DNA of 64,000 bases from an uncultured Bacteroidales bacterium (GTDB taxonomy: Bacteria > Bacteroidota > Bacteroidia > Bacteroidales > Paludibacteraceae): contig CAIWCC010000131.1 in NCBI GenBank assembly GCA_903911085.1, forward strand, positions 1 to 64,000, in the 5' to 3' direction. The position numbers and the translations under genes were made by a program. Of this stretch, positions 1 to 64,000 are shown one piece after another. Each line of letters starts with the position of its first letter. Position 1 is the stretch's first letter. The notes below the pieces were generated by a model that saw only the letters and a list, made by a program, of their open reading frames with translations, searched no databases and was not told where the DNA came from.

Positions 1-570
1 GAATCTTTTGTTTTCATTATAACTGATTGGTAGTCAGCTGTAAAGATACGAAATTTCAAGGTCTTTTCCAAATAAAATAACAGTTATTTTGCTGTATATC
101 AAATAATTATATCGCTATATAATTTTTGTCATGTACTAAATCAAATCATACTAAAAATCAATTTACGAAGTAAATTTCTTATCCGTTTTTTTATCCGCTC
201 AATCAGCGAAAATCCGCGTTATATTCTTATTAATCTTATTTACAACTCTTTCAATTATAAAACATAGTGGATTTTCTGGTTTCATTGTGAACCAACGGTC
301 AGCATAGATAATTTTTGTGCAAAAGCTATACCACAAAGAAACACAAAAAATCAACACAAAGGTTCACAAAAAAGTACAATAGCACCTCAAAAAAAGAAAT
401 AACTAATTTTATCATATCAGCTAAAGTATAAATTTTTTTTTGTAAATTTGCCGATTCAGAATTGATAATCAAAAAATCGAATAATTATGACATTTTCATC
501 TGAAAATGCTTTTTTACTAAGATTTGAGTGAGCAGTTTTCGAGATTAGTAAGTAACGTCTCAACAAAAAT
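1..570. other. AT-rich intergenic stretch at window edge
   Basis: No convincing coding region on either strand. The stretch is AT-rich with short homopolymer runs. Its only structured part is the TAnnTTTG box followed by a small hairpin, listed separately. It may be the downstream flank of a gene outside the window. Confidence 0.5.
443..515 (+). promoter_or_regulatory. Possible promoter followed by short hairpin/T-run
   Basis: TAAATTTG (443-450) matches the Bacteroidetes -7 consensus TAnnTTTG. About 40 bases downstream lies an 8-bp inverted repeat, CATTTTCA/TGAAAATG (491-508), followed by a T-rich stretch. Together they could define a very short transcript or an attenuated leader. No good -33 TTG is visible at the right spacing, so the call is weak. 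Confidence 0.25.
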
Positions 571-600
571 AACAATTTCGACAAGGGGGCATGCCCCTTG
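571..600 (+). repeat. Palindromic repeat, copy 1, left of DUF4160/DUF2442
   Basis: AACAATTTCGACA is followed by the near-perfect palindrome AAGGGGGCATGCCCCTT. The same composite recurs in the same orientation at 1244-1275, after the DUF2442 gene, so the two-gene module lies between direct repeats. The palindrome would form a GC-rich hairpin in otherwise AT-rich DNA. Confidence 0.7.
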
Positions 601-720
601 AAATAAATACTTTTATCATTAGAAGAAGGTTAGGCTCATTTTTAGCAATACATTACTGCTGAAATTGTGGAGGTAGTAAAAAAGGGTCGTAAATTAGAAA
701 TTACAAATTCAAAAAATAAT

Positions 721-987
721 ATGCCAACACTATCCATGTTTTTTGGAATTATTATAAGAATGTATTATGCACCAAAAGAACATAATCCACCTCACATACA
801 CATTTATTATCAAGACTTTACAGCTGTTATAAATATAACAAACTGTGAATTATTGGAAGGTGAATTACCATCAAGACAGAGTAGATTAGTACTCGCGTGG
901 ATAGAAATTCACAAAGATGAATTATTAGCAGATTGGAAATTGTGCCAAAATGGAGAAAAACCGTTTGCTATTGACCCTTTAAAATAA
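721..987 (+). CDS. DUF4160 domain protein
   Basis: A small protein of about 88 residues. The start MPTLSMFFGI matches the usual N-terminus of DUF4160 proteins (MPTISxFYGIxI), followed by RMYYAPKEHNPPHIHIYY with the conserved PHIH motif. An in-frame GTG at 667 would add 18 residues of low-complexity sequence and is less likely. DUF4160 genes are very often paired with a DUF2442 gene, as here (next gene 6 bases downstream), and such pairs are suspected toxin/antitoxin-like modules; no activity is assigned. The pair lies between two palindromic direct repeats (571-600, 1244-1275), which suggests a mobile cassette. No clear TAnnTTTG promoter is seen immediately upstream. Confidence 0.8.
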   Translation: MPTLSMFFGIIIRMYYAPKEHNPPHIHIYYQDFTAVINITNCELLEGELPSRQSRLVLAWIEIHKDELLADWKLCQNGEKPFAIDPLK

Positions 988-993
988 ACGATT

Positions 994-1236
994 ATGTATT
1001 TAGCAATAAAGAATGTGCAACCCACACCAAACTACGAACTTATTCTTACTTTCGAAAATGGTGAAACAAGGTTGTTTGACATGAATCCATATTTAGGGAC
1101 TGGAATTTTTAAGGAATTAAAAGATATTTCATTGTTTTATTCTGTAAAAGTTAGCTTCGATACAATAGAATGGGAGAATGAAGCTGATCTAGACCCTGAA
1201 ATACTTTATAATGACAGTAGAAGTTTAAACGAATAG
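994..1236 (+). CDS. DUF2442 domain protein
   Basis: An 80-residue protein with the DUF2442 pattern: an N-terminal beta strand with Y-x-L-I-L-T-F-E-N-G-E-x-R-x-F-D-M, a short helix (FKELKD), and the C-terminal IEWENEADLDPEILY block. It starts 6 bases after the DUF4160 stop codon, so the two are almost certainly co-transcribed. In other genomes this family accompanies DUF4160 and is proposed to be the antitoxin-like partner, which is inference only. Its length is normal for the family and no truncation is seen. A copy of the palindromic repeat begins 7 bases after its stop codon. Confidence 0.85.
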   Translation: MYLAIKNVQPTPNYELILTFENGETRLFDMNPYLGTGIFKELKDISLFYSVKVSFDTIEWENEADLDPEILYNDSRSLNE

Positions 1237-1243
1237 AAAATAT

Positions 1244-1275
1244 AACAATTTCCCGACAGGGGGCATGCCCCCTTG
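1244..1275 (+). repeat. Palindromic repeat, copy 2, right of DUF4160/DUF2442
   Basis: The same composite as 571-600: AACAATTTCCCGACA, then AGGGGGCATGCCCCCT. It differs by a two-base insertion and a one-base-pair longer GC stem. Direct orientation and placement at both ends of the gene pair suggest a cassette boundary. The hairpin could also act as a terminator, although only a weak T-run follows. Confidence 0.7.
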
Positions 1276-1303
1276 CATTAAACATTTTTCAACATATTAA
1301 TTA

Positions 1304-1476
1304 AATAGCATTCTGCTATTGTTCGCACGCACGAAACCTGAGAAATTTCAATACGCGAAACAAAGAAGAGTCAATGAGCAAATGCTCGTGCCAACCGGCG
1401 CGGGCTTTTGACTTATTCTTCTTTGTGGGCTTCTCAGGGCCTCGTGCGTGGATAAGGATTTTGCCTGCGCTTTTTG
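1304..1476. repeat. Structured repeat element, copy 1 (long bulged stem-loop)
   Basis: A small hairpin (AATAGCA-TTC-TGCTATT, 1304-1320) is followed by a long nested stem. The outer helix is CACGCACGA (1326-1334) with TCGTGCGTG (1442-1450). The second helix is CCTGAGAA (1337-1344) with TTCTCAGG (1431-1438). The inner helices are ACAAAGAAG (1360-1368) with CTTCTTTGT (1418-1426), and AGTCAA (1369-1374) with TTGACT (1408-1413). The apical hairpin is GTGCC-AACC-GGCGC, followed by GGGCTT. A second copy at 40940-41107 keeps the unpaired AA, GCC and GGGCTT segments and the apical hairpin but has different helix sequences, so structure is conserved over sequence. It lies directly upstream of the mod gene. 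Confidence 0.65.
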
Positions 1477-1541
1477 CATCCCAAAAGCACTGATTAAACC
1501 TTATTTTCGACCAATGGTAGTAAGCGCCAAAGCTGAAACCA

Positions 1542-3545
1542 ATGGATAAACAAAGCCTACTTGCCAAAATTAAACAACTCGATAATCTTACTGATGAAGA
1601 ACGTTCCGAGTTAGTGGAATTATTAAATACAAAAAAGAAATACGGCCTGATATGGGAAGATAAACCCGAAGATGTGGAAGAGCAACTCCGCACTCAATTA
1701 CCCATACTACGTGAAGTCGTGGAAAAACGCATTTTAGCCACCAAATCTGATAGCGAAGCCGCTACTCCTAAAACCATAAAAACCAATCTTTTTACTGAGG
1801 AAGAAAATCAAATAAATCATAGTTCAGACGATGTTGCCGCACCCAACCACATTCTTATCGAAGGCGACAACCTACACGCTCTTACTGCACTTACTTTTAC
1901 CCACGAAGGAACGATTGATGTAATGTATTTTGACCCACCGTACAATACCGGAAATAAAGACTTTAAATACAACGATAGTTTTGTAGATAAAGAAGATAGC
2001 TACCGACACAGTAAGTGGTTATCTTTTATGCACAAACGGCTTGAAATTGCAAAGCGATTGTTGAGTGACAAAGGAGTGATTTTTATTTCGATTGATGATA
2101 ATGAACAGGCGCAAATCAAATTACTTTGTGATGATGTATTTGTTGATAAGAATTTTATTGGACTTTTGCCAACAATAATGAACTTAAAAGGCAATCAGGA
2201 TCAATTTTGTTTTGCAGGTACTCATGAATATACTCTTGTATATTGTAAAGAAAAATCAATGTTTACCCCGAATTCATTTAGTTTTGATTTAGAGGAACTC
2301 GAAGAATGGGAAGAAGATGAAATTGGATTATATAAAAAAGGAGCTCCATTAAGAGCAACTGGAGCAGAGTCAAATAGAGAAGATAGACCATTAATGTTTT
2401 ATCCAATTTTAATTGACAAGAATAATAATGTATCTACTATAACAGAAGAAGAACATAGCTTTATTTATGACAAAACAACTAAAACATTTGATGACAATCA
2501 CTTGTCTGATTTGATTTCTAATTATCTTGAAATTGATCTTGAAGTTATATTGCCAAAAGTTGATTCAAATCAGCACGGAAGATGGAGATGGGGTTTTAAT
2601 AAAAATACAATCAAGAGACTTGAATACGATGTAATAGTTTCAAGAACAAAGAACGGTATTTCATTATATAAAAAACAAAGACCAGAGTTGGGAGATCTAC
2701 CTTCAAAGAAACCTAAATCAATATTTTATAAACCAGAATATAGTAGTGGGAATGGTACCTCACAGTTAAAAGATATATTTGACAATAAAATATTTAATAA
2801 TCCAAAACCTCTTGAATTAATTAAAGACTTCATTACAATTGGTTCAAATAAGACCTCAATAATTCTTGACTTCTTCGCCGGTTCCGGCACAACCCTTCAT
2901 GCAACTATGCAACTCAATGCAGAAGATGGTGGTAATCGTCAGTGCATTTTGGTAACTAATAACGAAAATAATATTTGTGAAGAAGTTACTTATGAGCGCA
3001 ATAAACGTGTAATTCAAGGTTATACAAATGCCAAAGGAGTACAAGTGGAGGGATTGACGAATAATAACTTCCGCTACTACCGAAGCGAATATGTCGGTCG
3101 TGACCATACACATAAAAACAAAAAAGAATTGGTATTAGCAGCAACTGAGCTGCTTTGTATCAAAGAAGATATTTACACCGAATTAACTGAACTAAACGGT
3201 CAGAAACTCAATAACAAGGTGGTTCGTTGCTTTAGCGATAAAGGCAAATACATGTTGGTTATTTACGACGAAGAAGCCATTGAAACCCTCCTCCCGTTAA
3301 TCAGCACTATCAACTCACACAAAAAGATAAAAATCTACATTTTTGCACCCGGTCAATATCCATTTACCGAAGAGTTTGAAGATGTGTTGGATAAAGTGGA
3401 ATTATGTGCTTTGCCCGATGCCATTTACAAGGCTTATGCCAATGTATTGCCGAAAAAGAAAGCAAAACCGGCAGTTTATTCCAATGAAGAAAGTACAGAA
3501 TCTGAAACCAATGAGATTGTAGAACCCAATTTGTTTACTGTATAA
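1542..3545 (+). CDS. mod: Type III restriction-modification methyltransferase (Mod)
   Basis: A 667-residue N6-adenine DNA methyltransferase of the beta class, with catalytic motif IV before the SAM motif. The N-terminus is a helical Mod-type region. HILIEGDN precedes DPPYN (131-135), the catalytic motif, and FFAGSGTT (444-451) is the SAM-binding motif. The target-recognition region between them (about 200-430) is visibly more AT-rich than either flank, suggesting domain exchange. It would methylate adenines in an asymmetric site and give specificity to the Res subunit encoded 12 bases downstream. The start ATG at 1542 follows the structured repeat element, and no TAnnTTTG promoter is obvious just upstream. 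No simple-sequence repeat suggesting phase variation is present. Downstream neighbours extend the unit beyond a plain type III system. Confidence 0.93.
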   Translation: MDKQSLLAKIKQLDNLTDEERSELVELLNTKKKYGLIWEDKPEDVEEQLRTQLPILREVVEKRILATKSDSEAATPKTIKTNLFTEEENQINHSSDDVAAPNHILIEGDNLHALTALTFTHEGTIDVMYFDPPYNTGNKDFKYNDSFVDKEDSYRHSKWLSFMHKRLEIAKRLLSDKGVIFISIDDNEQAQIKLLCDDVFVDKNFIGLLPTIMNLKGNQDQFCFAGTHEYTLVYCKEKSMFTPNSFSFDLEELEEWEEDEIGLYKKGAPLRATGAESNREDRPLMFYPILIDKNNNVSTITEEEHSFIYDKTTKTFDDNHLSDLISNYLEIDLEVILPKVDSNQHGRWRWGFNKNTIKRLEYDVIVSRTKNGISLYKKQRPELGDLPSKKPKSIFYKPEYSSGNGTSQLKDIFDNKIFNNPKPLELIKDFITIGSNKTSIILDFFAGSGTTLHATMQLNAEDGGNRQCILVTNNENNICEEVTYERNKRVIQGYTNAKGVQVEGLTNNNFRYYRSEYVGRDHTHKNKKELVLAATELLCIKEDIYTELTELNGQKLNNKVVRCFSDKGKYMLVIYDEEAIETLLPLISTINSHKKIKIYIFAPGQYPFTEEFEDVLDKVELCALPDAIYKAYANVLPKKKAKPAVYSNEESTESETNEIVEPNLFTV

Positions 3546-3557
3546 CAACCACCCACA

Positions 3558-5858
3558 ATGATACTACTCAAAAAATACCAGGAAGAAGCTGTTGACAGTT
3601 TACTCACCAACACATATAAATTGCTTAAAAAACCTATGGCTCGCCACACACAGGTGCTCAAAGCTCCTACAGGTTCAGGTAAAACAGTGATGATGGCTGC
3701 ATTTCTGAATAAGCTATGTGAGGAAATACCTGACCGATTAGACCTTCCAAAGCGTGAAGTGGCATTTGTTTGGATTGCTCCAAACAAACTGCACATACAA
3801 AGCTATATATCGTTGAAAAACTATTTCTCTGAACTGCGTTCCATTAAACCAATTCATTTCGAAGATATTACCGACAATGCCCTCAAACCAAACGAAGTAC
3901 TTTTTGTAAACTGGGAAAGCATAAACAAAGAGAAAAATGTGATGGTACGCGAAACCGAAACAGGCAAATCGCTGTATCGGTATGTAAATGGTGCCCGTAT
4001 GAACGATGTTGAAATTGTAGTGATTATTGACGAAGAACACATGTTTGCCAATACCAAAACAGCCAAACGAACTGCCGAAGTATTGCAGAATATTTACCCG
4101 AAAATTGAAATCCGAGTTTCGGCTACTCCGGTAACTAACACCGATTACAAAACAGTGGTGGAACGTGCCGATGTGGTGGAACAGGAAATGATTAAAGAGG
4201 GCATTGTGCTGAATCCTGCCTTAGATACGTACATTCAAAACAACCGCACACTTAATCAGGCATTGATTGATATTGCACTCGAAAAACGGGTTCAATTAGC
4301 CGAAGCCTATAAACGCTTAGGGAAAAATATAAATCCGCTTTTGCTCATTCAATTACCAAATGACACAACGGAGGACAACAGTGTTGAGGATAAAAAAATC
4401 ATTGATGAAGTTACACAATATTTGGAACATACTTGTGGAATTACAACACAAAATGGGAAATTAGCTATTTGGTTATCAGGTAAAAAAGAGAATTTAGATA
4501 ATCTGGAAGATTACGACAACATGACCGAAGTGTTGATTTTCAAACAAGCCATTGCATTGGGTTGGGATTGTCCGCGAGCAGCTGTATTGCTCATTTTCAG
4601 GGAACTTCATAGCCAAACATTCACCATTCAAACCGTTGGTCGTATTCTTCGTATGCCCGAACAAATACATTACCCCGACAGCTTGCTGAATCAGGGTTAT
4701 GTATATACCAACTTAAGCAAAAACCAAATTGAAGTGGTGCAGGACGATATGACCTATATCACTTCCAATAAGGCAATCCGTAAGGAACAATATGCAGCGG
4801 CCAATCTTTCTTCAACTTATTACAATACGCGCTTGGTACGTAATCGGTTGGGTTCTAAATTCAAACGTGCATTATACAATGTCGCTGAAAAGCATTGGGG
4901 TTTCACCCGCGATTTGGATAACGACGATTTTTACACTCGTAACCGAAAAGTGCTTGAAACCCGCATGATTGTAGCTGATGTTACAAAAATTGAAGTTATA
5001 ATCCCTGAAAATATTATGCTTACAGGCGAACTTCAAATTGAGCGGGTAGAACAAACCGCTCGTTTTGCCAAAACAGAAGGTGAACTGAATGTATTGTTCC
5101 GTCATTTCTGTAGAGCACATGTCGGCGATTATGCAGTGGTGGATTCCACCCCTATTTTGGAAATGGCATTAAGGCTTTTGTTCGAAGAGTATTTGAATTT
5201 CAATGAGTTCGAAACCAATAAAATCATGTTGTACGAAAACAACCAACCGCAATTTGTGGAATTGATTTCGTTGGCACTCGAAGAATTTACCGCTATGCAG
5301 GAAGCCAAAGCCAAAACAGCCACCAAAGATAAACAGGTTTATCCGTGGGAAGTGCCTGCCGAGCGCATTTACAACGAACAATACAATGAGCAGGACAAAC
5401 CTGCACATGCTTTAATTCCTTTCTACGAAAAGGCAAAAGTATCGTTGCCAGAGGTTCGTTTTGCAGAATACTTAGAAGCCAACAAAGCGCATTTGGAGTG
5501 GTGGTACAAAAACGGAGAATCTGCCAAAGAACATTTTGCAGTACCATATATCGACTACATAGGCAAAGAAAGTTTGTTTTATGTTGACTTTATTTTATTG
5601 ACTAAGAGCGGGGTACGTTGCTTATTCGATACAAAGTCAGAAGGTAGCGACCCAGCAAATGCACATTTGAAGCACAATGCATTGGTTGAATACATTGAAT
5701 CACTGAATGCCAAAGGTATTCCAACAATCGGTGGTATCATTATTCGGAAAGAAACCGGAGGTGTTGAAACCTGGCGATATTGCAAAAATCGCATAGTAAA
5801 CACAAATGACCTTACCGGTTGGGATTTCTTTAATTTGAATGCACCAGTAAATATCTAA
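3558..5858 (+). CDS. res: Type III restriction helicase-endonuclease (Res)
   Basis: A 766-residue superfamily 2 helicase with a C-terminal nuclease domain. Visible motifs: Walker A APTGSGKT (36-43), the DEAD-like box DEEH (158-161), motif III SATP (around 187), and motif VI QTVGRILRMPEQ (about 358-369). Near the C-terminus, YVDFILL (D677) and FDTKSEG (D691, K693) fit a PD-(D/E)xK nuclease core with a D-x-K arrangement. It is predicted to translocate along DNA and cut when two unmodified sites are engaged with Mod. At 766 residues it is shorter than classical Res proteins (about 900-1000). It follows mod by 12 bases and is co-directional with the small protein downstream, so the three are probably one transcript. 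Confidence 0.9.
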   Translation: MILLKKYQEEAVDSLLTNTYKLLKKPMARHTQVLKAPTGSGKTVMMAAFLNKLCEEIPDRLDLPKREVAFVWIAPNKLHIQSYISLKNYFSELRSIKPIHFEDITDNALKPNEVLFVNWESINKEKNVMVRETETGKSLYRYVNGARMNDVEIVVIIDEEHMFANTKTAKRTAEVLQNIYPKIEIRVSATPVTNTDYKTVVERADVVEQEMIKEGIVLNPALDTYIQNNRTLNQALIDIALEKRVQLAEAYKRLGKNINPLLLIQLPNDTTEDNSVEDKKIIDEVTQYLEHTCGITTQNGKLAIWLSGKKENLDNLEDYDNMTEVLIFKQAIALGWDCPRAAVLLIFRELHSQTFTIQTVGRILRMPEQIHYPDSLLNQGYVYTNLSKNQIEVVQDDMTYITSNKAIRKEQYAAANLSSTYYNTRLVRNRLGSKFKRALYNVAEKHWGFTRDLDNDDFYTRNRKVLETRMIVADVTKIEVIIPENIMLTGELQIERVEQTARFAKTEGELNVLFRHFCRAHVGDYAVVDSTPILEMALRLLFEEYLNFNEFETNKIMLYENNQPQFVELISLALEEFTAMQEAKAKTATKDKQVYPWEVPAERIYNEQYNEQDKPAHALIPFYEKAKVSLPEVRFAEYLEANKAHLEWWYKNGESAKEHFAVPYIDYIGKESLFYVDFILLTKSGVRCLFDTKSEGSDPANAHLKHNALVEYIESLNAKGIPTIGGIIIRKETGGVETWRYCKNRIVNTNDLTGWDFFNLNAPVNI

Positions 5859-5910
5859 TTTAACTTTTTCAAATGTAACAAATATACCTTATTTCTAAAA
5901 CATAAATGAT

Positions 5911-6129
5911 ATGGCTAAAAAAGGATTAGACACCACGTTTCTACACTATGGTATTCGTAAAGAAGATATTACTTTGATAGAAACACTTTGCATCAATCAT
6001 AACTTAGAATTCGATTGGGTAAAAGAAGATTTATTACGGGAGTTTCACGAGCGTAAAATTCGTAATCAGGAGCTTGATGAAAAGTCTATTGAAAAGGTTA
6101 TTGAAAAAGCACTGACGAAGATAAAATAA
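5911..6129 (+). CDS. Small protein associated with DNA-modification systems
   Basis: A 72-residue soluble, charged, mostly helical protein (MAKKGLDTTFLHYGIRKEDI at the start, ending in a lysine-rich helix). It resembles small proteins found beside modification-type defence operons and annotated only as DNA modification system-associated; no biochemical role is known to me. It lies 52 bases after Res on the same strand and before the DndD-like ATPase. This position suggests a component or regulator of the whole system. No helix-turn-helix or nuclease motif is visible. The family assignment is from memory of the pattern and is moderately sure. Confidence 0.7.
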   Translation: MAKKGLDTTFLHYGIRKEDITLIETLCINHNLEFDWVKEDLLREFHERKIRNQELDEKSIEKVIEKALTKIK

Positions 6130-6136
6130 AATTGAA

Positions 6137-6198
6137 GTAATAGTATGACTTGAAGTCATGCGATTACTGCACATAGTAGGGGCGCGACTTTAAGTCGC
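6137..6198. repeat. Two adjacent hairpins after the small protein gene
   Basis: A nested hairpin (GTAAT...ATTAC enclosing ATGACT-TGA-AGTCAT, 6137-6167) is followed by GCGACTT-T-AAGTCGC (6184-6198). They lie between the plus-strand small protein gene and the 3' end of the minus-strand PIN toxin gene. They may serve as a transcription terminator for either strand or as an intergenic repeat. No long T-run follows. Confidence 0.5.
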
Positions 6199-6235
6199 AC
6201 TCCGACTAAGGTCAATGCGAAAAGATAATGATTGG

Positions 6236-6625
6236 TTAAAGCGTGTGAGGGTTTATCACGCTCAATCCGATTATATTTTTAAAATCGGAACTATTTCGAG
6301 TAATAAGTGTGGAATTAGCTGCTAAAGCAGTAGCAGCAATTATAGCATCGGGAAGTTTTATTTTGTATTTTTTTCGTAAATCTATGCAGATATCAGCTAC
6401 TTCTTTGGATAATTCAATAACGTTTGCATCATCCATAAAATCGGTAAGTAGTTGATATTCTTCAATTGTAGTATTGAAACCTAACACTTCGATTTTGGTA
6501 ATTACAGAAATATTTGGAACTGCATTTATTACAGTATTCATAAATTGCATACCATTAGCAGTTATCTTATTTCCAAGATAATCAATAATGGCATTGGTGT
6601 CAATTAAATAGCGTTGCTGTTCCAT
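6236..6625 (-). CDS. PIN-domain ribonuclease toxin (VapC-like)
   Basis: A 129-residue PIN domain protein. The acidic active-site set is visible: D9 in YLIDTN, E46 in KIEVLGF, D93 in LPDAIIAATA, and D114 in NSSDF. These coordinate metal ions for RNA cleavage in VapC toxins. Length is typical and no residue is missing, so it is probably active. Its start codon lies inside the end of the upstream antitoxin gene (22-base overlap), the usual arrangement of a type II toxin-antitoxin pair. The pair is on the strand opposite to the surrounding defence operon and separates its small protein from the DndD-like gene. It may guard against loss of the island, which is inference. Confidence 0.9.
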   Translation of the reverse strand: MEQQRYLIDTNAIIDYLGNKITANGMQFMNTVINAVPNISVITKIEVLGFNTTIEEYQLLTDFMDDANVIELSKEVADICIDLRKKYKIKLPDAIIAATALAANSTLITRNSSDFKNIIGLSVINPHTL

Positions 6626-6819
6626 TCTTCTCTGCTTTGTTTTACGTAATCTTGTAAGGCATTGGTAGTAGCAGGGCTCAATTTGCCAGCATATTTTTCC
6701 GAAAGGCTTAGAGGTTGATTAGCGGATCTCTTTATTACTTTTAGAATATTTAAATCTTCCAAATCGGCTAATAACTTGTATGCCTTGTTATTATTTATTT
6801 GAATTACTAATGTTTCCAT
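6604..6819 (-). CDS. Antitoxin partner of the PIN toxin
   Basis: A 71-residue protein starting METLVIQINNNKAYKLL. The open frame extends upstream to 6933, but the extra N-terminal residues are hydrophobic and overlap the promoter, so the ATG at 6819 is preferred. The N-terminal strand followed by helices (ALQDYVKQSREEWNS at the C-terminus) is common in Bacteroidetes antitoxins that precede PIN toxins. The gene overlaps the toxin by 22 bases. A good promoter (6847-6876, minus strand) lies about 30 bases upstream, so the pair is transcribed independently of the defence operon and is probably autoregulated. Confidence 0.8.
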   Translation of the reverse strand: METLVIQINNNKAYKLLADLEDLNILKVIKRSANQPLSLSEKYAGKLSPATTNALQDYVKQSREEWNSNAI

Positions 6820-6846
6820 TTTAATTTGTTTTTTAATATTACGATA

Positions 6847-6876
6847 CAAATATACTATCATTTTGAATAAAACCAA
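6847..6876 (-). promoter_or_regulatory. Promoter of the PIN toxin-antitoxin pair
   Basis: Read on the minus strand: TTG (6876-6874), 19 bases, then TATATTTG (6854-6847), a full match to the Bacteroidetes consensus. It sits just ahead of the antitoxin ATG at 6819 and overlaps the longer alternative open frame, supporting the shorter start. Confidence 0.65.
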
Positions 6877-6955
6877 TGAAATGAAAACAAAATATTTATC
6901 AATAGAAATAAAGTTGGAAATTTCAACTGTCAACTAATAACTATCAACTAATATC

Positions 6956-8956
6956 ATGCTAATAAAACGAATTAAAGTCCGTAATTTCAAAACCTATCTC
7001 AATCTCGATTTAGATCTTTCGGTTGACGAAGAAAGACCAATTATTCTGATAGGTGGGGTAAATGGCGGTGGTAAAACTACGCTGTTCGAATCTATTTATG
7101 GAGCTTTGTATGGTTTGCAAATTCATACTGCCAAGCAATTTAAAGAATTGTTGAATGCTGGCTCGCTGGGTGCCGAAGACGAAAAAATCACCTTGGAACT
7201 GCATTTCACAGGACGCGTACTGAACGAGGAGCAACAATATGTGCTTACGCGGAGCTATATGCTTAATCCTGCGGGCAATCCGGTAGAAAATGTAAAGCTA
7301 AATATGAATGGCACTATTTTTCAATACGGCACTGCCACGCCACCAGCACAACGGGCAGAACAAGAAGCACAGGTAAATAAAATTATCAAAGCCAATTTGC
7401 CGCAGGAATTAAGTCGCTATTTCCTTTTCGATGCTATGGAAGCCGGTAGTTTGCTGAAAGAAGACCAACTGAACCGTGTAATCAAAGAGAACATCGAAAA
7501 TGTAATGGGCTTTAATAAATACATGCAGTTGGCTAAATCTTCAGAAAGTTTATATCAATCAATGACTGCGCAACGTTTGGAAGTGGAAATTGAGAAGAAA
7601 GAGTATGTTGAATTGGTTGAACAAAAAAAGGCAAAGGAAGCAGAATTAGCAGGTCTGGAATTGCAGCTACAGGACTCGCTACAATATTCTGTCGCCAGCA
7701 AAGAGTTGTACGATAACCTGAAAAGCGGTTTGAATCAGGAAACAACCATTAAAAACAAAATTGAACAGACAAAAAATCAAATCGATTCCATTCATAAAAA
7801 GGAAGATATTTTCAGAAATGAGTTGGATAGTTTTGTTAAAGACTTCGAAATCAACGTCTGCTTGCCAAAACTGACCGAAGCCATCAAGAATGAAGTAAGT
7901 CTTATTCTGAAAACGAAAAACGAGAAATTACAACAAAGCAATTCCAATGTAAATCCGGAACAAATAGAGGCAATAAGTGCTACTATCTTACATTTTCTCA
8001 CACAAAAGAAATTATTGCTAAAAGAAATTTCATTATCGGATATGGTGGATTATGTGATAGCTTCAACTTCTAATTCTAACACACATGACGAATATGATTT
8101 TCTGGATTTCTCAGAAGTAAAAGCATTGGAAGAATTATTGAATTTGAAAACCTCAAATTCATTTCCCTCACTCAACCAACAGCAGGTTGATTTGAATTTG
8201 GGTTTAAATCAAGTTTCAGGGTTAGAATACCAAATCGAACAAATGAAAGCTCAAATTGCAGGTCGTGATTATACCTTGCTAAAGGCTTATGAAGAAAACG
8301 AAGCGAACATTAAGAATTTTGAAATTAAGATAGGCGAGATTAAACTTGAAATAGGTAAAATTGCTAAAAAATTGCACCAATTTGATATTCAAATTAGTCA
8401 GGAACCTGACCCCAAATACGACACATTAGGTCGTCTTAAAGGCTTCTTCGAAGATGTAGCGAATCAATTGTTGAAAGTAAAGAAACAACAAATTGAGTTG
8501 AAAATGAAACAGGACTTAAATATCAATCTTACAGCTTACCGTGATGTAATTGACAGGGTTGAATTGTCTGAGAACCTGGCTAATCTTACTTTTAAAATCT
8601 TTCACAAAGCCGGAAATGAAATCTATTTGAATCAATTAAATACAGCTTCAAAACAGATTGTAGTTCAGGTGTTACTGAAATCTTTGCACGAATTTGGAGA
8701 TTATGATCCTCCGGTAATGATTGATACAGTAATGGGCGTATTGGATGAAACCAGTCGGGCAACAGTTATGGAGAATTACTTCCCGGAACTTTCGCACCAA
8801 ACATTATTATTGAGTTCCGATAGTGAAATCAGACCGGGAAGTGACTTTGATAAAATTGAACCTTTTGTATCAAAGGCCTACACGCTACAACGCGACAGGG
8901 AAAATCAACATACGGATATTGTAACGGGTTATTTTGGCAAAATATTAAATAATTAG
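6956..8956 (+). CDS. DndD-like SMC/RecN-type ATPase
   Basis: A 666-residue ABC-type ATPase with coiled-coil middle. Walker A is GGVNGGGKTT (33-42). A long charged coiled-coil region spans about 190-520. The C-terminal Walker B and D-loop, MIDTVMGVLDETSR (about 586-599), is followed by YFPELSHQTLLLSSDSEI. This C-terminal pattern and RYFLFDAMEAG (about 155) closely follow DndD, the ATPase of the DNA phosphorothioation complex. No DndA, DndB or DndC is present here. It is followed immediately (no spacer) by the HerA-type gene, so the two are co-translated. It probably senses or remodels DNA for the Mod/Res pair upstream. The embedded toxin pair on the other strand lies just before it. Start ATG 6956. 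Confidence 0.85.
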   Translation: MLIKRIKVRNFKTYLNLDLDLSVDEERPIILIGGVNGGGKTTLFESIYGALYGLQIHTAKQFKELLNAGSLGAEDEKITLELHFTGRVLNEEQQYVLTRSYMLNPAGNPVENVKLNMNGTIFQYGTATPPAQRAEQEAQVNKIIKANLPQELSRYFLFDAMEAGSLLKEDQLNRVIKENIENVMGFNKYMQLAKSSESLYQSMTAQRLEVEIEKKEYVELVEQKKAKEAELAGLELQLQDSLQYSVASKELYDNLKSGLNQETTIKNKIEQTKNQIDSIHKKEDIFRNELDSFVKDFEINVCLPKLTEAIKNEVSLILKTKNEKLQQSNSNVNPEQIEAISATILHFLTQKKLLLKEISLSDMVDYVIASTSNSNTHDEYDFLDFSEVKALEELLNLKTSNSFPSLNQQQVDLNLGLNQVSGLEYQIEQMKAQIAGRDYTLLKAYEENEANIKNFEIKIGEIKLEIGKIAKKLHQFDIQISQEPDPKYDTLGRLKGFFEDVANQLLKVKKQQIELKMKQDLNINLTAYRDVIDRVELSENLANLTFKIFHKAGNEIYLNQLNTASKQIVVQVLLKSLHEFGDYDPPVMIDTVMGVLDETSRATVMENYFPELSHQTLLLSSDSEIRPGSDFDKIEPFVSKAYTLQRDRENQHTDIVTGYFGKILNN

Positions 8957-10552
8957 ATGATGAGCACAATTAATTTTCAAGCCATTAGAGAAGCCGAAGG
9001 GTTAAAAGAAATTCTTTCGGATATTCGCATCAACATTGAGCAACGTATTAACCTGAATAAATACAGTCACCAAAAATCGGTAACGCTTAATGGCAACAAA
9101 ATAATGAGAATTTGTTTGTTGGCGGGTTTATCGTGCCCCGACGAACGAACCATGGAGGAACTCGAAGCCGTGCAATTATCGAAAACGAGCAATCGGATTT
9201 TCGATTCGTTTTTTACAACACATAATTTGAGCACCATCTATTCGGCAATGTTTAAATTGAGATACCGCAAATTACCCATCGATTGGGACAATTTGAATGT
9301 GAAAAGTAAACTGTTTAATGCCGAAATGTTTAGAGGCAGGCAATTGCTCTTAAACGATACGGTATTAGACGAATGGTTGCTGAATACTAATTCATTTAGC
9401 GGAAGTGGCAAAGCAGGCCGCATCCCTTATTTGAATTTGAATATAGGAACGTATGAAGACAATATTCCGGCACTCTTAAACTTAAACGGTCGGGATATTA
9501 CAAATACACAAATACTTGTTGCAGGCACCACAGGCTCAGGTAAATCAAATTTATTAGCTGTGCTTCTCAACGAAATCAGAAGTTTATCAATTGAAAGCTC
9601 TTATCCGGTAAATTTCTTGCTATTCGATTATAAAGGCGAATTCTCTGACCCTGCAAACAATGCATGGCTCAATTTATTTGAAGTAGATCGTAGTTCAATT
9701 CTCGACCCTATTTCAGCACCACTTCCATTTAATCCTTTCAAAGATTTTGTTGGTAAGGCTCAAAACGAAATAAATCTTTATTCTACCGAGCTTGCAACAG
9801 CCATTTGCTCCATTGACAACGCACGTATGAGTGCAAATATGAGCAACAGGTTATCTGAAGCTATTATTAATTCATACAAACGGACTCAAAACAAAGCAGT
9901 AAGTTTCGATTTAATTCTGAAAGAATACACCACACAACAGCCTGAAAGAGATAGAGATAAAGACGACAGCATTAAATCAGTGTTGAAACAACTTATTCGC
10001 ACAAACCTATTTGCAAAGGAAGATACTGTTGACCTAATCAAAGAAAGTTTTATTGTCAAAATGGATGGTTTCCCTAAAGATGGTCCAATAGCAAAAGCAA
10101 TTGTTTACTTTATTGTTTCTAAGCTCAATACCATTTACGAAAAACTACCGAAACAGGCAATGGATGATGACTGTGTTGAGCTCCGTCATTTCAGCATTAT
10201 CGACGAAGCTCATTATATGCTCGGTTTTGATAACAAACCCTTGCGTGATTTAATTGCCGTAGGTCGAAACAAAGGGCTAAGTATTATTCTGGCCACTCAA
10301 AACATGGATAGCTACAAAAGTGAGTATTTCGATTTCTATGCCAATGCACAATATCCGCTCATTATGAAACAGCAGTCTATAAACGATGGTGTCATTAAGG
10401 ATTTATTTGGTGTTTCGGGCAACGAATTTCAGGAAATAAAACAAGCAATATCCAGCCTCCAAAAAGGCGAATTAATAATCAAAAACCCTACTGCCATTGC
10501 ATTAGGGATGGGAAAAAGATACAAGAAAATTAAGGTAAGTCATTTGATTTGA
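8957..10552 (+). CDS. HerA/FtsK-type ATPase with possible DndE-like N-terminus
   Basis: A 531-residue protein. The C-terminal two thirds is a HerA-like translocase: Walker A GTTGSGKS (190-197), FDYKGEF nearby, Walker B IIDEAH (about 414-419), and an ATQNMDS sensor-like segment. The first ~140 residues resemble DndE in layout (IMRICLLAGLS, then a helix with LSTIYSAMFKLRYRK), suggesting a DndE-HerA fusion; this part is tentative. DndE binds nicked DNA in phosphorothioation systems, and HerA ATPases pump DNA together with nucleases. The start codon ATG 8957 directly follows the stop codon of the DndD-like gene, and a second ATG follows at 8960. It is the last gene of the operon, with a bidirectional terminator about 220 bases on. 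Confidence 0.8.
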   Translation: MMSTINFQAIREAEGLKEILSDIRINIEQRINLNKYSHQKSVTLNGNKIMRICLLAGLSCPDERTMEELEAVQLSKTSNRIFDSFFTTHNLSTIYSAMFKLRYRKLPIDWDNLNVKSKLFNAEMFRGRQLLLNDTVLDEWLLNTNSFSGSGKAGRIPYLNLNIGTYEDNIPALLNLNGRDITNTQILVAGTTGSGKSNLLAVLLNEIRSLSIESSYPVNFLLFDYKGEFSDPANNAWLNLFEVDRSSILDPISAPLPFNPFKDFVGKAQNEINLYSTELATAICSIDNARMSANMSNRLSEAIINSYKRTQNKAVSFDLILKEYTTQQPERDRDKDDSIKSVLKQLIRTNLFAKEDTVDLIKESFIVKMDGFPKDGPIAKAIVYFIVSKLNTIYEKLPKQAMDDDCVELRHFSIIDEAHYMLGFDNKPLRDLIAVGRNKGLSIILATQNMDSYKSEYFDFYANAQYPLIMKQQSINDGVIKDLFGVSGNEFQEIKQAISSLQKGELIIKNPTAIALGMGKRYKKIKVSHLI

Positions 10553-10770
10553 TATAGGCTATTTTTCAATTATTCCTCACCCGATAAAAAGAAAAGACAG
10601 CTGGAAGAAATCTCGCAGAAACTAGGGTTGGGGTTGAAGGTAGAGGTTGTGTAATCTGATTCATACACCTCAGGTTGGTGCGGGTATGAGACTATGTGTT
10701 AATACAGAGTTAGTTGCAAACCTCAGTTTACGATGCGTAAAGCGGGAGAATAATATATTATAATAATCAT

Positions 10771-10810
10771 AAAAAAACAGCCAATCACAATACTGTAATT
10801 GGCTGTTTTT
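10771..10810. terminator. Bidirectional terminator between HerA-type and SPFH genes
   Basis: A hairpin with an 11-bp stem (AAACAGCCAAT / ATTGGCTGTTT), preceded by an A-run and followed by a T-run. It can stop the plus-strand defence operon and the minus-strand SPFH gene, which converge here. The 218 bases between the HerA-type stop codon and this hairpin hold no gene I can recognise. Confidence 0.85.
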
Positions 10811-10829
10811 ATATACAATTAACGACTTA

Positions 10830-12743
10830 TTATTTAGTCTTTGGTTTCAACTTATTGTCATCTGTATTAATAGGAAGTGGTTTTTTGTTCGGGTCAATCA
10901 TTTCCATGAGTTTCATCCCCAATAGCCCATCAATTGCATTACCACCATTTCCGTTTCCACCAATCAGGATATCTGGAATCAATTTTACATTTCCTTTCGA
11001 CAGTTCTTCGGTTATCTTATAACGGGTGAAATTTTCGTCTCCCATTGCTTTTACAGCCAATTCGTAGGCTTCGGCAGTAGATTTACCTATAGCAAGAATT
11101 TTCCCTGCTTCGGCATCACCTGTTAATTTAATTTGTTCTGCTTGAGCAGCTGCTTTCACTTTGATGGCTTCCGATTCGGCCACAGCTCGCATTTTGGTTG
11201 CTTCGGCTTCGGCACCTACAGCAAGTTTTATGCTGGTAGCATCACCTTCCGATTTTTTCACCGTTGCATTGGCAATTCGTTCTGCAATTTCCACACCTTG
11301 TTGCGCTTTTACAATTTCCTTTTGCATATCGGCAATGGCTGTTTCTTTTTCCATTCCCTGACGTGTTTCCTGCGCTTTTTTCTCAGTTTCGTAAGTCACT
11401 TTTTGCTCTTCGGCAATTTTACGATCGGTCAATGTTTTCATCAACGAATCTGGCGGAACAATGTCCCCAATGAGCGTATCAACTGCATTTACATTGTATT
11501 CGTCCAATACTTTTTTGATATGTTCTTTGGCCGATTCTTGTCTTTCTTTACGGGTACTTAAAAACGCAATAACGTCGCTATCCTGAGCTGAATTACGGAA
11601 ATAATTACCAATTGTAGGTTCGAGCACTTGCGAAACAAGGTTCACCATATTACCAAAACGTGCTATCACTTTTGGTGCTTCGGTGGTTGGCACATGAATT
11701 ATTTGAGCCACATCCAAATTGAATGGAAAACCATCTTTTGAACGTACCGTGATAGTAGACAGGTTTTTATCCAAATTATGAGCTTCACTTCTAGCGGATG
11801 CCCAGTTTAATACCAGATTAGTAGTTGGAACTAATTCCACTTTCATAATATAGGTATTGATTGGATATTTTCCTGGACCAAGTGGTTCAATCCATACTCC
11901 TTTGTCGCCTTTATTCACAATATTACCATGTTTGAAATCTGAACCTGTCAAATCATGTCCTTCATTGCCAATAAATGAAATCACAACGCCCACAAATCCA
12001 ATAGAAATTTCGGTCATTGGGATTTCTTCTAATTGTACAGCCCAAGGATTTAAGTTATACGAACCGGCCAAAATTACCTGCGGTTGCAATCCTCTGTTAC
12101 CACCGTTTTTCAAAAACAAGTCAAAATCCTGAAAGTTATTGTGACCTTCCACTAATTTACCCGCAATTTGTCCCACTTCGATAGGTTGCCCATCCAAGGT
12201 GGTAACAATTCCAACTTTACTTTCCTGAATACGAATCATATCGGTAATGGATACCTGAAAAAGCATGGTGTTGATACGATATGACCCCGTTGTAATATAA
12301 GCAGTTTGACGACCACGTTGTCCGCCATTCATTAAAAACTTTTCGGCATCCTGAAAATTGTCACATTCAACACTTTGTCCCAAAATGTTACCTGTAGGTA
12401 TTGCAGCGCCATCTTTCGACATCACCAAACCGATTTTTCCTTCAGGAATAATCATGAATTCCTCCATAGTAACATCGTATTGCCAAAACCACATGCCAAA
12501 ATAAAGACCTGGTGCCAACGCCTTAGCCTGAAATCCGGCTTCACCTTTGGTTGCAATAATCCGACCATCAGGCAAGGATTTATCTGCTCCAAACAATACG
12601 AACTTTTTGGTTACCAGTCCAATTTTATCTTCTGGCACAATAACCATCCCAAATAAAAACCGAAGAATGTACTTATAAAGTACAATACAAATAATTAGCA
12701 GCACTACCCACCAATAACTTCCAAGAAATTCAATCACAATCAT
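10830..12743 (-). CDS. SPFH/band 7 (flotillin-like) membrane protein
   Basis: A 637-residue protein with an N-terminal membrane segment (about 8-33), then several similar beta blocks containing (I/V)PEGKIGLV-type sequence (about 40-240). The SPFH/band 7 domain (about 250-450) is followed by a long Ala/Glu/Lys-rich coiled coil (about 430-590, with repeated AEAE and AQAEQ segments) of the flotillin type. Such proteins form membrane-associated oligomers that organise membrane microdomains; the exact role here is unknown. It is a single-gene unit, facing the defence operon across a shared terminator. A TAnnTTTG box lies about 105 bases upstream. No NfeD-type partner gene is adjacent. Confidence 0.85.
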   Translation of the reverse strand: MIVIEFLGSYWWVVLLIICIVLYKYILRFLFGMVIVPEDKIGLVTKKFVLFGADKSLPDGRIIATKGEAGFQAKALAPGLYFGMWFWQYDVTMEEFMIIPEGKIGLVMSKDGAAIPTGNILGQSVECDNFQDAEKFLMNGGQRGRQTAYITTGSYRINTMLFQVSITDMIRIQESKVGIVTTLDGQPIEVGQIAGKLVEGHNNFQDFDLFLKNGGNRGLQPQVILAGSYNLNPWAVQLEEIPMTEISIGFVGVVISFIGNEGHDLTGSDFKHGNIVNKGDKGVWIEPLGPGKYPINTYIMKVELVPTTNLVLNWASARSEAHNLDKNLSTITVRSKDGFPFNLDVAQIIHVPTTEAPKVIARFGNMVNLVSQVLEPTIGNYFRNSAQDSDVIAFLSTRKERQESAKEHIKKVLDEYNVNAVDTLIGDIVPPDSLMKTLTDRKIAEEQKVTYETEKKAQETRQGMEKETAIADMQKEIVKAQQGVEIAERIANATVKKSEGDATSIKLAVGAEAEATKMRAVAESEAIKVKAAAQAEQIKLTGDAEAGKILAIGKSTAEAYELAVKAMGDENFTRYKITEELSKGNVKLIPDILIGGNGNGGNAIDGLLGMKLMEMIDPNKKPLPINTDDNKLKPKTK

Positions 12744-12846
12744 AACTGTGTTTTTTTAAAATTTATAAATATTATTGTTGATTATATGTGTAAATGCCAC
12801 TATATGATACAATTGGATAATATGGTATGACCGTTTTAAACATTTT

Positions 12847-12854
12847 CAAATGTA
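12847..12854 (-). promoter_or_regulatory. -7 box upstream of SPFH gene
   Basis: TACATTTG read on the minus strand fits TAnnTTTG, about 105 bases before the SPFH start codon. No good -33 TTG is found at the usual spacing, so support is moderate. Confidence 0.4.
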
Positions 12855-13280
12855 ATACTTATTCTTTGATTTTAATAAAAAAAAACAAAATTATTTCACG
12901 TTGTTATTCATTTGTTTTTAACGTGTTGATTATTAGTCATAATAGTGAATGATAAAACACACATTTTTTGTTTTTTATTGACCTTATATGTTTTATATCT
13001 AAGTTAAATCATGTTGTTCAAAATGCTTTTCACACAAAAATTTGCAAATTCGAATTAAGTTGTATTTAGATATTGCACATAGTCATAGCAGAATAAAAAA
13101 ATAGCCTATTACATTCCTGCAATAGGCAATTATATGACTGTCGATTTACATATTAGCACATAGATTTTCTTTTTTATTCACTGATAAAATCATTCATTTC
13201 ATTGATTTGTGCACTGCTGTGATATTGTATCGCTATACATTTGCATTAAGTTTTCAAAACGTATTAAAAAAAAGAATATT
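12855..13280. other. AT-rich intergenic stretch with one hairpin
   Basis: Very AT-rich. The only clear structure is the hairpin GCCTATT / AATAGGC (13103-13127), preceded by an A-run, which could terminate transcription arriving on the minus strand. No gene is supported. Confidence 0.5.
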
Positions 13281-13445
13281 ATGTTGAAGAAAAATATTCC
13301 CATCGTATTTACATTCTTTTTGAGCAAGCCCCAAAAACAACAACTCACAAAAATTCGAAATCAAAACATATTCCCCAAAGGCGCTTATCTTTATTCCGAT
13401 CCGATAGATTTACCAGAAATTGATTGCGAGCGGTTATTGAAATAA
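13281..13445 (+). CDS. Doubtful 54-residue ORF
   Basis: A short open frame beginning MLKKNIPIVFTFFLSKPQKQ and ending PEIDCERLLK, with an A-rich stretch upstream of the ATG. It could encode a small basic protein or be a remnant. There is no family match I recognise, no promoter, and it lies alone between two minus-strand units. An upstream in-frame start at 13209 adds only unlikely sequence. Confidence 0.25.
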   Translation: MLKKNIPIVFTFFLSKPQKQQLTKIRNQNIFPKGAYLYSDPIDLPEIDCERLLK

Positions 13446-13575
13446 GAAAATCTACCTTAAAACGAACAAATAGTAGAATTAGAATTGATGTTCTTGTATT
13501 TGTCTCCGATTTATAATAAGAAGTTTTTATCCAATTACATAGTTGTAACTAGGCATGATTCCAAAGCTGACAAAT

Positions 13576-15489
13576 CTATTGCATTACCGGTTTATTCAAC
13601 TCCACAGCAATGATAGTAACCGTTTTATCCAATCTTTCAAAATCAGAAAGTGTGACTTCGCCATTGGCAGCTTGTTTGAATTTAACGGCTTTTTTTCCGG
13701 CAACCTGATAGGCTTTTACCGCTTTCTGACCTTTATTAATGGCTGGCAATGTTAGGGTATTTCCTTTAAAGTCGGAAAGCAAATAGATGTAAATTGTTTT
13801 ATCGCGGTAGGTAAAACCGTATTGTCCATCTTTGGGATTCCATGGACCGCCACGCGTGCCGTAAACTGCCTCGCCCACCTGACCAAGCCATTTGCCCATC
13901 GACAACAAAACGGTGGAAATGGCTTGCGGAATTTTCCCATGTCGGTCGGGGCCTACATTAAGCAATAAGTTCATGTTACGGATAACACAGTCGGACAGCA
14001 TTCTTTTGATATTATCGGTCGATTGCATTTTCGTGGTATCTTCCATGGCACTGTTGTAGCCCCACACGTAACCAAAGGTCATGCACTTTTCGTACAATTC
14101 TTCCGACCGCACCGGACCTGAAACACCTGCTCCGCCTTCTTCGGTTTTATAGTCGCCATACCAGCCGCAACGCGGATTGACCAATATATCGGGCTGATAT
14201 TTACGTACCATTCCCATTAATCCAAGCGATTTACCGGATTCTTTTTCCACGTCCTGAAAATAGCTATTCACCGGCCATTGATTTTGCGGATCGAGGTATT
14301 TGCCCGATTCCCAGAAGTACGACACATTTACATCGCCCGCCTGCTGACCCAGCCAACCACCGTCCCAGAATAGTTGGTCTATTTTGCCGTAATTGGTCAT
14401 CAATTCTTTCAGTTGGCAAAAAAGTTCTTCCTTCATTAAGCGCGCATTTTCTTTGTGTGCCGCATCGGTGGTGTAACCAAATTTGTTTTTCTTGCAATCG
14501 GTTCCTGTAACATCATAATAACCCGGAAATCGCCAGTTGATAAGGGTTTTGTACAAGCCAACCTTCAAGCCCTGCTTCCGACAAGCTTCTACATATTCCT
14601 TCACAAAATCACGGTTATGGGTTTGTTTTGAGGTGAATGCATTCATGTATTTGCTTTCGAACAGGCAATATCCGTCGTGATGCTGGGTGGTGAGGTTCAT
14701 ATATTTCATCCCTGCATTCTTAGCCAGTTGCGCCCATTCTTCGGGATTGTATTTATCGGCAACAAAATACTCGTTCCCACTTTCAGGATAAGCCAGTTTT
14801 CGGTATTCTTCGGGAAGAATTCCTTTATTTTCCATATACCACTCACCTTTTGCAGGTCCGGCATATAAGCCCCAATGAATAAACATCCCGAATTTAGCAT
14901 CCTGCAACCAATTCAATTTTTCATTGGGTTGCGTTTGTAGTCCGAGGTCGTTTTTCACCACCCGACTTGGAAGCGGCTTTATTCCCGCTACTTTTGCTGG
15001 AACATAATTGCCCACGCGCTCAATCACCACATTATCAACCCAAACGCTATTTTTTGAAGGATTATCGGCAATGCTAAAGGCTACAATTGCTTTCGACTGC
15101 CCTTCGAGGGTATGAAACTCTTTTTCTATCAACACCCAATCGGCCAATGCGCTTGCTACATTTACATTATTGCTGCCAAGTTCTTTTACATGCATTTGAA
15201 TTTCGTCGGAACCACTGGCAGTTTTTACTTGTGCTGAAATTTTATAAGTTGAGTTTGGAAGTAACTTAATGATACATTCGGTTGCCGAACCCGAACAAAT
15301 TTCGAGCGATTGCTTGCCTTCAATGGCGTTGGTCGAAAACCGGATATCATTTCCCACACGTGCCCAGGGCTTCATTACCTGTGTTTCGAAGTTGTATTTA
15401 AGGGTTGTAAAAGTTTGGTTTTGTGCTGAAAGCTGAATGCTGAGACAGCAAAAAATGAGCAACAATATTGAGTTTAATTTATGTGACAT
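13576..15489 (-). CDS. Secreted alpha-L-fucosidase (GH29) with N-terminal carbohydrate-binding module
   Basis: A 637-residue exported enzyme. A signal peptide (about 1-22, ending LSAQ) is followed by a jelly-roll module (about 25-160) like those that bind carbohydrates, then the GH29 catalytic barrel: WLQDAKFGMFIHWGLYAGP, TTQHHDGYCLFES, and LFWDGGW with predicted nucleophile D376. A C-terminal beta-sandwich follows. GH29 enzymes remove alpha-linked fucose from glycans. It is the last gene of a three-gene minus-strand operon with the GH10 xylanase (33 bases upstream) and a propeller hydrolase. The combination suggests use of fucosylated plant hemicellulose or similar material. It has no T9SS C-terminal domain, unlike the xylanase, so it is probably periplasmic. 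Confidence 0.92.
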   Translation of the reverse strand: MSHKLNSILLLIFCCLSIQLSAQNQTFTTLKYNFETQVMKPWARVGNDIRFSTNAIEGKQSLEICSGSATECIIKLLPNSTYKISAQVKTASGSDEIQMHVKELGSNNVNVASALADWVLIEKEFHTLEGQSKAIVAFSIADNPSKNSVWVDNVVIERVGNYVPAKVAGIKPLPSRVVKNDLGLQTQPNEKLNWLQDAKFGMFIHWGLYAGPAKGEWYMENKGILPEEYRKLAYPESGNEYFVADKYNPEEWAQLAKNAGMKYMNLTTQHHDGYCLFESKYMNAFTSKQTHNRDFVKEYVEACRKQGLKVGLYKTLINWRFPGYYDVTGTDCKKNKFGYTTDAAHKENARLMKEELFCQLKELMTNYGKIDQLFWDGGWLGQQAGDVNVSYFWESGKYLDPQNQWPVNSYFQDVEKESGKSLGLMGMVRKYQPDILVNPRCGWYGDYKTEEGGAGVSGPVRSEELYEKCMTFGYVWGYNSAMEDTTKMQSTDNIKRMLSDCVIRNMNLLLNVGPDRHGKIPQAISTVLLSMGKWLGQVGEAVYGTRGGPWNPKDGQYGFTYRDKTIYIYLLSDFKGNTLTLPAINKGQKAVKAYQVAGKKAVKFKQAANGEVTLSDFERLDKTVTIIAVELNKPVMQ

Positions 15490-15522
15490 TATAATCTTTG
15501 AATCTAATTATTTAAATCGTTA

Positions 15523-17241
15523 TCAAAATTTGCTAAGTTTTGTTTGGTAGGTGTTCTTTTCGGTATGAACAACCAGAAGATACATTCCTGACTGAAGCGT
15601 TTCCCCCATTACAAGTGTTGGACTATCAATATTGTTTTTTGTTTCAACCATTGCACCTGCCAAGTTAAAAACCTGAACCTTAACAATTTTCTCATCTCCA
15701 TTTAGTTTAAGTATAAATGTTGATTTAAATGGTTGAGGAAAAACACTAATATGATTACTTTCGGCGTATGTAGTTTCAATAGCCGTTGCAGCTTCTTTCA
15801 CATAACCAACTGGTTGAGAGCATGACTGAACAAAAATGGCTGGGTCTCCTTTGCCGTCACCATCTTCATCTTTGTACCATGTTTCTTTTTTGTTGACCGT
15901 AATTTTAATCTCTGTTCTAGGACTTTCAATTAAATTCAATGTCTGGCTTACATAATATGATTTTGTGCCAGGTACTGTGGTTGAAGGTGTAGGTGCAGTC
16001 AAATCGTAAATAGTTGCTGTTGGTGAAGCATACCATCTCAGTTTTTTTCCAGTTGCAGCAAGCGTTGATGCGGTTTCGCCCTGACAATATACAATCCCAG
16101 TAGTAACCAATGGAACAGGTGTTTGCGGATACGGAAGTTGACTTGCAAAGGCTAATCTTTGAGCAGTGATATTAGGATTTGCAGCTTTGAGTGCATCGGA
16201 TAATGCTTTATAAATAGAAGCTTTAGCCACCATTACCGAATCCCAGGCCAAACAACCGCAGTCTTTTCCAAACCACGAATGACCATCGTCTACACCACAA
16301 GTTACAAAGGTGTTGCAATTATAGTTTTCCAATGCAGCATTCAACAAAGCTTTCCAGTTTCCAGGTAAATTGGTGGTATTCATCATATCCACTTCAGTCA
16401 TTGAAACCCGCAAACCGAGTTCACCCAGCTTTTTAATATTTGCTGAAATAGCACCTGCGTTTATCCAATTCCCAAAATGGCACTGTAAACCAACTCCATG
16501 CACCGGAATTCCTTTTGCCAACAACCTTTTCATCAAATTATAAACAGTGTCACGCTTTGCATATTCAGAAGCAATTGCTCCTTCGGCACCAAACTCATTG
16601 TAATATAAATAAGCACTTGGATCGGCTCTGTGAGCCCAAACAAAAGCCGAATCTATATAATCGTCGCCAATAATTTGTTGCCAATAACTGGTTCTTAAAC
16701 CGTGAGGATGACCATTTTCAAGATAAACGCCTTCGTTTACAACATCCCATTCTTTTATTCGTCCCTTATAGTGACTAACAATGGTGCTAATATGCACTTT
16801 CATTATATCGAGTAATTGGGCACGAGTCCACTTGGGTGTGCCTTCCCAACCAGCTCTTAACCAACCTGGATTTTGCCCGATACTATGCCAGATTAGGCAA
16901 TGTCCACGCACTTGTTTGCCGTTTTTTTCGGCCATAACAAGTACCGAGTCGTAAGTTGAGAAATCGAACACTCCGCGTACAGCCTGCACATTTTTGAATT
17001 TCATTTTATTTCCTTCAAAATACATATTGAAATCCTTGTTCAGTGTAGCCTTAAAAAGCGAATCGGGCTTTTCGAGATACTGTTGTATGGTGATACCCGC
17101 TCCAAAATTAAAACCTGCATTGGTGGCCAACTCAGATAAGCCCTGAGCGTTGGCATTGGTGATGTAAAGAAAAAAGAAAACAAACATCAGAAAATGTAAT
17201 CTGAGAGATGTCAATACGGTTTTGGAAATGATTGATTTCAT
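15523..17241 (-). CDS. Secreted endo-beta-1,4-xylanase (GH10) with T9SS sorting domain
   Basis: A 572-residue enzyme. A signal peptide (about 1-33) is followed by the GH10 barrel (about 38-360). The acid/base is E170 in WDVVNE and the nucleophile is E283 in SMTEVD; CLIWHS is the substrate-binding signature. An Ig-like linker (about 380-450) and a DEDGDGKGDP segment precede the C-terminal T9SS type A sorting domain (about 500-572: VFPQPFKS...GMYLLVVHTEKN). It cleaves xylan chains outside the cell or at the surface. It is the middle gene of the minus-strand operon. The upstream gap (77 bases) holds a short tandem TGTCAAC-type repeat and no promoter. Confidence 0.93.
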   Translation of the reverse strand: MKSIISKTVLTSLRLHFLMFVFFFLYITNANAQGLSELATNAGFNFGAGITIQQYLEKPDSLFKATLNKDFNMYFEGNKMKFKNVQAVRGVFDFSTYDSVLVMAEKNGKQVRGHCLIWHSIGQNPGWLRAGWEGTPKWTRAQLLDIMKVHISTIVSHYKGRIKEWDVVNEGVYLENGHPHGLRTSYWQQIIGDDYIDSAFVWAHRADPSAYLYYNEFGAEGAIASEYAKRDTVYNLMKRLLAKGIPVHGVGLQCHFGNWINAGAISANIKKLGELGLRVSMTEVDMMNTTNLPGNWKALLNAALENYNCNTFVTCGVDDGHSWFGKDCGCLAWDSVMVAKASIYKALSDALKAANPNITAQRLAFASQLPYPQTPVPLVTTGIVYCQGETASTLAATGKKLRWYASPTATIYDLTAPTPSTTVPGTKSYYVSQTLNLIESPRTEIKITVNKKETWYKDEDGDGKGDPAIFVQSCSQPVGYVKEAATAIETTYAESNHISVFPQPFKSTFILKLNGDEKIVKVQVFNLAGAMVETKNNIDSPTLVMGETLQSGMYLLVVHTEKNTYQTKLSKF

Positions 17242-17318
17242 GGTATTTATTTGTTATTTACACGATATATTTTGGGATATTTGCTAAGAACTGTCAACTG
17301 TCAATTATCAACCGTCAA

Positions 17319-18371
17319 CTATCTCTCTGTATTTGTTGGAACGAAATTTTTCACCGGTCTGATAACAATGTAAGTAGCTCCAATGCCCGGAGGATGCACA
17401 CCGGCCAAAAGCGCGGTCATTTTTCCTTTTTCGTTAATATAAACCTGTGGACGTTCCACTTTCGTTACTTTCAGACTATCGCCGCCAATTATCGGAATCT
17501 TTTCATTTTGCGACCAAACTGGTATATCGGAATAAAGTTTATATTTAACACCGTCTTTTGAAGTGTAAAGAAGTACCGCCTTTTCAATACCCGTCACTTT
17601 TGCTTCCCAGTCGGTACAAATTACATTGTATTGGTTGTTAGCCCACCAAACGGTAGGGTCTTCCAGTTCAAAGTTGTAAGGCAAACGGTTTTTATTATCG
17701 CCCACCAAAGTATATTTTCCCATAATACTATCGGCTTCAAACGCTTGCATATAGGCATCCCACTTACCATCTATGGTTTCCTTTGGTTTAAATTTTCCCA
17801 CAACATATATTTTTCCGCCGGGTTTTATCATTATAGCAGGATTATTGGTAGCAATTACCGGCTTATTAATGGGCATCCATGGTCCTTCAATGTTGTCGGC
17901 AAAAGCAAAACCGGTTTGCCATGCTGGCATACCGAGGTGATAAAGTAGATATTTCTTACCTACTTTCATTATTTTGGGGTTATGCATAGCTTCTGTTGAC
18001 CATGGGTGTTTGGATAAATCGAAAACCTCTTCGGCAAACTTGTATGGACCAAATAACGATTTGGAAGTGGCACGAATGATATGGCTTCTTTTCCAGCCAT
18101 TCATACCAGTAGATGCCGGCCAGCGCGAGGCAAATAAATGATAGGTATGACCCACTTTTATCACCGACGGATCCCAAAGGTAATATCCATCCATTTTGAA
18201 TACAGCTTCTTTTGGAACAGGACGCAAAGCATCACGCAGGTCATTTTTATCACGAAAAGACATTTCGACATTGCTATTTGAACCAGCTATTTGAGAAAAG
18301 GAATTTTGAGGAATTAGTACCAAAGCTAAAAACAAAAAATACACCTTCTGTCTCATTTGTTGTGTTTTCAT
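17319..18371 (-). CDS. Secreted five-bladed propeller glycoside hydrolase (GH43-like)
   Basis: A 350-residue exported protein starting MKTQQMRQKVYFLFLALV; the signal peptide ends near NSFSQ. An upstream in-frame ATG at 18407 adds 12 residues before the signal and is rejected. Repeated blades are visible: DPSVIKVGHTYHLFASRWP, NPKIMKVGKKYLLYHLG, NPAIMIKPGGKIYVVGKF, and LEDPTVWWANNQYNVICTDW. The DPS/NPK/EDP pattern is that of the GH43/GH62/GH32-like clan, with acidic catalytic residues likely in the DPS and LEDP segments. Substrate is unknown; xylan or arabinan side chains fit the neighbouring xylanase. It is the first gene of the operon, with a TAnnTTTG box about 35 bases upstream. Confidence 0.8.
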   Translation of the reverse strand: MKTQQMRQKVYFLFLALVLIPQNSFSQIAGSNSNVEMSFRDKNDLRDALRPVPKEAVFKMDGYYLWDPSVIKVGHTYHLFASRWPASTGMNGWKRSHIIRATSKSLFGPYKFAEEVFDLSKHPWSTEAMHNPKIMKVGKKYLLYHLGMPAWQTGFAFADNIEGPWMPINKPVIATNNPAIMIKPGGKIYVVGKFKPKETIDGKWDAYMQAFEADSIMGKYTLVGDNKNRLPYNFELEDPTVWWANNQYNVICTDWEAKVTGIEKAVLLYTSKDGVKYKLYSDIPVWSQNEKIPIIGGDSLKVTKVERPQVYINEKGKMTALLAGVHPPGIGATYIVIRPVKNFVPTNTER

Positions 18372-18404
18372 TTCAAAAGTTATAATTATCAAATTGTTAC
18401 GATA

Positions 18405-18412
18405 CAAAAATA
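18405..18412 (-). promoter_or_regulatory. -7 box of the glycosidase operon
   Basis: TATTTTTG on the minus strand matches TAnnTTTG, about 34 bases before the start of the propeller hydrolase. It is the only good candidate promoter for the three-gene operon. The -33 region is poor. Confidence 0.5.
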
Positions 18413-18601
18413 CAAACTAATTATTGAGTTATATTTTGATACTGTTACATCTATATTTAATGTGGTTACATTAATTCTTCATTGCTAAAATATTTAATAA
18501 AATCAAGACGTTTTACCAAACAAAGAATTTCTTAATTTATTTTTTTGATTTGCTAAACAATAAAATTATATTGGAAAAGTTCGAATTTCTTTCACCAATT
18601 T

Positions 18602-18733
18602 TTACCATAAAACTATTTTGATTTTCTTAAGTTCGGTTAATTCATCGAAGCACTCATAGGCACGCGGTGGTACCCAATGTTTAATATTATCAGTGCAAGG
18701 TCTTACATCAAAAGATATTAAAGCAAAGTATTT
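18602..18733 (-). pseudogene. Decayed gene remnant, C-terminal fragment
   Basis: The minus strand reads as about 42 codons of protein-like composition, including ISFDVRPCTDNIKHWVPPRA then YECFDELTELKKIKIVLW and a stop. It is open but has no start, and an in-frame stop lies just upstream. Base composition is richer in GC than the surroundings. I cannot assign a family. It is most likely the end of a lost gene; a chance open frame is possible. Confidence 0.35.
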
Positions 18734-18810
18734 TTACCAAAGTCAAGATGATGTTTATCAATTTTTTAGCAAATTTAAAGTATGGGTGTAAATAACGTTT
18801 AATGTAGCAC

Positions 18811-18845
18811 AACACCCCGCCAAAAGCAACGTTTGGTGGGGTGTT
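18811..18845. terminator. Strong hairpin in the 18.4-19.3 kb gap
   Basis: A 14-bp near-perfect stem, AACACCCCGCCAAA / TTTGGTGGGGTGTT, with a short loop. It resembles a rho-independent terminator but is not at the end of an intact gene. It lies between two decayed coding fragments and may have served the lost gene. Confidence 0.6.
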
Positions 18846-18889
18846 TTACGCTCGGAGTGTTGCGTTTAGGGGATATTATTTAGGGGTTT

Positions 18890-18985
18890 TGTTTCTTTTT
18901 TAATACTGTTTGATATACTTGAACATTCTTTCCATGATCATTTCGATTCACGGCCTTATCTGTGATATATACTTCCTAGTTTCAT
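18890..18985 (-). pseudogene. Second decayed coding fragment
   Basis: The minus strand reads EVYITDKAVNRNDHGKNVQV then YQTVLKKKQNP and a stop. It is preceded immediately by a stop in the same frame and has no start. The composition looks like coding sequence, but I recognise no family. A further 18-codon open piece (LESGKVAITKNKSH) lies at 19028-19084. Together these suggest that one or more genes decayed in this 950-base gap. Confidence 0.3.
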
Positions 18986-19358
18986 TTTTGTGTTAAAAAG
19001 TATGCAAATGACTTTTCCCTATGTTCTTTAATGACTTTTGTTTTTGGTTATAGCAACTTTTCCCGATTCAAGTGTCATTAAATACTAATCTGTAAGTAAT
19101 TCTTCAGAAGGCATATTGTCAACAATGTTTTGTATGTGTAAAAGAAACAGACTACTTTCAAATGATTACTTGCTTAAGCAGATATGAAAACATCATATTA
19201 AAACAGGTGAAGTTTCCAATTCAATTTTTGTTCCTATCTCAAATCTTTAACCCTGCTGAATTACAATCAGTTGTCCAAGAAAATGCAAAACTCAATTTGT
19301 GTTTTCGAAATACTGCTTTAATTTTAATACTCGAATGGTTTTAAACAAACCACATTAT

Positions 19359-20489
19359 CTAGTTCTTAAAAATTTTAGTCGTTGTATTATCCATTTTTAA
19401 AAAGTATAATCCGCTTGATAAATATGAAAAGTCCTGATTTTCAATTTGTTTTCCAGACCAAACAATTTGACCAATTGAGTTCAATAACATGAATTTATCT
19501 ATTGTATTTTGACTTTCTAATTTGATTTTATTTGTAAATGGATTGGGATAAATTTTACAGTTTGGAATGTCTGAAATACCAATAATGTTGGTATGGACGC
19601 AATCTGTTGTATAGTTTTGAAAAAACTTCCACATTAAATATGTTGCACTAAACTGATTGCTAACCGTTAATCCGCTCAATGACAGTCCACCTGCCCAAGA
19701 ATGTTCGCCATCATAGCTAATATATTGTTCAATAATTGCGTTGCACGAACAATTTGAGAATCTAAAATGGTCATATTTATTGACATCGTGAAATAAAATT
19801 TCTTTCTTAACAGTGCATGAATAGTTTGAGCTAATAATTGTGAACATGCTATCTTGTGGAGGAAAGTAAGTTCCAGTGGTTCCAGTAGTTACACCTCCAT
19901 AGTATTTTATATTTTGGTCTTGATAAGAATGAAAACTAATTATTGGTATTGCTTTCGAAGGTTGCCATGGATAACTCACAAAATCACCTTCAACAATAGC
20001 AATAGCAGCAAAACGATTTGTGAGCTGATTTGCAAGTTTGTAGCTCAAAAAAGCACCATTCGAAAAACCTGTTGTATAAACTCGTGTTGTGTCAATTGCT
20101 CTGTTTTTGTACAGTGTGTTTAGAAGTGAATTTACAAAACCTACATCATCAATATTTAATGTTGTTGACGGGGAGCAACAGCCGCCAGCATTCCAGGTTC
20201 TGTATCCTGCAATTTTTACACCTTCTGGATAAACAACAATAAATCCTGCCGAATCTGATTTTTCAGATAATCGTGATTGGTATTGAATTGATTGATAACC
20301 CAATGGACTTCCACCATGAAAGGCTAGAATCAAAGGATATTTTTTTGAAGTATTGTAACCAGTTGGTAGATGTGTCATATAGGTTCTCCAACGCCCACCA
20401 AATGAAATACTGTCATATACATTTGTTTGTCCAAATGCAAAATTGCTTACAATAATCAATAATGATATTTGTAGGGTTATTTTCTTCAT
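19359..20489 (-). CDS. Secreted PHB depolymerase/feruloyl esterase-like hydrolase with T9SS domain
   Basis: A 376-residue protein starting MKKITLQISLLIIVSNFAFG (signal peptide). The ATG at 20489 is preferred over the longer open frame from 20540. The alpha/beta-hydrolase domain (about 25-290) shows YPLILAFHGG (oxyanion region), the nucleophile S143 in GFSNGA, and EHSW near the predicted catalytic histidine. The C-terminal ~75 residues (IYPNPFTNKIKLES...GLYFLKM) are a T9SS sorting domain. Related LpqC/PHB-depolymerase-type enzymes include feruloyl and acetyl-xylan esterases, which fits the neighbouring xylanase, but the substrate is inferred. It is a single gene with its own upstream TATCTTTG box. 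Confidence 0.85.
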   Translation of the reverse strand: MKKITLQISLLIIVSNFAFGQTNVYDSISFGGRWRTYMTHLPTGYNTSKKYPLILAFHGGSPLGYQSIQYQSRLSEKSDSAGFIVVYPEGVKIAGYRTWNAGGCCSPSTTLNIDDVGFVNSLLNTLYKNRAIDTTRVYTTGFSNGAFLSYKLANQLTNRFAAIAIVEGDFVSYPWQPSKAIPIISFHSYQDQNIKYYGGVTTGTTGTYFPPQDSMFTIISSNYSCTVKKEILFHDVNKYDHFRFSNCSCNAIIEQYISYDGEHSWAGGLSLSGLTVSNQFSATYLMWKFFQNYTTDCVHTNIIGISDIPNCKIYPNPFTNKIKLESQNTIDKFMLLNSIGQIVWSGKQIENQDFSYLSSGLYFLKMDNTTTKIFKN

Positions 20490-20588
20490 TTTAACTTTTA
20501 ATGTAAAGATTCTGGTTGATAAATTGAATAGAATTTTCATTATTGCTTATGTCATTAATGGCACTTTGAGCAAACGTAAAATTTTTTT

Positions 20589-20596
20589 CAAAGATA
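20589..20596 (-). promoter_or_regulatory. -7 box upstream of the esterase gene
   Basis: TATCTTTG on the minus strand, a perfect TAnnTTTG match, about 100 bases before the esterase start codon. The -33 element is not clear. Confidence 0.45.
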
Positions 20597-20882
20597 CAAA
20601 ATATTCCAATTCTCAGCTTTTTGCATGCGTTTTTTTTTGATTAACTTTTTATTTTTAAAATTCGAACACACAAAAGAGTTTAAATATGCCATATTCTAAT
20701 ATTTTGCTCTGAATTTGAATGTATGACAGAAAATGAGTAAATGAAATATATAAATGACTAATTTAAATTTGATTAGCTACTTGGCGTTGATTAATTTGAT
20801 AACTATTAAATTCAATTTACAAATGATACATTTGTATATGATTCTGTAACAAAGTTGAATATGAAGTTTGAATATTTTAATT

Positions 20883-20890
20883 TATCTTTG
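20883..20890 (+). promoter_or_regulatory. -7 box upstream of the GH2 gene
   Basis: TATCTTTG followed by TGGGC, a perfect -7 match, about 140 bases before the beta-galactosidase start codon. The rest of the 540-base gap between the esterase and this gene is AT-rich and shows no gene. Confidence 0.45.
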
Positions 20891-21026
20891 TGGGCTAAAA
20901 AACATTAGGGTAGATGAACTGAATTTTAATTTTCTTTCGGTTGACATAAATGCCAAAATAAACAATAGACAAAAACACAGGATTTATTAATTGTATTCTT
21001 TTAAAAGAGTTATTTCAACGAATTAA

Positions 21027-24296
<3,270 letters not shown>

Positions 24297-24358
24297 TTTC
24301 TTTTGTGGTCAAAAATTATCTGGAATAATCAGTATCCAATCGAATTAAAATATTTAGG

Positions 24359-25483
24359 GTGGAAGTTGCTAAAATTAAAGTATTACTGCTAGTGTTTTTT
24401 TCGATGAGATTATTTCTGGTCGATGCACAATGCAATTGCTATACAGAACTTTGCCAGAAAAGATACGATCAAGTTGCTTATCTGACTACACACAATGCTT
24501 TTAATTCACAACAGGATAATTTTTCGTTTCCAAATCAAAGCTACAGTATTACACGTCAATTGGTTGACGGTGTACGGGCATTGATGATTGATGTTTACGA
24601 CAAGGACGGTGTGCCAACTGTTTATCACTCCACATCGCTCTTGGGTTCACACCCATTGAGCCAAAATTTGAAAGAAATTTATGATTTTATGGTAAACAAT
24701 CCCAAGGAAATTGTAACCATTATATTCGAATGTTATGTTACCGCCGCCGCTATCGAAAGCGAACTTAATACGGCTGGCCTACTGTCGATGACTTTTATAA
24801 AAACCAACGATTCACAATGGCCGACTTTACAGCATCTTATCGACTCTGGAAAGCGATTGGTAATATTTACCGACAAAAAAGATGCATCAGCAAATCAAAA
24901 ATGGTATCATTATGTTTGGAATTATGCTGTGGAAACGTCTTTTTCGGTAACAGATACAGCAGGTTTAAATTCCTCTTTTATTCGCGGAAATGCTTCTAAC
25001 GATTTATTTATTTTAAATCATTTTTTGGTTAGCAAAACGTTTGGTACTGGAGTAAAGTCGAAAGCTGAAATTGCAAATTCAAATCCATTTTTTATTCAAC
25101 GTGCCAAAAAAAGTATTGCCGAAACTTCCAAATTCCCAAATTTTGTAACCGTAGATTTTTATGAAGTAGGCAATTGTTTAGACGTTATTAACGAGCTGAA
25201 TGGTGTTGTAAGCAGTATACCAACAAATAGTGACTTATCTCAAATTCCAACGCTATGGCCTAACCCGATGAAAAACAAGGCAACTATAAATATGCCTCAA
25301 TCGTCGAAACCGCCATACATTTACCAAATAAATAATCTAAATGGCGATAGAGTTTCAACCGTTTTTAAACAATGGAATTACTCTTTTCAGATTGACAGAC
25401 AGAACTTGCCAAAAGGTATATTTTTGGTCACAATCTCGGATGTGAAACTCCAAAATTATTGGGTTAAACTTGTTGTGAAATAG
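24359..25483 (+). CDS. Secreted PI-PLC X-domain protein with T9SS domain
   Basis: A 374-residue protein. The GTG at 24359 gives a complete signal peptide (hydrophobic residues 7-20, ending VDAQ); the next ATG, at residue 16, would remove it. The phosphatidylinositol phospholipase C X domain (about 35-290) shows TTHNAFN with catalytic H45, RALMIDVYD, and PTVYHST with H90. Single-domain bacterial PI-PLC enzymes cleave glycosyl-phosphatidylinositol or phosphatidylinositol; the target here is unknown. The C-terminal ~75 residues (LWPNPMKNKATINM...LPKGIFLVTI) form a T9SS sorting domain. It starts 62 bases after the GH2 gene on the same strand and may be co-transcribed with it. Confidence 0.8.
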   Translation: MEVAKIKVLLLVFFSMRLFLVDAQCNCYTELCQKRYDQVAYLTTHNAFNSQQDNFSFPNQSYSITRQLVDGVRALMIDVYDKDGVPTVYHSTSLLGSHPLSQNLKEIYDFMVNNPKEIVTIIFECYVTAAAIESELNTAGLLSMTFIKTNDSQWPTLQHLIDSGKRLVIFTDKKDASANQKWYHYVWNYAVETSFSVTDTAGLNSSFIRGNASNDLFILNHFLVSKTFGTGVKSKAEIANSNPFFIQRAKKSIAETSKFPNFVTVDFYEVGNCLDVINELNGVVSSIPTNSDLSQIPTLWPNPMKNKATINMPQSSKPPYIYQINNLNGDRVSTVFKQWNYSFQIDRQNLPKGIFLVTISDVKLQNYWVKLVVK

Positions 25484-25673
25484 CATATTACATTAGCTTA
25501 ATATAAAAAGCAATATATTGATATAATCAAATATTAAGTATTGGCAGGTTACTTTTGTTACAATTGCTCGAATAAATGTAGATTTTACATTTTTTATTTT
25601 CTTGTTCTTTTTTATTCAACATTATTAGTTACTTAAGTACTATTTGAAATAGTAAATTAATATTTTTTTGTAG

Positions 25674-25681
25674 TATCTTTG
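25674..25681 (+). promoter_or_regulatory. -7 box upstream of the FAD oxidoreductase
   Basis: TATCTTTG, a perfect TAnnTTTG match, about 50 bases before the start codon at 25730. A TTTG lies further upstream at wider than usual spacing (27 bases). Confidence 0.5.
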
Positions 25682-25729
25682 TAATCTGAAAACACATACA
25701 TTTAATTAACGAAATCAATTTCAAACAGA

Positions 25730-27592
25730 ATGAAAAAAACACTGCTAATTTTTTTATTTACAGTTAGTTTATTAAGTGCCAAAGCTCAAAAAAACACAAC
25801 TCTATTTATTGAAGCTGAGGCATTTTTGCAAAAGGGTGGTTGGGTTATCGACCAGCAAAGTATGGATATTATGGGGTCGCCTTATTTGATGGCGCATGGA
25901 ATGGGAGTTCCAGTAAGCGATGCTTCTACCACATTGAACTTCCCAGAAACTGGAACATATAGAATTTTTGTACGCACACGAAATTGGGCTGCACGTTGGA
26001 ATGCAAACAACGCACCAGGGAAATTCCAATTATTGCTAAATAATAATCCTATTGACTGTGTTTTTGGAACAAAATCGGCTGAATGGGACTGGCAAGATGG
26101 TGGCAAAATAGTAGTGAATTCCAAAACAAATACTCTGAAATTGCATGATTTAACTGGATTTAATGGCAGATGTGATGCAATAATATTCACTTCCGATTTA
26201 AACTTTACTCCACCTTCGGCAGTTAATGCTATAAGTGAACTTCGCTCAAAATATAATCCTAAAATTGCAAAAATCAAAAATGCAGGAAAGTTCGATTTTG
26301 TTATAATTGGTGGTGGTTTGGCTGGTACTTGTGCTGCTATTTCGTCTGCTCGTTTGGGTCTGAAAGTGGCTTTAATTCAAGATCGTCCTGTTTTAGGTGG
26401 TAACAATAGTTCAGAAGTTCGTGTACATTTGGGTGGTCAAATCAGAGTTGAACCTTATCCTGCTATTGGTAATATTGTGAATGAAATTGGGCCATTAAAA
26501 CCAGGTAATGCTCAACCAACTGAATATTACGAAGATGACAAAAAAATGAAAGCTGTATTGGCTGAAAAGAATATTAGCTTATTTTTAAATCATCGTGCCA
26601 ATGGAGTAACTATGGAAAAAGGAAGAATTAAAAGTGTTCAGGCTATCGATATTCAAAGTGGTGTTACCAAAACCTTTTCGGCACCTCTATTTGCCGACTG
26701 TACTGGCGATGCTACAATTGGCGAACTTGCTGGTGCTAAATATATGACTGGTAGAGAAAGTAACAAAAAATATGGCGAAAAAAGAGCGCCTGAAGTAGCC
26801 GATTCTATGACAATGGGTTCGTCGGTACAATGGTTTGCCAAAACAGTTTCAGCTCCATCTGAGTTTCCAGATATTAATTGGGGATTGGATTGGGACGAGA
26901 ACAAAGTCGAAAAAATTACCCGTGGCGATTGGAACTGGGAAACTGGCATGGGAATAAATCAAATTACAGAAATTGAGCGTGTTAGAGATTATGGATTGAT
27001 GGTGGTATATTCAAATTGGTCGTATTTAAAAAATCACTCGCTTGTAAAAGATAAATTTGAAAATAAACAATTGGAGTGGGTGGCATATGTTGCAGGAAAG
27101 CGCGAATCGTTAAGATTGATAGGCGATTACATTCTCACAGGAAATGATTTGACAGAAAAAAAAGTATATCCTGATGGAACAGCATCAACCACCTGGACAA
27201 TCGATTTGCATTATCCCGATCCAAGTAATACCAAGCTATTTCCTGGAAATGAATACAAGTCGATAGCCATTCATACACCAATCTATCCTTATCCAATTCC
27301 ATTTCGATGCATGTATTCTGTAAACGTTCCAAATTTAATGATGGCTGGTCGCAATATTAGTGTTTCTCATGTTGCTTTGGGCACTGTTCGATTAATGCGC
27401 ACTGGTGGTATGATGGGCGAGGTTTTGGGCATGGCTGCTAAAGTATGCAAAATACATAAAGCAGATCCTAGAGCCGTATATCAAATGTATTTCCCCGAAC
27501 TTATTAAATTAATGGAGGTGGGAGTTGGTAATTCGACTGCCGAAAATAAACAAAATTATAACAGTGGCGACTCATTATTGAAAAAACGATAG
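25730..27592 (+). CDS. Exported FAD-dependent oxidoreductase with N-terminal binding module
   Basis: A 620-residue protein with a signal peptide (about 1-19, ending SAKAQ). The beta-sandwich module (about 22-165) resembles carbohydrate-binding or xanthan-lyase-type modules. The FAD_oxidored domain (about 185-600) has the dinucleotide motif IIGGGLAGTCAA (G194-x-G196), GGNNSSEVRVH, and a C-terminal ATG-like FAD loop (MMAGRNISVSHVALGTVRLM). Members of this family occur in polysaccharide-utilisation regions of Bacteroidetes; substrates are mostly unknown. The next gene, 25 bases downstream, encodes an exported protein with a flavinylation-type motif that may be its electron partner. A promoter box sits 50 bases upstream. 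Confidence 0.85.
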   Translation: MKKTLLIFLFTVSLLSAKAQKNTTLFIEAEAFLQKGGWVIDQQSMDIMGSPYLMAHGMGVPVSDASTTLNFPETGTYRIFVRTRNWAARWNANNAPGKFQLLLNNNPIDCVFGTKSAEWDWQDGGKIVVNSKTNTLKLHDLTGFNGRCDAIIFTSDLNFTPPSAVNAISELRSKYNPKIAKIKNAGKFDFVIIGGGLAGTCAAISSARLGLKVALIQDRPVLGGNNSSEVRVHLGGQIRVEPYPAIGNIVNEIGPLKPGNAQPTEYYEDDKKMKAVLAEKNISLFLNHRANGVTMEKGRIKSVQAIDIQSGVTKTFSAPLFADCTGDATIGELAGAKYMTGRESNKKYGEKRAPEVADSMTMGSSVQWFAKTVSAPSEFPDINWGLDWDENKVEKITRGDWNWETGMGINQITEIERVRDYGLMVVYSNWSYLKNHSLVKDKFENKQLEWVAYVAGKRESLRLIGDYILTGNDLTEKKVYPDGTASTTWTIDLHYPDPSNTKLFPGNEYKSIAIHTPIYPYPIPFRCMYSVNVPNLMMAGRNISVSHVALGTVRLMRTGGMMGEVLGMAAKVCKIHKADPRAVYQMYFPELIKLMEVGVGNSTAENKQNYNSGDSLLKKR

Positions 27593-27617
27593 CTACATTT
27601 TTTTCATTCAAAAATGT

Positions 27618-28739
27618 ATGAATAAAAGAAAGAATTTATTTCAGATGCATAGCAAATCTCTAGGGATATTGCTATGCATTTTTCTTTCTATGAGTCTTGC
27701 TTATGCAATCATTGAACAAAACAATTATTCACAAAAAACAGCTTTTCAGTTTGTTACAGATGAGGATATTGAAATTAAGGTCTTGGAAGTTTCCGCTCCC
27801 GATGGTGCATTGCAAATGTACAAAGCGACGGTTAAAACCCCAATTTGTGAAGACAAAGTATGCTATGATGTAGAATTGTTTTTTTATTGGAATCTGGTTG
27901 GCGATTTTATCAACTACGAAATAATACCCAATAAACCTTTGACTAAAATTAAACATCAAACTTTTTCGGAAGCAGATTATAATAAACTTACAGAAATACT
28001 AACCAATAAACAAGCCGTTTTTTACAATCTCAAGAAAGATGAACTAACAACAAAAATTGAAAATGTAGATGGTGTAAGTGGTGCTACAATCAATTCAATA
28101 AAAGAACAGTCCATTCAAGGTGCTGTTTATAGTTGCTATACTTTGTGGCATATTGCCAATGGAATTGTTGTAGATAGTATTCGCAATCACACAAGCAAAA
28201 TGCTTGAAAAAAAGGTAGTTAATTCAATTGTGGCCATTAATAATAGCAATGCAGATGTTTTTTTGATTAATAATTTCAATTCAATTCAGTTTAAACAATT
28301 CACATCCGAAATTCTTGACTTAATAAAAAGAAACGATTGGAGTTTTACAAAAAATGCAATCGAGAAAATGCCAACTGATGTTTTATTGACTTCCCAAACG
28401 CAATTCTTTTTTACTGAACAATACTTAAAAATGGACTATTTTGCTCAAATAAGTTTGCTTAAAAAACTTCAAAATCAGAAACTTAATAACGATTTGCTGA
28501 ACTCATTTATTGATGTTATTGATAATGATACCTATAAAAATGAATTAATATTTCAGTTAATCAACTACAATAGTATTCAAATATCTGACAAAACTTTAAG
28601 TATGCTGTTAAAATCGATTGTTGACAAGTCATTACAATTAAACAAACAAATGACGCAAACCATTCTGTTAATAACAAAATCGAGAAAAACTTTGAAATCG
28701 GAATTTGCTGATTTTAAGGACTATTTAGATAAAAAGTGA
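27618..28739 (+). CDS. Exported protein with possible FMN-attachment motif
   Basis: A 373-residue protein of no family I recognise overall. A hydrophobic segment (about 14-32) is a signal peptide or membrane anchor. Residues 151-157 read DGVSGAT, which matches the D-x-x-S-G-A-T signature at which ApbE attaches FMN to a threonine (here T157). The N-terminal ~190 residues contain a possible FMN-binding-like fold, and the rest (200-373) is helical with no visible motif. It lies 25 bases after the FAD oxidoreductase, so a two-component extracytoplasmic redox pair is plausible. Two cysteines (ICEDKVCYD) could form a disulfide. No ApbE gene is in the window. Confidence 0.55.
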   Translation: MNKRKNLFQMHSKSLGILLCIFLSMSLAYAIIEQNNYSQKTAFQFVTDEDIEIKVLEVSAPDGALQMYKATVKTPICEDKVCYDVELFFYWNLVGDFINYEIIPNKPLTKIKHQTFSEADYNKLTEILTNKQAVFYNLKKDELTTKIENVDGVSGATINSIKEQSIQGAVYSCYTLWHIANGIVVDSIRNHTSKMLEKKVVNSIVAINNSNADVFLINNFNSIQFKQFTSEILDLIKRNDWSFTKNAIEKMPTDVLLTSQTQFFFTEQYLKMDYFAQISLLKKLQNQKLNNDLLNSFIDVIDNDTYKNELIFQLINYNSIQISDKTLSMLLKSIVDKSLQLNKQMTQTILLITKSRKTLKSEFADFKDYLDKK

Positions 28740-28981
28740 TGATATACAGCAAAATGGAATTATTTAGTGTCCAATTTTTAAATGCTTAATTTGAAATATG
28801 CTTAAAAGGTGGCAGCTTCGGTTTACTTTTCAATGTTTATGCCTTTTAATTTATTGTGTAATAAAAAAAATATTTTTTTTACAGATTTTGCTCATATTAT
28901 TGATAATGCATTTAAGTTGCAGATAATAAGGTAGATATATGATTTTTGTTGCAAGTTATTTTATGTTGACAACCTAAAATT

Positions 28982-29046
28982 GTCGAAAAATAGGTTGTAT
29001 AACATGTTTTTCGACTTGTCTACATTTTTTTTTAGAGGTTACTTTG
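28982..29046 (+). promoter_or_regulatory. Promoter with upstream inverted repeat
   Basis: TTG (29016-29018), 20 bases, then TTACTTTG (29039-29046), one mismatch from TAnnTTTG. Immediately upstream is a 9-bp inverted repeat, GTCGAAAAA (28982-28990) with TTTTTCGAC (29007-29015). It could be an operator or the terminator of the preceding gene. A third inverted repeat, ACAACCT/AGGTTGT (28969-28998), overlaps it. Confidence 0.5.
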
Positions 29047-29052
29047 CACCCG

Positions 29053-29144
29053 TTAACTAAACAACACAATCTTTTTTATACCTTAAAAAAAACTAATACC
29101 TATTTAGACGTGAGACCTTGTGAAAAGTCTCACGTTTTTTTTTA
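29053..29144 (+). ncRNA. Candidate short RNA upstream of etfB
   Basis: A transcript from the promoter ending at 29046 would run about 90 bases and end at the strong terminator ACGTGAGAC / GTCTCACGT followed by nine T (29108-29144). No open reading frame of note lies between. The etfB promoter lies beyond the terminator, so this could be a free small RNA or a remnant leader. This is inferred from sequence signals only. Confidence 0.35.
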
Positions 29145-29193
29145 GTTTATTTTGTTCATTTTTAAGCACACTTTTAGTGTTTTGTGTAAGTAA

Positions 29194-29226
29194 TTGTTGC
29201 CACTTAATTTATTTTTATTACTTTTG
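29194..29226 (+). promoter_or_regulatory. Promoter of etfB
   Basis: TTG (29194-29196), 22 bases, then TACTTTTG (29219-29226), a full consensus match. The etfB start codon is about 110 bases downstream. Confidence 0.6.
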
Positions 29227-29335
29227 TGTGCCTTTTTCGAAGTATCAATCTTTTTGTTAACGAAAAAAAATATACGTTCGGTAATAAAAAAAGTAAATAT
29301 AAATAAGACGAAATATTAACCATAATAAATAAGAA

Positions 29336-30208
29336 ATGAGTTTTAAAATTGTTGTTCTTGCTAAACAAGTACCAGACACACGAAATGTGGGTAAAGATGC
29401 AATGAAAGCTGATGGAACGGTTAACCGTGCTGCACTTTCGGCCATTTATAACCCAGAGGATTTGAATGCGTTGGAACAAGCACTGCGCTTGAAAAGTAAA
29501 ATAGAAGGTGCTACCGTTCACATCTTAACAATGGGACCTGCTCGCGCTGCCGAAATTATACGTGAAAGTATGTATAGAGGTGCCGATGGTGGTTTTCTTT
29601 TAAGTGGTCGTGAATTTGCTGGTTCTGATACCTTGGCTACATCGTATGCCTTGGCAGCAGCCATTCGTCGCATTGGTAAAGTTGATTTAATTCTTTGCGG
29701 TCGTCAAGCTATCGACGGTGACACTGCTCAAGTAGGTCCACAAGTTGCCGAAAAACTTGGCTTGCCTCAAATTACTTATGCCGAAGAGATTTTAGATCTT
29801 TCCGACAATAAAATTACCGTTAAACGTCGTCTCGAAAGAGGTGTAGAAGTTGTTAGAGGTCCACTTCCTATGGTAGTTACTGTGGATGGCTCAGCGCCTA
29901 ATTGTCGCACACGTCATGCTAAATTGACACTAAAATATAAACATGCAGCTACACCTTCCGAAAGACAAGATGCTGGTTCTGATTATACTAATTTGTATGA
30001 TACTAAACCATATCTTAATATTACTGAATGGGGTGTAAACGATATCGAACATGATATTCAATGGCTAGGACTTACTGGTTCGCCAACCAAAGTGAAACAA
30101 ATCGAAAACGTTGTATTTATTGCCAAAGAAAGTAAACGTCTTACAGCAAACGATGTTGAAATTGAAGATTTGATGAAAGAATTAATTGCTAACCACACGA
30201 TTGGATAA
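29336..30208 (+). CDS. etfB: Electron transfer flavoprotein beta subunit
   Basis: A 290-residue protein with the EtfB/FixA pattern. It opens with the IVVLAKQVPDT signature, followed by AIYNPEDLNALEQALRL and CGRQAIDGDTAQVGPQVAEKLGLPQITYA, the AMP/FAD contact region. Its length matches the Bacteroidetes family. With EtfA it forms the soluble FAD-containing dimer that takes electrons from acyl-CoA dehydrogenases. It is the first gene of etfB-etfA-(four-helix gene)-acyl-CoA dehydrogenase. It has its own promoter and is separated from etfA by 117 bases of short direct repeats. Confidence 0.93.
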   Translation: MSFKIVVLAKQVPDTRNVGKDAMKADGTVNRAALSAIYNPEDLNALEQALRLKSKIEGATVHILTMGPARAAEIIRESMYRGADGGFLLSGREFAGSDTLATSYALAAAIRRIGKVDLILCGRQAIDGDTAQVGPQVAEKLGLPQITYAEEILDLSDNKITVKRRLERGVEVVRGPLPMVVTVDGSAPNCRTRHAKLTLKYKHAATPSERQDAGSDYTNLYDTKPYLNITEWGVNDIEHDIQWLGLTGSPTKVKQIENVVFIAKESKRLTANDVEIEDLMKELIANHTIG

Positions 30209-30213
30209 TTGAT

Positions 30214-30256
30214 TATGAGTTTCGTGTTTTGAGTTTCGTGTTTCGAGTTCCAAGTT
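30214..30256 (+). repeat. Short tandem repeat between etfB and etfA
   Basis: Repeats of GAGTTTCGTGTTT with one divergent unit (GAGTTCCAAGTTT). No start or stop signal lies inside. It resembles the simple intergenic repeats common in Bacteroidetes. Confidence 0.5.
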
Positions 30257-30325
30257 TAATTGAGCTAGTGACTTAAAAAACATTCAACTTCAACATTAAT
30301 AATTATCCCAGAAAATAAAAAAGAA

Positions 30326-31345
30326 ATGAACAACATATTTGTATATTTAGAAATTGAAGATGGCATTGTTGGCGATGTTAGCTTAGAATTGCTCACCAAA
30401 GGGCGCAGTTTAGCCAAACAATTAAATTGTAAACTTGAAGCTGTGGCTGCTGGATTTCAACTTGATGGCATTGGCGCACAAGTTTTTCCTTATGGAGTTG
30501 AGGTTCTTCATTTAGCCGACGATAAACGCCTTTTTCCATACACTTCGCTACCTCACACATCATTACTGGTGAATCTTTTTAAAGAAGAAAAACCTCAAAT
30601 AGCATTGATGGGCGCTACTTCTATTGGTCGCGATTTGGGTCCACGTGTTTCTTCAGCTTTGTTTAGTGGTTTAACTGCCGACTGTACTTCGTTGGAAATA
30701 GGAACTTACGAAGACAAAAAAGCTGGAAAAGTATATGATAATTTGCTTTATCAAATTCGTCCTGCTTTTGGCGGTAATATCGTTGCTACCATTGTAAATC
30801 CCGATTGTCGCCCTCAAATGGCTACAGTGCGTGAGGGTGTAATGAAAAAGGAAATTAAAGATGCTAAATTTGTTGGTAAAACACACAAATTAGATGTGGC
30901 TAAATATGTGGCCGATACCGATTTTGTGGTTGAAGTTATAGAGCGTCATATTGAGAAATCGAAACTCAACATCAAAGGTTCACCAATTATTGTTTCTGGT
31001 GGATATGGAGTGGGAAGTGCCGAGAATTTCAAATTGCTTCATGACCTGGCTGCTACTTTGGGTGGCGAAGTTGGTGCTTCGCGTGCCGCTGTTGATGCTG
31101 GCTTTTCGGAACACGAACGTCAAATTGGTCAAACTGGAACTACGGTTCGTCCAAAATTGTACATAGCTTGTGGTATTTCTGGTCAAATTCAGCACATTGC
31201 CGGAATGCAAGAAAGTGCTATCATTATTGCCATAAACAACGATCCCAAAGCACCTATCAACCAAATTGCCGATTATGTAATTACCGGCAGCGTGGAAGAA
31301 GTATTGCCTAAAATGATTAAATATTATAAGAAAAATAGTAAGTAG
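30326..31345 (+). CDS. etfA: Electron transfer flavoprotein alpha subunit
   Basis: A 339-residue protein. The N-terminal domain (about 1-190) shows MGATSIGRDLGPRVSSALFSGLTADCT. The C-terminal FAD-binding domain (about 205-335) has SGGYGVGSAENFKLLHDLA, GASRAAVDAG, QIGQTGTTVRPKLYIACGISG, and AINNDPKAPI. All conserved EtfA signatures are present and the length is normal. It pairs with EtfB to shuttle electrons from the downstream acyl-CoA dehydrogenase. Its stop codon runs directly into a GAAGATA-type tandem repeat that marks the edge of an inserted four-helix-bundle gene. Confidence 0.93.
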   Translation: MNNIFVYLEIEDGIVGDVSLELLTKGRSLAKQLNCKLEAVAAGFQLDGIGAQVFPYGVEVLHLADDKRLFPYTSLPHTSLLVNLFKEEKPQIALMGATSIGRDLGPRVSSALFSGLTADCTSLEIGTYEDKKAGKVYDNLLYQIRPAFGGNIVATIVNPDCRPQMATVREGVMKKEIKDAKFVGKTHKLDVAKYVADTDFVVEVIERHIEKSKLNIKGSPIIVSGGYGVGSAENFKLLHDLAATLGGEVGASRAAVDAGFSEHERQIGQTGTTVRPKLYIACGISGQIQHIAGMQESAIIIAINNDPKAPINQIADYVITGSVEEVLPKMIKYYKKNSK

Positions 31346-31346
31346 A

Positions 31347-31395
31347 AGATAAACGAAGATATAAACGAAGATATAATAGAAGATAAACGAAGATA
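31347..31395 (+). repeat. GAAGATA tandem repeat, left of four-helix gene
   Basis: Five spaced copies of GAAGATA (units of about 10-12 bases) directly after the etfA stop codon. They are complementary to the TATCTTC/CTTC-rich repeat at 31797-31866 on the other side of the gene, so the transcript could fold with the gene in the loop. Confidence 0.7.
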
Positions 31396-31400
31396 CGTGA

Positions 31401-31796
31401 ATGGATGAAATGCAAAAAACTAAAACGTTTAAAGAACTTACAATGTGGCAAAAAGCACATAAATTTGTTCTTGACGTATATAAAGTTACAGAACATTTCC
31501 CAAAGCAAGAACTTTTTGGATTAACCTCACAATTTCGGAGAGCTGCCATTTCAATTCCAGCAAATGAAGCAGAAGGTTACAAACGAAAAGGTAAGCAAGA
31601 AAAACTTCGGTTTTTCAATATTGCACAAGCAAGCCTTGAAGAAACAAGATATTATATTTTACTTTCAAAGGATCTTAATTACATAAGCCTTGATGAAGAG
31701 CAAAGTTTGACAACAAATATTGAAGATGCCAGCAAATCTTTAAATGCTTATTGCTACAAAATTGAAACTGACATTCACACTCTTCCAACAAAATAA
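31401..31796 (+). CDS. Four-helix-bundle protein (23S rRNA IVS/S23 type)
   Basis: A 131-residue protein. The signature WQKAHKFVLDVYKVT, then FGLTSQFRRAAISIPANEAEG and RFFNIAQASLEETRYYILLSKDL, is that of the family first seen in intervening sequences of 23S rRNA genes. It folds as a four-helix bundle that assembles into rings; its function is unknown. Here it interrupts the etf-acyl-CoA dehydrogenase unit and is bounded by complementary repeats (31347-31395, 31797-31866), much as rRNA intervening sequences have complementary ends. An internal ATG (residue 4) is an alternative start. Its lack of relation to its neighbours suggests insertion of a small mobile cassette. Confidence 0.9.
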   Translation: MDEMQKTKTFKELTMWQKAHKFVLDVYKVTEHFPKQELFGLTSQFRRAAISIPANEAEGYKRKGKQEKLRFFNIAQASLEETRYYILLSKDLNYISLDEEQSLTTNIEDASKSLNAYCYKIETDIHTLPTK

Positions 31797-31866
31797 TATC
31801 TTCATTGTCTTCTGTAACTTCTGTAACTTCAATATCTTCAATAACTTCATTATCTTCTGTAACTTC
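31797..31866 (+). repeat. TATCTTC/AACTTC tandem repeat, right of four-helix gene
   Basis: A degenerate tandem array of TATCTTC, CTGTAACTTC and AATATCTTC units. It is complementary to the GAAGATA array at 31347-31395. It ends 15 bases before the acyl-CoA dehydrogenase ATG. Confidence 0.7.
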
Positions 31867-31880
31867 AAAAAAAACATAAA

Positions 31881-33590
31881 ATGAATTTCTTTAACGACAA
31901 TCCCGCAATAAAATTTCAGCTTTCGCATCCATTGATGACGAAAATAGTTGCCCTCAAGGAGCGCAATTTTGCTGATAAAGACAAATATGATTACGCATCT
32001 CGCGATTTTGAAGATGCTATCGAAAATTACGAAAAAGTACTCGAAATTATTGGCGAAATTGCTGGCGAAACCATTGCTCCAAATGCCGAAAGCGTTGACC
32101 ATGATGGACCACAAGTTGAAAATAGTAGAGTAATTTATGCCCGTGGTACACAAGAAAACCACGATGCTTTGAAACAAGCTGGCGTTTATGGTATCACTTT
32201 GCCACGTCAATATGGTGGTTTGAATTTTCCATTTGTGGCTTACGTTATGTCGGGCGAAATGGTAGCTCGCGCTGATGCAGGTTTTGCAAATATTTGGGGA
32301 TTACAAGATTGTGCCGAAACAATTGCTGAATTTGCTTCCGAGGAAATTAAATCAGAATTTCTACCACGTGTTTGTGAAGGTGACACTTGTTCGATGGACT
32401 TAACCGAGCCCGATGCAGGTTCCGATTTACAAGCTGTACAATTAAAAGCAACTTATAATGAAAAGGATGGCGTGTGGTATCTGAACGGTGTTAAACGCTT
32501 TATTACAAACGGTGATGCGCAAATAAAATTAGTACTCGCACGTTCCGAAGATGGAACATCTGATGGTCGTGGACTTTCTTACTTTGTGGCTGACAATAAA
32601 CATGATCACACCGTTCTAGTTCGTCGTATCGAAAATAAATTAGGTATTAAAGGTTCTCCAACTTGCGAATTGGTGTTCAATAACACACCTGCAAAATTGG
32701 TTGGTACTCGCCGAATGGGACTTATCAAATACGTTATGTCGTTGATGAATGGTGCACGTTTAGGTATTGGTGCACAGTCGGTTGGACTTTCTTCAGCAGC
32801 ATTCAACGAAGCAATTGCTTATGCTCGCGATCGTCGTCAATTTGGAAAAGCAATTATTGAATTTCCAGCTGTTTTTGAAATGGTTTCTATCATCAAAGCA
32901 AAATTAGATGCTTCACGTGCATTGCTTTACGAAACAACTCGTTTTGTTGATATTTACAAAGCTTATGAGGCCATCGAAAACGAACGTAAATTGGAAGCTG
33001 ATGAAAAGGCTGATTACAAGGAGTATTCTAAATTGGCAGACGCTTTAACGCCTATGCTTAAAATGTTTACCAGCGAATATGCTAATCAAAATGCTTATGA
33101 TAGTATTCAAGTGCATGGTGGGTCGGGCTTTATGAAAGATTATGCTTGCGAGCGCTTATTCCGCGATGCACGTATCATGACAATTTATGAAGGAACTTCG
33201 CAATTACAAGTTGTAGCTGCCATTCGTCACGTAACTACTGGCAATTATTTGAAAATGATTCGCGACTATGATGCTCAGTCAATCAAACCTGAATTTACAT
33301 CGTTCCGCAAACGCTTGCAAATTATGACCAATTTGTATGCAAATGCTGTAGCTAGAGTTGTAGAAGCAAAAAATCAAGAATACCTCGATTTCCAAGCTCG
33401 TCGTTTAGTAGAAATGGCTGGACATATCATTATGAGCTACTTACTAATAATTGATGCTTCACGCGATACAGATGATTTGTTCCGTAAATCGGCAGAAGTA
33501 TATTTGAATTTTGGCGAAGTAGAAGTGCGTCGTCATGCAGCATTTATCAAAACATTTGATGTTGAGAATGTTGATGTTTATAAAATGTAA
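31881..33590 (+). CDS. Acyl-CoA dehydrogenase
   Basis: A 569-residue flavoprotein of the long acyl-CoA dehydrogenase type. The N-terminal helical domain (about 40-160) is followed by CSMDLTEPDAGSDLQAV (flavin/substrate loop, about 172-190) and WYLNGVKRFITNG. The C-terminal domain shows RRQFGKAI, QVHGGSGFMKDYACERLFRDARIMTIYEGTSQLQ in pieces, and an extra C-terminal helical region (about 470-569). It oxidises acyl-CoA to enoyl-CoA and passes electrons to EtfAB encoded just upstream. Chain-length preference cannot be read from sequence. A strong terminator follows about 20 bases after its stop codon. Confidence 0.92.
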   Translation: MNFFNDNPAIKFQLSHPLMTKIVALKERNFADKDKYDYASRDFEDAIENYEKVLEIIGEIAGETIAPNAESVDHDGPQVENSRVIYARGTQENHDALKQAGVYGITLPRQYGGLNFPFVAYVMSGEMVARADAGFANIWGLQDCAETIAEFASEEIKSEFLPRVCEGDTCSMDLTEPDAGSDLQAVQLKATYNEKDGVWYLNGVKRFITNGDAQIKLVLARSEDGTSDGRGLSYFVADNKHDHTVLVRRIENKLGIKGSPTCELVFNNTPAKLVGTRRMGLIKYVMSLMNGARLGIGAQSVGLSSAAFNEAIAYARDRRQFGKAIIEFPAVFEMVSIIKAKLDASRALLYETTRFVDIYKAYEAIENERKLEADEKADYKEYSKLADALTPMLKMFTSEYANQNAYDSIQVHGGSGFMKDYACERLFRDARIMTIYEGTSQLQVVAAIRHVTTGNYLKMIRDYDAQSIKPEFTSFRKRLQIMTNLYANAVARVVEAKNQEYLDFQARRLVEMAGHIIMSYLLIIDASRDTDDLFRKSAEVYLNFGEVEVRRHAAFIKTFDVENVDVYKM

Positions 33591-33612
33591 ACTTTTTAAT
33601 TGAAATATATTT

Positions 33613-33652
33613 AAAACGCTTCCAAGAATTTATTTTCTTAGAAGCGTTTTTT
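33613..33652 (+). terminator. Terminator after acyl-CoA dehydrogenase
   Basis: The stem AAAACGCTTC / GAAGCGTTTT with additional imperfect pairing inside, followed by TTC and a T-rich stretch. It closes the etf unit. Confidence 0.85.
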
Positions 33653-33792
33653 CTTGTAAATATATCTGTTGAAATACAACCTAACTTTTACCTAAAATTT
33701 TAATTCCTCTACAATCGTAATGTTTAAGTCCAATTGTATTGTTGGCGAACTAAATTCAATTTGTAAAGTTACGTAAAATACAAAAAAAATAG

Positions 33793-33800
33793 TAACTTTG
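33793..33800 (+). promoter_or_regulatory. -7 box upstream of the COG2958-type gene
   Basis: TAACTTTG followed by CA, a perfect TAnnTTTG match, about 200 bases before the start codon at 34001. The -33 is poorly placed. The remaining 33653-34000 sequence holds no gene. Confidence 0.4.
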
Positions 33801-34000
33801 CATTTCATTTATGTTTGAAAATATCTAACATAAAATATAGAGATATTTGAATAATTTGCGCTTAATTAATTGAAAGTCTGTAAATAGAACATTTCTTTTC
33901 CTGATGGCAAAAGAAGTTGTAAATTTCAAGTTGGCTGAAAATGCTAGTTTAATTTTATTGAAGTATTTTGAGTTTGTAAAAATAGCCATAATTTTATACT

Positions 34001-34969
34001 ATGACAGTCAAAGAAGCTATATTAAAAAGTTTAGAAGATATTGCTAGCCCTTCCAATTCGACGGATGTTTGCAATTATATACTTGATAAAAAATATTGTG
34101 ATTTTTCAGGCAAAACGCCTTCGGGAACAGTTTCTGCGCAACTTGGGGACTTTATTAGAAATGGCGACACCCGGGTTAAAAGAATAAAGCAAGAGAATGG
34201 AACATATTCATATTATCTGGCTAAAAATGAGGAAATTATTGGTTTAGAAGTTTTGACAGGAGTTACAGAAACAAAAACATCTAAAGTTCAAAAAACCGTT
34301 AGAAATAATACATACGAAGAACGTGATTTACATAGACTTCTAAGTACTTTTCTTAAAAATTCGGGTGTTTATTCTAAAACAATATTCCATGAGCAATCCA
34401 ACGGAAAAGATAATAATCAGATTTGGACTCATCCTGATATGGTTGGAATTAAGTTTTTAAATTTACAAACCAAAGCTAGTCAGAATTTTTTAAAGTCAAT
34501 AAATCGTGCTGATACTTTCAAATTGAGTTCTTATGAATTAAAAAAAGAAATTAATAGCGATAGCGATCTCAAAAAAGCATATTTTCAGGCAGTTTCCAAT
34601 TCTAGTTGGGCAAATTACGGTTATTTGGTAGCTTTTGAATTTAGTGATAGTTTAACAGAGGAAATTGAAAGATTAAATCAATCATTTGGAATTGGGGTTA
34701 TTAAACTTAATGCCAATCCTTACCAAAGTAAAATTTTGTTTACAGCAAAATATCGCGATTTGGATTTTAAAACAATAGACAAACTTTGCAAAATCAACAA
34801 GGATTTTGAAAAATTCATTGAGCAAACAGAAAAATTAATGACTGCGAGTGAAAAATATGTTTCAGGAGTTGAAAAAGAACTTAACGATTTCTGTGATCCT
34901 TATTTTGCAAATGACTCAGAAATAGAGAACTATTGTACAATAAAACATATACCGTTAGAACAAGAATAA
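34001..34969 (+). CDS. HARE-HTH plus restriction-endonuclease-like protein (COG2958 type)
   Basis: A 322-residue protein. Residues 1-75 form a winged helix of the HARE-HTH type (TVKEAILKSLEDI...TDVCNYILDKKY...TVSAQLGDFI), found in some restriction and chromatin proteins. The rest (about 100-300) fits the COG2958 family, suspected to have a restriction-endonuclease-like fold: HPDMVGIKF (an acidic residue in a strand), then KKEINSDSDLKKAYFQAVSNSSWANYGYLVAFEF. It may be a solitary DNA-acting defence or regulatory protein; activity is not established. No methyltransferase is adjacent. It is a single gene ending at a terminator just before glycyl-tRNA synthetase. Confidence 0.75.
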   Translation: MTVKEAILKSLEDIASPSNSTDVCNYILDKKYCDFSGKTPSGTVSAQLGDFIRNGDTRVKRIKQENGTYSYYLAKNEEIIGLEVLTGVTETKTSKVQKTVRNNTYEERDLHRLLSTFLKNSGVYSKTIFHEQSNGKDNNQIWTHPDMVGIKFLNLQTKASQNFLKSINRADTFKLSSYELKKEINSDSDLKKAYFQAVSNSSWANYGYLVAFEFSDSLTEEIERLNQSFGIGVIKLNANPYQSKILFTAKYRDLDFKTIDKLCKINKDFEKFIEQTEKLMTASEKYVSGVEKELNDFCDPYFANDSEIENYCTIKHIPLEQE

Positions 34970-34979
34970 TTAACAATAT

Positions 34980-35016
34980 GCCCTAAGAATTTACCTTTAG
35001 GTGTTTAGGGGCTTTT
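34980..35016 (+). terminator. Hairpin between COG2958-type gene and glyS
   Basis: GCCCTAA (34980-34986) pairs with TTAGGGGC (about 35005-35012), with a short TTTT after it. It lies only about 12 bases before the glycyl-tRNA synthetase ATG. It is either a terminator for the upstream gene or an attenuator of glyS. No T-box elements are seen. Confidence 0.6.
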
Positions 35017-35027
35017 AAATCAAAAAT

Positions 35028-36572
35028 ATGGCTTCACAAGAAGATGTTTTTAAAAAACTGATTGCGCACTGCAAGGAATACGGTTTTGTATTTCCATCGA
35101 GCGAAATTTATGACGGTCTGGCGGCTGTTTACGACTATGGTCAAAATGGTGTTGAACTAAAAAACAATATCAAAAAGTATTGGTGGGACAGCATGGTGCT
35201 GCTCAACGAAAATGTGGTGGGACTTGATGCTGCCATTTTTATGCACCCTACCACATGGAAGGCTTCTGGTCACGTTGATGCTTTCAATGACCCTTTGATT
35301 GATAACAAAGATAGCAAGAAACGCTACCGCGCCGATGTGTTGATTGAAGATTTGTTGGCTAAATATGATGACAAAATCAACAAAGAAGTAGAAAAAGCTG
35401 CCAAGCGTTTTGGCGAAAGTTTCGACGAATCTGTTTTTCGTACTACCAACGAACGAGTGTTGGAAAATCAAGCAAAACGCAATGAAATTCATGGACGTTT
35501 TGTGGCTGCACTCAATGACAGTAATTTGGCTGAGTTAAAAGCTATTATCGAAGATTACGAGGTGGTATGTCCTATAAGTGGCACTCGCAATTGGACAGAA
35601 GTGCGTCAGTTCAATTTGATGTTTTCAACCGAAATAGGAGCTACTGCCGATGGTGCAATGAAAATTTATCTTCGTCCCGAAACTGCACAAGGTATTTTTG
35701 TTAATTACCTCAATGTTCAAAAAACTGGACGCATGAAAATTCCATTTGGTATTTGTCAAATTGGAAAAGCGTTTAGAAATGAGATAGTTGCTCGTCAATT
35801 TATTTTCCGTATGCGCGAATTTGAGCAAATGGAAATGCAATTCTTTGTTCGTCCGGGTGAAGAAATGAAATGGTTTGAACATTGGAAACAAATGCGATTG
35901 AAATGGCACAAAGCTCTTGGACTTGGCGACCATAAATATCGCTTTCACGATCATGATAAATTGGCTCATTATGCCAACGCTGCTACAGACATTGAGTTTG
36001 AAATGCCTTTTGGGTTCAAAGAAGTAGAAGGAATTCATTCGCGTACCGATTTCGATTTGGGTAGTCACGAAAAATTCTCAGGTAAAAATATTAAGTATTT
36101 CGACCCTGAAATCAACGAATCATATACTCCTTATGTGATAGAAACTTCTATTGGTGTGGATCGTACTTTCCTTTCAATTATGGCAGCATCGTACAACGAA
36201 GAAACGCTTGATAATGGCGAAACTCGCGTTGTGCTTAACTTACCACCAGTGCTAGCACCTGTAAAAGCCTGCATTATGCCATTGGTGAAAAAAGATGGAT
36301 TGCCCGAAAAAGCACGTGAAATAATGAACGAATTGAAGTTCGATTTCAAATGTGGTTACGACGAAAAAGATTCAATCGGAAAACGTTATCGTCGTCAAGA
36401 TGCAGTTGGAACTCCATTCTGTATCACTGTAGATCATCAAACAATGGAAGATAATTGCGTAACAATTCGCTACCGCGACACCATGTTACAAGAACGTGTG
36501 GCTATTGCCGAACTTCACCAAATAATTGGTGATTTGGTGAATATGAAGAACTTATTCAAGAAAATTGTTTAA
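35028..36572 (+). CDS. glyS: Glycyl-tRNA synthetase (dimeric type)
   Basis: A 514-residue class II aminoacyl-tRNA synthetase of the alpha-2 type (GlyQS-like). Motif 1 region KNNIKKYWWDSMV is near the N-terminus. ETAQGIFVNYLNV and FGICQIGKAFRNEI are motif 2, and FRMREFEQMEMQFFV follows. The C-terminal anticodon-binding domain begins near residue 410 (LPPVLAPVKACIMPLVKKDG). It charges tRNA-Gly. Length and motifs are complete. No promoter box is visible upstream, only the hairpin at 34980-35016, so transcription may read through from upstream. A strong terminator follows. Confidence 0.95.
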   Translation: MASQEDVFKKLIAHCKEYGFVFPSSEIYDGLAAVYDYGQNGVELKNNIKKYWWDSMVLLNENVVGLDAAIFMHPTTWKASGHVDAFNDPLIDNKDSKKRYRADVLIEDLLAKYDDKINKEVEKAAKRFGESFDESVFRTTNERVLENQAKRNEIHGRFVAALNDSNLAELKAIIEDYEVVCPISGTRNWTEVRQFNLMFSTEIGATADGAMKIYLRPETAQGIFVNYLNVQKTGRMKIPFGICQIGKAFRNEIVARQFIFRMREFEQMEMQFFVRPGEEMKWFEHWKQMRLKWHKALGLGDHKYRFHDHDKLAHYANAATDIEFEMPFGFKEVEGIHSRTDFDLGSHEKFSGKNIKYFDPEINESYTPYVIETSIGVDRTFLSIMAASYNEETLDNGETRVVLNLPPVLAPVKACIMPLVKKDGLPEKAREIMNELKFDFKCGYDEKDSIGKRYRRQDAVGTPFCITVDHQTMEDNCVTIRYRDTMLQERVAIAELHQIIGDLVNMKNLFKKIV

Positions 36573-36603
36573 TAATTTCTGAAATTATTCTATTTGAAAG
36601 AAA

Positions 36604-36643
36604 AAAACGAACTGCAAATAATTTCTTTGTAGTTCGTTTTTTG
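36604..36643 (+). terminator. Terminator after glyS
   Basis: The stem AAACGAACTGCAAA pairs with a TTTGTAGTTCGTTT-type arm, with an A-run before and T-run after. It could act in both directions, but genes on both sides run on the plus strand. Confidence 0.85.
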
Positions 36644-36662
36644 TTTATTACTTACTATCAAT

Positions 36663-37454
36663 ATGGAAACATTTTATTTGCAAAATGGTGATTTCAAAAC
36701 CTATATAGCGAACATAAAGTCAATAAATGATAAGACAAATACAGTGTTAATATTTCTGCACGATTCATGGGGATGTGTCGAAATGTGGGGAGATTTTCCA
36801 TATAAAATGGTGAAATTGAGTGGTCTTAATGCATTATTGTACGATCGTCGCGGTTATGGACAATCATCTTGTGTTGAAGTTATGCATCGCACGGAATTTT
36901 ATTTGCATGATGAAGCAGATGAATTGATAAAGGTAATGGATTTATGTAATATTCAGAATGCCATCCTTTATGGTCACAGCGATGGAGCAACAATTGCACT
37001 AATTGCAGCAGCGAAATATCCACAACGCATTAATGGTTTAATACTCGAAGGACCACATAGTTTTATCGAGGAGTCAGGAAAGGCAGCCGTATTAGCCACG
37101 CGCGAAAAAGTGAAAGAAACAAAGTTGCTTACAAGTTTGCAAAAATTTCATGGTAATAAAACCACTGAACTGTTCCGATTGTGGCACGAAACATGGTTAG
37201 GCGAAGATTTTAAACAATGGAGTATTGTGCCATTATTAAGCTTAATACAATGTCCCGTTTTGGCTTTTCAGGGCGAAAATGATATGTTTGGAAGCATCGA
37301 ACAACTCAATATTCTGAAGCAAACAATACCTTCCTCTGTTACTATTTCGGAAATTGCTGACGCTGAACATACACCACGAAAAGAATCGGAAAAATACACT
37401 ATTGATTTGATAAATAAGTGGATAGCTGAAAATAACTTTATTTTCACTAAATAA
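36663..37454 (+). CDS. Alpha/beta hydrolase
   Basis: A 263-residue cytoplasmic protein of the alpha/beta-hydrolase fold. It shows LIFLHDSWG (oxyanion loop), YDRRGYGQSS, and the nucleophile elbow GHSDGA with S106. ENDMFGS carries the likely catalytic aspartate and DAEHTPRKE the histidine. It most resembles small esterase/epoxide-hydrolase-like enzymes; the substrate is unknown. It is followed 37 bases later by a GNAT gene on the same strand and may be co-transcribed with it. Confidence 0.85.
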   Translation: METFYLQNGDFKTYIANIKSINDKTNTVLIFLHDSWGCVEMWGDFPYKMVKLSGLNALLYDRRGYGQSSCVEVMHRTEFYLHDEADELIKVMDLCNIQNAILYGHSDGATIALIAAAKYPQRINGLILEGPHSFIEESGKAAVLATREKVKETKLLTSLQKFHGNKTTELFRLWHETWLGEDFKQWSIVPLLSLIQCPVLAFQGENDMFGSIEQLNILKQTIPSSVTISEIADAEHTPRKESEKYTIDLINKWIAENNFIFTK

Positions 37455-37491
37455 CATAATTGTAAAATAAATATTTAAACTTTCAAATATT

Positions 37492-38016
37492 ATGGAATTT
37501 CAATTAAAACCATGCACCGAAAAGCAATTGCCTGAAATACTAGAAATTTTCAACGAGGCTATTCTTACTTCAACTGCTTTATACGATTACAAATTGCGTA
37601 CATTGGAATTTATGAAAGTTTGGTACAGCGATAAGATGACGCACAATTTTCCAATTATTGGTGCGTTCGATAACCAAGGAGAGCTACTAGGATTCTCTAC
37701 TTTTGGTACTTTTCGCCCACATTCTGGTTATAAATATACTGTTGAACATTCGGTATATGTTCGGTCGGATAAACGTGGTTTAGGACTTGGCAGAATTTTA
37801 TTAAAAGAGATTATAAAGCAAGCCGAGAAACTAAATTTTCATGCTTTGGTTGGGGTTATCGATGGTTTAAACATTGCAAGCGTGCGATTGCATGAAAATG
37901 AGGGATTTGTATTTGCTGGAATTTTGAAAGATGCAGGTTTCAAATTTGGTAAGTGGTTAGATGTAGTATTTTACCAATTAATACTCAAAACTCCCGAAAA
38001 TCCCATTGAATTATAG
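37492..38016 (+). CDS. GNAT family N-acetyltransferase (phosphinothricin acetyltransferase-like)
   Basis: A 174-residue GNAT enzyme. Y-x-V-E-H-S-V-Y-V (strand beta 4) is followed by the acetyl-CoA loop RSDKRGLGLGRILLKEI (R/Q-x-x-G-x-G/A). NIASVRLHENEGFVFAG and W-x-D-V-V-F-Y-Q at the C-terminus are typical of the phosphinothricin/methionine sulfoximine acetyltransferase subgroup. The actual substrate is not known. Length is normal. Confidence 0.88.
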   Translation: MEFQLKPCTEKQLPEILEIFNEAILTSTALYDYKLRTLEFMKVWYSDKMTHNFPIIGAFDNQGELLGFSTFGTFRPHSGYKYTVEHSVYVRSDKRGLGLGRILLKEIIKQAEKLNFHALVGVIDGLNIASVRLHENEGFVFAGILKDAGFKFGKWLDVVFYQLILKTPENPIEL

Positions 38017-38076
38017 CTGCTTATTCCTTTCAAAATGTAGTCAATTATTTATTAAAAGGCCTTTTGTTTACGTAAA

Positions 38077-38445
38077 TTATACTATCTCTTTTCCGAAAGG
38101 AGTTAATGCCAGCCCCGCTAACTTAAAATGTTGCATTGCAAACGGCATACCGATAATGGTAAATGCAAACAATATTCCGAAAACAAGATGTGTTAATGCT
38201 ATCCAAACTCCACCGATGAAAAACCAGATGATATTCATGATCGTAGATAAGCATCCAGAATTATTTTGTACTACACGAATCTCGCTACCAAAAGGCCATA
38301 ATGCCAATATAGCCAATTTTAGAGTCTGAATTGCAAAAGGAATTCCAATGATGGTGACCATCATTAAAAGACTAGAAACTAGGTATTCAGCAGAAATTAT
38401 TATCCCGCCAAAAACCAACCAAATAATGTTTCCGAGAAATTTCAT
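38077..38445 (-). CDS. YccF-domain inner membrane protein
   Basis: A 122-residue integral membrane protein made of two similar halves, each with a hydrophobic segment and the pattern (I/W)W-F/L-x-F-G-G, then T-I-I-G-I/M-P-F-A and L-x-P-F-G. These fit the YccF domain repeat. Four membrane segments are likely. Function is unknown. It lies 47 bases downstream of the DEAD-box helicase on the same strand's other side and may be read separately; no clear promoter is seen. Confidence 0.9.
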   Translation of the reverse strand: MKFLGNIIWLVFGGIIISAEYLVSSLLMMVTIIGIPFAIQTLKLAILALWPFGSEIRVVQNNSGCLSTIMNIIWFFIGGVWIALTHLVFGILFAFTIIGMPFAMQHFKLAGLALTPFGKEIV

Positions 38446-38492
38446 AAGTAATAAATTAGAAATAAGAATAGAAATAGTAATTGGTAAATAAA

Positions 38493-39635
38493 TTAAAAGC
38501 CCTGTAAATCAAGTTTATCGCTATCAATCATAGTTACCCATTTCCCCATTTTTTTCTGAATAACTCTAAAGTGATGCTGTTCGTCCAGCGAAATTAGCGA
38601 AATAGCTTCGCCTGGCGATTCAGCTCTGCCAGTTCGACCAATTCTGTGAATATAATCTTTGGGAGAGCGTGGCAATTCATAGTTAATAATATATGGCAAA
38701 AACTGTATATCTATACCTCTTGAAATTAAATCGGTAGCTACAAGAACGCGAATTTCTCCCGATTTGAATTTGCTTAGTGCTTCAGTTCTTGCACCTTGAC
38801 TTTTTTTACTATGAATGGCAGCAGCTTTAATACCATTTTTTCTAAGTTTATCTGAAATATTGTCGACTTTGTAGACCGAATCTGCAAAAACCAACACTTG
38901 TTTCATGTCCATTGTTTTTATCAAATAGCGCAATAATGGACCTTTTTTTTCTTCCGAAACAAAATATCCCACTTGCGAAATTAAATCTAAAGTATCTGGC
39001 TCATCGTCAATTTTGATAATAATTGGATTTTCGAGTAAAATCTGATTAATCCTACTAACATCATCATTAAGAGTGGCCGAAAACAATAGGTTTTGGCGTC
39101 TTCGGGGCAGTAGTTTAAAGATAAGACTCATTTCTTCGCGAAAGCCCAGATTGAGCATTTTATCGGCTTCGTCGAGTACCAACGTTTCAATTTCAGATAA
39201 GTGAACAGCCTTCGACTCTACCAATTCTAACAATCGTCCAGGAGTAGCCACCAGCACATTCACGCCCTGCAATGCCATCATTTGTGGATTAATAGAAACA
39301 CCACCAAACACCGCCATAGTTTTAATTCGGTCGGGGAGGGCGGTACCAAAAGAAATGAAAACTTCGCTCACCTGCATTGCCAATTCACGGGTAGGAACTA
39401 AAACCAACACATTTACGTGTCGGTTTTTGGTAACAGTTTTTCCTTGGAGGTTCATCAAAATTGGCAAAACATAGCTAATAGTTTTTCCTGAACCTGTTTT
39501 GGCAATACCCAACACATCTCGCTTTTTTAGAATTGCTGGAATGGCTTCTTGCTGAATGGGATATGATTGTGAGTAATTTTTATCCGCAAGTGCTTTAATT
39601 AAAGCCGGAGTTAATCCTAAAGAATCGAAAGACAT
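38493..39635 (-). CDS. DEAD-box RNA helicase (RhlE-like)
   Basis: A 380-residue helicase core. Visible motifs: the Q motif YPIQQEAIP, Walker A AKTGSGKT (45-52), PTRELAMQ, TPGRL, DEAD in LVLDEADKML, SAT, and the C-terminal RGIDI and HRIGRTGRAE. It unwinds RNA duplexes, usually in ribosome assembly or cold adaptation. Unlike many RhlE proteins it lacks a long basic C-terminal tail. It lies between YccF and the DUF5652 gene, all on the minus strand. Confidence 0.93.
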   Translation of the reverse strand: MSFDSLGLTPALIKALADKNYSQSYPIQQEAIPAILKKRDVLGIAKTGSGKTISYVLPILMNLQGKTVTKNRHVNVLVLVPTRELAMQVSEVFISFGTALPDRIKTMAVFGGVSINPQMMALQGVNVLVATPGRLLELVESKAVHLSEIETLVLDEADKMLNLGFREEMSLIFKLLPRRRQNLLFSATLNDDVSRINQILLENPIIIKIDDEPDTLDLISQVGYFVSEEKKGPLLRYLIKTMDMKQVLVFADSVYKVDNISDKLRKNGIKAAAIHSKKSQGARTEALSKFKSGEIRVLVATDLISRGIDIQFLPYIINYELPRSPKDYIHRIGRTGRAESPGEAISLISLDEQHHFRVIQKKMGKWVTMIDSDKLDLQGF

Positions 39636-39692
39636 AAATGATTGAATTAGTGTGAAATGTGTGGTTATATTTTTGATAAAGAAAATAGAAAA

Positions 39693-39908
39693 TCAATTTT
39701 CGTACATTTTCTTGCTCAAAATAATGTAAATAATTGGTAAAATTCCAAGTGTGTTTAATACTGCTATAAAAACAAACCAAACAACATCGTTATTACGAGC
39801 AGCTTTCCACAACGCAATTGCTTTCCAAGATGAATCCCAAATTACGAAAAAAAGAATTAATTGAGCCAACCATTCATGTGTCAAGATAAAATTCTGTAAA
39901 TTATCCAT
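39693..39908 (-). CDS. DUF5652 membrane protein
   Basis: A 71-residue protein with two membrane segments and the DUF5652 pattern: WDSSWKAIALWKAARNND, then WFVFIAVLNTLGILPIIYI. It resembles the phospholipase D-nuclease N-terminal-like membrane hairpin. The function is unknown. A promoter with good -33 and -7 boxes lies 32 bases upstream. It is 57 bases ahead of the helicase gene, so the two may be co-transcribed. Confidence 0.88.
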   Translation of the reverse strand: MDNLQNFILTHEWLAQLILFFVIWDSSWKAIALWKAARNNDVVWFVFIAVLNTLGILPIIYIILSKKMYEN

Positions 39909-39939
39909 TTTGATTGTTTTTTAGTTCTATATATAACTG

Positions 39940-39968
39940 CAAATATACGGATTTAAACTTAATGAACA
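39940..39968 (-). promoter_or_regulatory. Promoter of the DUF5652 gene
   Basis: On the minus strand TTG (39968-39966), 18 bases, then TATATTTG (39947-39940). The same TATATTTGCAG sequence occurs at the divergent promoter candidate at 40112. Confidence 0.6.
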
Positions 39969-40111
39969 ATATGTGATTAATCTCTTTGATTTTCAGCTAA
40001 ACGAAAAATACTGATATTCAAATAGTCATCAAATAAATTAGGAGATTATAGATACGTTCTTTAGCAGAAATATATTTTAAATTTTACTGTGTAAATATAA
40101 AAAACTATTCA

Positions 40112-40119
40112 TATATTTG
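40112..40119 (+). promoter_or_regulatory. -7 box upstream of the MntA/HepT pair
   Basis: TATATTTG followed by CAG, a perfect TAnnTTTG match, 125 bases before the MntA start codon. The direct repeat at 40138 lies in the predicted 5' leader. Confidence 0.45.
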
Positions 40120-40137
40120 CAGTTAAATTAAAAACTT

Positions 40138-40168
40138 GTCAATTGTAGCGACAAATACATTACATTAT
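40138..40168 (+). repeat. Direct repeat left of MntA/HepT
   Basis: GTCAATTGTAGCGACA, then AATACATTACAT. It recurs in the same orientation at 40906-40938 (GTCAATTGTAGCGACA, GTTGCATTACAT). A GCTAGC/GTTAGC hexamer also follows each copy. The toxin-antitoxin pair lies between the copies. Confidence 0.75.
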
Positions 40169-40243
40169 ATAAAAAATAATTCGCTAGCACTGCTATTATT
40201 TGATAGTTTTAAAAAATAGACTTAAAAACATCACTTACATCAA

Positions 40244-40549
40244 ATGAATAGAATTATCAACGATAAAATTGAAGACCTAATTAAGCTCTGTAATATGTAC
40301 AAAGTGAAATCAATGTATGCCTTTGGTTCAGTATGCACAGATAAATTTGATGAAAATAGTGATATTGATTTACTTATAACATTCGATAATCTTAGTATAG
40401 ACCAATATACCGATAATTATTTCGACTTGCATTATAAACTAGAGGATTTATTTAAAAGAGAAATTGATTTATTGACAGATAAATCACTATCCAATCCTTA
40501 TTTTATTAAAAGTTTGGAACAAACAAAACAATTGATATATGCAGCTTGA
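40244..40549 (+). CDS. mntA: MntA-type nucleotidyltransferase antitoxin
   Basis: A 101-residue minimal nucleotidyltransferase. The motif G28-S29-x(10)-D40-x-D42 (FGSVCTDKFDENSDIDLLI) is the metal and nucleotide-binding signature. In MntA/HepT pairs the antitoxin AMPylates a tyrosine of the HepT toxin to block it. Its end overlaps the HepT start by 11 bases. The module is flanked by direct repeats. The protein is of normal length. Confidence 0.9.
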   Translation: MNRIINDKIEDLIKLCNMYKVKSMYAFGSVCTDKFDENSDIDLLITFDNLSIDQYTDNYFDLHYKLEDLFKREIDLLTDKSLSNPYFIKSLEQTKQLIYAA

Positions 40550-40880
40550 AATACTAACCTATTTGCATGATATTCAGTGTTCTATTGATTCGATATTTGA
40601 ATATCTTGGCGAAAATAGAAATTTTAATATCTATCTTTCAAACAAATTACTGAGGAGAGGAATTGAACGTGAATTGGAAATAATTGGAGAAGCAGCTAAC
40701 CGAATTCTTAAAATTGACCCAAGCATAAATATTGACAATGCTCGCAAGATTGTTAATTTAAGAAATTGGGTAATACATGGATATGACAAAGTGGATGATG
40801 TTATTATTTGGGGAATCGTATCAAGGCAATTACCGGTTTTAAAAGAACAAGTGGATAAATTGCTTACAGAAAACTCTTAA
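40539..40880 (+). CDS. hepT: HepT (HEPN/DUF86) ribonuclease toxin
   Basis: A 113-residue HEPN-fold protein. The motif R75-x4-H80 followed by Y82 (RNWVIHGYD) is the RNase active site plus the tyrosine that the partner modifies. Residues 35-60 (KLLRRGIERELEIIGEAANR) form a conserved helix. Active-site residues are intact. It overlaps MntA by 11 bases, indicating tight co-translation. HepT is a HEPN RNase inhibited by MntA in a type VII toxin-antitoxin system. Confidence 0.9.
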   Translation: MQLEILTYLHDIQCSIDSIFEYLGENRNFNIYLSNKLLRRGIERELEIIGEAANRILKIDPSINIDNARKIVNLRNWVIHGYDKVDDVIIWGIVSRQLPVLKEQVDKLLTENS

Positions 40881-40905
40881 ATCATTTGAAAGAATAAATT
40901 ACCTC

Positions 40906-40938
40906 GTCAATTGTAGCGACAGTTGCATTACATATTAT
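40906..40938 (+). repeat. Direct repeat right of MntA/HepT
   Basis: The second copy of the 40138 repeat (identical over the first 16 bases). It runs directly into the second structured repeat element. Confidence 0.75.
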
Positions 40939-40939
40939 C

Positions 40940-41107
40940 AAAAGCGTTAGCTTTTATTTCAGTTCCAGAAACTTCGACACTTTCAAGAACAAAAAGAAAT
41001 AAGTTAGTAAACGCCTGCGCCAAACGGCGTGGGCTTTAACTTATCATTTTTGTTCGGCAGTCGAAGGCCTCTGGAGCGTGATACAGTTATTGTTCACGCT
41101 TTTTTTG
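40940..41107. repeat. Structured repeat element, copy 2
   Basis: It has the same architecture as the element at 1304-1476. A small hairpin (AAAAGC-GTTA-GCTTTT) is followed by the outer helix CCAGA (40965-40969) with TCTGG (41070-41074). The second helix is CTTCGAC (40972-40978) with GTCGAAG (41060-41066). The inner helices are AACAAAAA (40988-40995) with TTTTTGTT (41047-41054), and ATAAGTTA (40999-41006) with TAACTTAT (41037-41044). The apical hairpin is GCGCC-AAAC-GGCGT, followed by GGGCTT. It ends in a terminator-like hairpin AGCGTGA/TCACGCT (41075-41100) with seven T. The helix sequences differ from copy 1, but pairing and unpaired segments are kept. Confidence 0.65.
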
Positions 41108-41179
41108 TGTCTATAAGTGAAGAAAAATATACTTTAAAACAAATATTGAACTAATTATTTACTTCAAAAAATTACATTT

Positions 41180-44100
41180 ATGAAAAAGTATCCTTGTGTT
41201 TCTCGAATAACTCTAGTAGCTGTGTTTTTAATGCTTCCATTCACAACCAAAACATTGGCTTTTTCCTACAACATTACATTTACTGGCTCAGGAGCAAGTA
41301 CCTCGGTAGAAAGTGTAATTGTTCAAAACCTTACAAAAGGAACAACCGTTACAGTTCCCACAGGTAACACTTTGAATTTAAATGATGTAATATCGTCTAT
41401 TGACCAACCAAGCATCAATATTGGTGCAATTCACATTTATCCCAATCCGTTACAGGACAAATCAAATTTGACTTTTTTTGCTCCACAAGCAGGAAATACC
41501 CAAATAAATGTTTTTGGTGTGGATGGTAGAAACCTGACTCGAATAAATAGCAACTTACAAGAAGGAAATAACACATTTCAATTATCATTAGCACCAGGCG
41601 CATACATTCTCAAAGTGAATGGCAATGGATATACTTACGCGCAACGAGTCATAAGTCAATCAAACGCCACAGAAAAACCAACTCTCTCATTTATTGGCAA
41701 CCAAAAGCCAACAAACTCCCAGCCACAAAAAACAAAAAATGGTGGTGCTGTAACTTCAATGTTATATTCTGTTGGTGACCAATTAATCTATAAAGGCATT
41801 TCGGGAAATTACACAACCATTGTTACCGATAAACCTACAGAAAGCAAAACTACCAATTTCTATTTTGTGGAATGTAAGGATGCTGATGATAATTATTATC
41901 CAGTGGTGGTAATTGGTTCACAAATTTGGATGGCTGAAAACCTGAAAACAACTTCCTATAGAACTGGGGAAAGTGTGAGTAATGTTACCAACGCTGCTAC
42001 TTGGGGTAATACTACTTTTGGAGCTTGGTGCGATTATGATAATTTGGATGCAAATGGTTTAAAATATGGTCATCTTTACAATTGGTATGCTAGTTCTGAT
42101 ACTAGAAATATTGCACCTATAGGTTGGCGTATACCCACCGATGCCGAATGGACAACACTTACCACTTATTTGGGTGGTGAAAGTATAGCAGGTGCAAAAC
42201 TTAAAGAATCTGGAGTTAATAATTGGACTAGTCCTAATGTTGGTGCAACAAATGAAACTGGTTTTTCTGCCCTTCCAGCAGGTGATCGTGTCAGCAATGT
42301 TACGTTTGGAAGTTTGAATAACAGTGGTTATTGGTGGAGTTCAACTCAGTATGATGTGAATACCGCATGGTTCAGATTTATTGATTTCAATAACTATACC
42401 GTGGGAAGATCCAACCTCGGTAAAATGTATGGGTTCTCAATCCGCTGCCTCAGTGATATAACAATAGTTATACCGCCTACATTAACCAATACCACTATAG
42501 CAAGCCTTATAACAGGCACAACAGCCACAAGTGGAGGCAATGTGACTACAGAAGGAGGCGCAGCAGTTACCGCTCGTGGTTTATGCTGGAGTACAAGCCC
42601 AAGTCCTACCATTGCACTAAGTACCAAAACATCAGATGGAACAGGAATTGGAGCATTTACAAGTGCCATTACAGGATTAATACCCAATACCACTTATTAT
42701 GTGCGAGCTTTTGCTACCAATAGTGGTGGTACTTCTTATGGTGCAGAAGTAAGTTTCCAAACGGCTACCACACCTACACTTACAACAACAGAAGCTACCA
42801 ATGTAGCAAGTACCACTGCCACAAGCGGCGGAAATATCACCTCTGATGGTAGAGCCACAGTTACGGCACGAGGGGTATGCTGGAGTACAAGCCCTAATCC
42901 AACAATTTACGATAACAGAACTACCGATGTTACTGGAACAGGAGTATTTACAAGTTCGCTCACAGTTTTATTTTCGAGTACCACTTATTATGTACGTGCT
43001 TATGCCACCAACAACGAAGGTACGAGCTATGGCAACGAGCAAACCCTCATAACCACTATGGCACAGGATATTGACGTCAACCTCTATAGTTCGGTAAAAA
43101 TAGGAACTCAAACTTGGATGGGTGAAAACCTAAAAACCACCAAATACCGCACTGGCGAAAGCATAAGCAAACCCGCCAATGCTACCAACTGGATGAATGC
43201 AACTTATGGTGCATGGTGCGATTATAACTCTGATGCAGCCAATGGTACAAAATACGGACATTTGTATAACTGGTATGCTGTAGCTGATGTACGAAACATA
43301 GCACCTGTGGGCTGGCATGTGGCTACCGATGCTGATTGGACAACATTGACCGATTATTTGGGTGGCGAAGTTATAGCAGGTGGAAAACTGAAAGAGGTTG
43401 GTACAACAAATTGGAGTAACCCAAATATCGATGCTACAAATACTACTGGTTTTACTGCCCTTTCTGGTGGCTACCGTAGCTTAACCGCTACTTACGAGGG
43501 AATTGGTATTTATAATCAATTTTGGAGTTCTACCAATTTCGATACAAGTACTGCTTGGCGTAGAATTATAACAAATAGTGATGCCACAGTAGGAAGAAGT
43601 AGTGGAAATAAAACACTTGGATTCTCAATCCGCTGCGTACGCGATGAATTGCCAACTCTTACAACTTTAGCTGCAACTGCCATAGGTGGAAATATTGCCA
43701 CTTCTGGTAGCAATATCACTTCCGATGGTGGCGCAACAGTTACCGCCCGTGGTGTTTGCTGGAGTACAAGCCCTTCACCAACCACTGTCAACAATAAAAC
43801 TTCCGATGGTACAGGCATAGGTACATTTACTAGTTCGTTGACAGGTCTTGCTGGCAATACTACTTATTATGCACGGTCTTACGCTACCAATGCAGCAGGT
43901 ACGAGTTATGGTAATGAAGTGAGTTTTACAACTACTATTTATGCTATTGGCACTTTGTATCTAGGAGGTAAAATAGCATACTTAGATGCAAGTGGTGTAC
44001 ACGGTTTTGTATGTGCACTTACCGACCAAAGAACAGATATGATTTGGAATATGGGAAACATCACTGGTGCTACTAATACTATACTCGAAACCAGTGGTGT

Positions 44101-44416
44101 GTATGGTATCAGCAAATCGGGCGGGCGGAAAAATACTGATGCCATTATTCTGGCAGGTAATTTTAGTGCCGCCTCTATTTGTGCAGCACTTACCATTGGA
44201 GGTGCTGCAGCTGGCGATTGGTACTTACCTTCTAAAGGTGAACTAAACCAAATGAATGTCAACAAGACTATTATAGGAGGTTTTTCTCCATTCGCTTATT
44301 GGAGTTCGAGTGAATTCAATAAGGGTAATGCTTGGATTCAGTCTTTCAGCGGTACCATTGTGAATACAGACAACACATACGAAAACCACTATGTTCGTGC
44401 CATTAGAGCTTTTTAA
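41180..44416 (+). CDS. Surface protein with FISUMP and fibronectin-like repeats
   Basis: A 1078-residue exported protein with a signal peptide (about 1-28). A T9SS-type sorting-domain-like segment lies near the N-terminus (about 75-160: IYPNPLQDKSN...GAYILKVNGNG), an unusual position. Then two FISUMP domains (about 230-430 and 630-820: IGSQIWMAENLKTTSYRTG, YGHLYNWYA, GWRIPTDAEW, WWSS) and three fibronectin/Ig-like repeats (about 435-530, 530-625, 820-915) with TARGxCWSTSPxPT. The C-terminus (about 920-1078) has another WYLPSKGELNQM...YWSSSE module of the DUF1566 type. FISUMP proteins are found in gut and rumen bacteria as surface proteins of unknown role. It probably acts as an adhesin or scaffold. 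It is monocistronic. Confidence 0.85.
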   Translation: MKKYPCVSRITLVAVFLMLPFTTKTLAFSYNITFTGSGASTSVESVIVQNLTKGTTVTVPTGNTLNLNDVISSIDQPSINIGAIHIYPNPLQDKSNLTFFAPQAGNTQINVFGVDGRNLTRINSNLQEGNNTFQLSLAPGAYILKVNGNGYTYAQRVISQSNATEKPTLSFIGNQKPTNSQPQKTKNGGAVTSMLYSVGDQLIYKGISGNYTTIVTDKPTESKTTNFYFVECKDADDNYYPVVVIGSQIWMAENLKTTSYRTGESVSNVTNAATWGNTTFGAWCDYDNLDANGLKYGHLYNWYASSDTRNIAPIGWRIPTDAEWTTLTTYLGGESIAGAKLKESGVNNWTSPNVGATNETGFSALPAGDRVSNVTFGSLNNSGYWWSSTQYDVNTAWFRFIDFNNYTVGRSNLGKMYGFSIRCLSDITIVIPPTLTNTTIASLITGTTATSGGNVTTEGGAAVTARGLCWSTSPSPTIALSTKTSDGTGIGAFTSAITGLIPNTTYYVRAFATNSGGTSYGAEVSFQTATTPTLTTTEATNVASTTATSGGNITSDGRATVTARGVCWSTSPNPTIYDNRTTDVTGTGVFTSSLTVLFSSTTYYVRAYATNNEGTSYGNEQTLITTMAQDIDVNLYSSVKIGTQTWMGENLKTTKYRTGESISKPANATNWMNATYGAWCDYNSDAANGTKYGHLYNWYAVADVRNIAPVGWHVATDADWTTLTDYLGGEVIAGGKLKEVGTTNWSNPNIDATNTTGFTALSGGYRSLTATYEGIGIYNQFWSSTNFDTSTAWRRIITNSDATVGRSSGNKTLGFSIRCVRDELPTLTTLAATAIGGNIATSGSNITSDGGATVTARGVCWSTSPSPTTVNNKTSDGTGIGTFTSSLTGLAGNTTYYARSYATNAAGTSYGNEVSFTTTIYAIGTLYLGGKIAYLDASGVHGFVCALTDQRTDMIWNMGNITGATNTILETSGVYGISKSGGRKNTDAIILAGNFSAASICAALTIGGAAAGDWYLPSKGELNQMNVNKTIIGGFSPFAYWSSSEFNKGNAWIQSFSGTIVNTDNTYENHYVRAIRAF

Positions 44417-44476
44417 ATATATCGTCCTATTATAATGGTGTATGAGGTGTTTTCTCATTATGCCAATGTGAATAAT

Positions 44477-44484
44477 TATTTTTG
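44477..44484 (+). promoter_or_regulatory. -7 box upstream of small ORFs
   Basis: TATTTTTG followed by C, a match to TAnnTTTG, about 95 bases before the 63-residue ORF. No -33 is seen at the usual place. Confidence 0.4.
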
Positions 44485-44578
44485 CTAAATTGAAATGGAG
44501 AAACCTGAAAATCCATAAAGAGTAAGGAGCGGAAGCCGAAAAGCTTATGAGTAGGTAAAAAGAAAAAAAAATAAGAGT

Positions 44579-44770
44579 ATGTCAAATTTAATTTATAAAT
44601 CAGTAGTCGGAAATGATATTATCGAATTTGTTAGTTTCAATTTTGATGGAAAAGGCAATGCAATAATCAGAAGAAATGGTGATATTGAATTACTGGATGT
44701 TGATGAGCTTTTTGATGTTTTGTTTGGGGCTATTGCAAAAGAAAAAGAATATGTTGAATTTAAATTATAA
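44579..44770 (+). CDS. Small hypothetical protein, 63 residues
   Basis: An acidic protein (MSNLIYKSVVGNDIIEFVSF at the start; the C-terminus ends KEKEYVEFKL). An A-rich region precedes the ATG and a promoter box lies about 95 bases upstream. The strand-rich pattern followed by a short helix suggests a folded small protein. I recognise no family. It is followed 27 bases later by a second small ORF, so the two may be expressed together. Confidence 0.5.
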   Translation: MSNLIYKSVVGNDIIEFVSFNFDGKGNAIIRRNGDIELLDVDELFDVLFGAIAKEKEYVEFKL

Positions 44771-44797
44771 TATAAACGCAAAAAAAATACCACAATT

Positions 44798-44944
44798 ATG
44801 TCAAAACAATTAATTACAGATGTACCATCAAAGAAACCATTACCAATAGAGAAACCAAACAAACAATTATTGCCTCGAGAGCCTAGTAAAACTCTATTGC
44901 CAGATTCAAAACCAAATCAAGGTAAAACAGTATTAAACGATTAG
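44798..44944 (+). CDS. Small Lys/Pro-rich peptide, 48 residues
   Basis: The peptide begins MSKQLITDVPSKKPLPIEKP and is built from short units KPLP, KQLLP, KTLLP separated by charged residues, ending GKTVLND. It is proline- and lysine-rich and predicted to be disordered. An A-rich stretch precedes the ATG. No family is known to me. It ends next to an array of hairpin repeats. Confidence 0.45.
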   Translation: MSKQLITDVPSKKPLPIEKPNKQLLPREPSKTLLPDSKPNQGKTVLND

Positions 44945-44952
44945 ATTTCCTC

Positions 44953-45122
44953 TTTGGGCGTAGGCTCTTTTTGTTCGGCATAGGCTTAGTCAACTTTGGG
45001 CTTGAAACAAAGCCTTGTTCAGCGTAGGCATCGCCTACGTCGGGTGGGAAGGAAAGCCCCTCGTTGGGCGTAGCGTAGTTCAATGGTCTTGTTGTTCGGC
45101 TCAGGCTCGTGCCTGAGTCGAG
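44953..45122 (+). repeat. Degenerate array of GC-rich hairpin repeats
   Basis: About four units of 30-45 bases beginning (T)TGTTCGGC or a variant. Two contain near-perfect hairpins: GCGTAGGCATCGCCTACGT and CTCAGGCTCGTGCCTGAG. They are much more GC-rich than the neighbouring DNA. Such arrays are seen in Bacteroidetes intergenic regions. No coding potential is supported. Confidence 0.6.
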
Positions 45123-45196
45123 TGAGAAGAAATGCTCCGCTTTCCATATTATATTTAATCGGCTGATTTTCAGAAATGAATTTCAGCCGATTTTTT
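45123..45196 (+). repeat. Duplicated hairpin block, left copy
   Basis: It contains GAGAAGAAATGCTCCGC then TTTCCATATTATATTTAATCGG, ending in the hairpin AATCGGCTGA / TCAGCCGATT and a run of T, which can act as a terminator. A diverged copy lies at 46076-46172, after the two-gene module, in the same orientation. Confidence 0.65.
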
Positions 45197-45224
45197 CATA
45201 ACTGATAATAAAAAATAACTTAAT

Positions 45225-45258
45225 TTTGAACAATATGAAACTATTATTCGTATATTTG
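45225..45258 (+). promoter_or_regulatory. Promoter abutting the 45263 start codon
   Basis: TTTG (45225-45228), 22 bases, then TATATTTG (45251-45258), a full match to consensus. The ATG is at 45263, only four bases after the -7 box, where transcription is expected to begin. The mRNA would therefore be leaderless or nearly so. Confidence 0.65.
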
Positions 45259-45262
45259 CTGT

Positions 45263-45793
45263 ATGAAAAATAAAACAGAAATTGGTTTGGATTTCATTGT
45301 TGATAAACTGACCAACTCAATCGAAAATATTATAACTGGTGATAGTTTCCAAACTGAAATTTCGGTGCTTACAAATAATGATATAAAATCCGTTACAAAA
45401 AAAGAAGGGTGGTTGTTTAATTGGCGAGATGAGTGGAAAGAGGCTACTCGGGATGTTTATAAACTTACCATTGTTGGAAATTCAAAAATAATTCAAGGAC
45501 TCCTAAGTCTCGAAGTTAAATTTGACCACGTTTACATTCACTTGATTGAAAGTGCGCCTTTTAATAAAAACAAATCTAAAGTTTACGCCGGAGTTCCAGG
45601 TAATCTAGTCGCTTTTGCATGTAAATTATCATTCCAGCGAGGTCATGAGGGCAACGTTTCATTCATATCTAAAAGTCAATTAATTGACCATTATGAAAAA
45701 ACACTTGGCGCATTTCATTTTGGAGGTAGAATAATGATAATAGAAACGAATGCCGCTCTAAAACTAATTAACAAATACTTTCAAAATAAATAA
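45263..45793 (+). CDS. Hypothetical protein with acetyltransferase-like C-terminus
   Basis: A 176-residue protein. The N-terminal part is strand-rich (EISVLTNNDIK, KLTIVGNSKIIQGLLSLEVK). The C-terminal part (about 112-170: NLVAFACKLSFQRGHEGNVS, then HYEKTLGAFHFGGRIMIIE) resembles a degenerate GNAT fold, with the R/Q-x-x-G-x-G loop-like QRGHEGN. The start is set by the promoter that abuts the ATG and by the lack of other ATGs before residue 150. It is followed one base after its stop codon by a 56-residue gene, so it looks like a two-gene module. Function is unknown; a toxin-antitoxin role is only a guess. Confidence 0.7.
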   Translation: MKNKTEIGLDFIVDKLTNSIENIITGDSFQTEISVLTNNDIKSVTKKEGWLFNWRDEWKEATRDVYKLTIVGNSKIIQGLLSLEVKFDHVYIHLIESAPFNKNKSKVYAGVPGNLVAFACKLSFQRGHEGNVSFISKSQLIDHYEKTLGAFHFGGRIMIIETNAALKLINKYFQNK

Positions 45794-45794
45794 T

Positions 45795-45965
45795 ATGAAA
45801 CGAGAAAAAAAGGACTTAGATGTTGATTATATTGGCGGTCAAGGCTCTTTGACCGTTGAAGAAGAAAAAGCAATTAGCCACTACTTATTGCAGCATAAAT
45901 TGTTACGAAGCAGCTCCACTAAAACTAATAGTAGAAATACAAAACGAACTAAAACAACTGCTTGA
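45795..45965 (+). CDS. Small partner protein, 56 residues
   Basis: The protein opens MKREKKDLDVDYIGGQGSLT, followed by VEEEKAISHYLLQHKLL. This I-G-G-Q-G-x-L-T-x-E-E-E-K-A-(I/L)-S pattern is familiar to me from small Bacteroidetes proteins beside GNAT-like genes. The last ~18 residues (RSSSTKTNSRNTKRTKTT) are lysine/threonine-rich and may be a shifted tail. It starts one base after the stop of the 176-residue gene and is certainly co-transcribed. It is predicted soluble and helical. Function is unknown. Confidence 0.6.
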   Translation: MKREKKDLDVDYIGGQGSLTVEEEKAISHYLLQHKLLRSSSTKTNSRNTKRTKTTA

Positions 45966-46075
45966 ACCACTGTACTATCGATAAGGTGATTAGTTAAAGT
46001 TTGTTTTTGGCTGTTGGCATTAATTTCTATATTCTTAGGATTTGCAATCCGTTCTTAAAAAAGTAGTTCACTCCA

Positions 46076-46172
46076 CTAGAAGAAAAGCACACCGATAAAA
46101 ATCGGCATGAACCACCGTCTTTCCACATTACATTTAATCGGCTGTTTTCAAGAATGAATTTCAGCCGATTTA
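46076..46172 (+). repeat. Duplicated hairpin block, right copy
   Basis: A diverged copy of 45123-45196: AGAAGAAAAGCACACCG, an insertion with its own small hairpin (CCGATAAAAATCGG), then TTTCCACATTACATTTAATCGG and the hairpin AATCGGCTG / CAGCCGATT. It terminates the two-gene module and lies before the converging rodA. Confidence 0.65.
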
Positions 46173-46226
46173 TTTTTTGAATATCACTTCAACAGAGTCT
46201 GTTATTTGGTCTAAGAAAACATTACT

Positions 46227-47681
46227 TTAGCGCATTCGTTCAAGTCGTGCAGCGTCCAATCGTAATAAGATAAAAAGTAGAATGGTAAAACCCCAAAGCG
46301 ACGAGCCACCATAGCTGAAAAATGGCAGTGGAATACCTATCACAGGCATTATTCCAAGTACCATACCGATATTGATGGTAAGATGGAAAAACAGAATACT
46401 AGTTACACAATAGGCGTACACTCGACTGAAAGAATCGCGCTGTCGCTCGGCAATTCGCAATAAACGCATCAGCAATAGCCAGTAAAAGAATAGTACTAAA
46501 GTTGAACCCCAAAAGCCATGCTCCTCACCAACTGTACAAAAAATGAAGTCGGTATCTTGCTCTGGTACGTATTTGAGTTTTGTTTGAGTACCGTTAAGGA
46601 ACCCTTTCCCCCAGAAACCGCCCGAACCAATAGCAATTTTTGATTGATTTACATTGTAACCAGCGCCGTTTAAATCTTCTTCCATGCTCAACAATACTTT
46701 TATTCGTATTTGTTGATGAGGTTCTAAAACTTTATCAAAAAGGTAATATGCCGAAAAGCTGAATGCTACTGAAATAAGCGAGAAGAGTATCATAAACCAA
46801 TACTTTTTGTAACGATTCATTATTTCTATCACAGTCCAATAAATACAGGATGCAATAATGGTAATAATTGTCACTGTATCGTAATTCAAATGATACCAGA
46901 TATTAATTATATAAGAAATTAATGCTATTCCTATTGCTCCCAAAACGAGAATGATGGACTCTTTTTGATGTTTGGTAAAGAAAAATGCATAACCAGCTTG
47001 CACGATTAGTATTATGCTCATTGCCAATACAATTCCTAAACTTCCATGATCAATTTGAATGGGTATAATGCTATATCTAATTACGATAATGAACAGAAAA
47101 ATAGCAAAAGTGCCTAATAAAAGTACAATTCCATTCATACCTTCGCGGTAAAGCATCAACAAAAAAGCTACAAAAACAAGTGCCGATCCAGTTTCGTTTT
47201 GCAAAATAATGAGCGAAAAAGGTAGAAAAATTATAACTCCCAAAGGAATCAAATCTTTCCAGTTTTTAAGTTTGTAATTGTACGAACTCATGAATTTTGA
47301 AAGTGCCAATGCTGTGGCCATTTTGGCCAATTCTGCAGGTTGAAAACTTACGGGACCAATTTCCAACCATGAGCGAGAACCCTTAATATCTTTGGCAACA
47401 AATATGGTGAGAATAAGTAGCAGAATGGCTGCGCCATAAATAACATAAGCAAAAATACTGTACATTTTTGAATCGACCAGCAACAATACGCCGGCAATAC
47501 CTATTGCGGTCAAAATCCAAATAAACTGTTTTCCAGCACGTTGATCAAAATCGAAAATGCTTGCTTGGTCGAAATCATAACTTGCACCGTAAATGCTTAT
47601 CCAACCCATAAGCACCAGCACAACGAAGTAAAACACCGTTGTCCAGTCTAATGCATATTTTATACTAACGTTCTTTGACAT
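46227..47681 (-). CDS. rodA: Rod shape-determining protein RodA
   Basis: A 484-residue SEDS-family peptidoglycan polymerase with about ten or more membrane segments. Conserved parts include GSRSWLEIGPVSFQPAELAKMA, KYVPEQDTDFIFCTVGEEHGFWGS, and PVIGIPLPFFSYGGSS near the C-terminus. It polymerises glycan strands with PBP2 (MrdA). It is longer than the usual ~370-420 residues because of an insertion of extra hydrophobic segments in the middle (about 225-330). Its start overlaps the mrdA stop by 17 bases. It is the last gene of the mreBCD-mrdA-rodA unit. Confidence 0.95.
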   Translation of the reverse strand: MSKNVSIKYALDWTTVFYFVVLVLMGWISIYGASYDFDQASIFDFDQRAGKQFIWILTAIGIAGVLLLVDSKMYSIFAYVIYGAAILLLILTIFVAKDIKGSRSWLEIGPVSFQPAELAKMATALALSKFMSSYNYKLKNWKDLIPLGVIIFLPFSLIILQNETGSALVFVAFLLMLYREGMNGIVLLLGTFAIFLFIIVIRYSIIPIQIDHGSLGIVLAMSIILIVQAGYAFFFTKHQKESIILVLGAIGIALISYIINIWYHLNYDTVTIITIIASCIYWTVIEIMNRYKKYWFMILFSLISVAFSFSAYYLFDKVLEPHQQIRIKVLLSMEEDLNGAGYNVNQSKIAIGSGGFWGKGFLNGTQTKLKYVPEQDTDFIFCTVGEEHGFWGSTLVLFFYWLLLMRLLRIAERQRDSFSRVYAYCVTSILFFHLTINIGMVLGIMPVIGIPLPFFSYGGSSLWGFTILLFILLRLDAARLERMR

Positions 47682-49503
47682 TGGAATTGGTTACAGTTAC
47701 ACAAGTTTTATTCAATAATTCGGTGCGTTTTATTTTCCGATAAATAAATTGTTCTACCAGCAAACTAAAAATTGGCGCTGCATATAATGAGCCATATCCT
47801 GCATTTTCGACCACTACAGCTATAGCAATTTTAGGGTTTTCGCGCGGAGCAAATCCTACAAAGATGGAGTGGTTATCGCCATGACTATTCTCAACAGTTC
47901 CTGTTTTTCCACACATTACCAATCCTTCAATTCTGGATGCCCGAGCAGTACCCGATTCAAATACTCTACACATTCCTTCGTATACAATTGGGAAATACTT
48001 TTTGTCCACTTTGCAACGGTGAATTTTTTTTCGCATCGAATCGCAACGGTTCAAATGCGGTGTTATATAGTATCCATTATTTGCAATTACTGCCATTGAA
48101 TTTGCCAACTGAAGCGGTGTTACTAGCACTTCGCCTTGCCCAATTGACAACGAACGAATAGTTATTGCACGCCATCCTGTTTCGGCTCTATAAACCTTAT
48201 TATAAAATTTTTGTGTAGGAATATAACCGCGCGATTGTTCATAAATGTCGCCATCGGTAAATTTTTCACCTAAACCAAAACTTTTCATTTTATCTGCCCA
48301 TTCATCATAATTGGTACGGAAAAGTATATTTTTCTCACCATATCCATTTTTCTCGACAGTAACCTTAAATGCATTCCAAAAGTAAGGATTACAGCTTTGT
48401 TCGATGGCGCTGAGCAAACTCACAGGTGAACCATGACTGTGAGTACATTTTATTGGCGAGGAGCCAGGTCCACTACAACTGAACAATGTGTTGGCACTAA
48501 TTCCACCCATTTGCTGACAAACCAACGCTTGAATTGGCTTAAATGCCGATCCAGGTGAGTATTGAGCTTGTGTGGCTCTATTCATCAACGGTTTAAGAGG
48601 ATCCCTTACCAATTGCATATAATTTTTTGAACGTTGCCGCCCAACTAAAATTGATGGATTAAATGATGGATTTGATACCATTGCAAGAATTTCACCTGTT
48701 GATGGTTCAATGGCAACTACACTTCCCATTTTTCCTTTTAACAGTTTTTCGGCAAGCACTTGAAGTTGTGCATCGAGTGTTAAATTCAAATTTTCGCCGG
48801 CTTTTGGAGCCACATCTTCTTTGCCATTCTCATATTTCCCTTTAATCCTTCCTTTGGCGTCGCGAAGTAATACTTCAACACCTTTAACTCCTCGTAGCTG
48901 TTTCTCGTAGGTTTTTTCAATTCCGTCCCTACCAGTATAGTCACCTTGTTTGTAATAGCTATCCGATTCAATTTTGGCTTGTGAAACTTCGCCAATGCTT
49001 CCCAAAACATGTGCTGCATTGGGAAAGGCATATTCACGCAAGGTTCTATTTTGAATGTAAAATCCAGGATATTTATACATCGATTGTTGAATTGTAGCAA
49101 TATCTTCAATTCCCAATTGAGTCATAAAAAGTTGTGGTGTGTAGGACGAATAACCATAATTCTTTTTTCTATCACGAATTTCGGCAATGCGTTTAATGAA
49201 ATATTCTTTACTGATATTCAGAGCTTTACAAAATGCGAGTGTGTCTAATTCTCGTATTTCTCTCATTATTAATGCAATATTGTATGCCGGTTTATTATAA
49301 ACCAAAAGAGTATGATTGCGGTCGTAAATTAATCCACGTGGTGGAAACTGAGTCTTTTTAAAAAAAGCGTTACTATCTGCGCCCTCTTTGTATCGCGACT
49401 CAATAATTTGGATAGAAAATAAGCGCAATATATAGATAACAATCACAACCGTGATGATAATAGCAATAACTGTTCTTCTGTTTTGAAGCGTATCATTAAT
49501 CAT
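47665..49503 (-). CDS. mrdA: Penicillin-binding protein 2 (peptidoglycan transpeptidase)
   Basis: A 612-residue class B penicillin-binding protein. An N-terminal membrane segment (about 10-30) precedes the dimerisation/pedestal domain (FPPRGLIYDRN motif) and the transpeptidase domain. The SxxK active-site motif is SAFK with catalytic S319. The SxN motif SCN is in AIEQSCNPYFWN, and KTGT is near residue 540. It cross-links peptidoglycan during cell elongation together with RodA, encoded next (17-base overlap), and MreC/MreD upstream. It is 3 bases after mreD, so the cluster is tightly coupled. Confidence 0.95.
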   Translation of the reverse strand: MINDTLQNRRTVIAIIITVVIVIYILRLFSIQIIESRYKEGADSNAFFKKTQFPPRGLIYDRNHTLLVYNKPAYNIALIMREIRELDTLAFCKALNISKEYFIKRIAEIRDRKKNYGYSSYTPQLFMTQLGIEDIATIQQSMYKYPGFYIQNRTLREYAFPNAAHVLGSIGEVSQAKIESDSYYKQGDYTGRDGIEKTYEKQLRGVKGVEVLLRDAKGRIKGKYENGKEDVAPKAGENLNLTLDAQLQVLAEKLLKGKMGSVVAIEPSTGEILAMVSNPSFNPSILVGRQRSKNYMQLVRDPLKPLMNRATQAQYSPGSAFKPIQALVCQQMGGISANTLFSCSGPGSSPIKCTHSHGSPVSLLSAIEQSCNPYFWNAFKVTVEKNGYGEKNILFRTNYDEWADKMKSFGLGEKFTDGDIYEQSRGYIPTQKFYNKVYRAETGWRAITIRSLSIGQGEVLVTPLQLANSMAVIANNGYYITPHLNRCDSMRKKIHRCKVDKKYFPIVYEGMCRVFESGTARASRIEGLVMCGKTGTVENSHGDNHSIFVGFAPRENPKIAIAVVVENAGYGSLYAAPIFSLLVEQFIYRKIKRTELLNKTCVTVTNSNVKER

Positions 49504-49506
49504 TTA

Positions 49507-50004
49507 TTATTTGGTTTTTAGTGACTGTATACCTATGATAAACAAGGTAGTAACTATTGAACTTAGTAACATTTTTGATGAAACTATCCAAAGGTGAGCT
49601 GTAGAAAATGATTCGAGATAAAATAAAGTAGCATGATGTATCAAAATAATAGTTACCAGGTATTTGATATAAGCACCTACACCAAATGTGTGAAATGATG
49701 GTGTAGGATTATTGCCCTCCTCAATAGCTGTAAACAATTTGATAATTCCGTTGCGTAAAAATGCAATTAATACTGTGGCAAAAGCATGCATTCCCATGGT
49801 GTTGGAGAAAGCATCTATAATTAATCCAATAAAAAAAGCCAAAAGTAATGAAAACCAACGAGGCGTTTGTACAGGTAATGCAATAATAAACAGTATGTAG
49901 ATATACGGATTGATATATCCCATAAACTGAATATTGTTGAGCACCAGCACTTGAAAAAGAACTAGTATAATAAACCGAAATATATTTTGAAGTACAATGG
50001 GCAT
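49507..50004 (-). CDS. mreD: Rod shape-determining protein MreD
   Basis: A 165-residue membrane protein with four to five hydrophobic segments (starting MPIVLQNIFRFIILVLFQVL). It has the MreD-like GYINPYIYILFIIALP, which links strand to helix, and LAFFIGLIIDAFSN. Low sequence conservation is normal for MreD; identity comes mainly from its place between mreC (39 bases) and mrdA (3 bases). It helps link MreC to the inner-membrane elongation complex. Confidence 0.9.
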   Translation of the reverse strand: MPIVLQNIFRFIILVLFQVLVLNNIQFMGYINPYIYILFIIALPVQTPRWFSLLLAFFIGLIIDAFSNTMGMHAFATVLIAFLRNGIIKLFTAIEEGNNPTPSFHTFGVGAYIKYLVTIILIHHATLFYLESFSTAHLWIVSSKMLLSSIVTTLFIIGIQSLKTK

Positions 50005-50043
50005 TTCTGTTGTTGAAAGTTTTTTTTAGTTGACAGCTGTTTT

Positions 50044-50886
50044 TTATTCTTCTACAATTTTCTCAATATCTTTTTGTTCGTTATAGTTCAAATAGTTTAT
50101 CACTTTGACGTGTGAAAGTGTTCGGAAATTTACGGCCAATTTAACTTTAATATTATAATATGAGTCACTTTTGTTGATGTTAAAATCCTCTATATAACCA
50201 ATGGGAATACCTTCGGGGAAAGTACTTGTTAAACCGCTAGTTATAAGCGTGTCACCCAAAAAAAGCTCCACATGTCGAGCAATATCAGTCAAGTTTGAAT
50301 ACCTATAATCTTCGCCCGACCAAAGCAGTGGACCGCTATAATTGTTCCTTTTAAACTTGCAGCTCACTTGAATTTTGGGGTTCAGAAGTGGAATTACAAC
50401 AGAAAATCGGTTTGAAACAGTTTTTACAATTCCAACAACACCTACTTCACTCACCACTCCCATGTCTATTTTTATACCATCCTTTGAACCTTTGTTCAGT
50501 GTAATATAATTTTGAAGTTTATTGGTGGAACTATTTATTACTTTGGCAGAAATAAACTTGTATTCCATTTCGGGTGGAATTTGAAAATGGACAGAATCCG
50601 ATGCTTCGGGTTGAAGAGTTGCTAATTTGTTTTGTAAGGTAATAATCTGATTTTTAAGTGCTGTGTTTTCTTCCGACAGGTTGTCGTTGGCGGCACTTAA
50701 TTTGAAAAATTCTACTACAGAATTACTCCAGCCATACATTTCAGAAACAATAGAATTGCTAGAAGAAAGAAATACGCTTTTTTGATATTCTTGATTTTTG
50801 ACAATCATCGTGAAGCAGATTATTTCTAAAAACAGAAATAAAAACACAATGCTGTATTGAATCAAAAAATTAAAAAGATTCTTCAT
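50044..50886 (-). CDS. mreC: Rod shape-determining protein MreC
   Basis: A 280-residue protein with an N-terminal membrane segment (about 8-28), a coiled coil (about 65-95: LSAANDNLSEENTALKNQI), and the beta-barrel periplasmic domain with GSKDGIKIDMGVVSEVGVVG and GDTLITSGLTSTFPEGIPIG, the MreC signature. It forms fibres that activate PBP2. The gene is separated from mreB by a 166-base gap with a hairpin that may reduce read-through, so MreB may be made in excess. Confidence 0.94.
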   Translation of the reverse strand: MKNLFNFLIQYSIVFLFLFLEIICFTMIVKNQEYQKSVFLSSSNSIVSEMYGWSNSVVEFFKLSAANDNLSEENTALKNQIITLQNKLATLQPEASDSVHFQIPPEMEYKFISAKVINSSTNKLQNYITLNKGSKDGIKIDMGVVSEVGVVGIVKTVSNRFSVVIPLLNPKIQVSCKFKRNNYSGPLLWSGEDYRYSNLTDIARHVELFLGDTLITSGLTSTFPEGIPIGYIEDFNINKSDSYYNIKVKLAVNFRTLSHVKVINYLNYNEQKDIEKIVEE

Positions 50887-51000
50887 GATGAATGAGATGT
50901 GAACACCGAAAATAATTATTTTATATAATAATTGATTTAGTGTTCAAGAAGATTATTATTTTCAAAAAAAATAATTGTAGGCAAAGACCATCAAAATAAT

Positions 51001-51039
51001 TTAATAGGCAAACACACAAAAAGTGTATCTGCCTATTAA
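51001..51039 (-). terminator. Hairpin between mreB and mreC
   Basis: TTAATAGGCA / TGCCTATTAA with extra CACAC/GTGTA pairing inside. It lies just after the mreB stop codon on the minus strand and may be a partial terminator, allowing MreB to be made in excess over MreC and the downstream proteins. Confidence 0.65.
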
Positions 51040-51052
51040 TTAAATAGTTTGC

Positions 51053-52072
51053 TTAACGAATCAAGAATGAGAACTTGTCAACGTTTTTCAATGCAATACC
51101 AGTTCCACGAGCCACAGCGCGTAAAGGATCTTCAGCAATATGGAATTGAATGTTCAATTTGTCGGTTAAACGTTTGTCCAATCCGCGAAGTAAAGCACCA
51201 CCACCTGCTAAATAAATACCACTTTGTACAATATCAGAGTACAATTCGGGAGGCGTTTGTTCCAATGCACTTAAAATAGCTGCTTCAACTTTTGAAATTG
51301 ATTTTTCCAAACAATGTGCAATTTCTTGATACGAAACAGGCACTTGCATTGGTAAAGCAGTCATACGGTTTGGTCCGTGAACAATATAATCTTCGGGAGC
51401 ATCTTCCAAATCGGTTAATGCAGCACCAACATTAATTTTAATCATTTCTGCAGTACGTTCACCCACTTTAATATTGTGCATACGACCCATATATTCCACA
51501 ATATCAAGAGTTAAATCATCACCAGCAATACGGATAGATTTATTGGACACAATACCACCAAGCGAAATAACAGCAATTTCGGTAGTACCACCACCGATAT
51601 CAACAATCATACAACCATTTGGCGCCTCCACGTCGATACCAATACCAATAGCAGCAGCCATTGGTTCGTAAATCATATATACCTCGCGTCCACCAGCATG
51701 CTCGGATGAGTCACGTACGGCACGAATCTCAACCTCGGTACTACCAGAAGGAATACAAACTACCATTTTGAGCGACGGAGAAAATAGATGGTTTTTTGTT
51801 GGAATCATCTTTATCAATCCACGAATGAGCAATTCGGCAGCATAGAAATCTGCAATAACACCATCACGCAAAGGGCGAACAGTACGAATCCCTTCGTTTT
51901 CTTTTCCTTGCATTTGACGAGCTTTTTCACCAATAGCAATAAGTTTGTCGGTACGTCTATCTAAAGCTACTACCGATGGTTCGTCAACTACAATTTTATC
52001 ATTGTGAATGATAATGGTATTGGCGGTGCCTAAGTCGATGGCAATTTCTTGCGTAAATGAAAATAGTCCCAT
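51053..52072 (-). CDS. mreB: Rod shape-determining protein MreB
   Basis: A 339-residue actin-like ATPase. It has the phosphate-1 loop DLGTANT (about 14-20), MIVDIGGGTTEIAVISLGGIV, and the adenosine motif GGGALLRG (phosphate-2 and adenosine loops). It forms membrane-bound filaments that guide cell-wall synthesis. Length and motifs are complete. It is the first gene of the minus-strand shape cluster. A decayed toxin gene lies upstream (52187-52294), then an antitoxin and purH. Confidence 0.96.
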   Translation of the reverse strand: MGLFSFTQEIAIDLGTANTIIIHNDKIVVDEPSVVALDRRTDKLIAIGEKARQMQGKENEGIRTVRPLRDGVIADFYAAELLIRGLIKMIPTKNHLFSPSLKMVVCIPSGSTEVEIRAVRDSSEHAGGREVYMIYEPMAAAIGIGIDVEAPNGCMIVDIGGGTTEIAVISLGGIVSNKSIRIAGDDLTLDIVEYMGRMHNIKVGERTAEMIKINVGAALTDLEDAPEDYIVHGPNRMTALPMQVPVSYQEIAHCLEKSISKVEAAILSALEQTPPELYSDIVQSGIYLAGGGALLRGLDKRLTDKLNIQFHIAEDPLRAVARGTGIALKNVDKFSFLIR

Positions 52073-52186
52073 TTTATTTGTTTATTTCTTAATTTTGTTT
52101 ATTTTTCATTTTCTATATATCTGAAAATGAATTATTTGTAATTACAAAAAGTGTGATATATTTTTAGTGACAAAGTGCTTATCCGT

Positions 52187-52294
52187 TTAATATCTTTTCC
52201 GTTTTGGTTTTTGTCGATTGTCATAGAAATTAAGAATAATTATTTCATCAAATCGGTTATCAGCATTTTTCGACCAAAAAATTACTAAAGCCAT
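52187..52294 (-). pseudogene. Deletion-truncated RelE/ParE-type toxin
   Basis: A 35-codon open frame reads MALVIFWSKNADNRFDEI then IIILNFYDNRQKPKRKRY and stop. The first half is the N-terminus of a RelE/ParE toxin (W-S-K-N-A-x-x-x-F-D-E-I). The second is its C-terminus (L-x-F-Y-D-N-R-Q-x-P-x-K). About 60 central residues are missing while the frame is preserved, so a single internal deletion fused the ends. Its start codon overlaps the end of the upstream antitoxin gene, as in the intact module. It is probably inactive. Confidence 0.6.
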
Positions 52295-52527
52295 TTTTTG
52301 TGTTTATTCAACATTTCGTTTTGTGAAATCAGTTTTTCCAAATCATGACTTTCTTTTTCAATCATAAGTAATTCTTGTTGTTCTTCAATACTCAATCTTG
52401 ACCATAAAGAACCCTTTTTTGTTTCTTTGACCCTATTCATTAGTTCGTAAAACTTTATTAAAACGGTATCATTATGGATATTGTCAATCAACTTATGAAA
52501 ATTTGATTTTAACTCAATTGTAGTCAT
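52285..52527 (-). CDS. Orphan antitoxin-like protein
   Basis: An 80-residue protein (MTTIELKSNFHKLIDNIHND at the start, ending NKHKKWL). The ATG at 52527 is preferred over one at 52560. The pattern E-L-x-x-x-F-H-K-L-I-D-x-I and a C-terminal charged helix is typical of antitoxins partnered with RelE/ParE toxins in Bacteroidetes. Its last bases overlap the start of a toxin whose middle is deleted. It probably persists without a functional partner. It lies between purH and mreB on the same strand. Confidence 0.75.
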   Translation of the reverse strand: MTTIELKSNFHKLIDNIHNDTVLIKFYELMNRVKETKKGSLWSRLSIEEQQELLMIEKESHDLEKLISQNEMLNKHKKWL

Positions 52528-52594
52528 ATATCTTTCTTTTATTTGTTGATATATGCACAAAATAGCATAATAAGCATTTAAGCTATATATAATT

Positions 52595-54115
52595 TTAATG
52601 TTTAAAATGGCGGAAACCAGTTGTTACCATTGCCACGCCATTTTCATTACATGTGTTAATTGAATCTTGATCTTTAATTGATCCACCAGGCTGAATAACT
52701 GCCGAAATTCCAGCGTCAAAAGCTATTTGTACACAATCGGGGAATGGGAAAAATGCGTCCGAAGCCATAACAGCACCATTCAAATCAATTTTAAATGAAT
52801 CGGCTTTATCAATCGCATGTGTTAATGCATCAACTCGCGAAGTTTGGCCTACACCACTGGCACACATTTGTTTGTTTTTTGCTAAAACAATTGAATTTGA
52901 TTTTGAATGTTTTACAATTTTATTTGCAAACAATAAATCTTCAATCTCATCAGAATTTGGAGCTTTTTCGGTTACAACCTTTAAGTCTTCAATTGTTTCA
53001 GTTTTAGTATCTTTGTCTTGCATCAATATACCGTTAAGCAATGAGCGGAATTGTTTGCTTTTCGATTTTGATTCTTTCAGAATAAGTATAATGCGGTTTT
53101 TCTTTTGAGCCAAAATTTCAATTGCTTCCAAATCATAGTCGGGTGCAATTACCACTTCAAAGAAGATTTTGTTCATTTCCAAAGCAGTATCTTTATCAAT
53201 AATAGCGTTGGTAATGAGTACACCGCCAAAGGCAGAAATTGGGTCGGCAGCTAATGCCGCGTTCCATGCATCAACCAAAACTGAACGTGAGGCAATTCCA
53301 CAAGCATTATTATGTTTAAGAATTGCAAAAGTAATATCTTCGAAGTCATTAATTAAATTAACAGCTGCATCAATGTCGAGTAGGTTATTATACGAAATTT
53401 CTTTGCCTTGCAATTGTTCGAACATATCACTAAATTTGCCAAAGAAAACACCACGTTGATGCGGGTTTTCGCCATATCTAAGTACTTTTGAATCGTTGGC
53501 AGTTTGGCGGAAACCGCTTTCTTCTTCGCCATCGAAATAATTGAAAATAGCCGAATCGTAGTGCGACGAAACTGCAAAAGCTTCTTTGGCAAACCAACGA
53601 CGTTCTTCTATTGAAGACTTAGCACCATTGGCCGAAATCATTTCCAACAATGGCTCATATTGGTCTTGCGAAGCTACAATCACCACATCATTGTAGTTTT
53701 TGGCAGCAGCACGAATTAGAGAAATACCACCGATATCAATTTTTTCGATAGTAGTTGCTTCATCGGCACCAGCAGCTACTGTAGCTTCGAATGGATACAA
53801 ATCCACTATAACTAAATCAATTTCAGGAATTTCGTATTCTGCAATTTGAGCTTTATCTAATTCTAAATCGCGACGGGTAAGAATGCCACCAAAAATTTTT
53901 GGATGAAGAGTTTTAACTCTTCCACCTAGTATTGAAGGATAACCTGTGAGGTCTTCAACAGCTTGACATGGTATGCCGAGTGATTCGATAAATGATTGAG
54001 TACCTCCAGTTGAAATAAATTCTACTCCTTCGGTGTGAAGTTTTTGTATTATCACGTCTAGCTTATCTTTATGATAAACAGATACTAAGGCTCTTTTTAT
54101 TTGCTTTTTTTCCAT
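52595..54115 (-). CDS. purH: Bifunctional AICAR formyltransferase/IMP cyclohydrolase
   Basis: A 506-residue enzyme of the last two steps of purine biosynthesis. The N-terminal IMP cyclohydrolase domain (about 1-195) has SVYHKD, VEFISTGGT, and GRVKTLHPKIFGGIL. The C-terminal AICAR formyltransferase domain (about 200-506) has KHNNACGIA (with the catalytic K-H), DPISAFGGV, SDAFFPFPD, and AVIQPGGSIKD. Length and motifs are complete. A good promoter lies 30-60 bases upstream. Gene order with mreB follows the Bacteroidales pattern, apart from the toxin-antitoxin remnant inserted between. Confidence 0.96.
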   Translation of the reverse strand: MEKKQIKRALVSVYHKDKLDVIIQKLHTEGVEFISTGGTQSFIESLGIPCQAVEDLTGYPSILGGRVKTLHPKIFGGILTRRDLELDKAQIAEYEIPEIDLVIVDLYPFEATVAAGADEATTIEKIDIGGISLIRAAAKNYNDVVIVASQDQYEPLLEMISANGAKSSIEERRWFAKEAFAVSSHYDSAIFNYFDGEEESGFRQTANDSKVLRYGENPHQRGVFFGKFSDMFEQLQGKEISYNNLLDIDAAVNLINDFEDITFAILKHNNACGIASRSVLVDAWNAALAADPISAFGGVLITNAIIDKDTALEMNKIFFEVVIAPDYDLEAIEILAQKKNRIILILKESKSKSKQFRSLLNGILMQDKDTKTETIEDLKVVTEKAPNSDEIEDLLFANKIVKHSKSNSIVLAKNKQMCASGVGQTSRVDALTHAIDKADSFKIDLNGAVMASDAFFPFPDCVQIAFDAGISAVIQPGGSIKDQDSINTCNENGVAMVTTGFRHFKH

Positions 54116-54144
54116 ATTCCTTTTTTGCGTTTATTTATGGGTTA

Positions 54145-54175
54145 CAAAATTACAAAAAAATACTTGTTCTATCAA
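54145..54175 (-). promoter_or_regulatory. Promoter of purH
   Basis: On the minus strand TTG (54175-54173), 20 bases, then TAATTTTG (54152-54145), a full consensus match, about 30 bases ahead of the purH ATG. No purine riboswitch is recognised. Confidence 0.6.
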
Positions 54176-54294
54176 CAAAAAAATCCGATTGATTTTGTAC
54201 ATTATCCAATTTTAATAAGTTGGAACAGAAATAGACAAAAAATAGTAACATCTTGCTGATAATTTTTCAATGGGTTTTGAAAGATTTGATATTG

Positions 54295-54327
54295 TTTGTT
54301 ACAATGGATTTTAATTATGTATATTTG
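54295..54327 (+). promoter_or_regulatory. Promoter of the thiamine-binding protein gene
   Basis: TTTG (54295-54298), 21 bases, then TATATTTG (54320-54327), a full consensus match, 80 bases before the ATG at 54407. Confidence 0.65.
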
Positions 54328-54406
54328 AAAATATAATGATTGGGCCAATATAATACAATTTTTGGCGATAATTAGCGTTTAAATCTTGATAAAATACACT
54401 TATAAT

Positions 54407-54697
54407 ATGAATGAAATAGTAAATATTGCGTTACAGATTTTACCTAGTTCAAAGGATATTCACCCTTATACTCTTGTAGATAAAGCCATTGAAGTAATAA
54501 AAGCCTCTGGAATAAAATACAAAGTTACACCTTTTGAGACTGTTATGGAGGGAACATACGAGCAGATAATGGCAGTTGTAAAAGCAGCACAATTGGCTTG
54601 TTATAGTGCTGGTGCTGAGAGCCTAATGACTTATATTAAAATTCAAAGTTCGTTGGATGCTGTAAGCATTGATGATAAAATGAAGAAATATGAGTAA
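54407..54697 (+). CDS. Thiamine-binding protein (MTH1187/YkoF-like)
   Basis: A 96-residue protein of the MTH1187 family: NIALQILPSS (first strand), VDKAIEVIKASGIKYKVTPFETVMEGTY, and a helix MAVVKAAQLACYSAGAESLMT. Homologues form tetramers and bind thiamine. An upstream TTG at 54386 would add seven residues; the ATG fits the family start better. A strong promoter lies 80 bases upstream. No thiamine genes adjoin it, so it may have another small ligand. Confidence 0.85.
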   Translation: MNEIVNIALQILPSSKDIHPYTLVDKAIEVIKASGIKYKVTPFETVMEGTYEQIMAVVKAAQLACYSAGAESLMTYIKIQSSLDAVSIDDKMKKYE

Positions 54698-54779
54698 TTG
54701 GTTTGTCTATAATAATCTATAATATTCACGCGGACAGCATTATAATTGATTGCTGAGAAATTCCTACAAACTTTTGATT

Positions 54780-55559
54780 ATGAAAATAACATTTAAATTG
54801 ATTAATCAATATGGAATTATTTATGTGTTTAAAAGATTATTTTGTAAAAAAATTAAGCCCAAAGTAAGAAGATTCAAATATATAAAAAGATTATTAGCCT
54901 ATAAATCAGGAATTGAAATTGGTGGTCCGAGTCCTATTTTCTCTGATGAAGGAATTTTACCCATTTATAATTTTATCAACAATCTTGATGGATGTAATTT
55001 TTCCAATAAAACAATTTGGGAAGGCGATATTGAAACAAAAGCTATTAATAATTTTTATAATGCCAAAAATGGTTATCAGTACATTATTGATGGTACTGAC
55101 TTAAATGTGATTGAAAATTCGAAATATGAATTTGTAATCTCGTCAAACTGTTTGGAGCACATTGCAAATCCACTAAAAGCCATTTCGGAATGGGTAAGGA
55201 TAATTAAGAAAAATGGTATATTGCTTCTCATACTTCCAAATAAAAAATACTGTTTTGATCATAAACGAAAAGTTGTAAAATTCGATCATCTGCTAAATGA
55301 CTTTGAGAATAATATATCCGAAAATGACTTAAGCCATTTATCTGAGATATTACTACTTCACGACTTAAGTATGGACTTAATGGCCGGCGACATTGAGAAT
55401 TTTACAAATAGATCGCTCGACAATATGAACAACAGGGCGCTGCATCAACATGTTTTTGACTTAAGAGTTTTACGCCAAATATATGATTATTTCAATGTAG
55501 AAGTTTTATATACCTATGATGGTGAAGATTATATAATTGTTGGTAAGAAAAGAGCTTAG
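54780..55559 (+). CDS. Class I SAM-dependent methyltransferase
   Basis: A 259-residue protein. The N-terminal ~45 residues are basic (KRLFCKKIKPKVRRFKYIKR). IEIGGPSPIF (a variant glycine-rich SAM loop), then ISSNCLEHIANPLKAISEW and IIKKNGILLLILPNKKYCFD match the methyltransferase type 11 pattern. It probably methylates a sugar or lipid-linked intermediate. It is followed 41 bases later by a family 2 glycosyltransferase, which suggests a role in surface polysaccharide synthesis. The TTG at 54750 is a less likely start than the ATG at 54780. The sequence is more AT-rich than neighbouring housekeeping genes. Confidence 0.8.
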   Translation: MKITFKLINQYGIIYVFKRLFCKKIKPKVRRFKYIKRLLAYKSGIEIGGPSPIFSDEGILPIYNFINNLDGCNFSNKTIWEGDIETKAINNFYNAKNGYQYIIDGTDLNVIENSKYEFVISSNCLEHIANPLKAISEWVRIIKKNGILLLILPNKKYCFDHKRKVVKFDHLLNDFENNISENDLSHLSEILLLHDLSMDLMAGDIENFTNRSLDNMNNRALHQHVFDLRVLRQIYDYFNVEVLYTYDGEDYIIVGKKRA

Positions 55560-55600
55560 GCAGTAACTAAGAGAAAAATAAATTCAATTTTGTATATAAA

Positions 55601-56404
55601 ATGCTAAATGCCTCCATAGTTGTTTATAATCACAAGGTTACAGAAATTGCTGCTTTGGTAAAAATACTTCGAAAGTCAACAGCAATTTCCGATATTTTTT
55701 TGATTGATAATTCACCCAAAAGTCAATCCGGTTTTGATAGGTTAGAGGCAACATATATCTTCAACGATAAAAATCTTGGCTATGGCGCTGCTCATAATAT
55801 TGCACTCCGAAAAACCATTGAAAACGGCATTCCTTACCATTTAGTTGTCAATCCTGATATTGAATTTGAAGACGATATTCTGTATAAAATACTCAATTAC
55901 ATGAATAATAATACAGAAATAGGGCAGTTAATGCCAAAAATTTTGTATCCAAACGGAGAAATTCAGAATCTGTGTAAACTAATTCCAACGCCATTTGATT
56001 TGATTTTTAGGCGTTTTTTGCCTCAAAATTGGACCAAAAAGCGAATGGAGCGATTTGAAATGCGTGCTTCGGGTTACAATCAAATTCTGAATGTGCCATA
56101 TCTCTCAGGCTGTTTTATGCTATTAAGAACTGAGGCTATAAAGAAAGTTGGATTGTTCGACGAACGATTTTTTATGTATCCCGAAGATATTGATTTAACT
56201 CGACGGATTCACAAAGAATTTAAAACGGTGTTTTTTCCTGAAGTTCATGTAATTCACAATCATGCTCAAGAATCCTATACAAGTTTTAGAATGTTATTTA
56301 TTCATATTTCAAACATGATTAAATACTTTAATAAATGGGGTTGGTTTTTTGATAAAGAAAGACGAATGGTTAATAATGAAATAAAGTATGTCAAGAAATT
56401 GTAA
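55601..56404 (+). CDS. Family 2 glycosyltransferase (rhamnosyltransferase-like)
   Basis: A 267-residue GT-A fold enzyme. It starts MLNASIVVYNHKV, then DIFLIDNSP, NLGYGAAHNIAL (nucleotide-sugar contact), and LVVNPDIEF, the likely metal-binding D-x-D equivalent. LSGCFMLLRTEAIKKVGLFDERFFMYPEDIDLTRR is typical of rhamnosyl and related transferases, with the catalytic-base-like ED. It has no membrane segment. It is likely to add a sugar in lipopolysaccharide or exopolysaccharide synthesis. It forms a pair with the upstream methyltransferase. Confidence 0.9.
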   Translation: MLNASIVVYNHKVTEIAALVKILRKSTAISDIFLIDNSPKSQSGFDRLEATYIFNDKNLGYGAAHNIALRKTIENGIPYHLVVNPDIEFEDDILYKILNYMNNNTEIGQLMPKILYPNGEIQNLCKLIPTPFDLIFRRFLPQNWTKKRMERFEMRASGYNQILNVPYLSGCFMLLRTEAIKKVGLFDERFFMYPEDIDLTRRIHKEFKTVFFPEVHVIHNHAQESYTSFRMLFIHISNMIKYFNKWGWFFDKERRMVNNEIKYVKKL

Positions 56405-56631
56405 TCGACAGAATGTGTGTTGATTACAATTGGTAGTTGTTTCCCAATTGTCCAATCAATACAATAAGTCTAATATTTAATTATCAACTGTTGTAAGCTA
56501 AGAAAAATCCAGATTGACAAATGATTAAACAATGAATATTTTCATTTGTGGTATTTGAACGTTTGATATCGAAATAATTACACAAATTATATAAGATTAG
56601 GGTGAGTCGCTGTAAATACATTTCATAATTA

Positions 56632-56705
56632 AAAAAAAACAGTTTTCCAGAATTATCAATTAGCCTGCAACGACTCATTGATAACTCCGAAAAACTGTTT
56701 CTTTT
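56632..56705. terminator. Bidirectional terminator between glycosyltransferase and giant surface protein
   Basis: A long imperfect stem: AACAGTTTTCC...TTATCAAT with ATTGATAA...GAAAAACTGTTT, preceded by nine A and followed by a T-rich stretch. The two flanking genes converge here. The gap 56405-56734 holds no gene. Confidence 0.75.
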
Positions 56706-56734
56706 AAACAAACCTTTTTTTACCTCTTTCTATA

Positions 56735-59700
56735 TTATCTCACAATTTTCTTAACCCATTGACCAGAAGCCGATTCTAGTTGTACAGTGTACATGCCTGA
56801 TACTCCAACCTTTATTTCCATTACATTTGAACCCGATTGAAGTGATTGAATCATGCGACCCATCATATCGTATACACGTATGGCGGTTGCTTCTTTCAGA
56901 TTACTTACTACCAATTTACCATTTATGAACGATACATTTGGTCCACCTGCCTGATTAAATTGTTCATTGGTAGTACTAATTTTTCGTGCCGAAAGCATCA
57001 ATCTATTGCTTGTGGTACCTGCTGAGGCAATGAAACTATAGTCAGATTTCAATAGGTCTATCGATGCTCCTGTTTGTTTATCGGTTAACATTAGTGTACT
57101 AAGATCTTTTGCCTGTGAAGCATCTACATGAATAGTTATAGTGCCAGCAGTTTTGGTATAAAATGCCAACGGCAAATTATTCACACTATTGAATGGTAAA
57201 GCATTATTAGCATAATTTACAGTTCCTATTGTAGTATAAACTTGCGGTACATCTGTGTCTACAGTTAACATTTTTGCCAAATCTTGTCCTATTTGATAAC
57301 TTGTACTTTGAAGGTCATCGATAATAAGGTTAGTTTTATCTGTACCTGTAGCAGTGGTAAGATTTAAACGTACCAAATCTGATTGACTCACAGCCACACT
57401 TGAACTTGCAAACTGACGTGCTGCCAATTCAAAGTTCAATTTCGAATCTACAAGACCTGCATCTACTTGAGTGAAATATGCAGTAAATGGATCTATTACA
57501 GGAAGATCATTTGTATTACGAGCATAAAACTCGTAGGTTGTTCCATTATATTTATAAAGGTTCAACATATTGGTTCCTGTCTGAGATGCATATTTACTCA
57601 AGAATGGTTGTCCCATTAGATTCCATCCAAAATCATTTACTCCTGCACCTCCAGTATAATATGTAACTGGTATTGATTGGGCACTTTCATTTTGAACTAT
57701 TGATTTATCCAAAATAAATGAGAAAGTAATTGTGCCTCTTCCTGTTTTGATTCCAAAAATGTAACCTTTGAATGGCTCGAGCGATAATGAAGTATTGGTA
57801 ATTGATTTCCAATTTGAAACACCTGAACCCAAATCAGCACGTTGTTGTGAATTGTACTCTTTAATAAACCATGTGTCACCCAATATTCCCAACGAAGTTC
57901 CATCCTCTTTGGTTATATCAGTAATTTTCACCGAACAAGGGAAAGACATAAAGTACCATTTGGTATCTTTAATAGTTCTCAATAACTTAACAGTCCCATT
58001 TACAGTGCTGTTACAACTGCAAATTTTGGCACTAAAAGCTGTTGTTTCGTCTACTTTGAAAGTAACATCGCCAAATGTAACTGCACTTGTGAGATTCAAA
58101 TTACCACCTGGCTCGATGGTGATATTACCTGTTGATACACCTCCACCACCAGAGAGTGTAACTCCACTCTTAATGGTAATACTGGAGCTTGTGCTTGTGC
58201 CTGCTACCGTTGCAATATCAGCGTCTTCATCAATTAATATTATCGAATTGGATTCTATTGAATTGCAAACAACATTGGCATTTCGCGCAATCACCTTCAC
58301 TAAATACGAAGCTCCTGAAGTAAGACCTGTATATGTGTAGGAGGTGGCAGGTGCAAGCACATTGTTTGTGCTTATCAAGCTTGCACCAAGATATAGCAAA
58401 ACATCATAGTTTGTGGCTCCTGCCACGGCAGTCCAATGTGCTGTAAATCCTGTAGAGGTTACATTGCTAGATGGTTGAATTGATGGTGCTGTAAGGAGAA
58501 TTGTCAAATCGCGATTCAAGTTGGTTGCTGCATTATAAAAGTCATTACCTGCTTGTGAAGCAGTAATAGTAGTTGTTCCTGCTCCAACTATATGAATTTG
58601 GCCTGATACTATTGTTGCAACAGCTTCATCTGAACTTGTATATGTGATTGTATTTGTACCCGAAGTTGCAGATGTTGCACCTGGGGCAAAATTCGCATCG
58701 CCTACAACTTTTCCTGTTGGTAAAGCAGCAAAAGTGATGGATTGATTGCCTTTAGCAATTGTAAATCCATAGGCAGCTGAACTTGCAGCTTCATAATTTG
58801 CGTCTGCTTCTACAGTGGCTGTTACAGTATAACTTCCTACCGAAGTAGGCTTAGTTGCACTTGGACCATAAGTTGTACCACTCACACCAACATAGCTATA
58901 AGTTACTGCACCCGTACTACCTGTTTTATCACATGTACTTGGTCCTTGAGCAGTACCGTCATAAGTAAATGTAGCTGAATTAGTAGCTGTAATGCTTGAA
59001 GCAAGTTTATAAGTTACACTTAACAGTGTAGCAGCAGTATTATTAGCATAAGTAGTAGCATCATAAGCCACACCCGCAGCCACATTTACGGTTACCGACC
59101 CTACCGCTGTAGGCGTGATAGTGGCAGTATAAGTTATTCCACCATCTGTAGTTGCCAAAACAGTAGCACTACCATTTCCAACTACTATATCACTCAAAGT
59201 AAAACCTGTAACGGCACTGCCAAATGTAAATATTGCTGTAAATGCAGCATTAACTGTTGCACTAAGCGATGTAATAGTAACCGAAGGCATGATTGCCGAT
59301 GAAGTATATACATAGGCACCCAAATCGGTAGGGGTATAATCTGCTCGTATTTTTCCGTCTTTATCATCTGTTACACCAGCGATATTTACCCCTTTTACAT
59401 CAGCCATTGCATAAGCTGCGTCTATTGTCATATCAGGAGTAGTGGCTGTAGCATCTGTGAAATGTGGATCAGCATTAATACTTCCTGAATCCAATCCTGT
59501 AATTAAAGGAAGACCGATTGCATTCGTTACATCTGCATTATTATAATAACCCAGCATACTACCTGAATTTGGTGCATAATATATGTTATTACTTAATGTT
59601 AAATTTGTGGATGCTGTATAATTAAAGTAAGCCGCATAATTTTTACCACTAGCAGAACTTCCGTTTGCACGTGCATTTACAAAGATATTATTTCTGAAGA

Positions 59701-62700
59701 TACGTGTATTACTTAAAGCATTACTAAATAATGCATAACTTAATAAAGAACCAGCAGTTGGTGCACCTCCAATATATACTGAGTTATGATATAAGGTATT
59801 GTTGTTATTTGCTGCACCTGTTTCATAAATACCATATAAGGTAGATTGCGTATTCCCACCCAGATTTATCATATTGTTTGCATAGGTGGTTGCACCCGCA
59901 ACAATTCTGATACCATATATGCTCGCTGCTGTTGTAGCTGCATCAACAGATAAACCATAAATAAAGTTTCTTGCAACTGAATTAGTACCCGAAGATTTAC
60001 CATTATAATAAATTCCTGTTACTGGGCCAGCAAACGAACTATTATTACTCGAAATTCCATATATAGTATTACCCGTTACTGTAGAACCTGTAGCTGAAGT
60101 GCTATTTACTCCAATACCATAGATAGAATTATCTGTGCTTTTTGTTAGTCCAACAGTTAAGTCATATATAGTATTGCCGGTAATTGACTGTGTTGCTGCA
60201 GCACCTGAATAAATACCATAAAGATTACTACCTGCCGTTGTACTATTGTTAACTGAGTTCGTAATAGTGTATACTGTATTTCCGGAAACAGTTAATGTAG
60301 TTGCCCCTTGTATCTGAATTCCAATAACACTTTGAGAAGCACTTGTGCTCGCAGAACTTGCATTGATATTATTTACAGTGTTGGTGCTAATTGTTGTCGT
60401 AGTTGAGGCACCAACATAAACTCCTTTAAATTGAGAAGAAGTTGCAGCAGTATTACCAACAGTAAGAATTGAAGTTATCGTATTAAACTGACAATCAAGC
60501 GTACTTGCAGCAACATTATGATAAATACCGTAAGTAGTTCCGGCAGATGTTGTTGATGTAATTCCTCCAATCAAATTATTTTTACAGGTAACCGTTCCTG
60601 CACTTGTCGAGTTAATTCCATAAAATACTCCAGTGCCCGAACTTGTGTATAAAATGGAAGTATTTCCAGTGGAAGCACCTATAGTATTTAAAGTTACAGT
60701 ACCAATGTTTACATTTCCTGCAACTACTGTGATACCCGACCAAGTTTGAGTTCCATTATTAGAATAATCAAACTTTTTGATGGTATTATTCTGTATTGAG
60801 CTCGCTGTACTTGTACCTACGTTAAGGTATATTCCTGAAAATAGATTGTTATTTGCATTTGTTTTAGTCCAAGCATTACCTCCGCAGGTGGCTGCCTGAC
60901 CTCCAATGTTATTGTTTGAAACATCAAAGTTTATTCCCGAAGTATTGGTAATATAGATAACATTTAATGCAACAGCTGCGGTTGGAATAAATGTGGTTGT
61001 TTCGTAGAAGCTATTATCCTTAATCTTTGCTGCAGAAGTGTTTGCGCCCAGATATACACCATAAGATGCCGTACCCCTATTGAAAAAATCAAAGATATTG
61101 TTATTGCTAATTTCTAAATTATCATTAATGGTTGTAGCACCTATCGAGTTAATTGCAACCAACGGACGGTTTGCATCGAAAGCATTAGTAATATCGTTGT
61201 AAGTAATAATATTATCATCATTACCATCGGTAGGACCGGTTGAAACAAAGACAACCCCTCCTGTAGCATCCATTGTAGAGCCCTTTATAGTACAGTATTT
61301 GATGGTATTTGTTTTAGCATCGTTATATAACCGAATAGTAGAATTACCAGCTGTAGCTGAATTGCTGTAATTGATAATATTTAAACTCTTTGCATCATTT
61401 GCCTGATTTACACTACCATTTATGGTTACATTATCGGCACCGTTAAGATCAATAAGCGGTGTAGTTAAATTACCAGCAATTACCAGATTGGAAGCCATAG
61501 GATAAATATTGACTGACGTATAACTTGCCGAGCCTGACCCACTAGCATTTAATACTGCAGAAGCCGATTCAGTAGTACTTGTATATAATGCGATATTAAT
61601 GACTCCCTTATGTGTTCCTGCATTGATAGCATCAAAGGCTGTTTTTACAGTTGGATAATTAGCAGAAGTTGTTCCTAATGTAGCAGTTACAGTTACAGAA
61701 TTATAGGCTACGCTCCATTGTGTAGCCTGACTCGTTGCATTACCAGATCCATCAACAGCTGCTCCAGCAGACACATCAACACTTATAGCAGCACCTGTGG
61801 GAATAATATTTACGGTATAGGTTGTTCCACTACCCGAAAAGTTAGCTGCAACTCCATTACGTACAACTAAGTCATTAATATCAAAACCAGTAACAGCGGC
61901 CCCAAATGTTATTGTTAGCGGGATAGGATTATCTGTGACTGCAGAACCGGAGCCGGAATATGCTATTGAAGAACTTATAGGTGTGCCGGAAGATGTATAA
62001 TTATAAGCTCCAATGTCCATAGTTCCTGTTCGTGTAATTCCAGCATAATCATCCGCAACTGCCGGAGTTGTGGTAACACCTTTACCATCAACTGTGTTTA
62101 TTGTAGTATTATACGTTAAATCTGGACTTGTTGCAGTTGGATCGTTAAAACCAGGAGTTCCAGTTAAGCTATGTGCATCACTCGCTGCTTTAGTAAAATC
62201 AGTCAAGGTAGTTTTTTCTACACCCACACCTAAACCAAGAGGTGTTGCAAAGTAGAGGTTATAATCACTGAGATTAATAGCACCGGCAGTGCCATAACCC
62301 AATGCGTAATGTTTAGCAATACCACTTTGACTCACACGTTGGTTAACAAATATATTATTTTCAATATCATTGTTAGTAGGTATAGTAGTTGTTGCTGTGT
62401 AAAATGCAAATGAATTTTGGGATGAAGTTGCTGGTGAAGTACCTCCAATATAAATGGAATTATTATAAAAATAAGCTTTATTAGTTGTAGCAGAAACTGT
62501 AGCCTGATTTATACCACAAATAGTTGCATCATTTGAAAAATCTGTACCTAAACGAACAATATTATTTTTTACGACAGTTCCTGTAGTATTCCCCCCGGTA
62601 GTTTGAATACCTGTTACAATTGATGGTGCTAGTGCTGTAGAATTTAAAGTAGCAATATTATAAATAATATTTTTCTCAACAGTTATTGCATTTCCACCGA

Positions 62701-64000
62701 TAGTTAAGCCGGTTGCCACATTAGCAGCGGTTGAAGTGCTTTTTCCTGCAGTAAGGTTGTATATCTGATTGCCTGAATAATTATAAATTTTTGCTGATGC
62801 TGCACCTGTAACATTAATACCTACAACAGTACAAGCAAACGTTGGTGTGGCTGATTCTGCTGTCAGATTTCTAACAATATTGGTTTTAATATTTGAATCA
62901 TAATTGTTGGCTGCATTAACGGTAATCCCCGACAACGTGCCCGGTGCAGAAAGAGTTAGTTTAATGTTTTGAACGGTATTACCATTACAAGCATCATCAC
63001 TTGCAGTAGAGGCACCTGATGTTCCAAATTCAATACCTGAAAAGCTAGCTCCGGTAAAATCAATATTTGAAATAATATTATTTTTACAGGTAAAATTTCT
63101 AAAAGCAGAAACACCCTTAAAAGTTGCACCTGGTCCATTTAATGTAGCTGTACCAGTTCCGTTGGCATTTTCATAACCAATGGTGTTACCTTCGAATCTG
63201 TTTCCGGGTGCACTCATACCTCCACCAGTACCAATTACAACTACAGTTGTACCAAAATTAGCGGTTCTTGTCCAGTACAATTTATTATTCAATATATCAT
63301 TATAACCTGAAGTACCACCACTACCACATTGAATGAAGCCACAATTTGCACTTGCTGATGCCCAGAGGTTTTCGATGTTATAAATGTTGTTTTCATAAAT
63401 AGTATTATAGGTATTATTACCAACACCAGTTAGCTGAAATGCGGCTATAGGCATTGGTGTAATTCCATCGTTCATGTCGCACACATCATTTTGAGTAATG
63501 GCGTTGTGATCGGCTGTGTTAAAAAATATTGTTGCACCAACTCCCCCAGCACTATTTGTACAAGTTGTATTTGCTCCACGGATAATACAATTTTTTATAG
63601 TATTGTACGAAGCACTATTCTGAAAATAAATAGTTTGAGAATAAATACAGTTCGGGTTCGAAATGGTCAATCCTGTCGAAGCATCAGTACGAGAAACACC
63701 GTCGATGATTACATATTTTGCACCATCAAAATTTATTGTTTTTGTTTGTTGAGGACCAAAGAAAAGTGTAGCGTTTGTTCTTATAGACCCAATGGTAGTT
63801 GACAACAAAGTTAAAGTTTTATTGGTTGCATCTACTCCTGCAAGTTGTTGAAATGGATTATTAGGAACGCCTTGTCCTGCAACGTATGATGAGGTTGATA
63901 AAACAGATACATTATTTGACACAGTTGTAAGGGTAATTGAAGTTGCATTCTTTGCGCAACTTACATTTGTAGCTACAACCGTCTGATTTGGATAACTCAA
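56735..64000 (-). CDS. Giant T9SS-secreted beta-helix surface protein (partial)
   Basis: At least 2421 residues; the N-terminus, with its signal peptide, lies beyond the window, and no start codon is seen. Two long parallel beta-helix regions (about 1-660 and 770-1500 of the visible part) are made of N-x-I-x-N-N-T-I-x-x-I type coils (YNTIYENNIYNI, NNTIYG). They alternate with Ig-like domains (SLSATVNAAFTAIFTFGSAV). An MBG-type domain (YGPSATKPTSVGSYTVTAT), a bacterial Ig-like segment, and a fibronectin-like domain (around 1820) follow. The last ~80 residues form a T9SS sorting domain (VYDMMGRMIQSL...GMYTVQLES). It is probably a surface adhesin or polysaccharide-binding protein. Confidence 0.85.
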   Translation of the reverse strand: MSYPNQTVVATNVSCAKNATSITLTTVSNNVSVLSTSSYVAGQGVPNNPFQQLAGVDATNKTLTLLSTTIGSIRTNATLFFGPQQTKTINFDGAKYVIIDGVSRTDASTGLTISNPNCIYSQTIYFQNSASYNTIKNCIIRGANTTCTNSAGGVGATIFFNTADHNAITQNDVCDMNDGITPMPIAAFQLTGVGNNTYNTIYENNIYNIENLWASASANCGFIQCGSGGTSGYNDILNNKLYWTRTANFGTTVVVIGTGGGMSAPGNRFEGNTIGYENANGTGTATLNGPGATFKGVSAFRNFTCKNNIISNIDFTGASFSGIEFGTSGASTASDDACNGNTVQNIKLTLSAPGTLSGITVNAANNYDSNIKTNIVRNLTAESATPTFACTVVGINVTGAASAKIYNYSGNQIYNLTAGKSTSTAANVATGLTIGGNAITVEKNIIYNIATLNSTALAPSIVTGIQTTGGNTTGTVVKNNIVRLGTDFSNDATICGINQATVSATTNKAYFYNNSIYIGGTSPATSSQNSFAFYTATTTIPTNNDIENNIFVNQRVSQSGIAKHYALGYGTAGAINLSDYNLYFATPLGLGVGVEKTTLTDFTKAASDAHSLTGTPGFNDPTATSPDLTYNTTINTVDGKGVTTTPAVADDYAGITRTGTMDIGAYNYTSSGTPISSSIAYSGSGSAVTDNPIPLTITFGAAVTGFDINDLVVRNGVAANFSGSGTTYTVNIIPTGAAISVDVSAGAAVDGSGNATSQATQWSVAYNSVTVTATLGTTSANYPTVKTAFDAINAGTHKGVINIALYTSTTESASAVLNASGSGSASYTSVNIYPMASNLVIAGNLTTPLIDLNGADNVTINGSVNQANDAKSLNIINYSNSATAGNSTIRLYNDAKTNTIKYCTIKGSTMDATGGVVFVSTGPTDGNDDNIITYNDITNAFDANRPLVAINSIGATTINDNLEISNNNIFDFFNRGTASYGVYLGANTSAAKIKDNSFYETTTFIPTAAVALNVIYITNTSGINFDVSNNNIGGQAATCGGNAWTKTNANNNLFSGIYLNVGTSTASSIQNNTIKKFDYSNNGTQTWSGITVVAGNVNIGTVTLNTIGASTGNTSILYTSSGTGVFYGINSTSAGTVTCKNNLIGGITSTTSAGTTYGIYHNVAASTLDCQFNTITSILTVGNTAATSSQFKGVYVGASTTTTISTNTVNNINASSASTSASQSVIGIQIQGATTLTVSGNTVYTITNSVNNSTTAGSNLYGIYSGAAATQSITGNTIYDLTVGLTKSTDNSIYGIGVNSTSATGSTVTGNTIYGISSNNSSFAGPVTGIYYNGKSSGTNSVARNFIYGLSVDAATTAASIYGIRIVAGATTYANNMINLGGNTQSTLYGIYETGAANNNNTLYHNSVYIGGAPTAGSLLSYALFSNALSNTRIFRNNIFVNARANGSSASGKNYAAYFNYTASTNLTLSNNIYYAPNSGSMLGYYNNADVTNAIGLPLITGLDSGSINADPHFTDATATTPDMTIDAAYAMADVKGVNIAGVTDDKDGKIRADYTPTDLGAYVYTSSAIMPSVTITSLSATVNAAFTAIFTFGSAVTGFTLSDIVVGNGSATVLATTDGGITYTATITPTAVGSVTVNVAAGVAYDATTYANNTAATLLSVTYKLASSITATNSATFTYDGTAQGPSTCDKTGSTGAVTYSYVGVSGTTYGPSATKPTSVGSYTVTATVEADANYEAASSAAYGFTIAKGNQSITFAALPTGKVVGDANFAPGATSATSGTNTITYTSSDEAVATIVSGQIHIVGAGTTTITASQAGNDFYNAATNLNRDLTILLTAPSIQPSSNVTSTGFTAHWTAVAGATNYDVLLYLGASLISTNNVLAPATSYTYTGLTSGASYLVKVIARNANVVCNSIESNSIILIDEDADIATVAGTSTSSSITIKSGVTLSGGGGVSTGNITIEPGGNLNLTSAVTFGDVTFKVDETTAFSAKICSCNSTVNGTVKLLRTIKDTKWYFMSFPCSVKITDITKEDGTSLGILGDTWFIKEYNSQQRADLGSGVSNWKSITNTSLSLEPFKGYIFGIKTGRGTITFSFILDKSIVQNESAQSIPVTYYTGGAGVNDFGWNLMGQPFLSKYASQTGTNMLNLYKYNGTTYEFYARNTNDLPVIDPFTAYFTQVDAGLVDSKLNFELAARQFASSSVAVSQSDLVRLNLTTATGTDKTNLIIDDLQSTSYQIGQDLAKMLTVDTDVPQVYTTIGTVNYANNALPFNSVNNLPLAFYTKTAGTITIHVDASQAKDLSTLMLTDKQTGASIDLLKSDYSFIASAGTTSNRLMLSARKISTTNEQFNQAGGPNVSFINGKLVVSNLKEATAIRVYDMMGRMIQSLQSGSNVMEIKVGVSGMYTVQLESASGQWVKKIVR

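Follow-up and report, generated by a model that had tools for sequence, protein, structure and literature searches.

The locus described here lies in the window, that is the whole 64,000-nucleotide stretch of DNA that was analysed, and comprises five genes on one strand coding for a type III methyltransferase (Mod), a Res protein, a small protein, a DndD-like ABC ATPase and a HerA/FtsK-type ATPase (Table 1). The original prediction described five co-directional, packed genes, which is correct with regard to families, order and strand, whereas the packing is broken by an 826-bp gap (6130-6955). The HerA gene does begin, as had been noted, directly after the DndD-like stop codon, at the next base (8956 to 8957). 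The gap between the small protein and DndD-like genes is occupied by a VapC-like/antitoxin pair (6236-6933, minus strand). This VapBC-like pair is an insertion in the window's copy and lies outside the conserved set, since the corresponding gap is at most 83 bases in 67 of 71 related loci. Toxin-antitoxin-like pairs both flank and interrupt the locus in the window. A hairpin upstream of Mod was considered as a part of the system and rejected, as profile searching located it solely in the window and on other contigs of the same genome, the relatives' loci searched having none.

Table 1 Features of the locus, with positions in the window.
Feature	Position	Strand	Description
Mod	1542-3545	+	667 aa, beta-class type III DNA methyltransferase
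Mod residues 201-440	2142-2861	+	hypervariable region
Res	3558-5858	+	766 aa, SF2 helicase, C-terminal PD-(D/E)XK-like nuclease motif
Res putative nuclease active site	5586-5636	+	VD677F ... FD691TK693
Small protein	5911-6129	+	72 aa, Sp-DndD family
VapC-like toxin gene	6236-6625	-	PIN 2.7e-12 (Pfam)
Probable antitoxin ORF	6604-6933	-	overlaps VapC-like gene; no Pfam match
DndD-like ABC ATPase	6956-8956	+	666 aa, altered ABC signature
ABC signature of DndD-like ATPase	8636-8656	+	LNTASKQ
HerA/FtsK-type ATPase	8957-10552	+	531 aa, possible N-terminal DndE-like domain
HerA N-terminus	8957-9388	+	possible DndE-like (double ribbon-helix-helix) domain

The absence of cysteine desulfurase, DndB and DndC genes, also predicted, was borne out for the 28 window ORFs covered by the Pfam scan (six further ORFs of at least 200 aa and most small ORFs lay outside the scan), none of which belongs to the DndB, PAPS-reductase (DndC) or aminotransferase-V (DndA) families. 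DndD has a single match in the whole host genome, which is the window's own gene, and the DndE family PF08870 has none there at an E-value of 0.001.

Mod matches N6_N4_Mtase (Pfam, 3.9e-34) and MTase_III (PADLOC, 1.9e-90) and, among PDB proteins, Mbo45V (6.3e-49) and EcoP15I Mod (3.1e-34). Its DPPY motif, at residues 131-134, is found in 56 of the family's 58 Mod sequences, the window's included, the other two being cut by a contig end. The beta-class motif order (DPPY, target region, FxGxG) together with the adjoining Res gene corresponds to the type III layout. When 49 other loci were each compared with the window sequence as reference, the region listed in Table 1 showed mean identities of 0.09-0.33 in 40-residue blocks, and blocks 121-200 and 441-480 showed 0.70-0.87; from what is known of type III enzymes, we take the hypervariable part to be the expected target-recognition region. 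The modification introduced is probably N6-methylation of adenine.

Res matches ResIII (Pfam, 1.9e-15) and REase_III (PADLOC, 4.2e-18), ResIII being found by Pfam instead of any HKD nuclease family. The helicase motifs and residues D677, D691 and K693 are invariant in 63 of 63 sequences. These residues form the putative nuclease active site, located on strands and then a helix in the structure model, which is tentatively assigned to PD-(D/E)XK by motif and strand order and not by a fold match: SF2 helicases rank top in the Foldseek search and there is no nuclease fold among the 50 matches listed. Res is the only visible nuclease of the set, since Pfam, TIGR and PADLOC show no nuclease or toxic domain in HerA, the DndD-like protein or the small protein.

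The small protein belongs to Sp-DndD (PF20306, 8e-9, 35.9 bits with a cut-off of 27.2), which the Pfam title describes as known from 'certain Dnd DNA modification systems', and has G5, F10, G14, R16, D19 and W36 invariant in 51 out of 51 sequences. The DndD-like ATPase matches TIGR03185 (DndD) over its full length with an E-value of 8.4e-50, although its 169.9 bits are below the cut-off of 245.85, as well as the PADLOC DndD model (5.4e-56). The C-terminus was originally said to follow DndD closely; the homology stands, with the exception of the ABC signature, which is altered. The usual LSxGE is lost in all 68 members of this DndD family, which have either LN[AT]AS[KT]Q (65/68) or LNAGAKQ (3/68), whereas DndD relatives from other systems keep LSxGEKQ/E, namely LSSGEKQ, LSEGEKQ and LSAGEKE in loci L012, L013 and L015. 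We take the change as a sign that ATP is bound by the clamp, with hydrolysis or release proceeding in another way than in canonical DndD. A CxC string is absent from the window protein and present in two of the 68 family members.

HerA has matches to DUF87 (Pfam, 1.3e-12), the DndH C-terminus (PADLOC, 2.8e-28) and mad8 (PADLOC, 9.1e-19), and its best Foldseek match is the DndH C-terminal domain (7es4, E-value 1.7e-20, TM-score 0.84 by target). G190 and T192-K196 of the Walker A motif and D416-H419 of the DEAH motif are kept in 79 out of 79 sequences. According to the AF2 model, the N-terminus may carry the DndE-like domain, as it consists of strand residues 11 and 13, helices 16-31 and 46-58, strand residues 74 and 80, and helices 84-102, 113-131 and 134-142, an order agreeing with the one given for DndE in PMC10853773. 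By sequence the assignment is weak and only suggestive. PF08870 has no match in the window HerA protein and in relatives gives values below the cut-off (0.0017 in L043 and 0.093 in L085); hhalign assigned the domain a probability of 0.2% or less, a PDB profile gave nothing useful, and the best hmmsearch E-value was 0.005 with a DndE profile of five rows only, two of them the same protein and all of them HerA fusions, the unfused proteins of L139, L140 and L142 being left out. A clear DndE domain is present in the related sets L012 and L015.

Among the related loci whose sequence extends 7 kb or more upstream of HerA, 55 of 57 have all five genes in the same order and on the same strand; these loci come mostly from Bacteroidota and represent many families. 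L041 and L042 are probably one and the same plasmid copy, which would make the count 54 out of 56. The full set occurs in 63 of the 80 loci kept; a contig end falls in or next to a core gene in 14 of the remaining 17. The median gap is 14 bases between the small protein and DndD-like genes (71 loci) and 6 bases between the DndD-like and HerA genes (78 loci). A gap of more than 350 bases between core genes is seen in 22 out of 80 loci, and unrelated genes are also present in the operon, including Abi_2, RhuM and toxin-antitoxin genes in some loci, so co-location alone is no proof of a joint complex. Genes of the module, as the last three genes are called hereafter, lack an adjacent Mod-Res in L078 and L093, the place of Mod-Res in L093 being taken by genes for a helicase, a PIN protein and an AAA ATPase, while in L063 about 2 kb of other genes, with no Res, precede the small protein before the contig ends. 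In genomes G275 and G283, which belong to one family, DndD and HerA are located on separate contigs and no Res was found, a Mod-like match being present only in G283 on yet another contig. The predicted proximity of DndD and HerA to Mod and Res is thus consistent in one direction (55/57) and not in the reverse one, as a class-wide sample yielded eight Res copies that we assign to the system clade, four of them without the module. Mod-Res can therefore persist alone.

DndD and HerA co-vary tightly and there is freer exchange of Mod and Res, with identity correlations with HerA over 50 loci of r = 0.92 for DndD, 0.67 for Res and 0.51 for Mod. Four locus pairs have an exchanged Res (identities of 0.46, 0.46, 0.57 and 0.47), and in these the small protein stays closer to the core, with 63/71, 62/71, 59/72 and 46/71 identical residues, respectively. 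In the Res tree, 67 system rows and three stand-alone rows form one clade (SH-aLRT 97), the latter three nested inside it and five other stand-alone Res lying outside; the tree holds only eight stand-alone rows, several on long branches, and leaves out one of the eight class-wide Res, which is split over two contigs. Because the system Res form one clade, recruitment of just any type III pair is not favoured, within the limits of these eight stand-alone rows.

The component parts are already known, and their five-gene combination was not found described in the literature searched; a study of ABC ATPases published in 2020 by Krishnan and colleagues, outside that literature, may already picture it. 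Like the type III enzymes EcoP15I and Mbo45V, the set has adjacent mod and res genes, a Mod with DPPY, a variable middle and FAGSG, and a Res with SF2 helicase motifs and a PD-(D/E)XK-like nuclease motif. It differs from them in the addition of the small protein, the DndD-like ATPase and the HerA with its possible DndE-like part, and in a Res clade separate from the five other stand-alone Res sampled. MADS, an eight-gene set, likewise combines a methylase with ATPases, but identity with it was rejected on gene content: among the mads models listed by PADLOC at E-values up to 0.1 (for Mod and DndD, among the best 25 matches), only mad8 (9.1e-19 to HerA, 0.0025 to Res) and mad3 (0.061 to HerA) appear.

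The window HerA resembles the C-terminal motor of DndH (7es4), but no DndF or DndG was seen at the locus, HerA alone matches and only to that part, and the average DndH has 1,700 residues and many domains according to PMC10853773, compared to 531 aa here. A close arrangement in print is a HerA/FtsK protein fused to DndE beside a DndD-related ATPase in 'clade-3' Dnd systems, whose passage in the same source does not mention Mod-Res; the window set shares with it the succession of a DndD-like gene and a HerA gene, whose product may have DndE at its N-terminus, and differs in its type III Mod-Res and altered ABC signature, no sulfur genes having been found nearby. CxC-ABC/PbeABCD, as presented in PMC10853773, shares a small protein, a DndD/CxC-type ATPase, a helicase-nuclease and sometimes methylases, but has an HKD-SF2 nuclease and cytosine methylases in place of type III Mod and Res, and the window set has a DndD without the CxC hook and includes HerA. 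Hma also has a methylase plus an ATPase, but it was rejected on gene content, being described in the portion of PMC8565338 available as three genes for a helicase, an m5C methylase and an ATPase. The available portions of PMC12839542 contain no DndD or DndE, and those of PMC11514479 no DndD.

It seems on balance probable, if only just, that the five genes encode a composite anti-invader system consisting of a type III Mod-Res and a DndD/DndE-like-HerA scanning and translocating module. Mod would methylate host DNA, probably at adenine N6, at a variable target and thereby mark self; the original suggestion that this methylation takes the place of sulfur as the self-mark fits the intact Mod and Res motifs and the lack of Dnd sulfur genes among the ORFs scanned. 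The small protein, the DndD-like ATPase and the DndE-like-HerA would form a co-evolving module, an SMC-like clamp with a ring motor, whose motors may sense or translocate DNA. We infer that the products act as a complex in defence and in the following order: the module would engage unmarked or abnormal invading DNA and deliver it to the Mod-Res complex, or license that complex, for cutting by Res as the nuclease. Restriction would then not rely only on the two-site collision of classical type III enzymes, whose cleavage is ATP-dependent and needs two head-to-head sites. More tentatively, and at less than an even chance, the exchangeable Mod-Res may mark self and cut while the clamp with the divergent signature and the DndE-like-HerA ring motor choose the DNA to be cut, which would be a motor-gated form of type III restriction and an immune system not described before.

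The same operon could instead hold two functions, an ordinary type III restriction-modification system and an independent module serving as an abortive or anti-plasmid backup when restriction fails. Same-clade Mod-Res without the module, module genes without Mod-Res in L093 and G275/G283, and the Abi_2, RhuM and toxin-antitoxin genes in the operon of some loci speak for this, but Mod-Res is kept in fixed order in 55 of the 57 module loci with room for it, the module has no visible toxic or nuclease domain, and the system Res form one clade. We consider this reading rather unlikely. It is less likely still that the module serves modification by bringing Mod to its sites, with Res restricting alone. 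In Dnd systems DndD and DndE serve the sulfur-modifying enzyme; PMC10853773 places both in the modification half of Dnd and describes DndDE cores with cytosine methylases. Against the analogy stand the type III motif layout of Mod, the same-clade stand-alone Mod-Res pairs lacking the module and the greatest similarity of HerA being to DndH of the restriction complex.

A cryptic phosphorothioation (Dnd) system with DndA, DndB and DndC elsewhere in the genome would account for the DndD homology, and L015 from the same phylum has a set of DndC-like, DndD, DndB and DndE-HerA genes. We regard it as very improbable, given that no Dnd sulfur genes were found in the 28 ORFs scanned, the host genome has no second DndD and no recognised DndE, the window DndD family is without the LSxGE kept in L015, and the set is tied to Mod-Res. 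That the five genes are chance neighbours in a defence island and no unit, as the toxin-antitoxin-like pairs around and inside the locus might suggest, is hardly credible and was rejected in view of the order fixed in 55 of 57 loci from many families and the short median gaps (14 and 6 bases).

If the composite system is accepted, type III restriction and the Dnd/DndFGH group, which are usually handled apart, are linked by a conserved operon found mostly in Bacteroidota, and one unit would be divided by annotations that go no further than 'type III R-M' or 'DndD-like'. The exchange of Mod-Res while DndD-HerA stays provides a natural test of what an ABC clamp and a HerA motor do for a nuclease, a question that concerns Dnd and HerA systems equally, with the altered ABC signature as a direct site for mutational tests.

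The window carries, on its plus strand, five genes of the families named in the original prediction (Mod, Res, a 72-aa small protein, a DndD-like ATPase and HerA), for which ORFs and family matches agree, and the first base after the DndD-like stop is indeed the HerA start. The genes are less tightly packed than had been claimed, as an 826-bp gap separates the small-protein gene from the DndD-like gene and contains, on the minus strand, a VapC-like gene with a PIN domain and an overlapping probable antitoxin gene. This VapBC-like pair is a further accessory insert like those found at other loci. The Pfam title of PF20306, "Small protein found in certain Dnd DNA modification systems", ties the small protein to Dnd systems, and therefore it is not new. 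A toxin-antitoxin-like pair upstream of Mod, made up of the DUF4160 and DUF2442 genes, is flanked by two nearly identical palindromes.

Features of the window locus, with the partial copy of its hairpin element
Feature	Position	Strand	Basis or sequence
Palindrome	582-600		CAAGGGGGCATGCCCCTTG
DUF4160 gene and DUF2442 gene	667-1236		
Palindrome	1257-1275		CAGGGGGCATGCCCCCTTG
Long imperfect hairpin element, immediately 5' of Mod	1295-1527		
Mod	1542-3545	+	ORF; Pfam N6_N4_Mtase
Res	3558-5858	+	ORF; ResIII
Small protein, 72 aa	5911-6129	+	ORF; Sp-DndD (PF20306)
DndD-like	6956-8956	+	ORF; AAA_23/DndD
HerA	8957-10552	+	ORF; DUF87
Partial copy of hairpin element	40965-41118		

Related loci were taken from one scan of genome contigs with the HerA alignment, the best 80 of 165 being kept, and the five genes were called with profiles made from the first hits. 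Judging by record titles, most of these 80 loci come from Bacteroidota, and a small number belong to MAGs that bear the names Ignavibacteria, Opitutales and Alphaproteobacteria. The set is complete at 63 of the 80 loci and has the order Mod-Res-small protein-DndD-HerA in every one, while 14 of the 17 incomplete loci have a contig end inside or beside a core gene. Where 7 kb or more of sequence precedes HerA, 55/57 loci possess the full set in a single order on a single strand, which bears out the predicted co-occurrence across genomes; L041 and L042 are identical across 21.6 kb on one contig and are probably one plasmid assembled twice, so 54/56 may be the fairer count. The other three incomplete loci are L063, with 2.0 kb upstream of the small protein lacking Res before the contig ends and harboring two ORFs which in our reading look toxin-antitoxin-like, L078, with only a C-terminal piece of DndD left and a relaxase-like gene about 7 kb upstream, and L093 from Flavobacterium urocaniciphilum (3-7729). 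The latter contains genes coding for an AAA_11/AAA_12 helicase, a PIN_4 protein, a 212-aa protein and an AAA ATPase, followed by the small protein, DndD and HerA without Mod-Res, and is thus the same module with another partner set.

Core-gene gaps of more than 350 bases occur at 22 of the best 80 loci. The six inserted proteins scanned are Abi_2 (L023), RhuM (L048, L068), DUF1016/YhcG (L051), AlbA_2 (L019) and ParE (L016), and by eye other inserts look similar. A complete set is also present in a 15.6-kb human-gut (faeces) record labelled Bacteriophage sp. (L114, MT835906.1), beside genes which read as relaxase-like and integrase-like, so the record may represent a mobilizable element and not a phage.

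The DPPY motif of Mod is kept in 56/58 sequences, both exceptions being truncated by contig ends, and locus comparison reveals a hypervariable middle region. In Res the helicase motifs are retained in 63/63, as are D677, D691 and K693, the residues of a putative nuclease site; the predicted Res model (pLDDT 84.6) matches SF2 helicases, and the putative nuclease is assigned by motif. The DndD-like protein, whose C-terminus had been said to follow DndD closely, matches the DndD family, and its relatives keep Walker A (68/68), but the ABC signature is altered throughout, with LN[AT]AS[KT]Q in 65/68 and LNAGAKQ in 3/68 against LSSGEKQ, LSEGEKQ and LSAGEKE in relatives from other systems (L012, L013, L015). 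The alteration may affect ATP hydrolysis. The structure closest to the HerA model (pLDDT 87.4) is the DndH C-terminal domain 7es4. The helices of the N-terminal 145 residues follow the DndE order described in section 13 of PMC10853773, with isolated strand residues only at the ribbon-strand positions. PF08870 (DndE) has no match in the window HerA or anywhere in its genome and reaches only below-cut-off values in HerA of L043 (0.0017) and L085 (0.093); profile tests of the N-terminus gave a best E of 0.005 and hhalign probabilities of at most 0.2%, so a DndE-like domain here is a tentative assignment.

The partners differ in how closely they travel together. Over 50 loci including the window, with near-duplicates left in, pairwise identities correlate most strongly for DndD-HerA (r=0.92), followed by Res-HerA (0.67), Res-DndD and Mod-Res (both 0.62), Mod-HerA (0.51) and Mod-DndD (0.41), with 0/999 permutations as high for any of the six. 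L067 and L068 have similar cores (HerA 0.94, DndD 0.91) and differing Mod-Res, Res being only 0.53 identical, and L048 and L059 keep Res (0.98) but differ in Mod (0.58). In all four exchange pairs compared the small protein is closer to the core than Res is: L045/L053 (63/71 identical residues, Res 0.46), L047/L053 (62/71, 0.46), L021/L023 (59/72, 0.57) and L076/L081 (46/71, 0.47).

On a Res tree of 75 rows, three of them exact duplicates, 67 system and three stand-alone sequences (L132, L134, L136) form a single clade (SH-aLRT 97) and five other stand-alone rows fall outside. Mapped on this tree, the system/stand-alone label changes three times, possibly through a single gain plus two losses. 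The stand-alone sequences are few, come from other searches and are in part long-branched. In the reverse test, a Res-alignment search across 395 genomes of the class, 13 gave matches, five of them to a helicase stretch only; the other eight hold nine strong Res loci. The module is present at four (G000, G588:C2, G725 and G584, the last on a contig that stops inside DndD) and absent at five (G588:C13, G551, G397, G608, G107). We assign four of these five Res to the system clade, three from their place in the tree and one, G608, which is divided between two contigs, from its score alone; DndD was not found genome-wide at E 0.001 in G551 (56% complete), G397, G608 or G107. An earlier phylum search had yielded three further stand-alone Mod-Res pairs (L110-L112). 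The module is therefore nearly always found with Mod-Res, and Mod-Res often without the module. Two genomes of one other family, G275 and G283, carry open DndD-like and HerA genes on separate contigs (L010, L011, L103, L104), suggesting life outside the operon. Neither has a detectable Res; G275 lacks a Mod-like match, and G283 has one on another contig and, on a different contig again, an Sp-DndD match that stays under the cut-off. The predicted association of DndD/HerA with Mod/Res thus stands for most loci with room and fails at L078, L093 and these two genomes.

Mod would mark self and Res would cut, with the module scanning and moving DNA and gating Res. This reading is best supported by two observations: the module showed no further nuclease, and the five genes remain linked. 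What chiefly speaks against it is that Mod-Res pairs also occur on their own and that a few modules lack Mod-Res.

Sister sets show a clear DndE domain (PF08870; L015, 6.7e-12; place of L012, 5.3e-9). Those of L012 (9750-15798) and L013 (8688-14522) consist of four genes, coding for a protein of 666-734 aa that matches sigma-70 region 4 (and in L012 has a helicase-associated domain), a small protein, DndD and DndE-HerA; no Mod-Res, methylase or sulfur genes were seen beside them. L015 comprises a PAPS-reductase (DndC-like) protein, DndD, DndB and DndE-HerA. Sections 13, 14, 16 and 22 and further passages of PMC10853773 do not mention type III Mod-Res with related sets, and the whole five-gene set was not found reported in the open-licence literature searched. 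Each part and the DndE-HerA fusion are already in print.

The hairpin element upstream of Mod has a DNA fold z of -4.84, with 0/200 shuffles equally stable. It was not found in the searched loci of relatives; within the host genome it has 10 matches, itself included. Copies on the four other host contigs read lie close, by ORF reading, to toxin-antitoxin or restriction-type genes, for example a second type III pair on C150 and a HEPN/MNT-like pair on C106. The element appears to be an attC-like or REP-like separator between defence genes, and by eye the stems of its copies vary in step.
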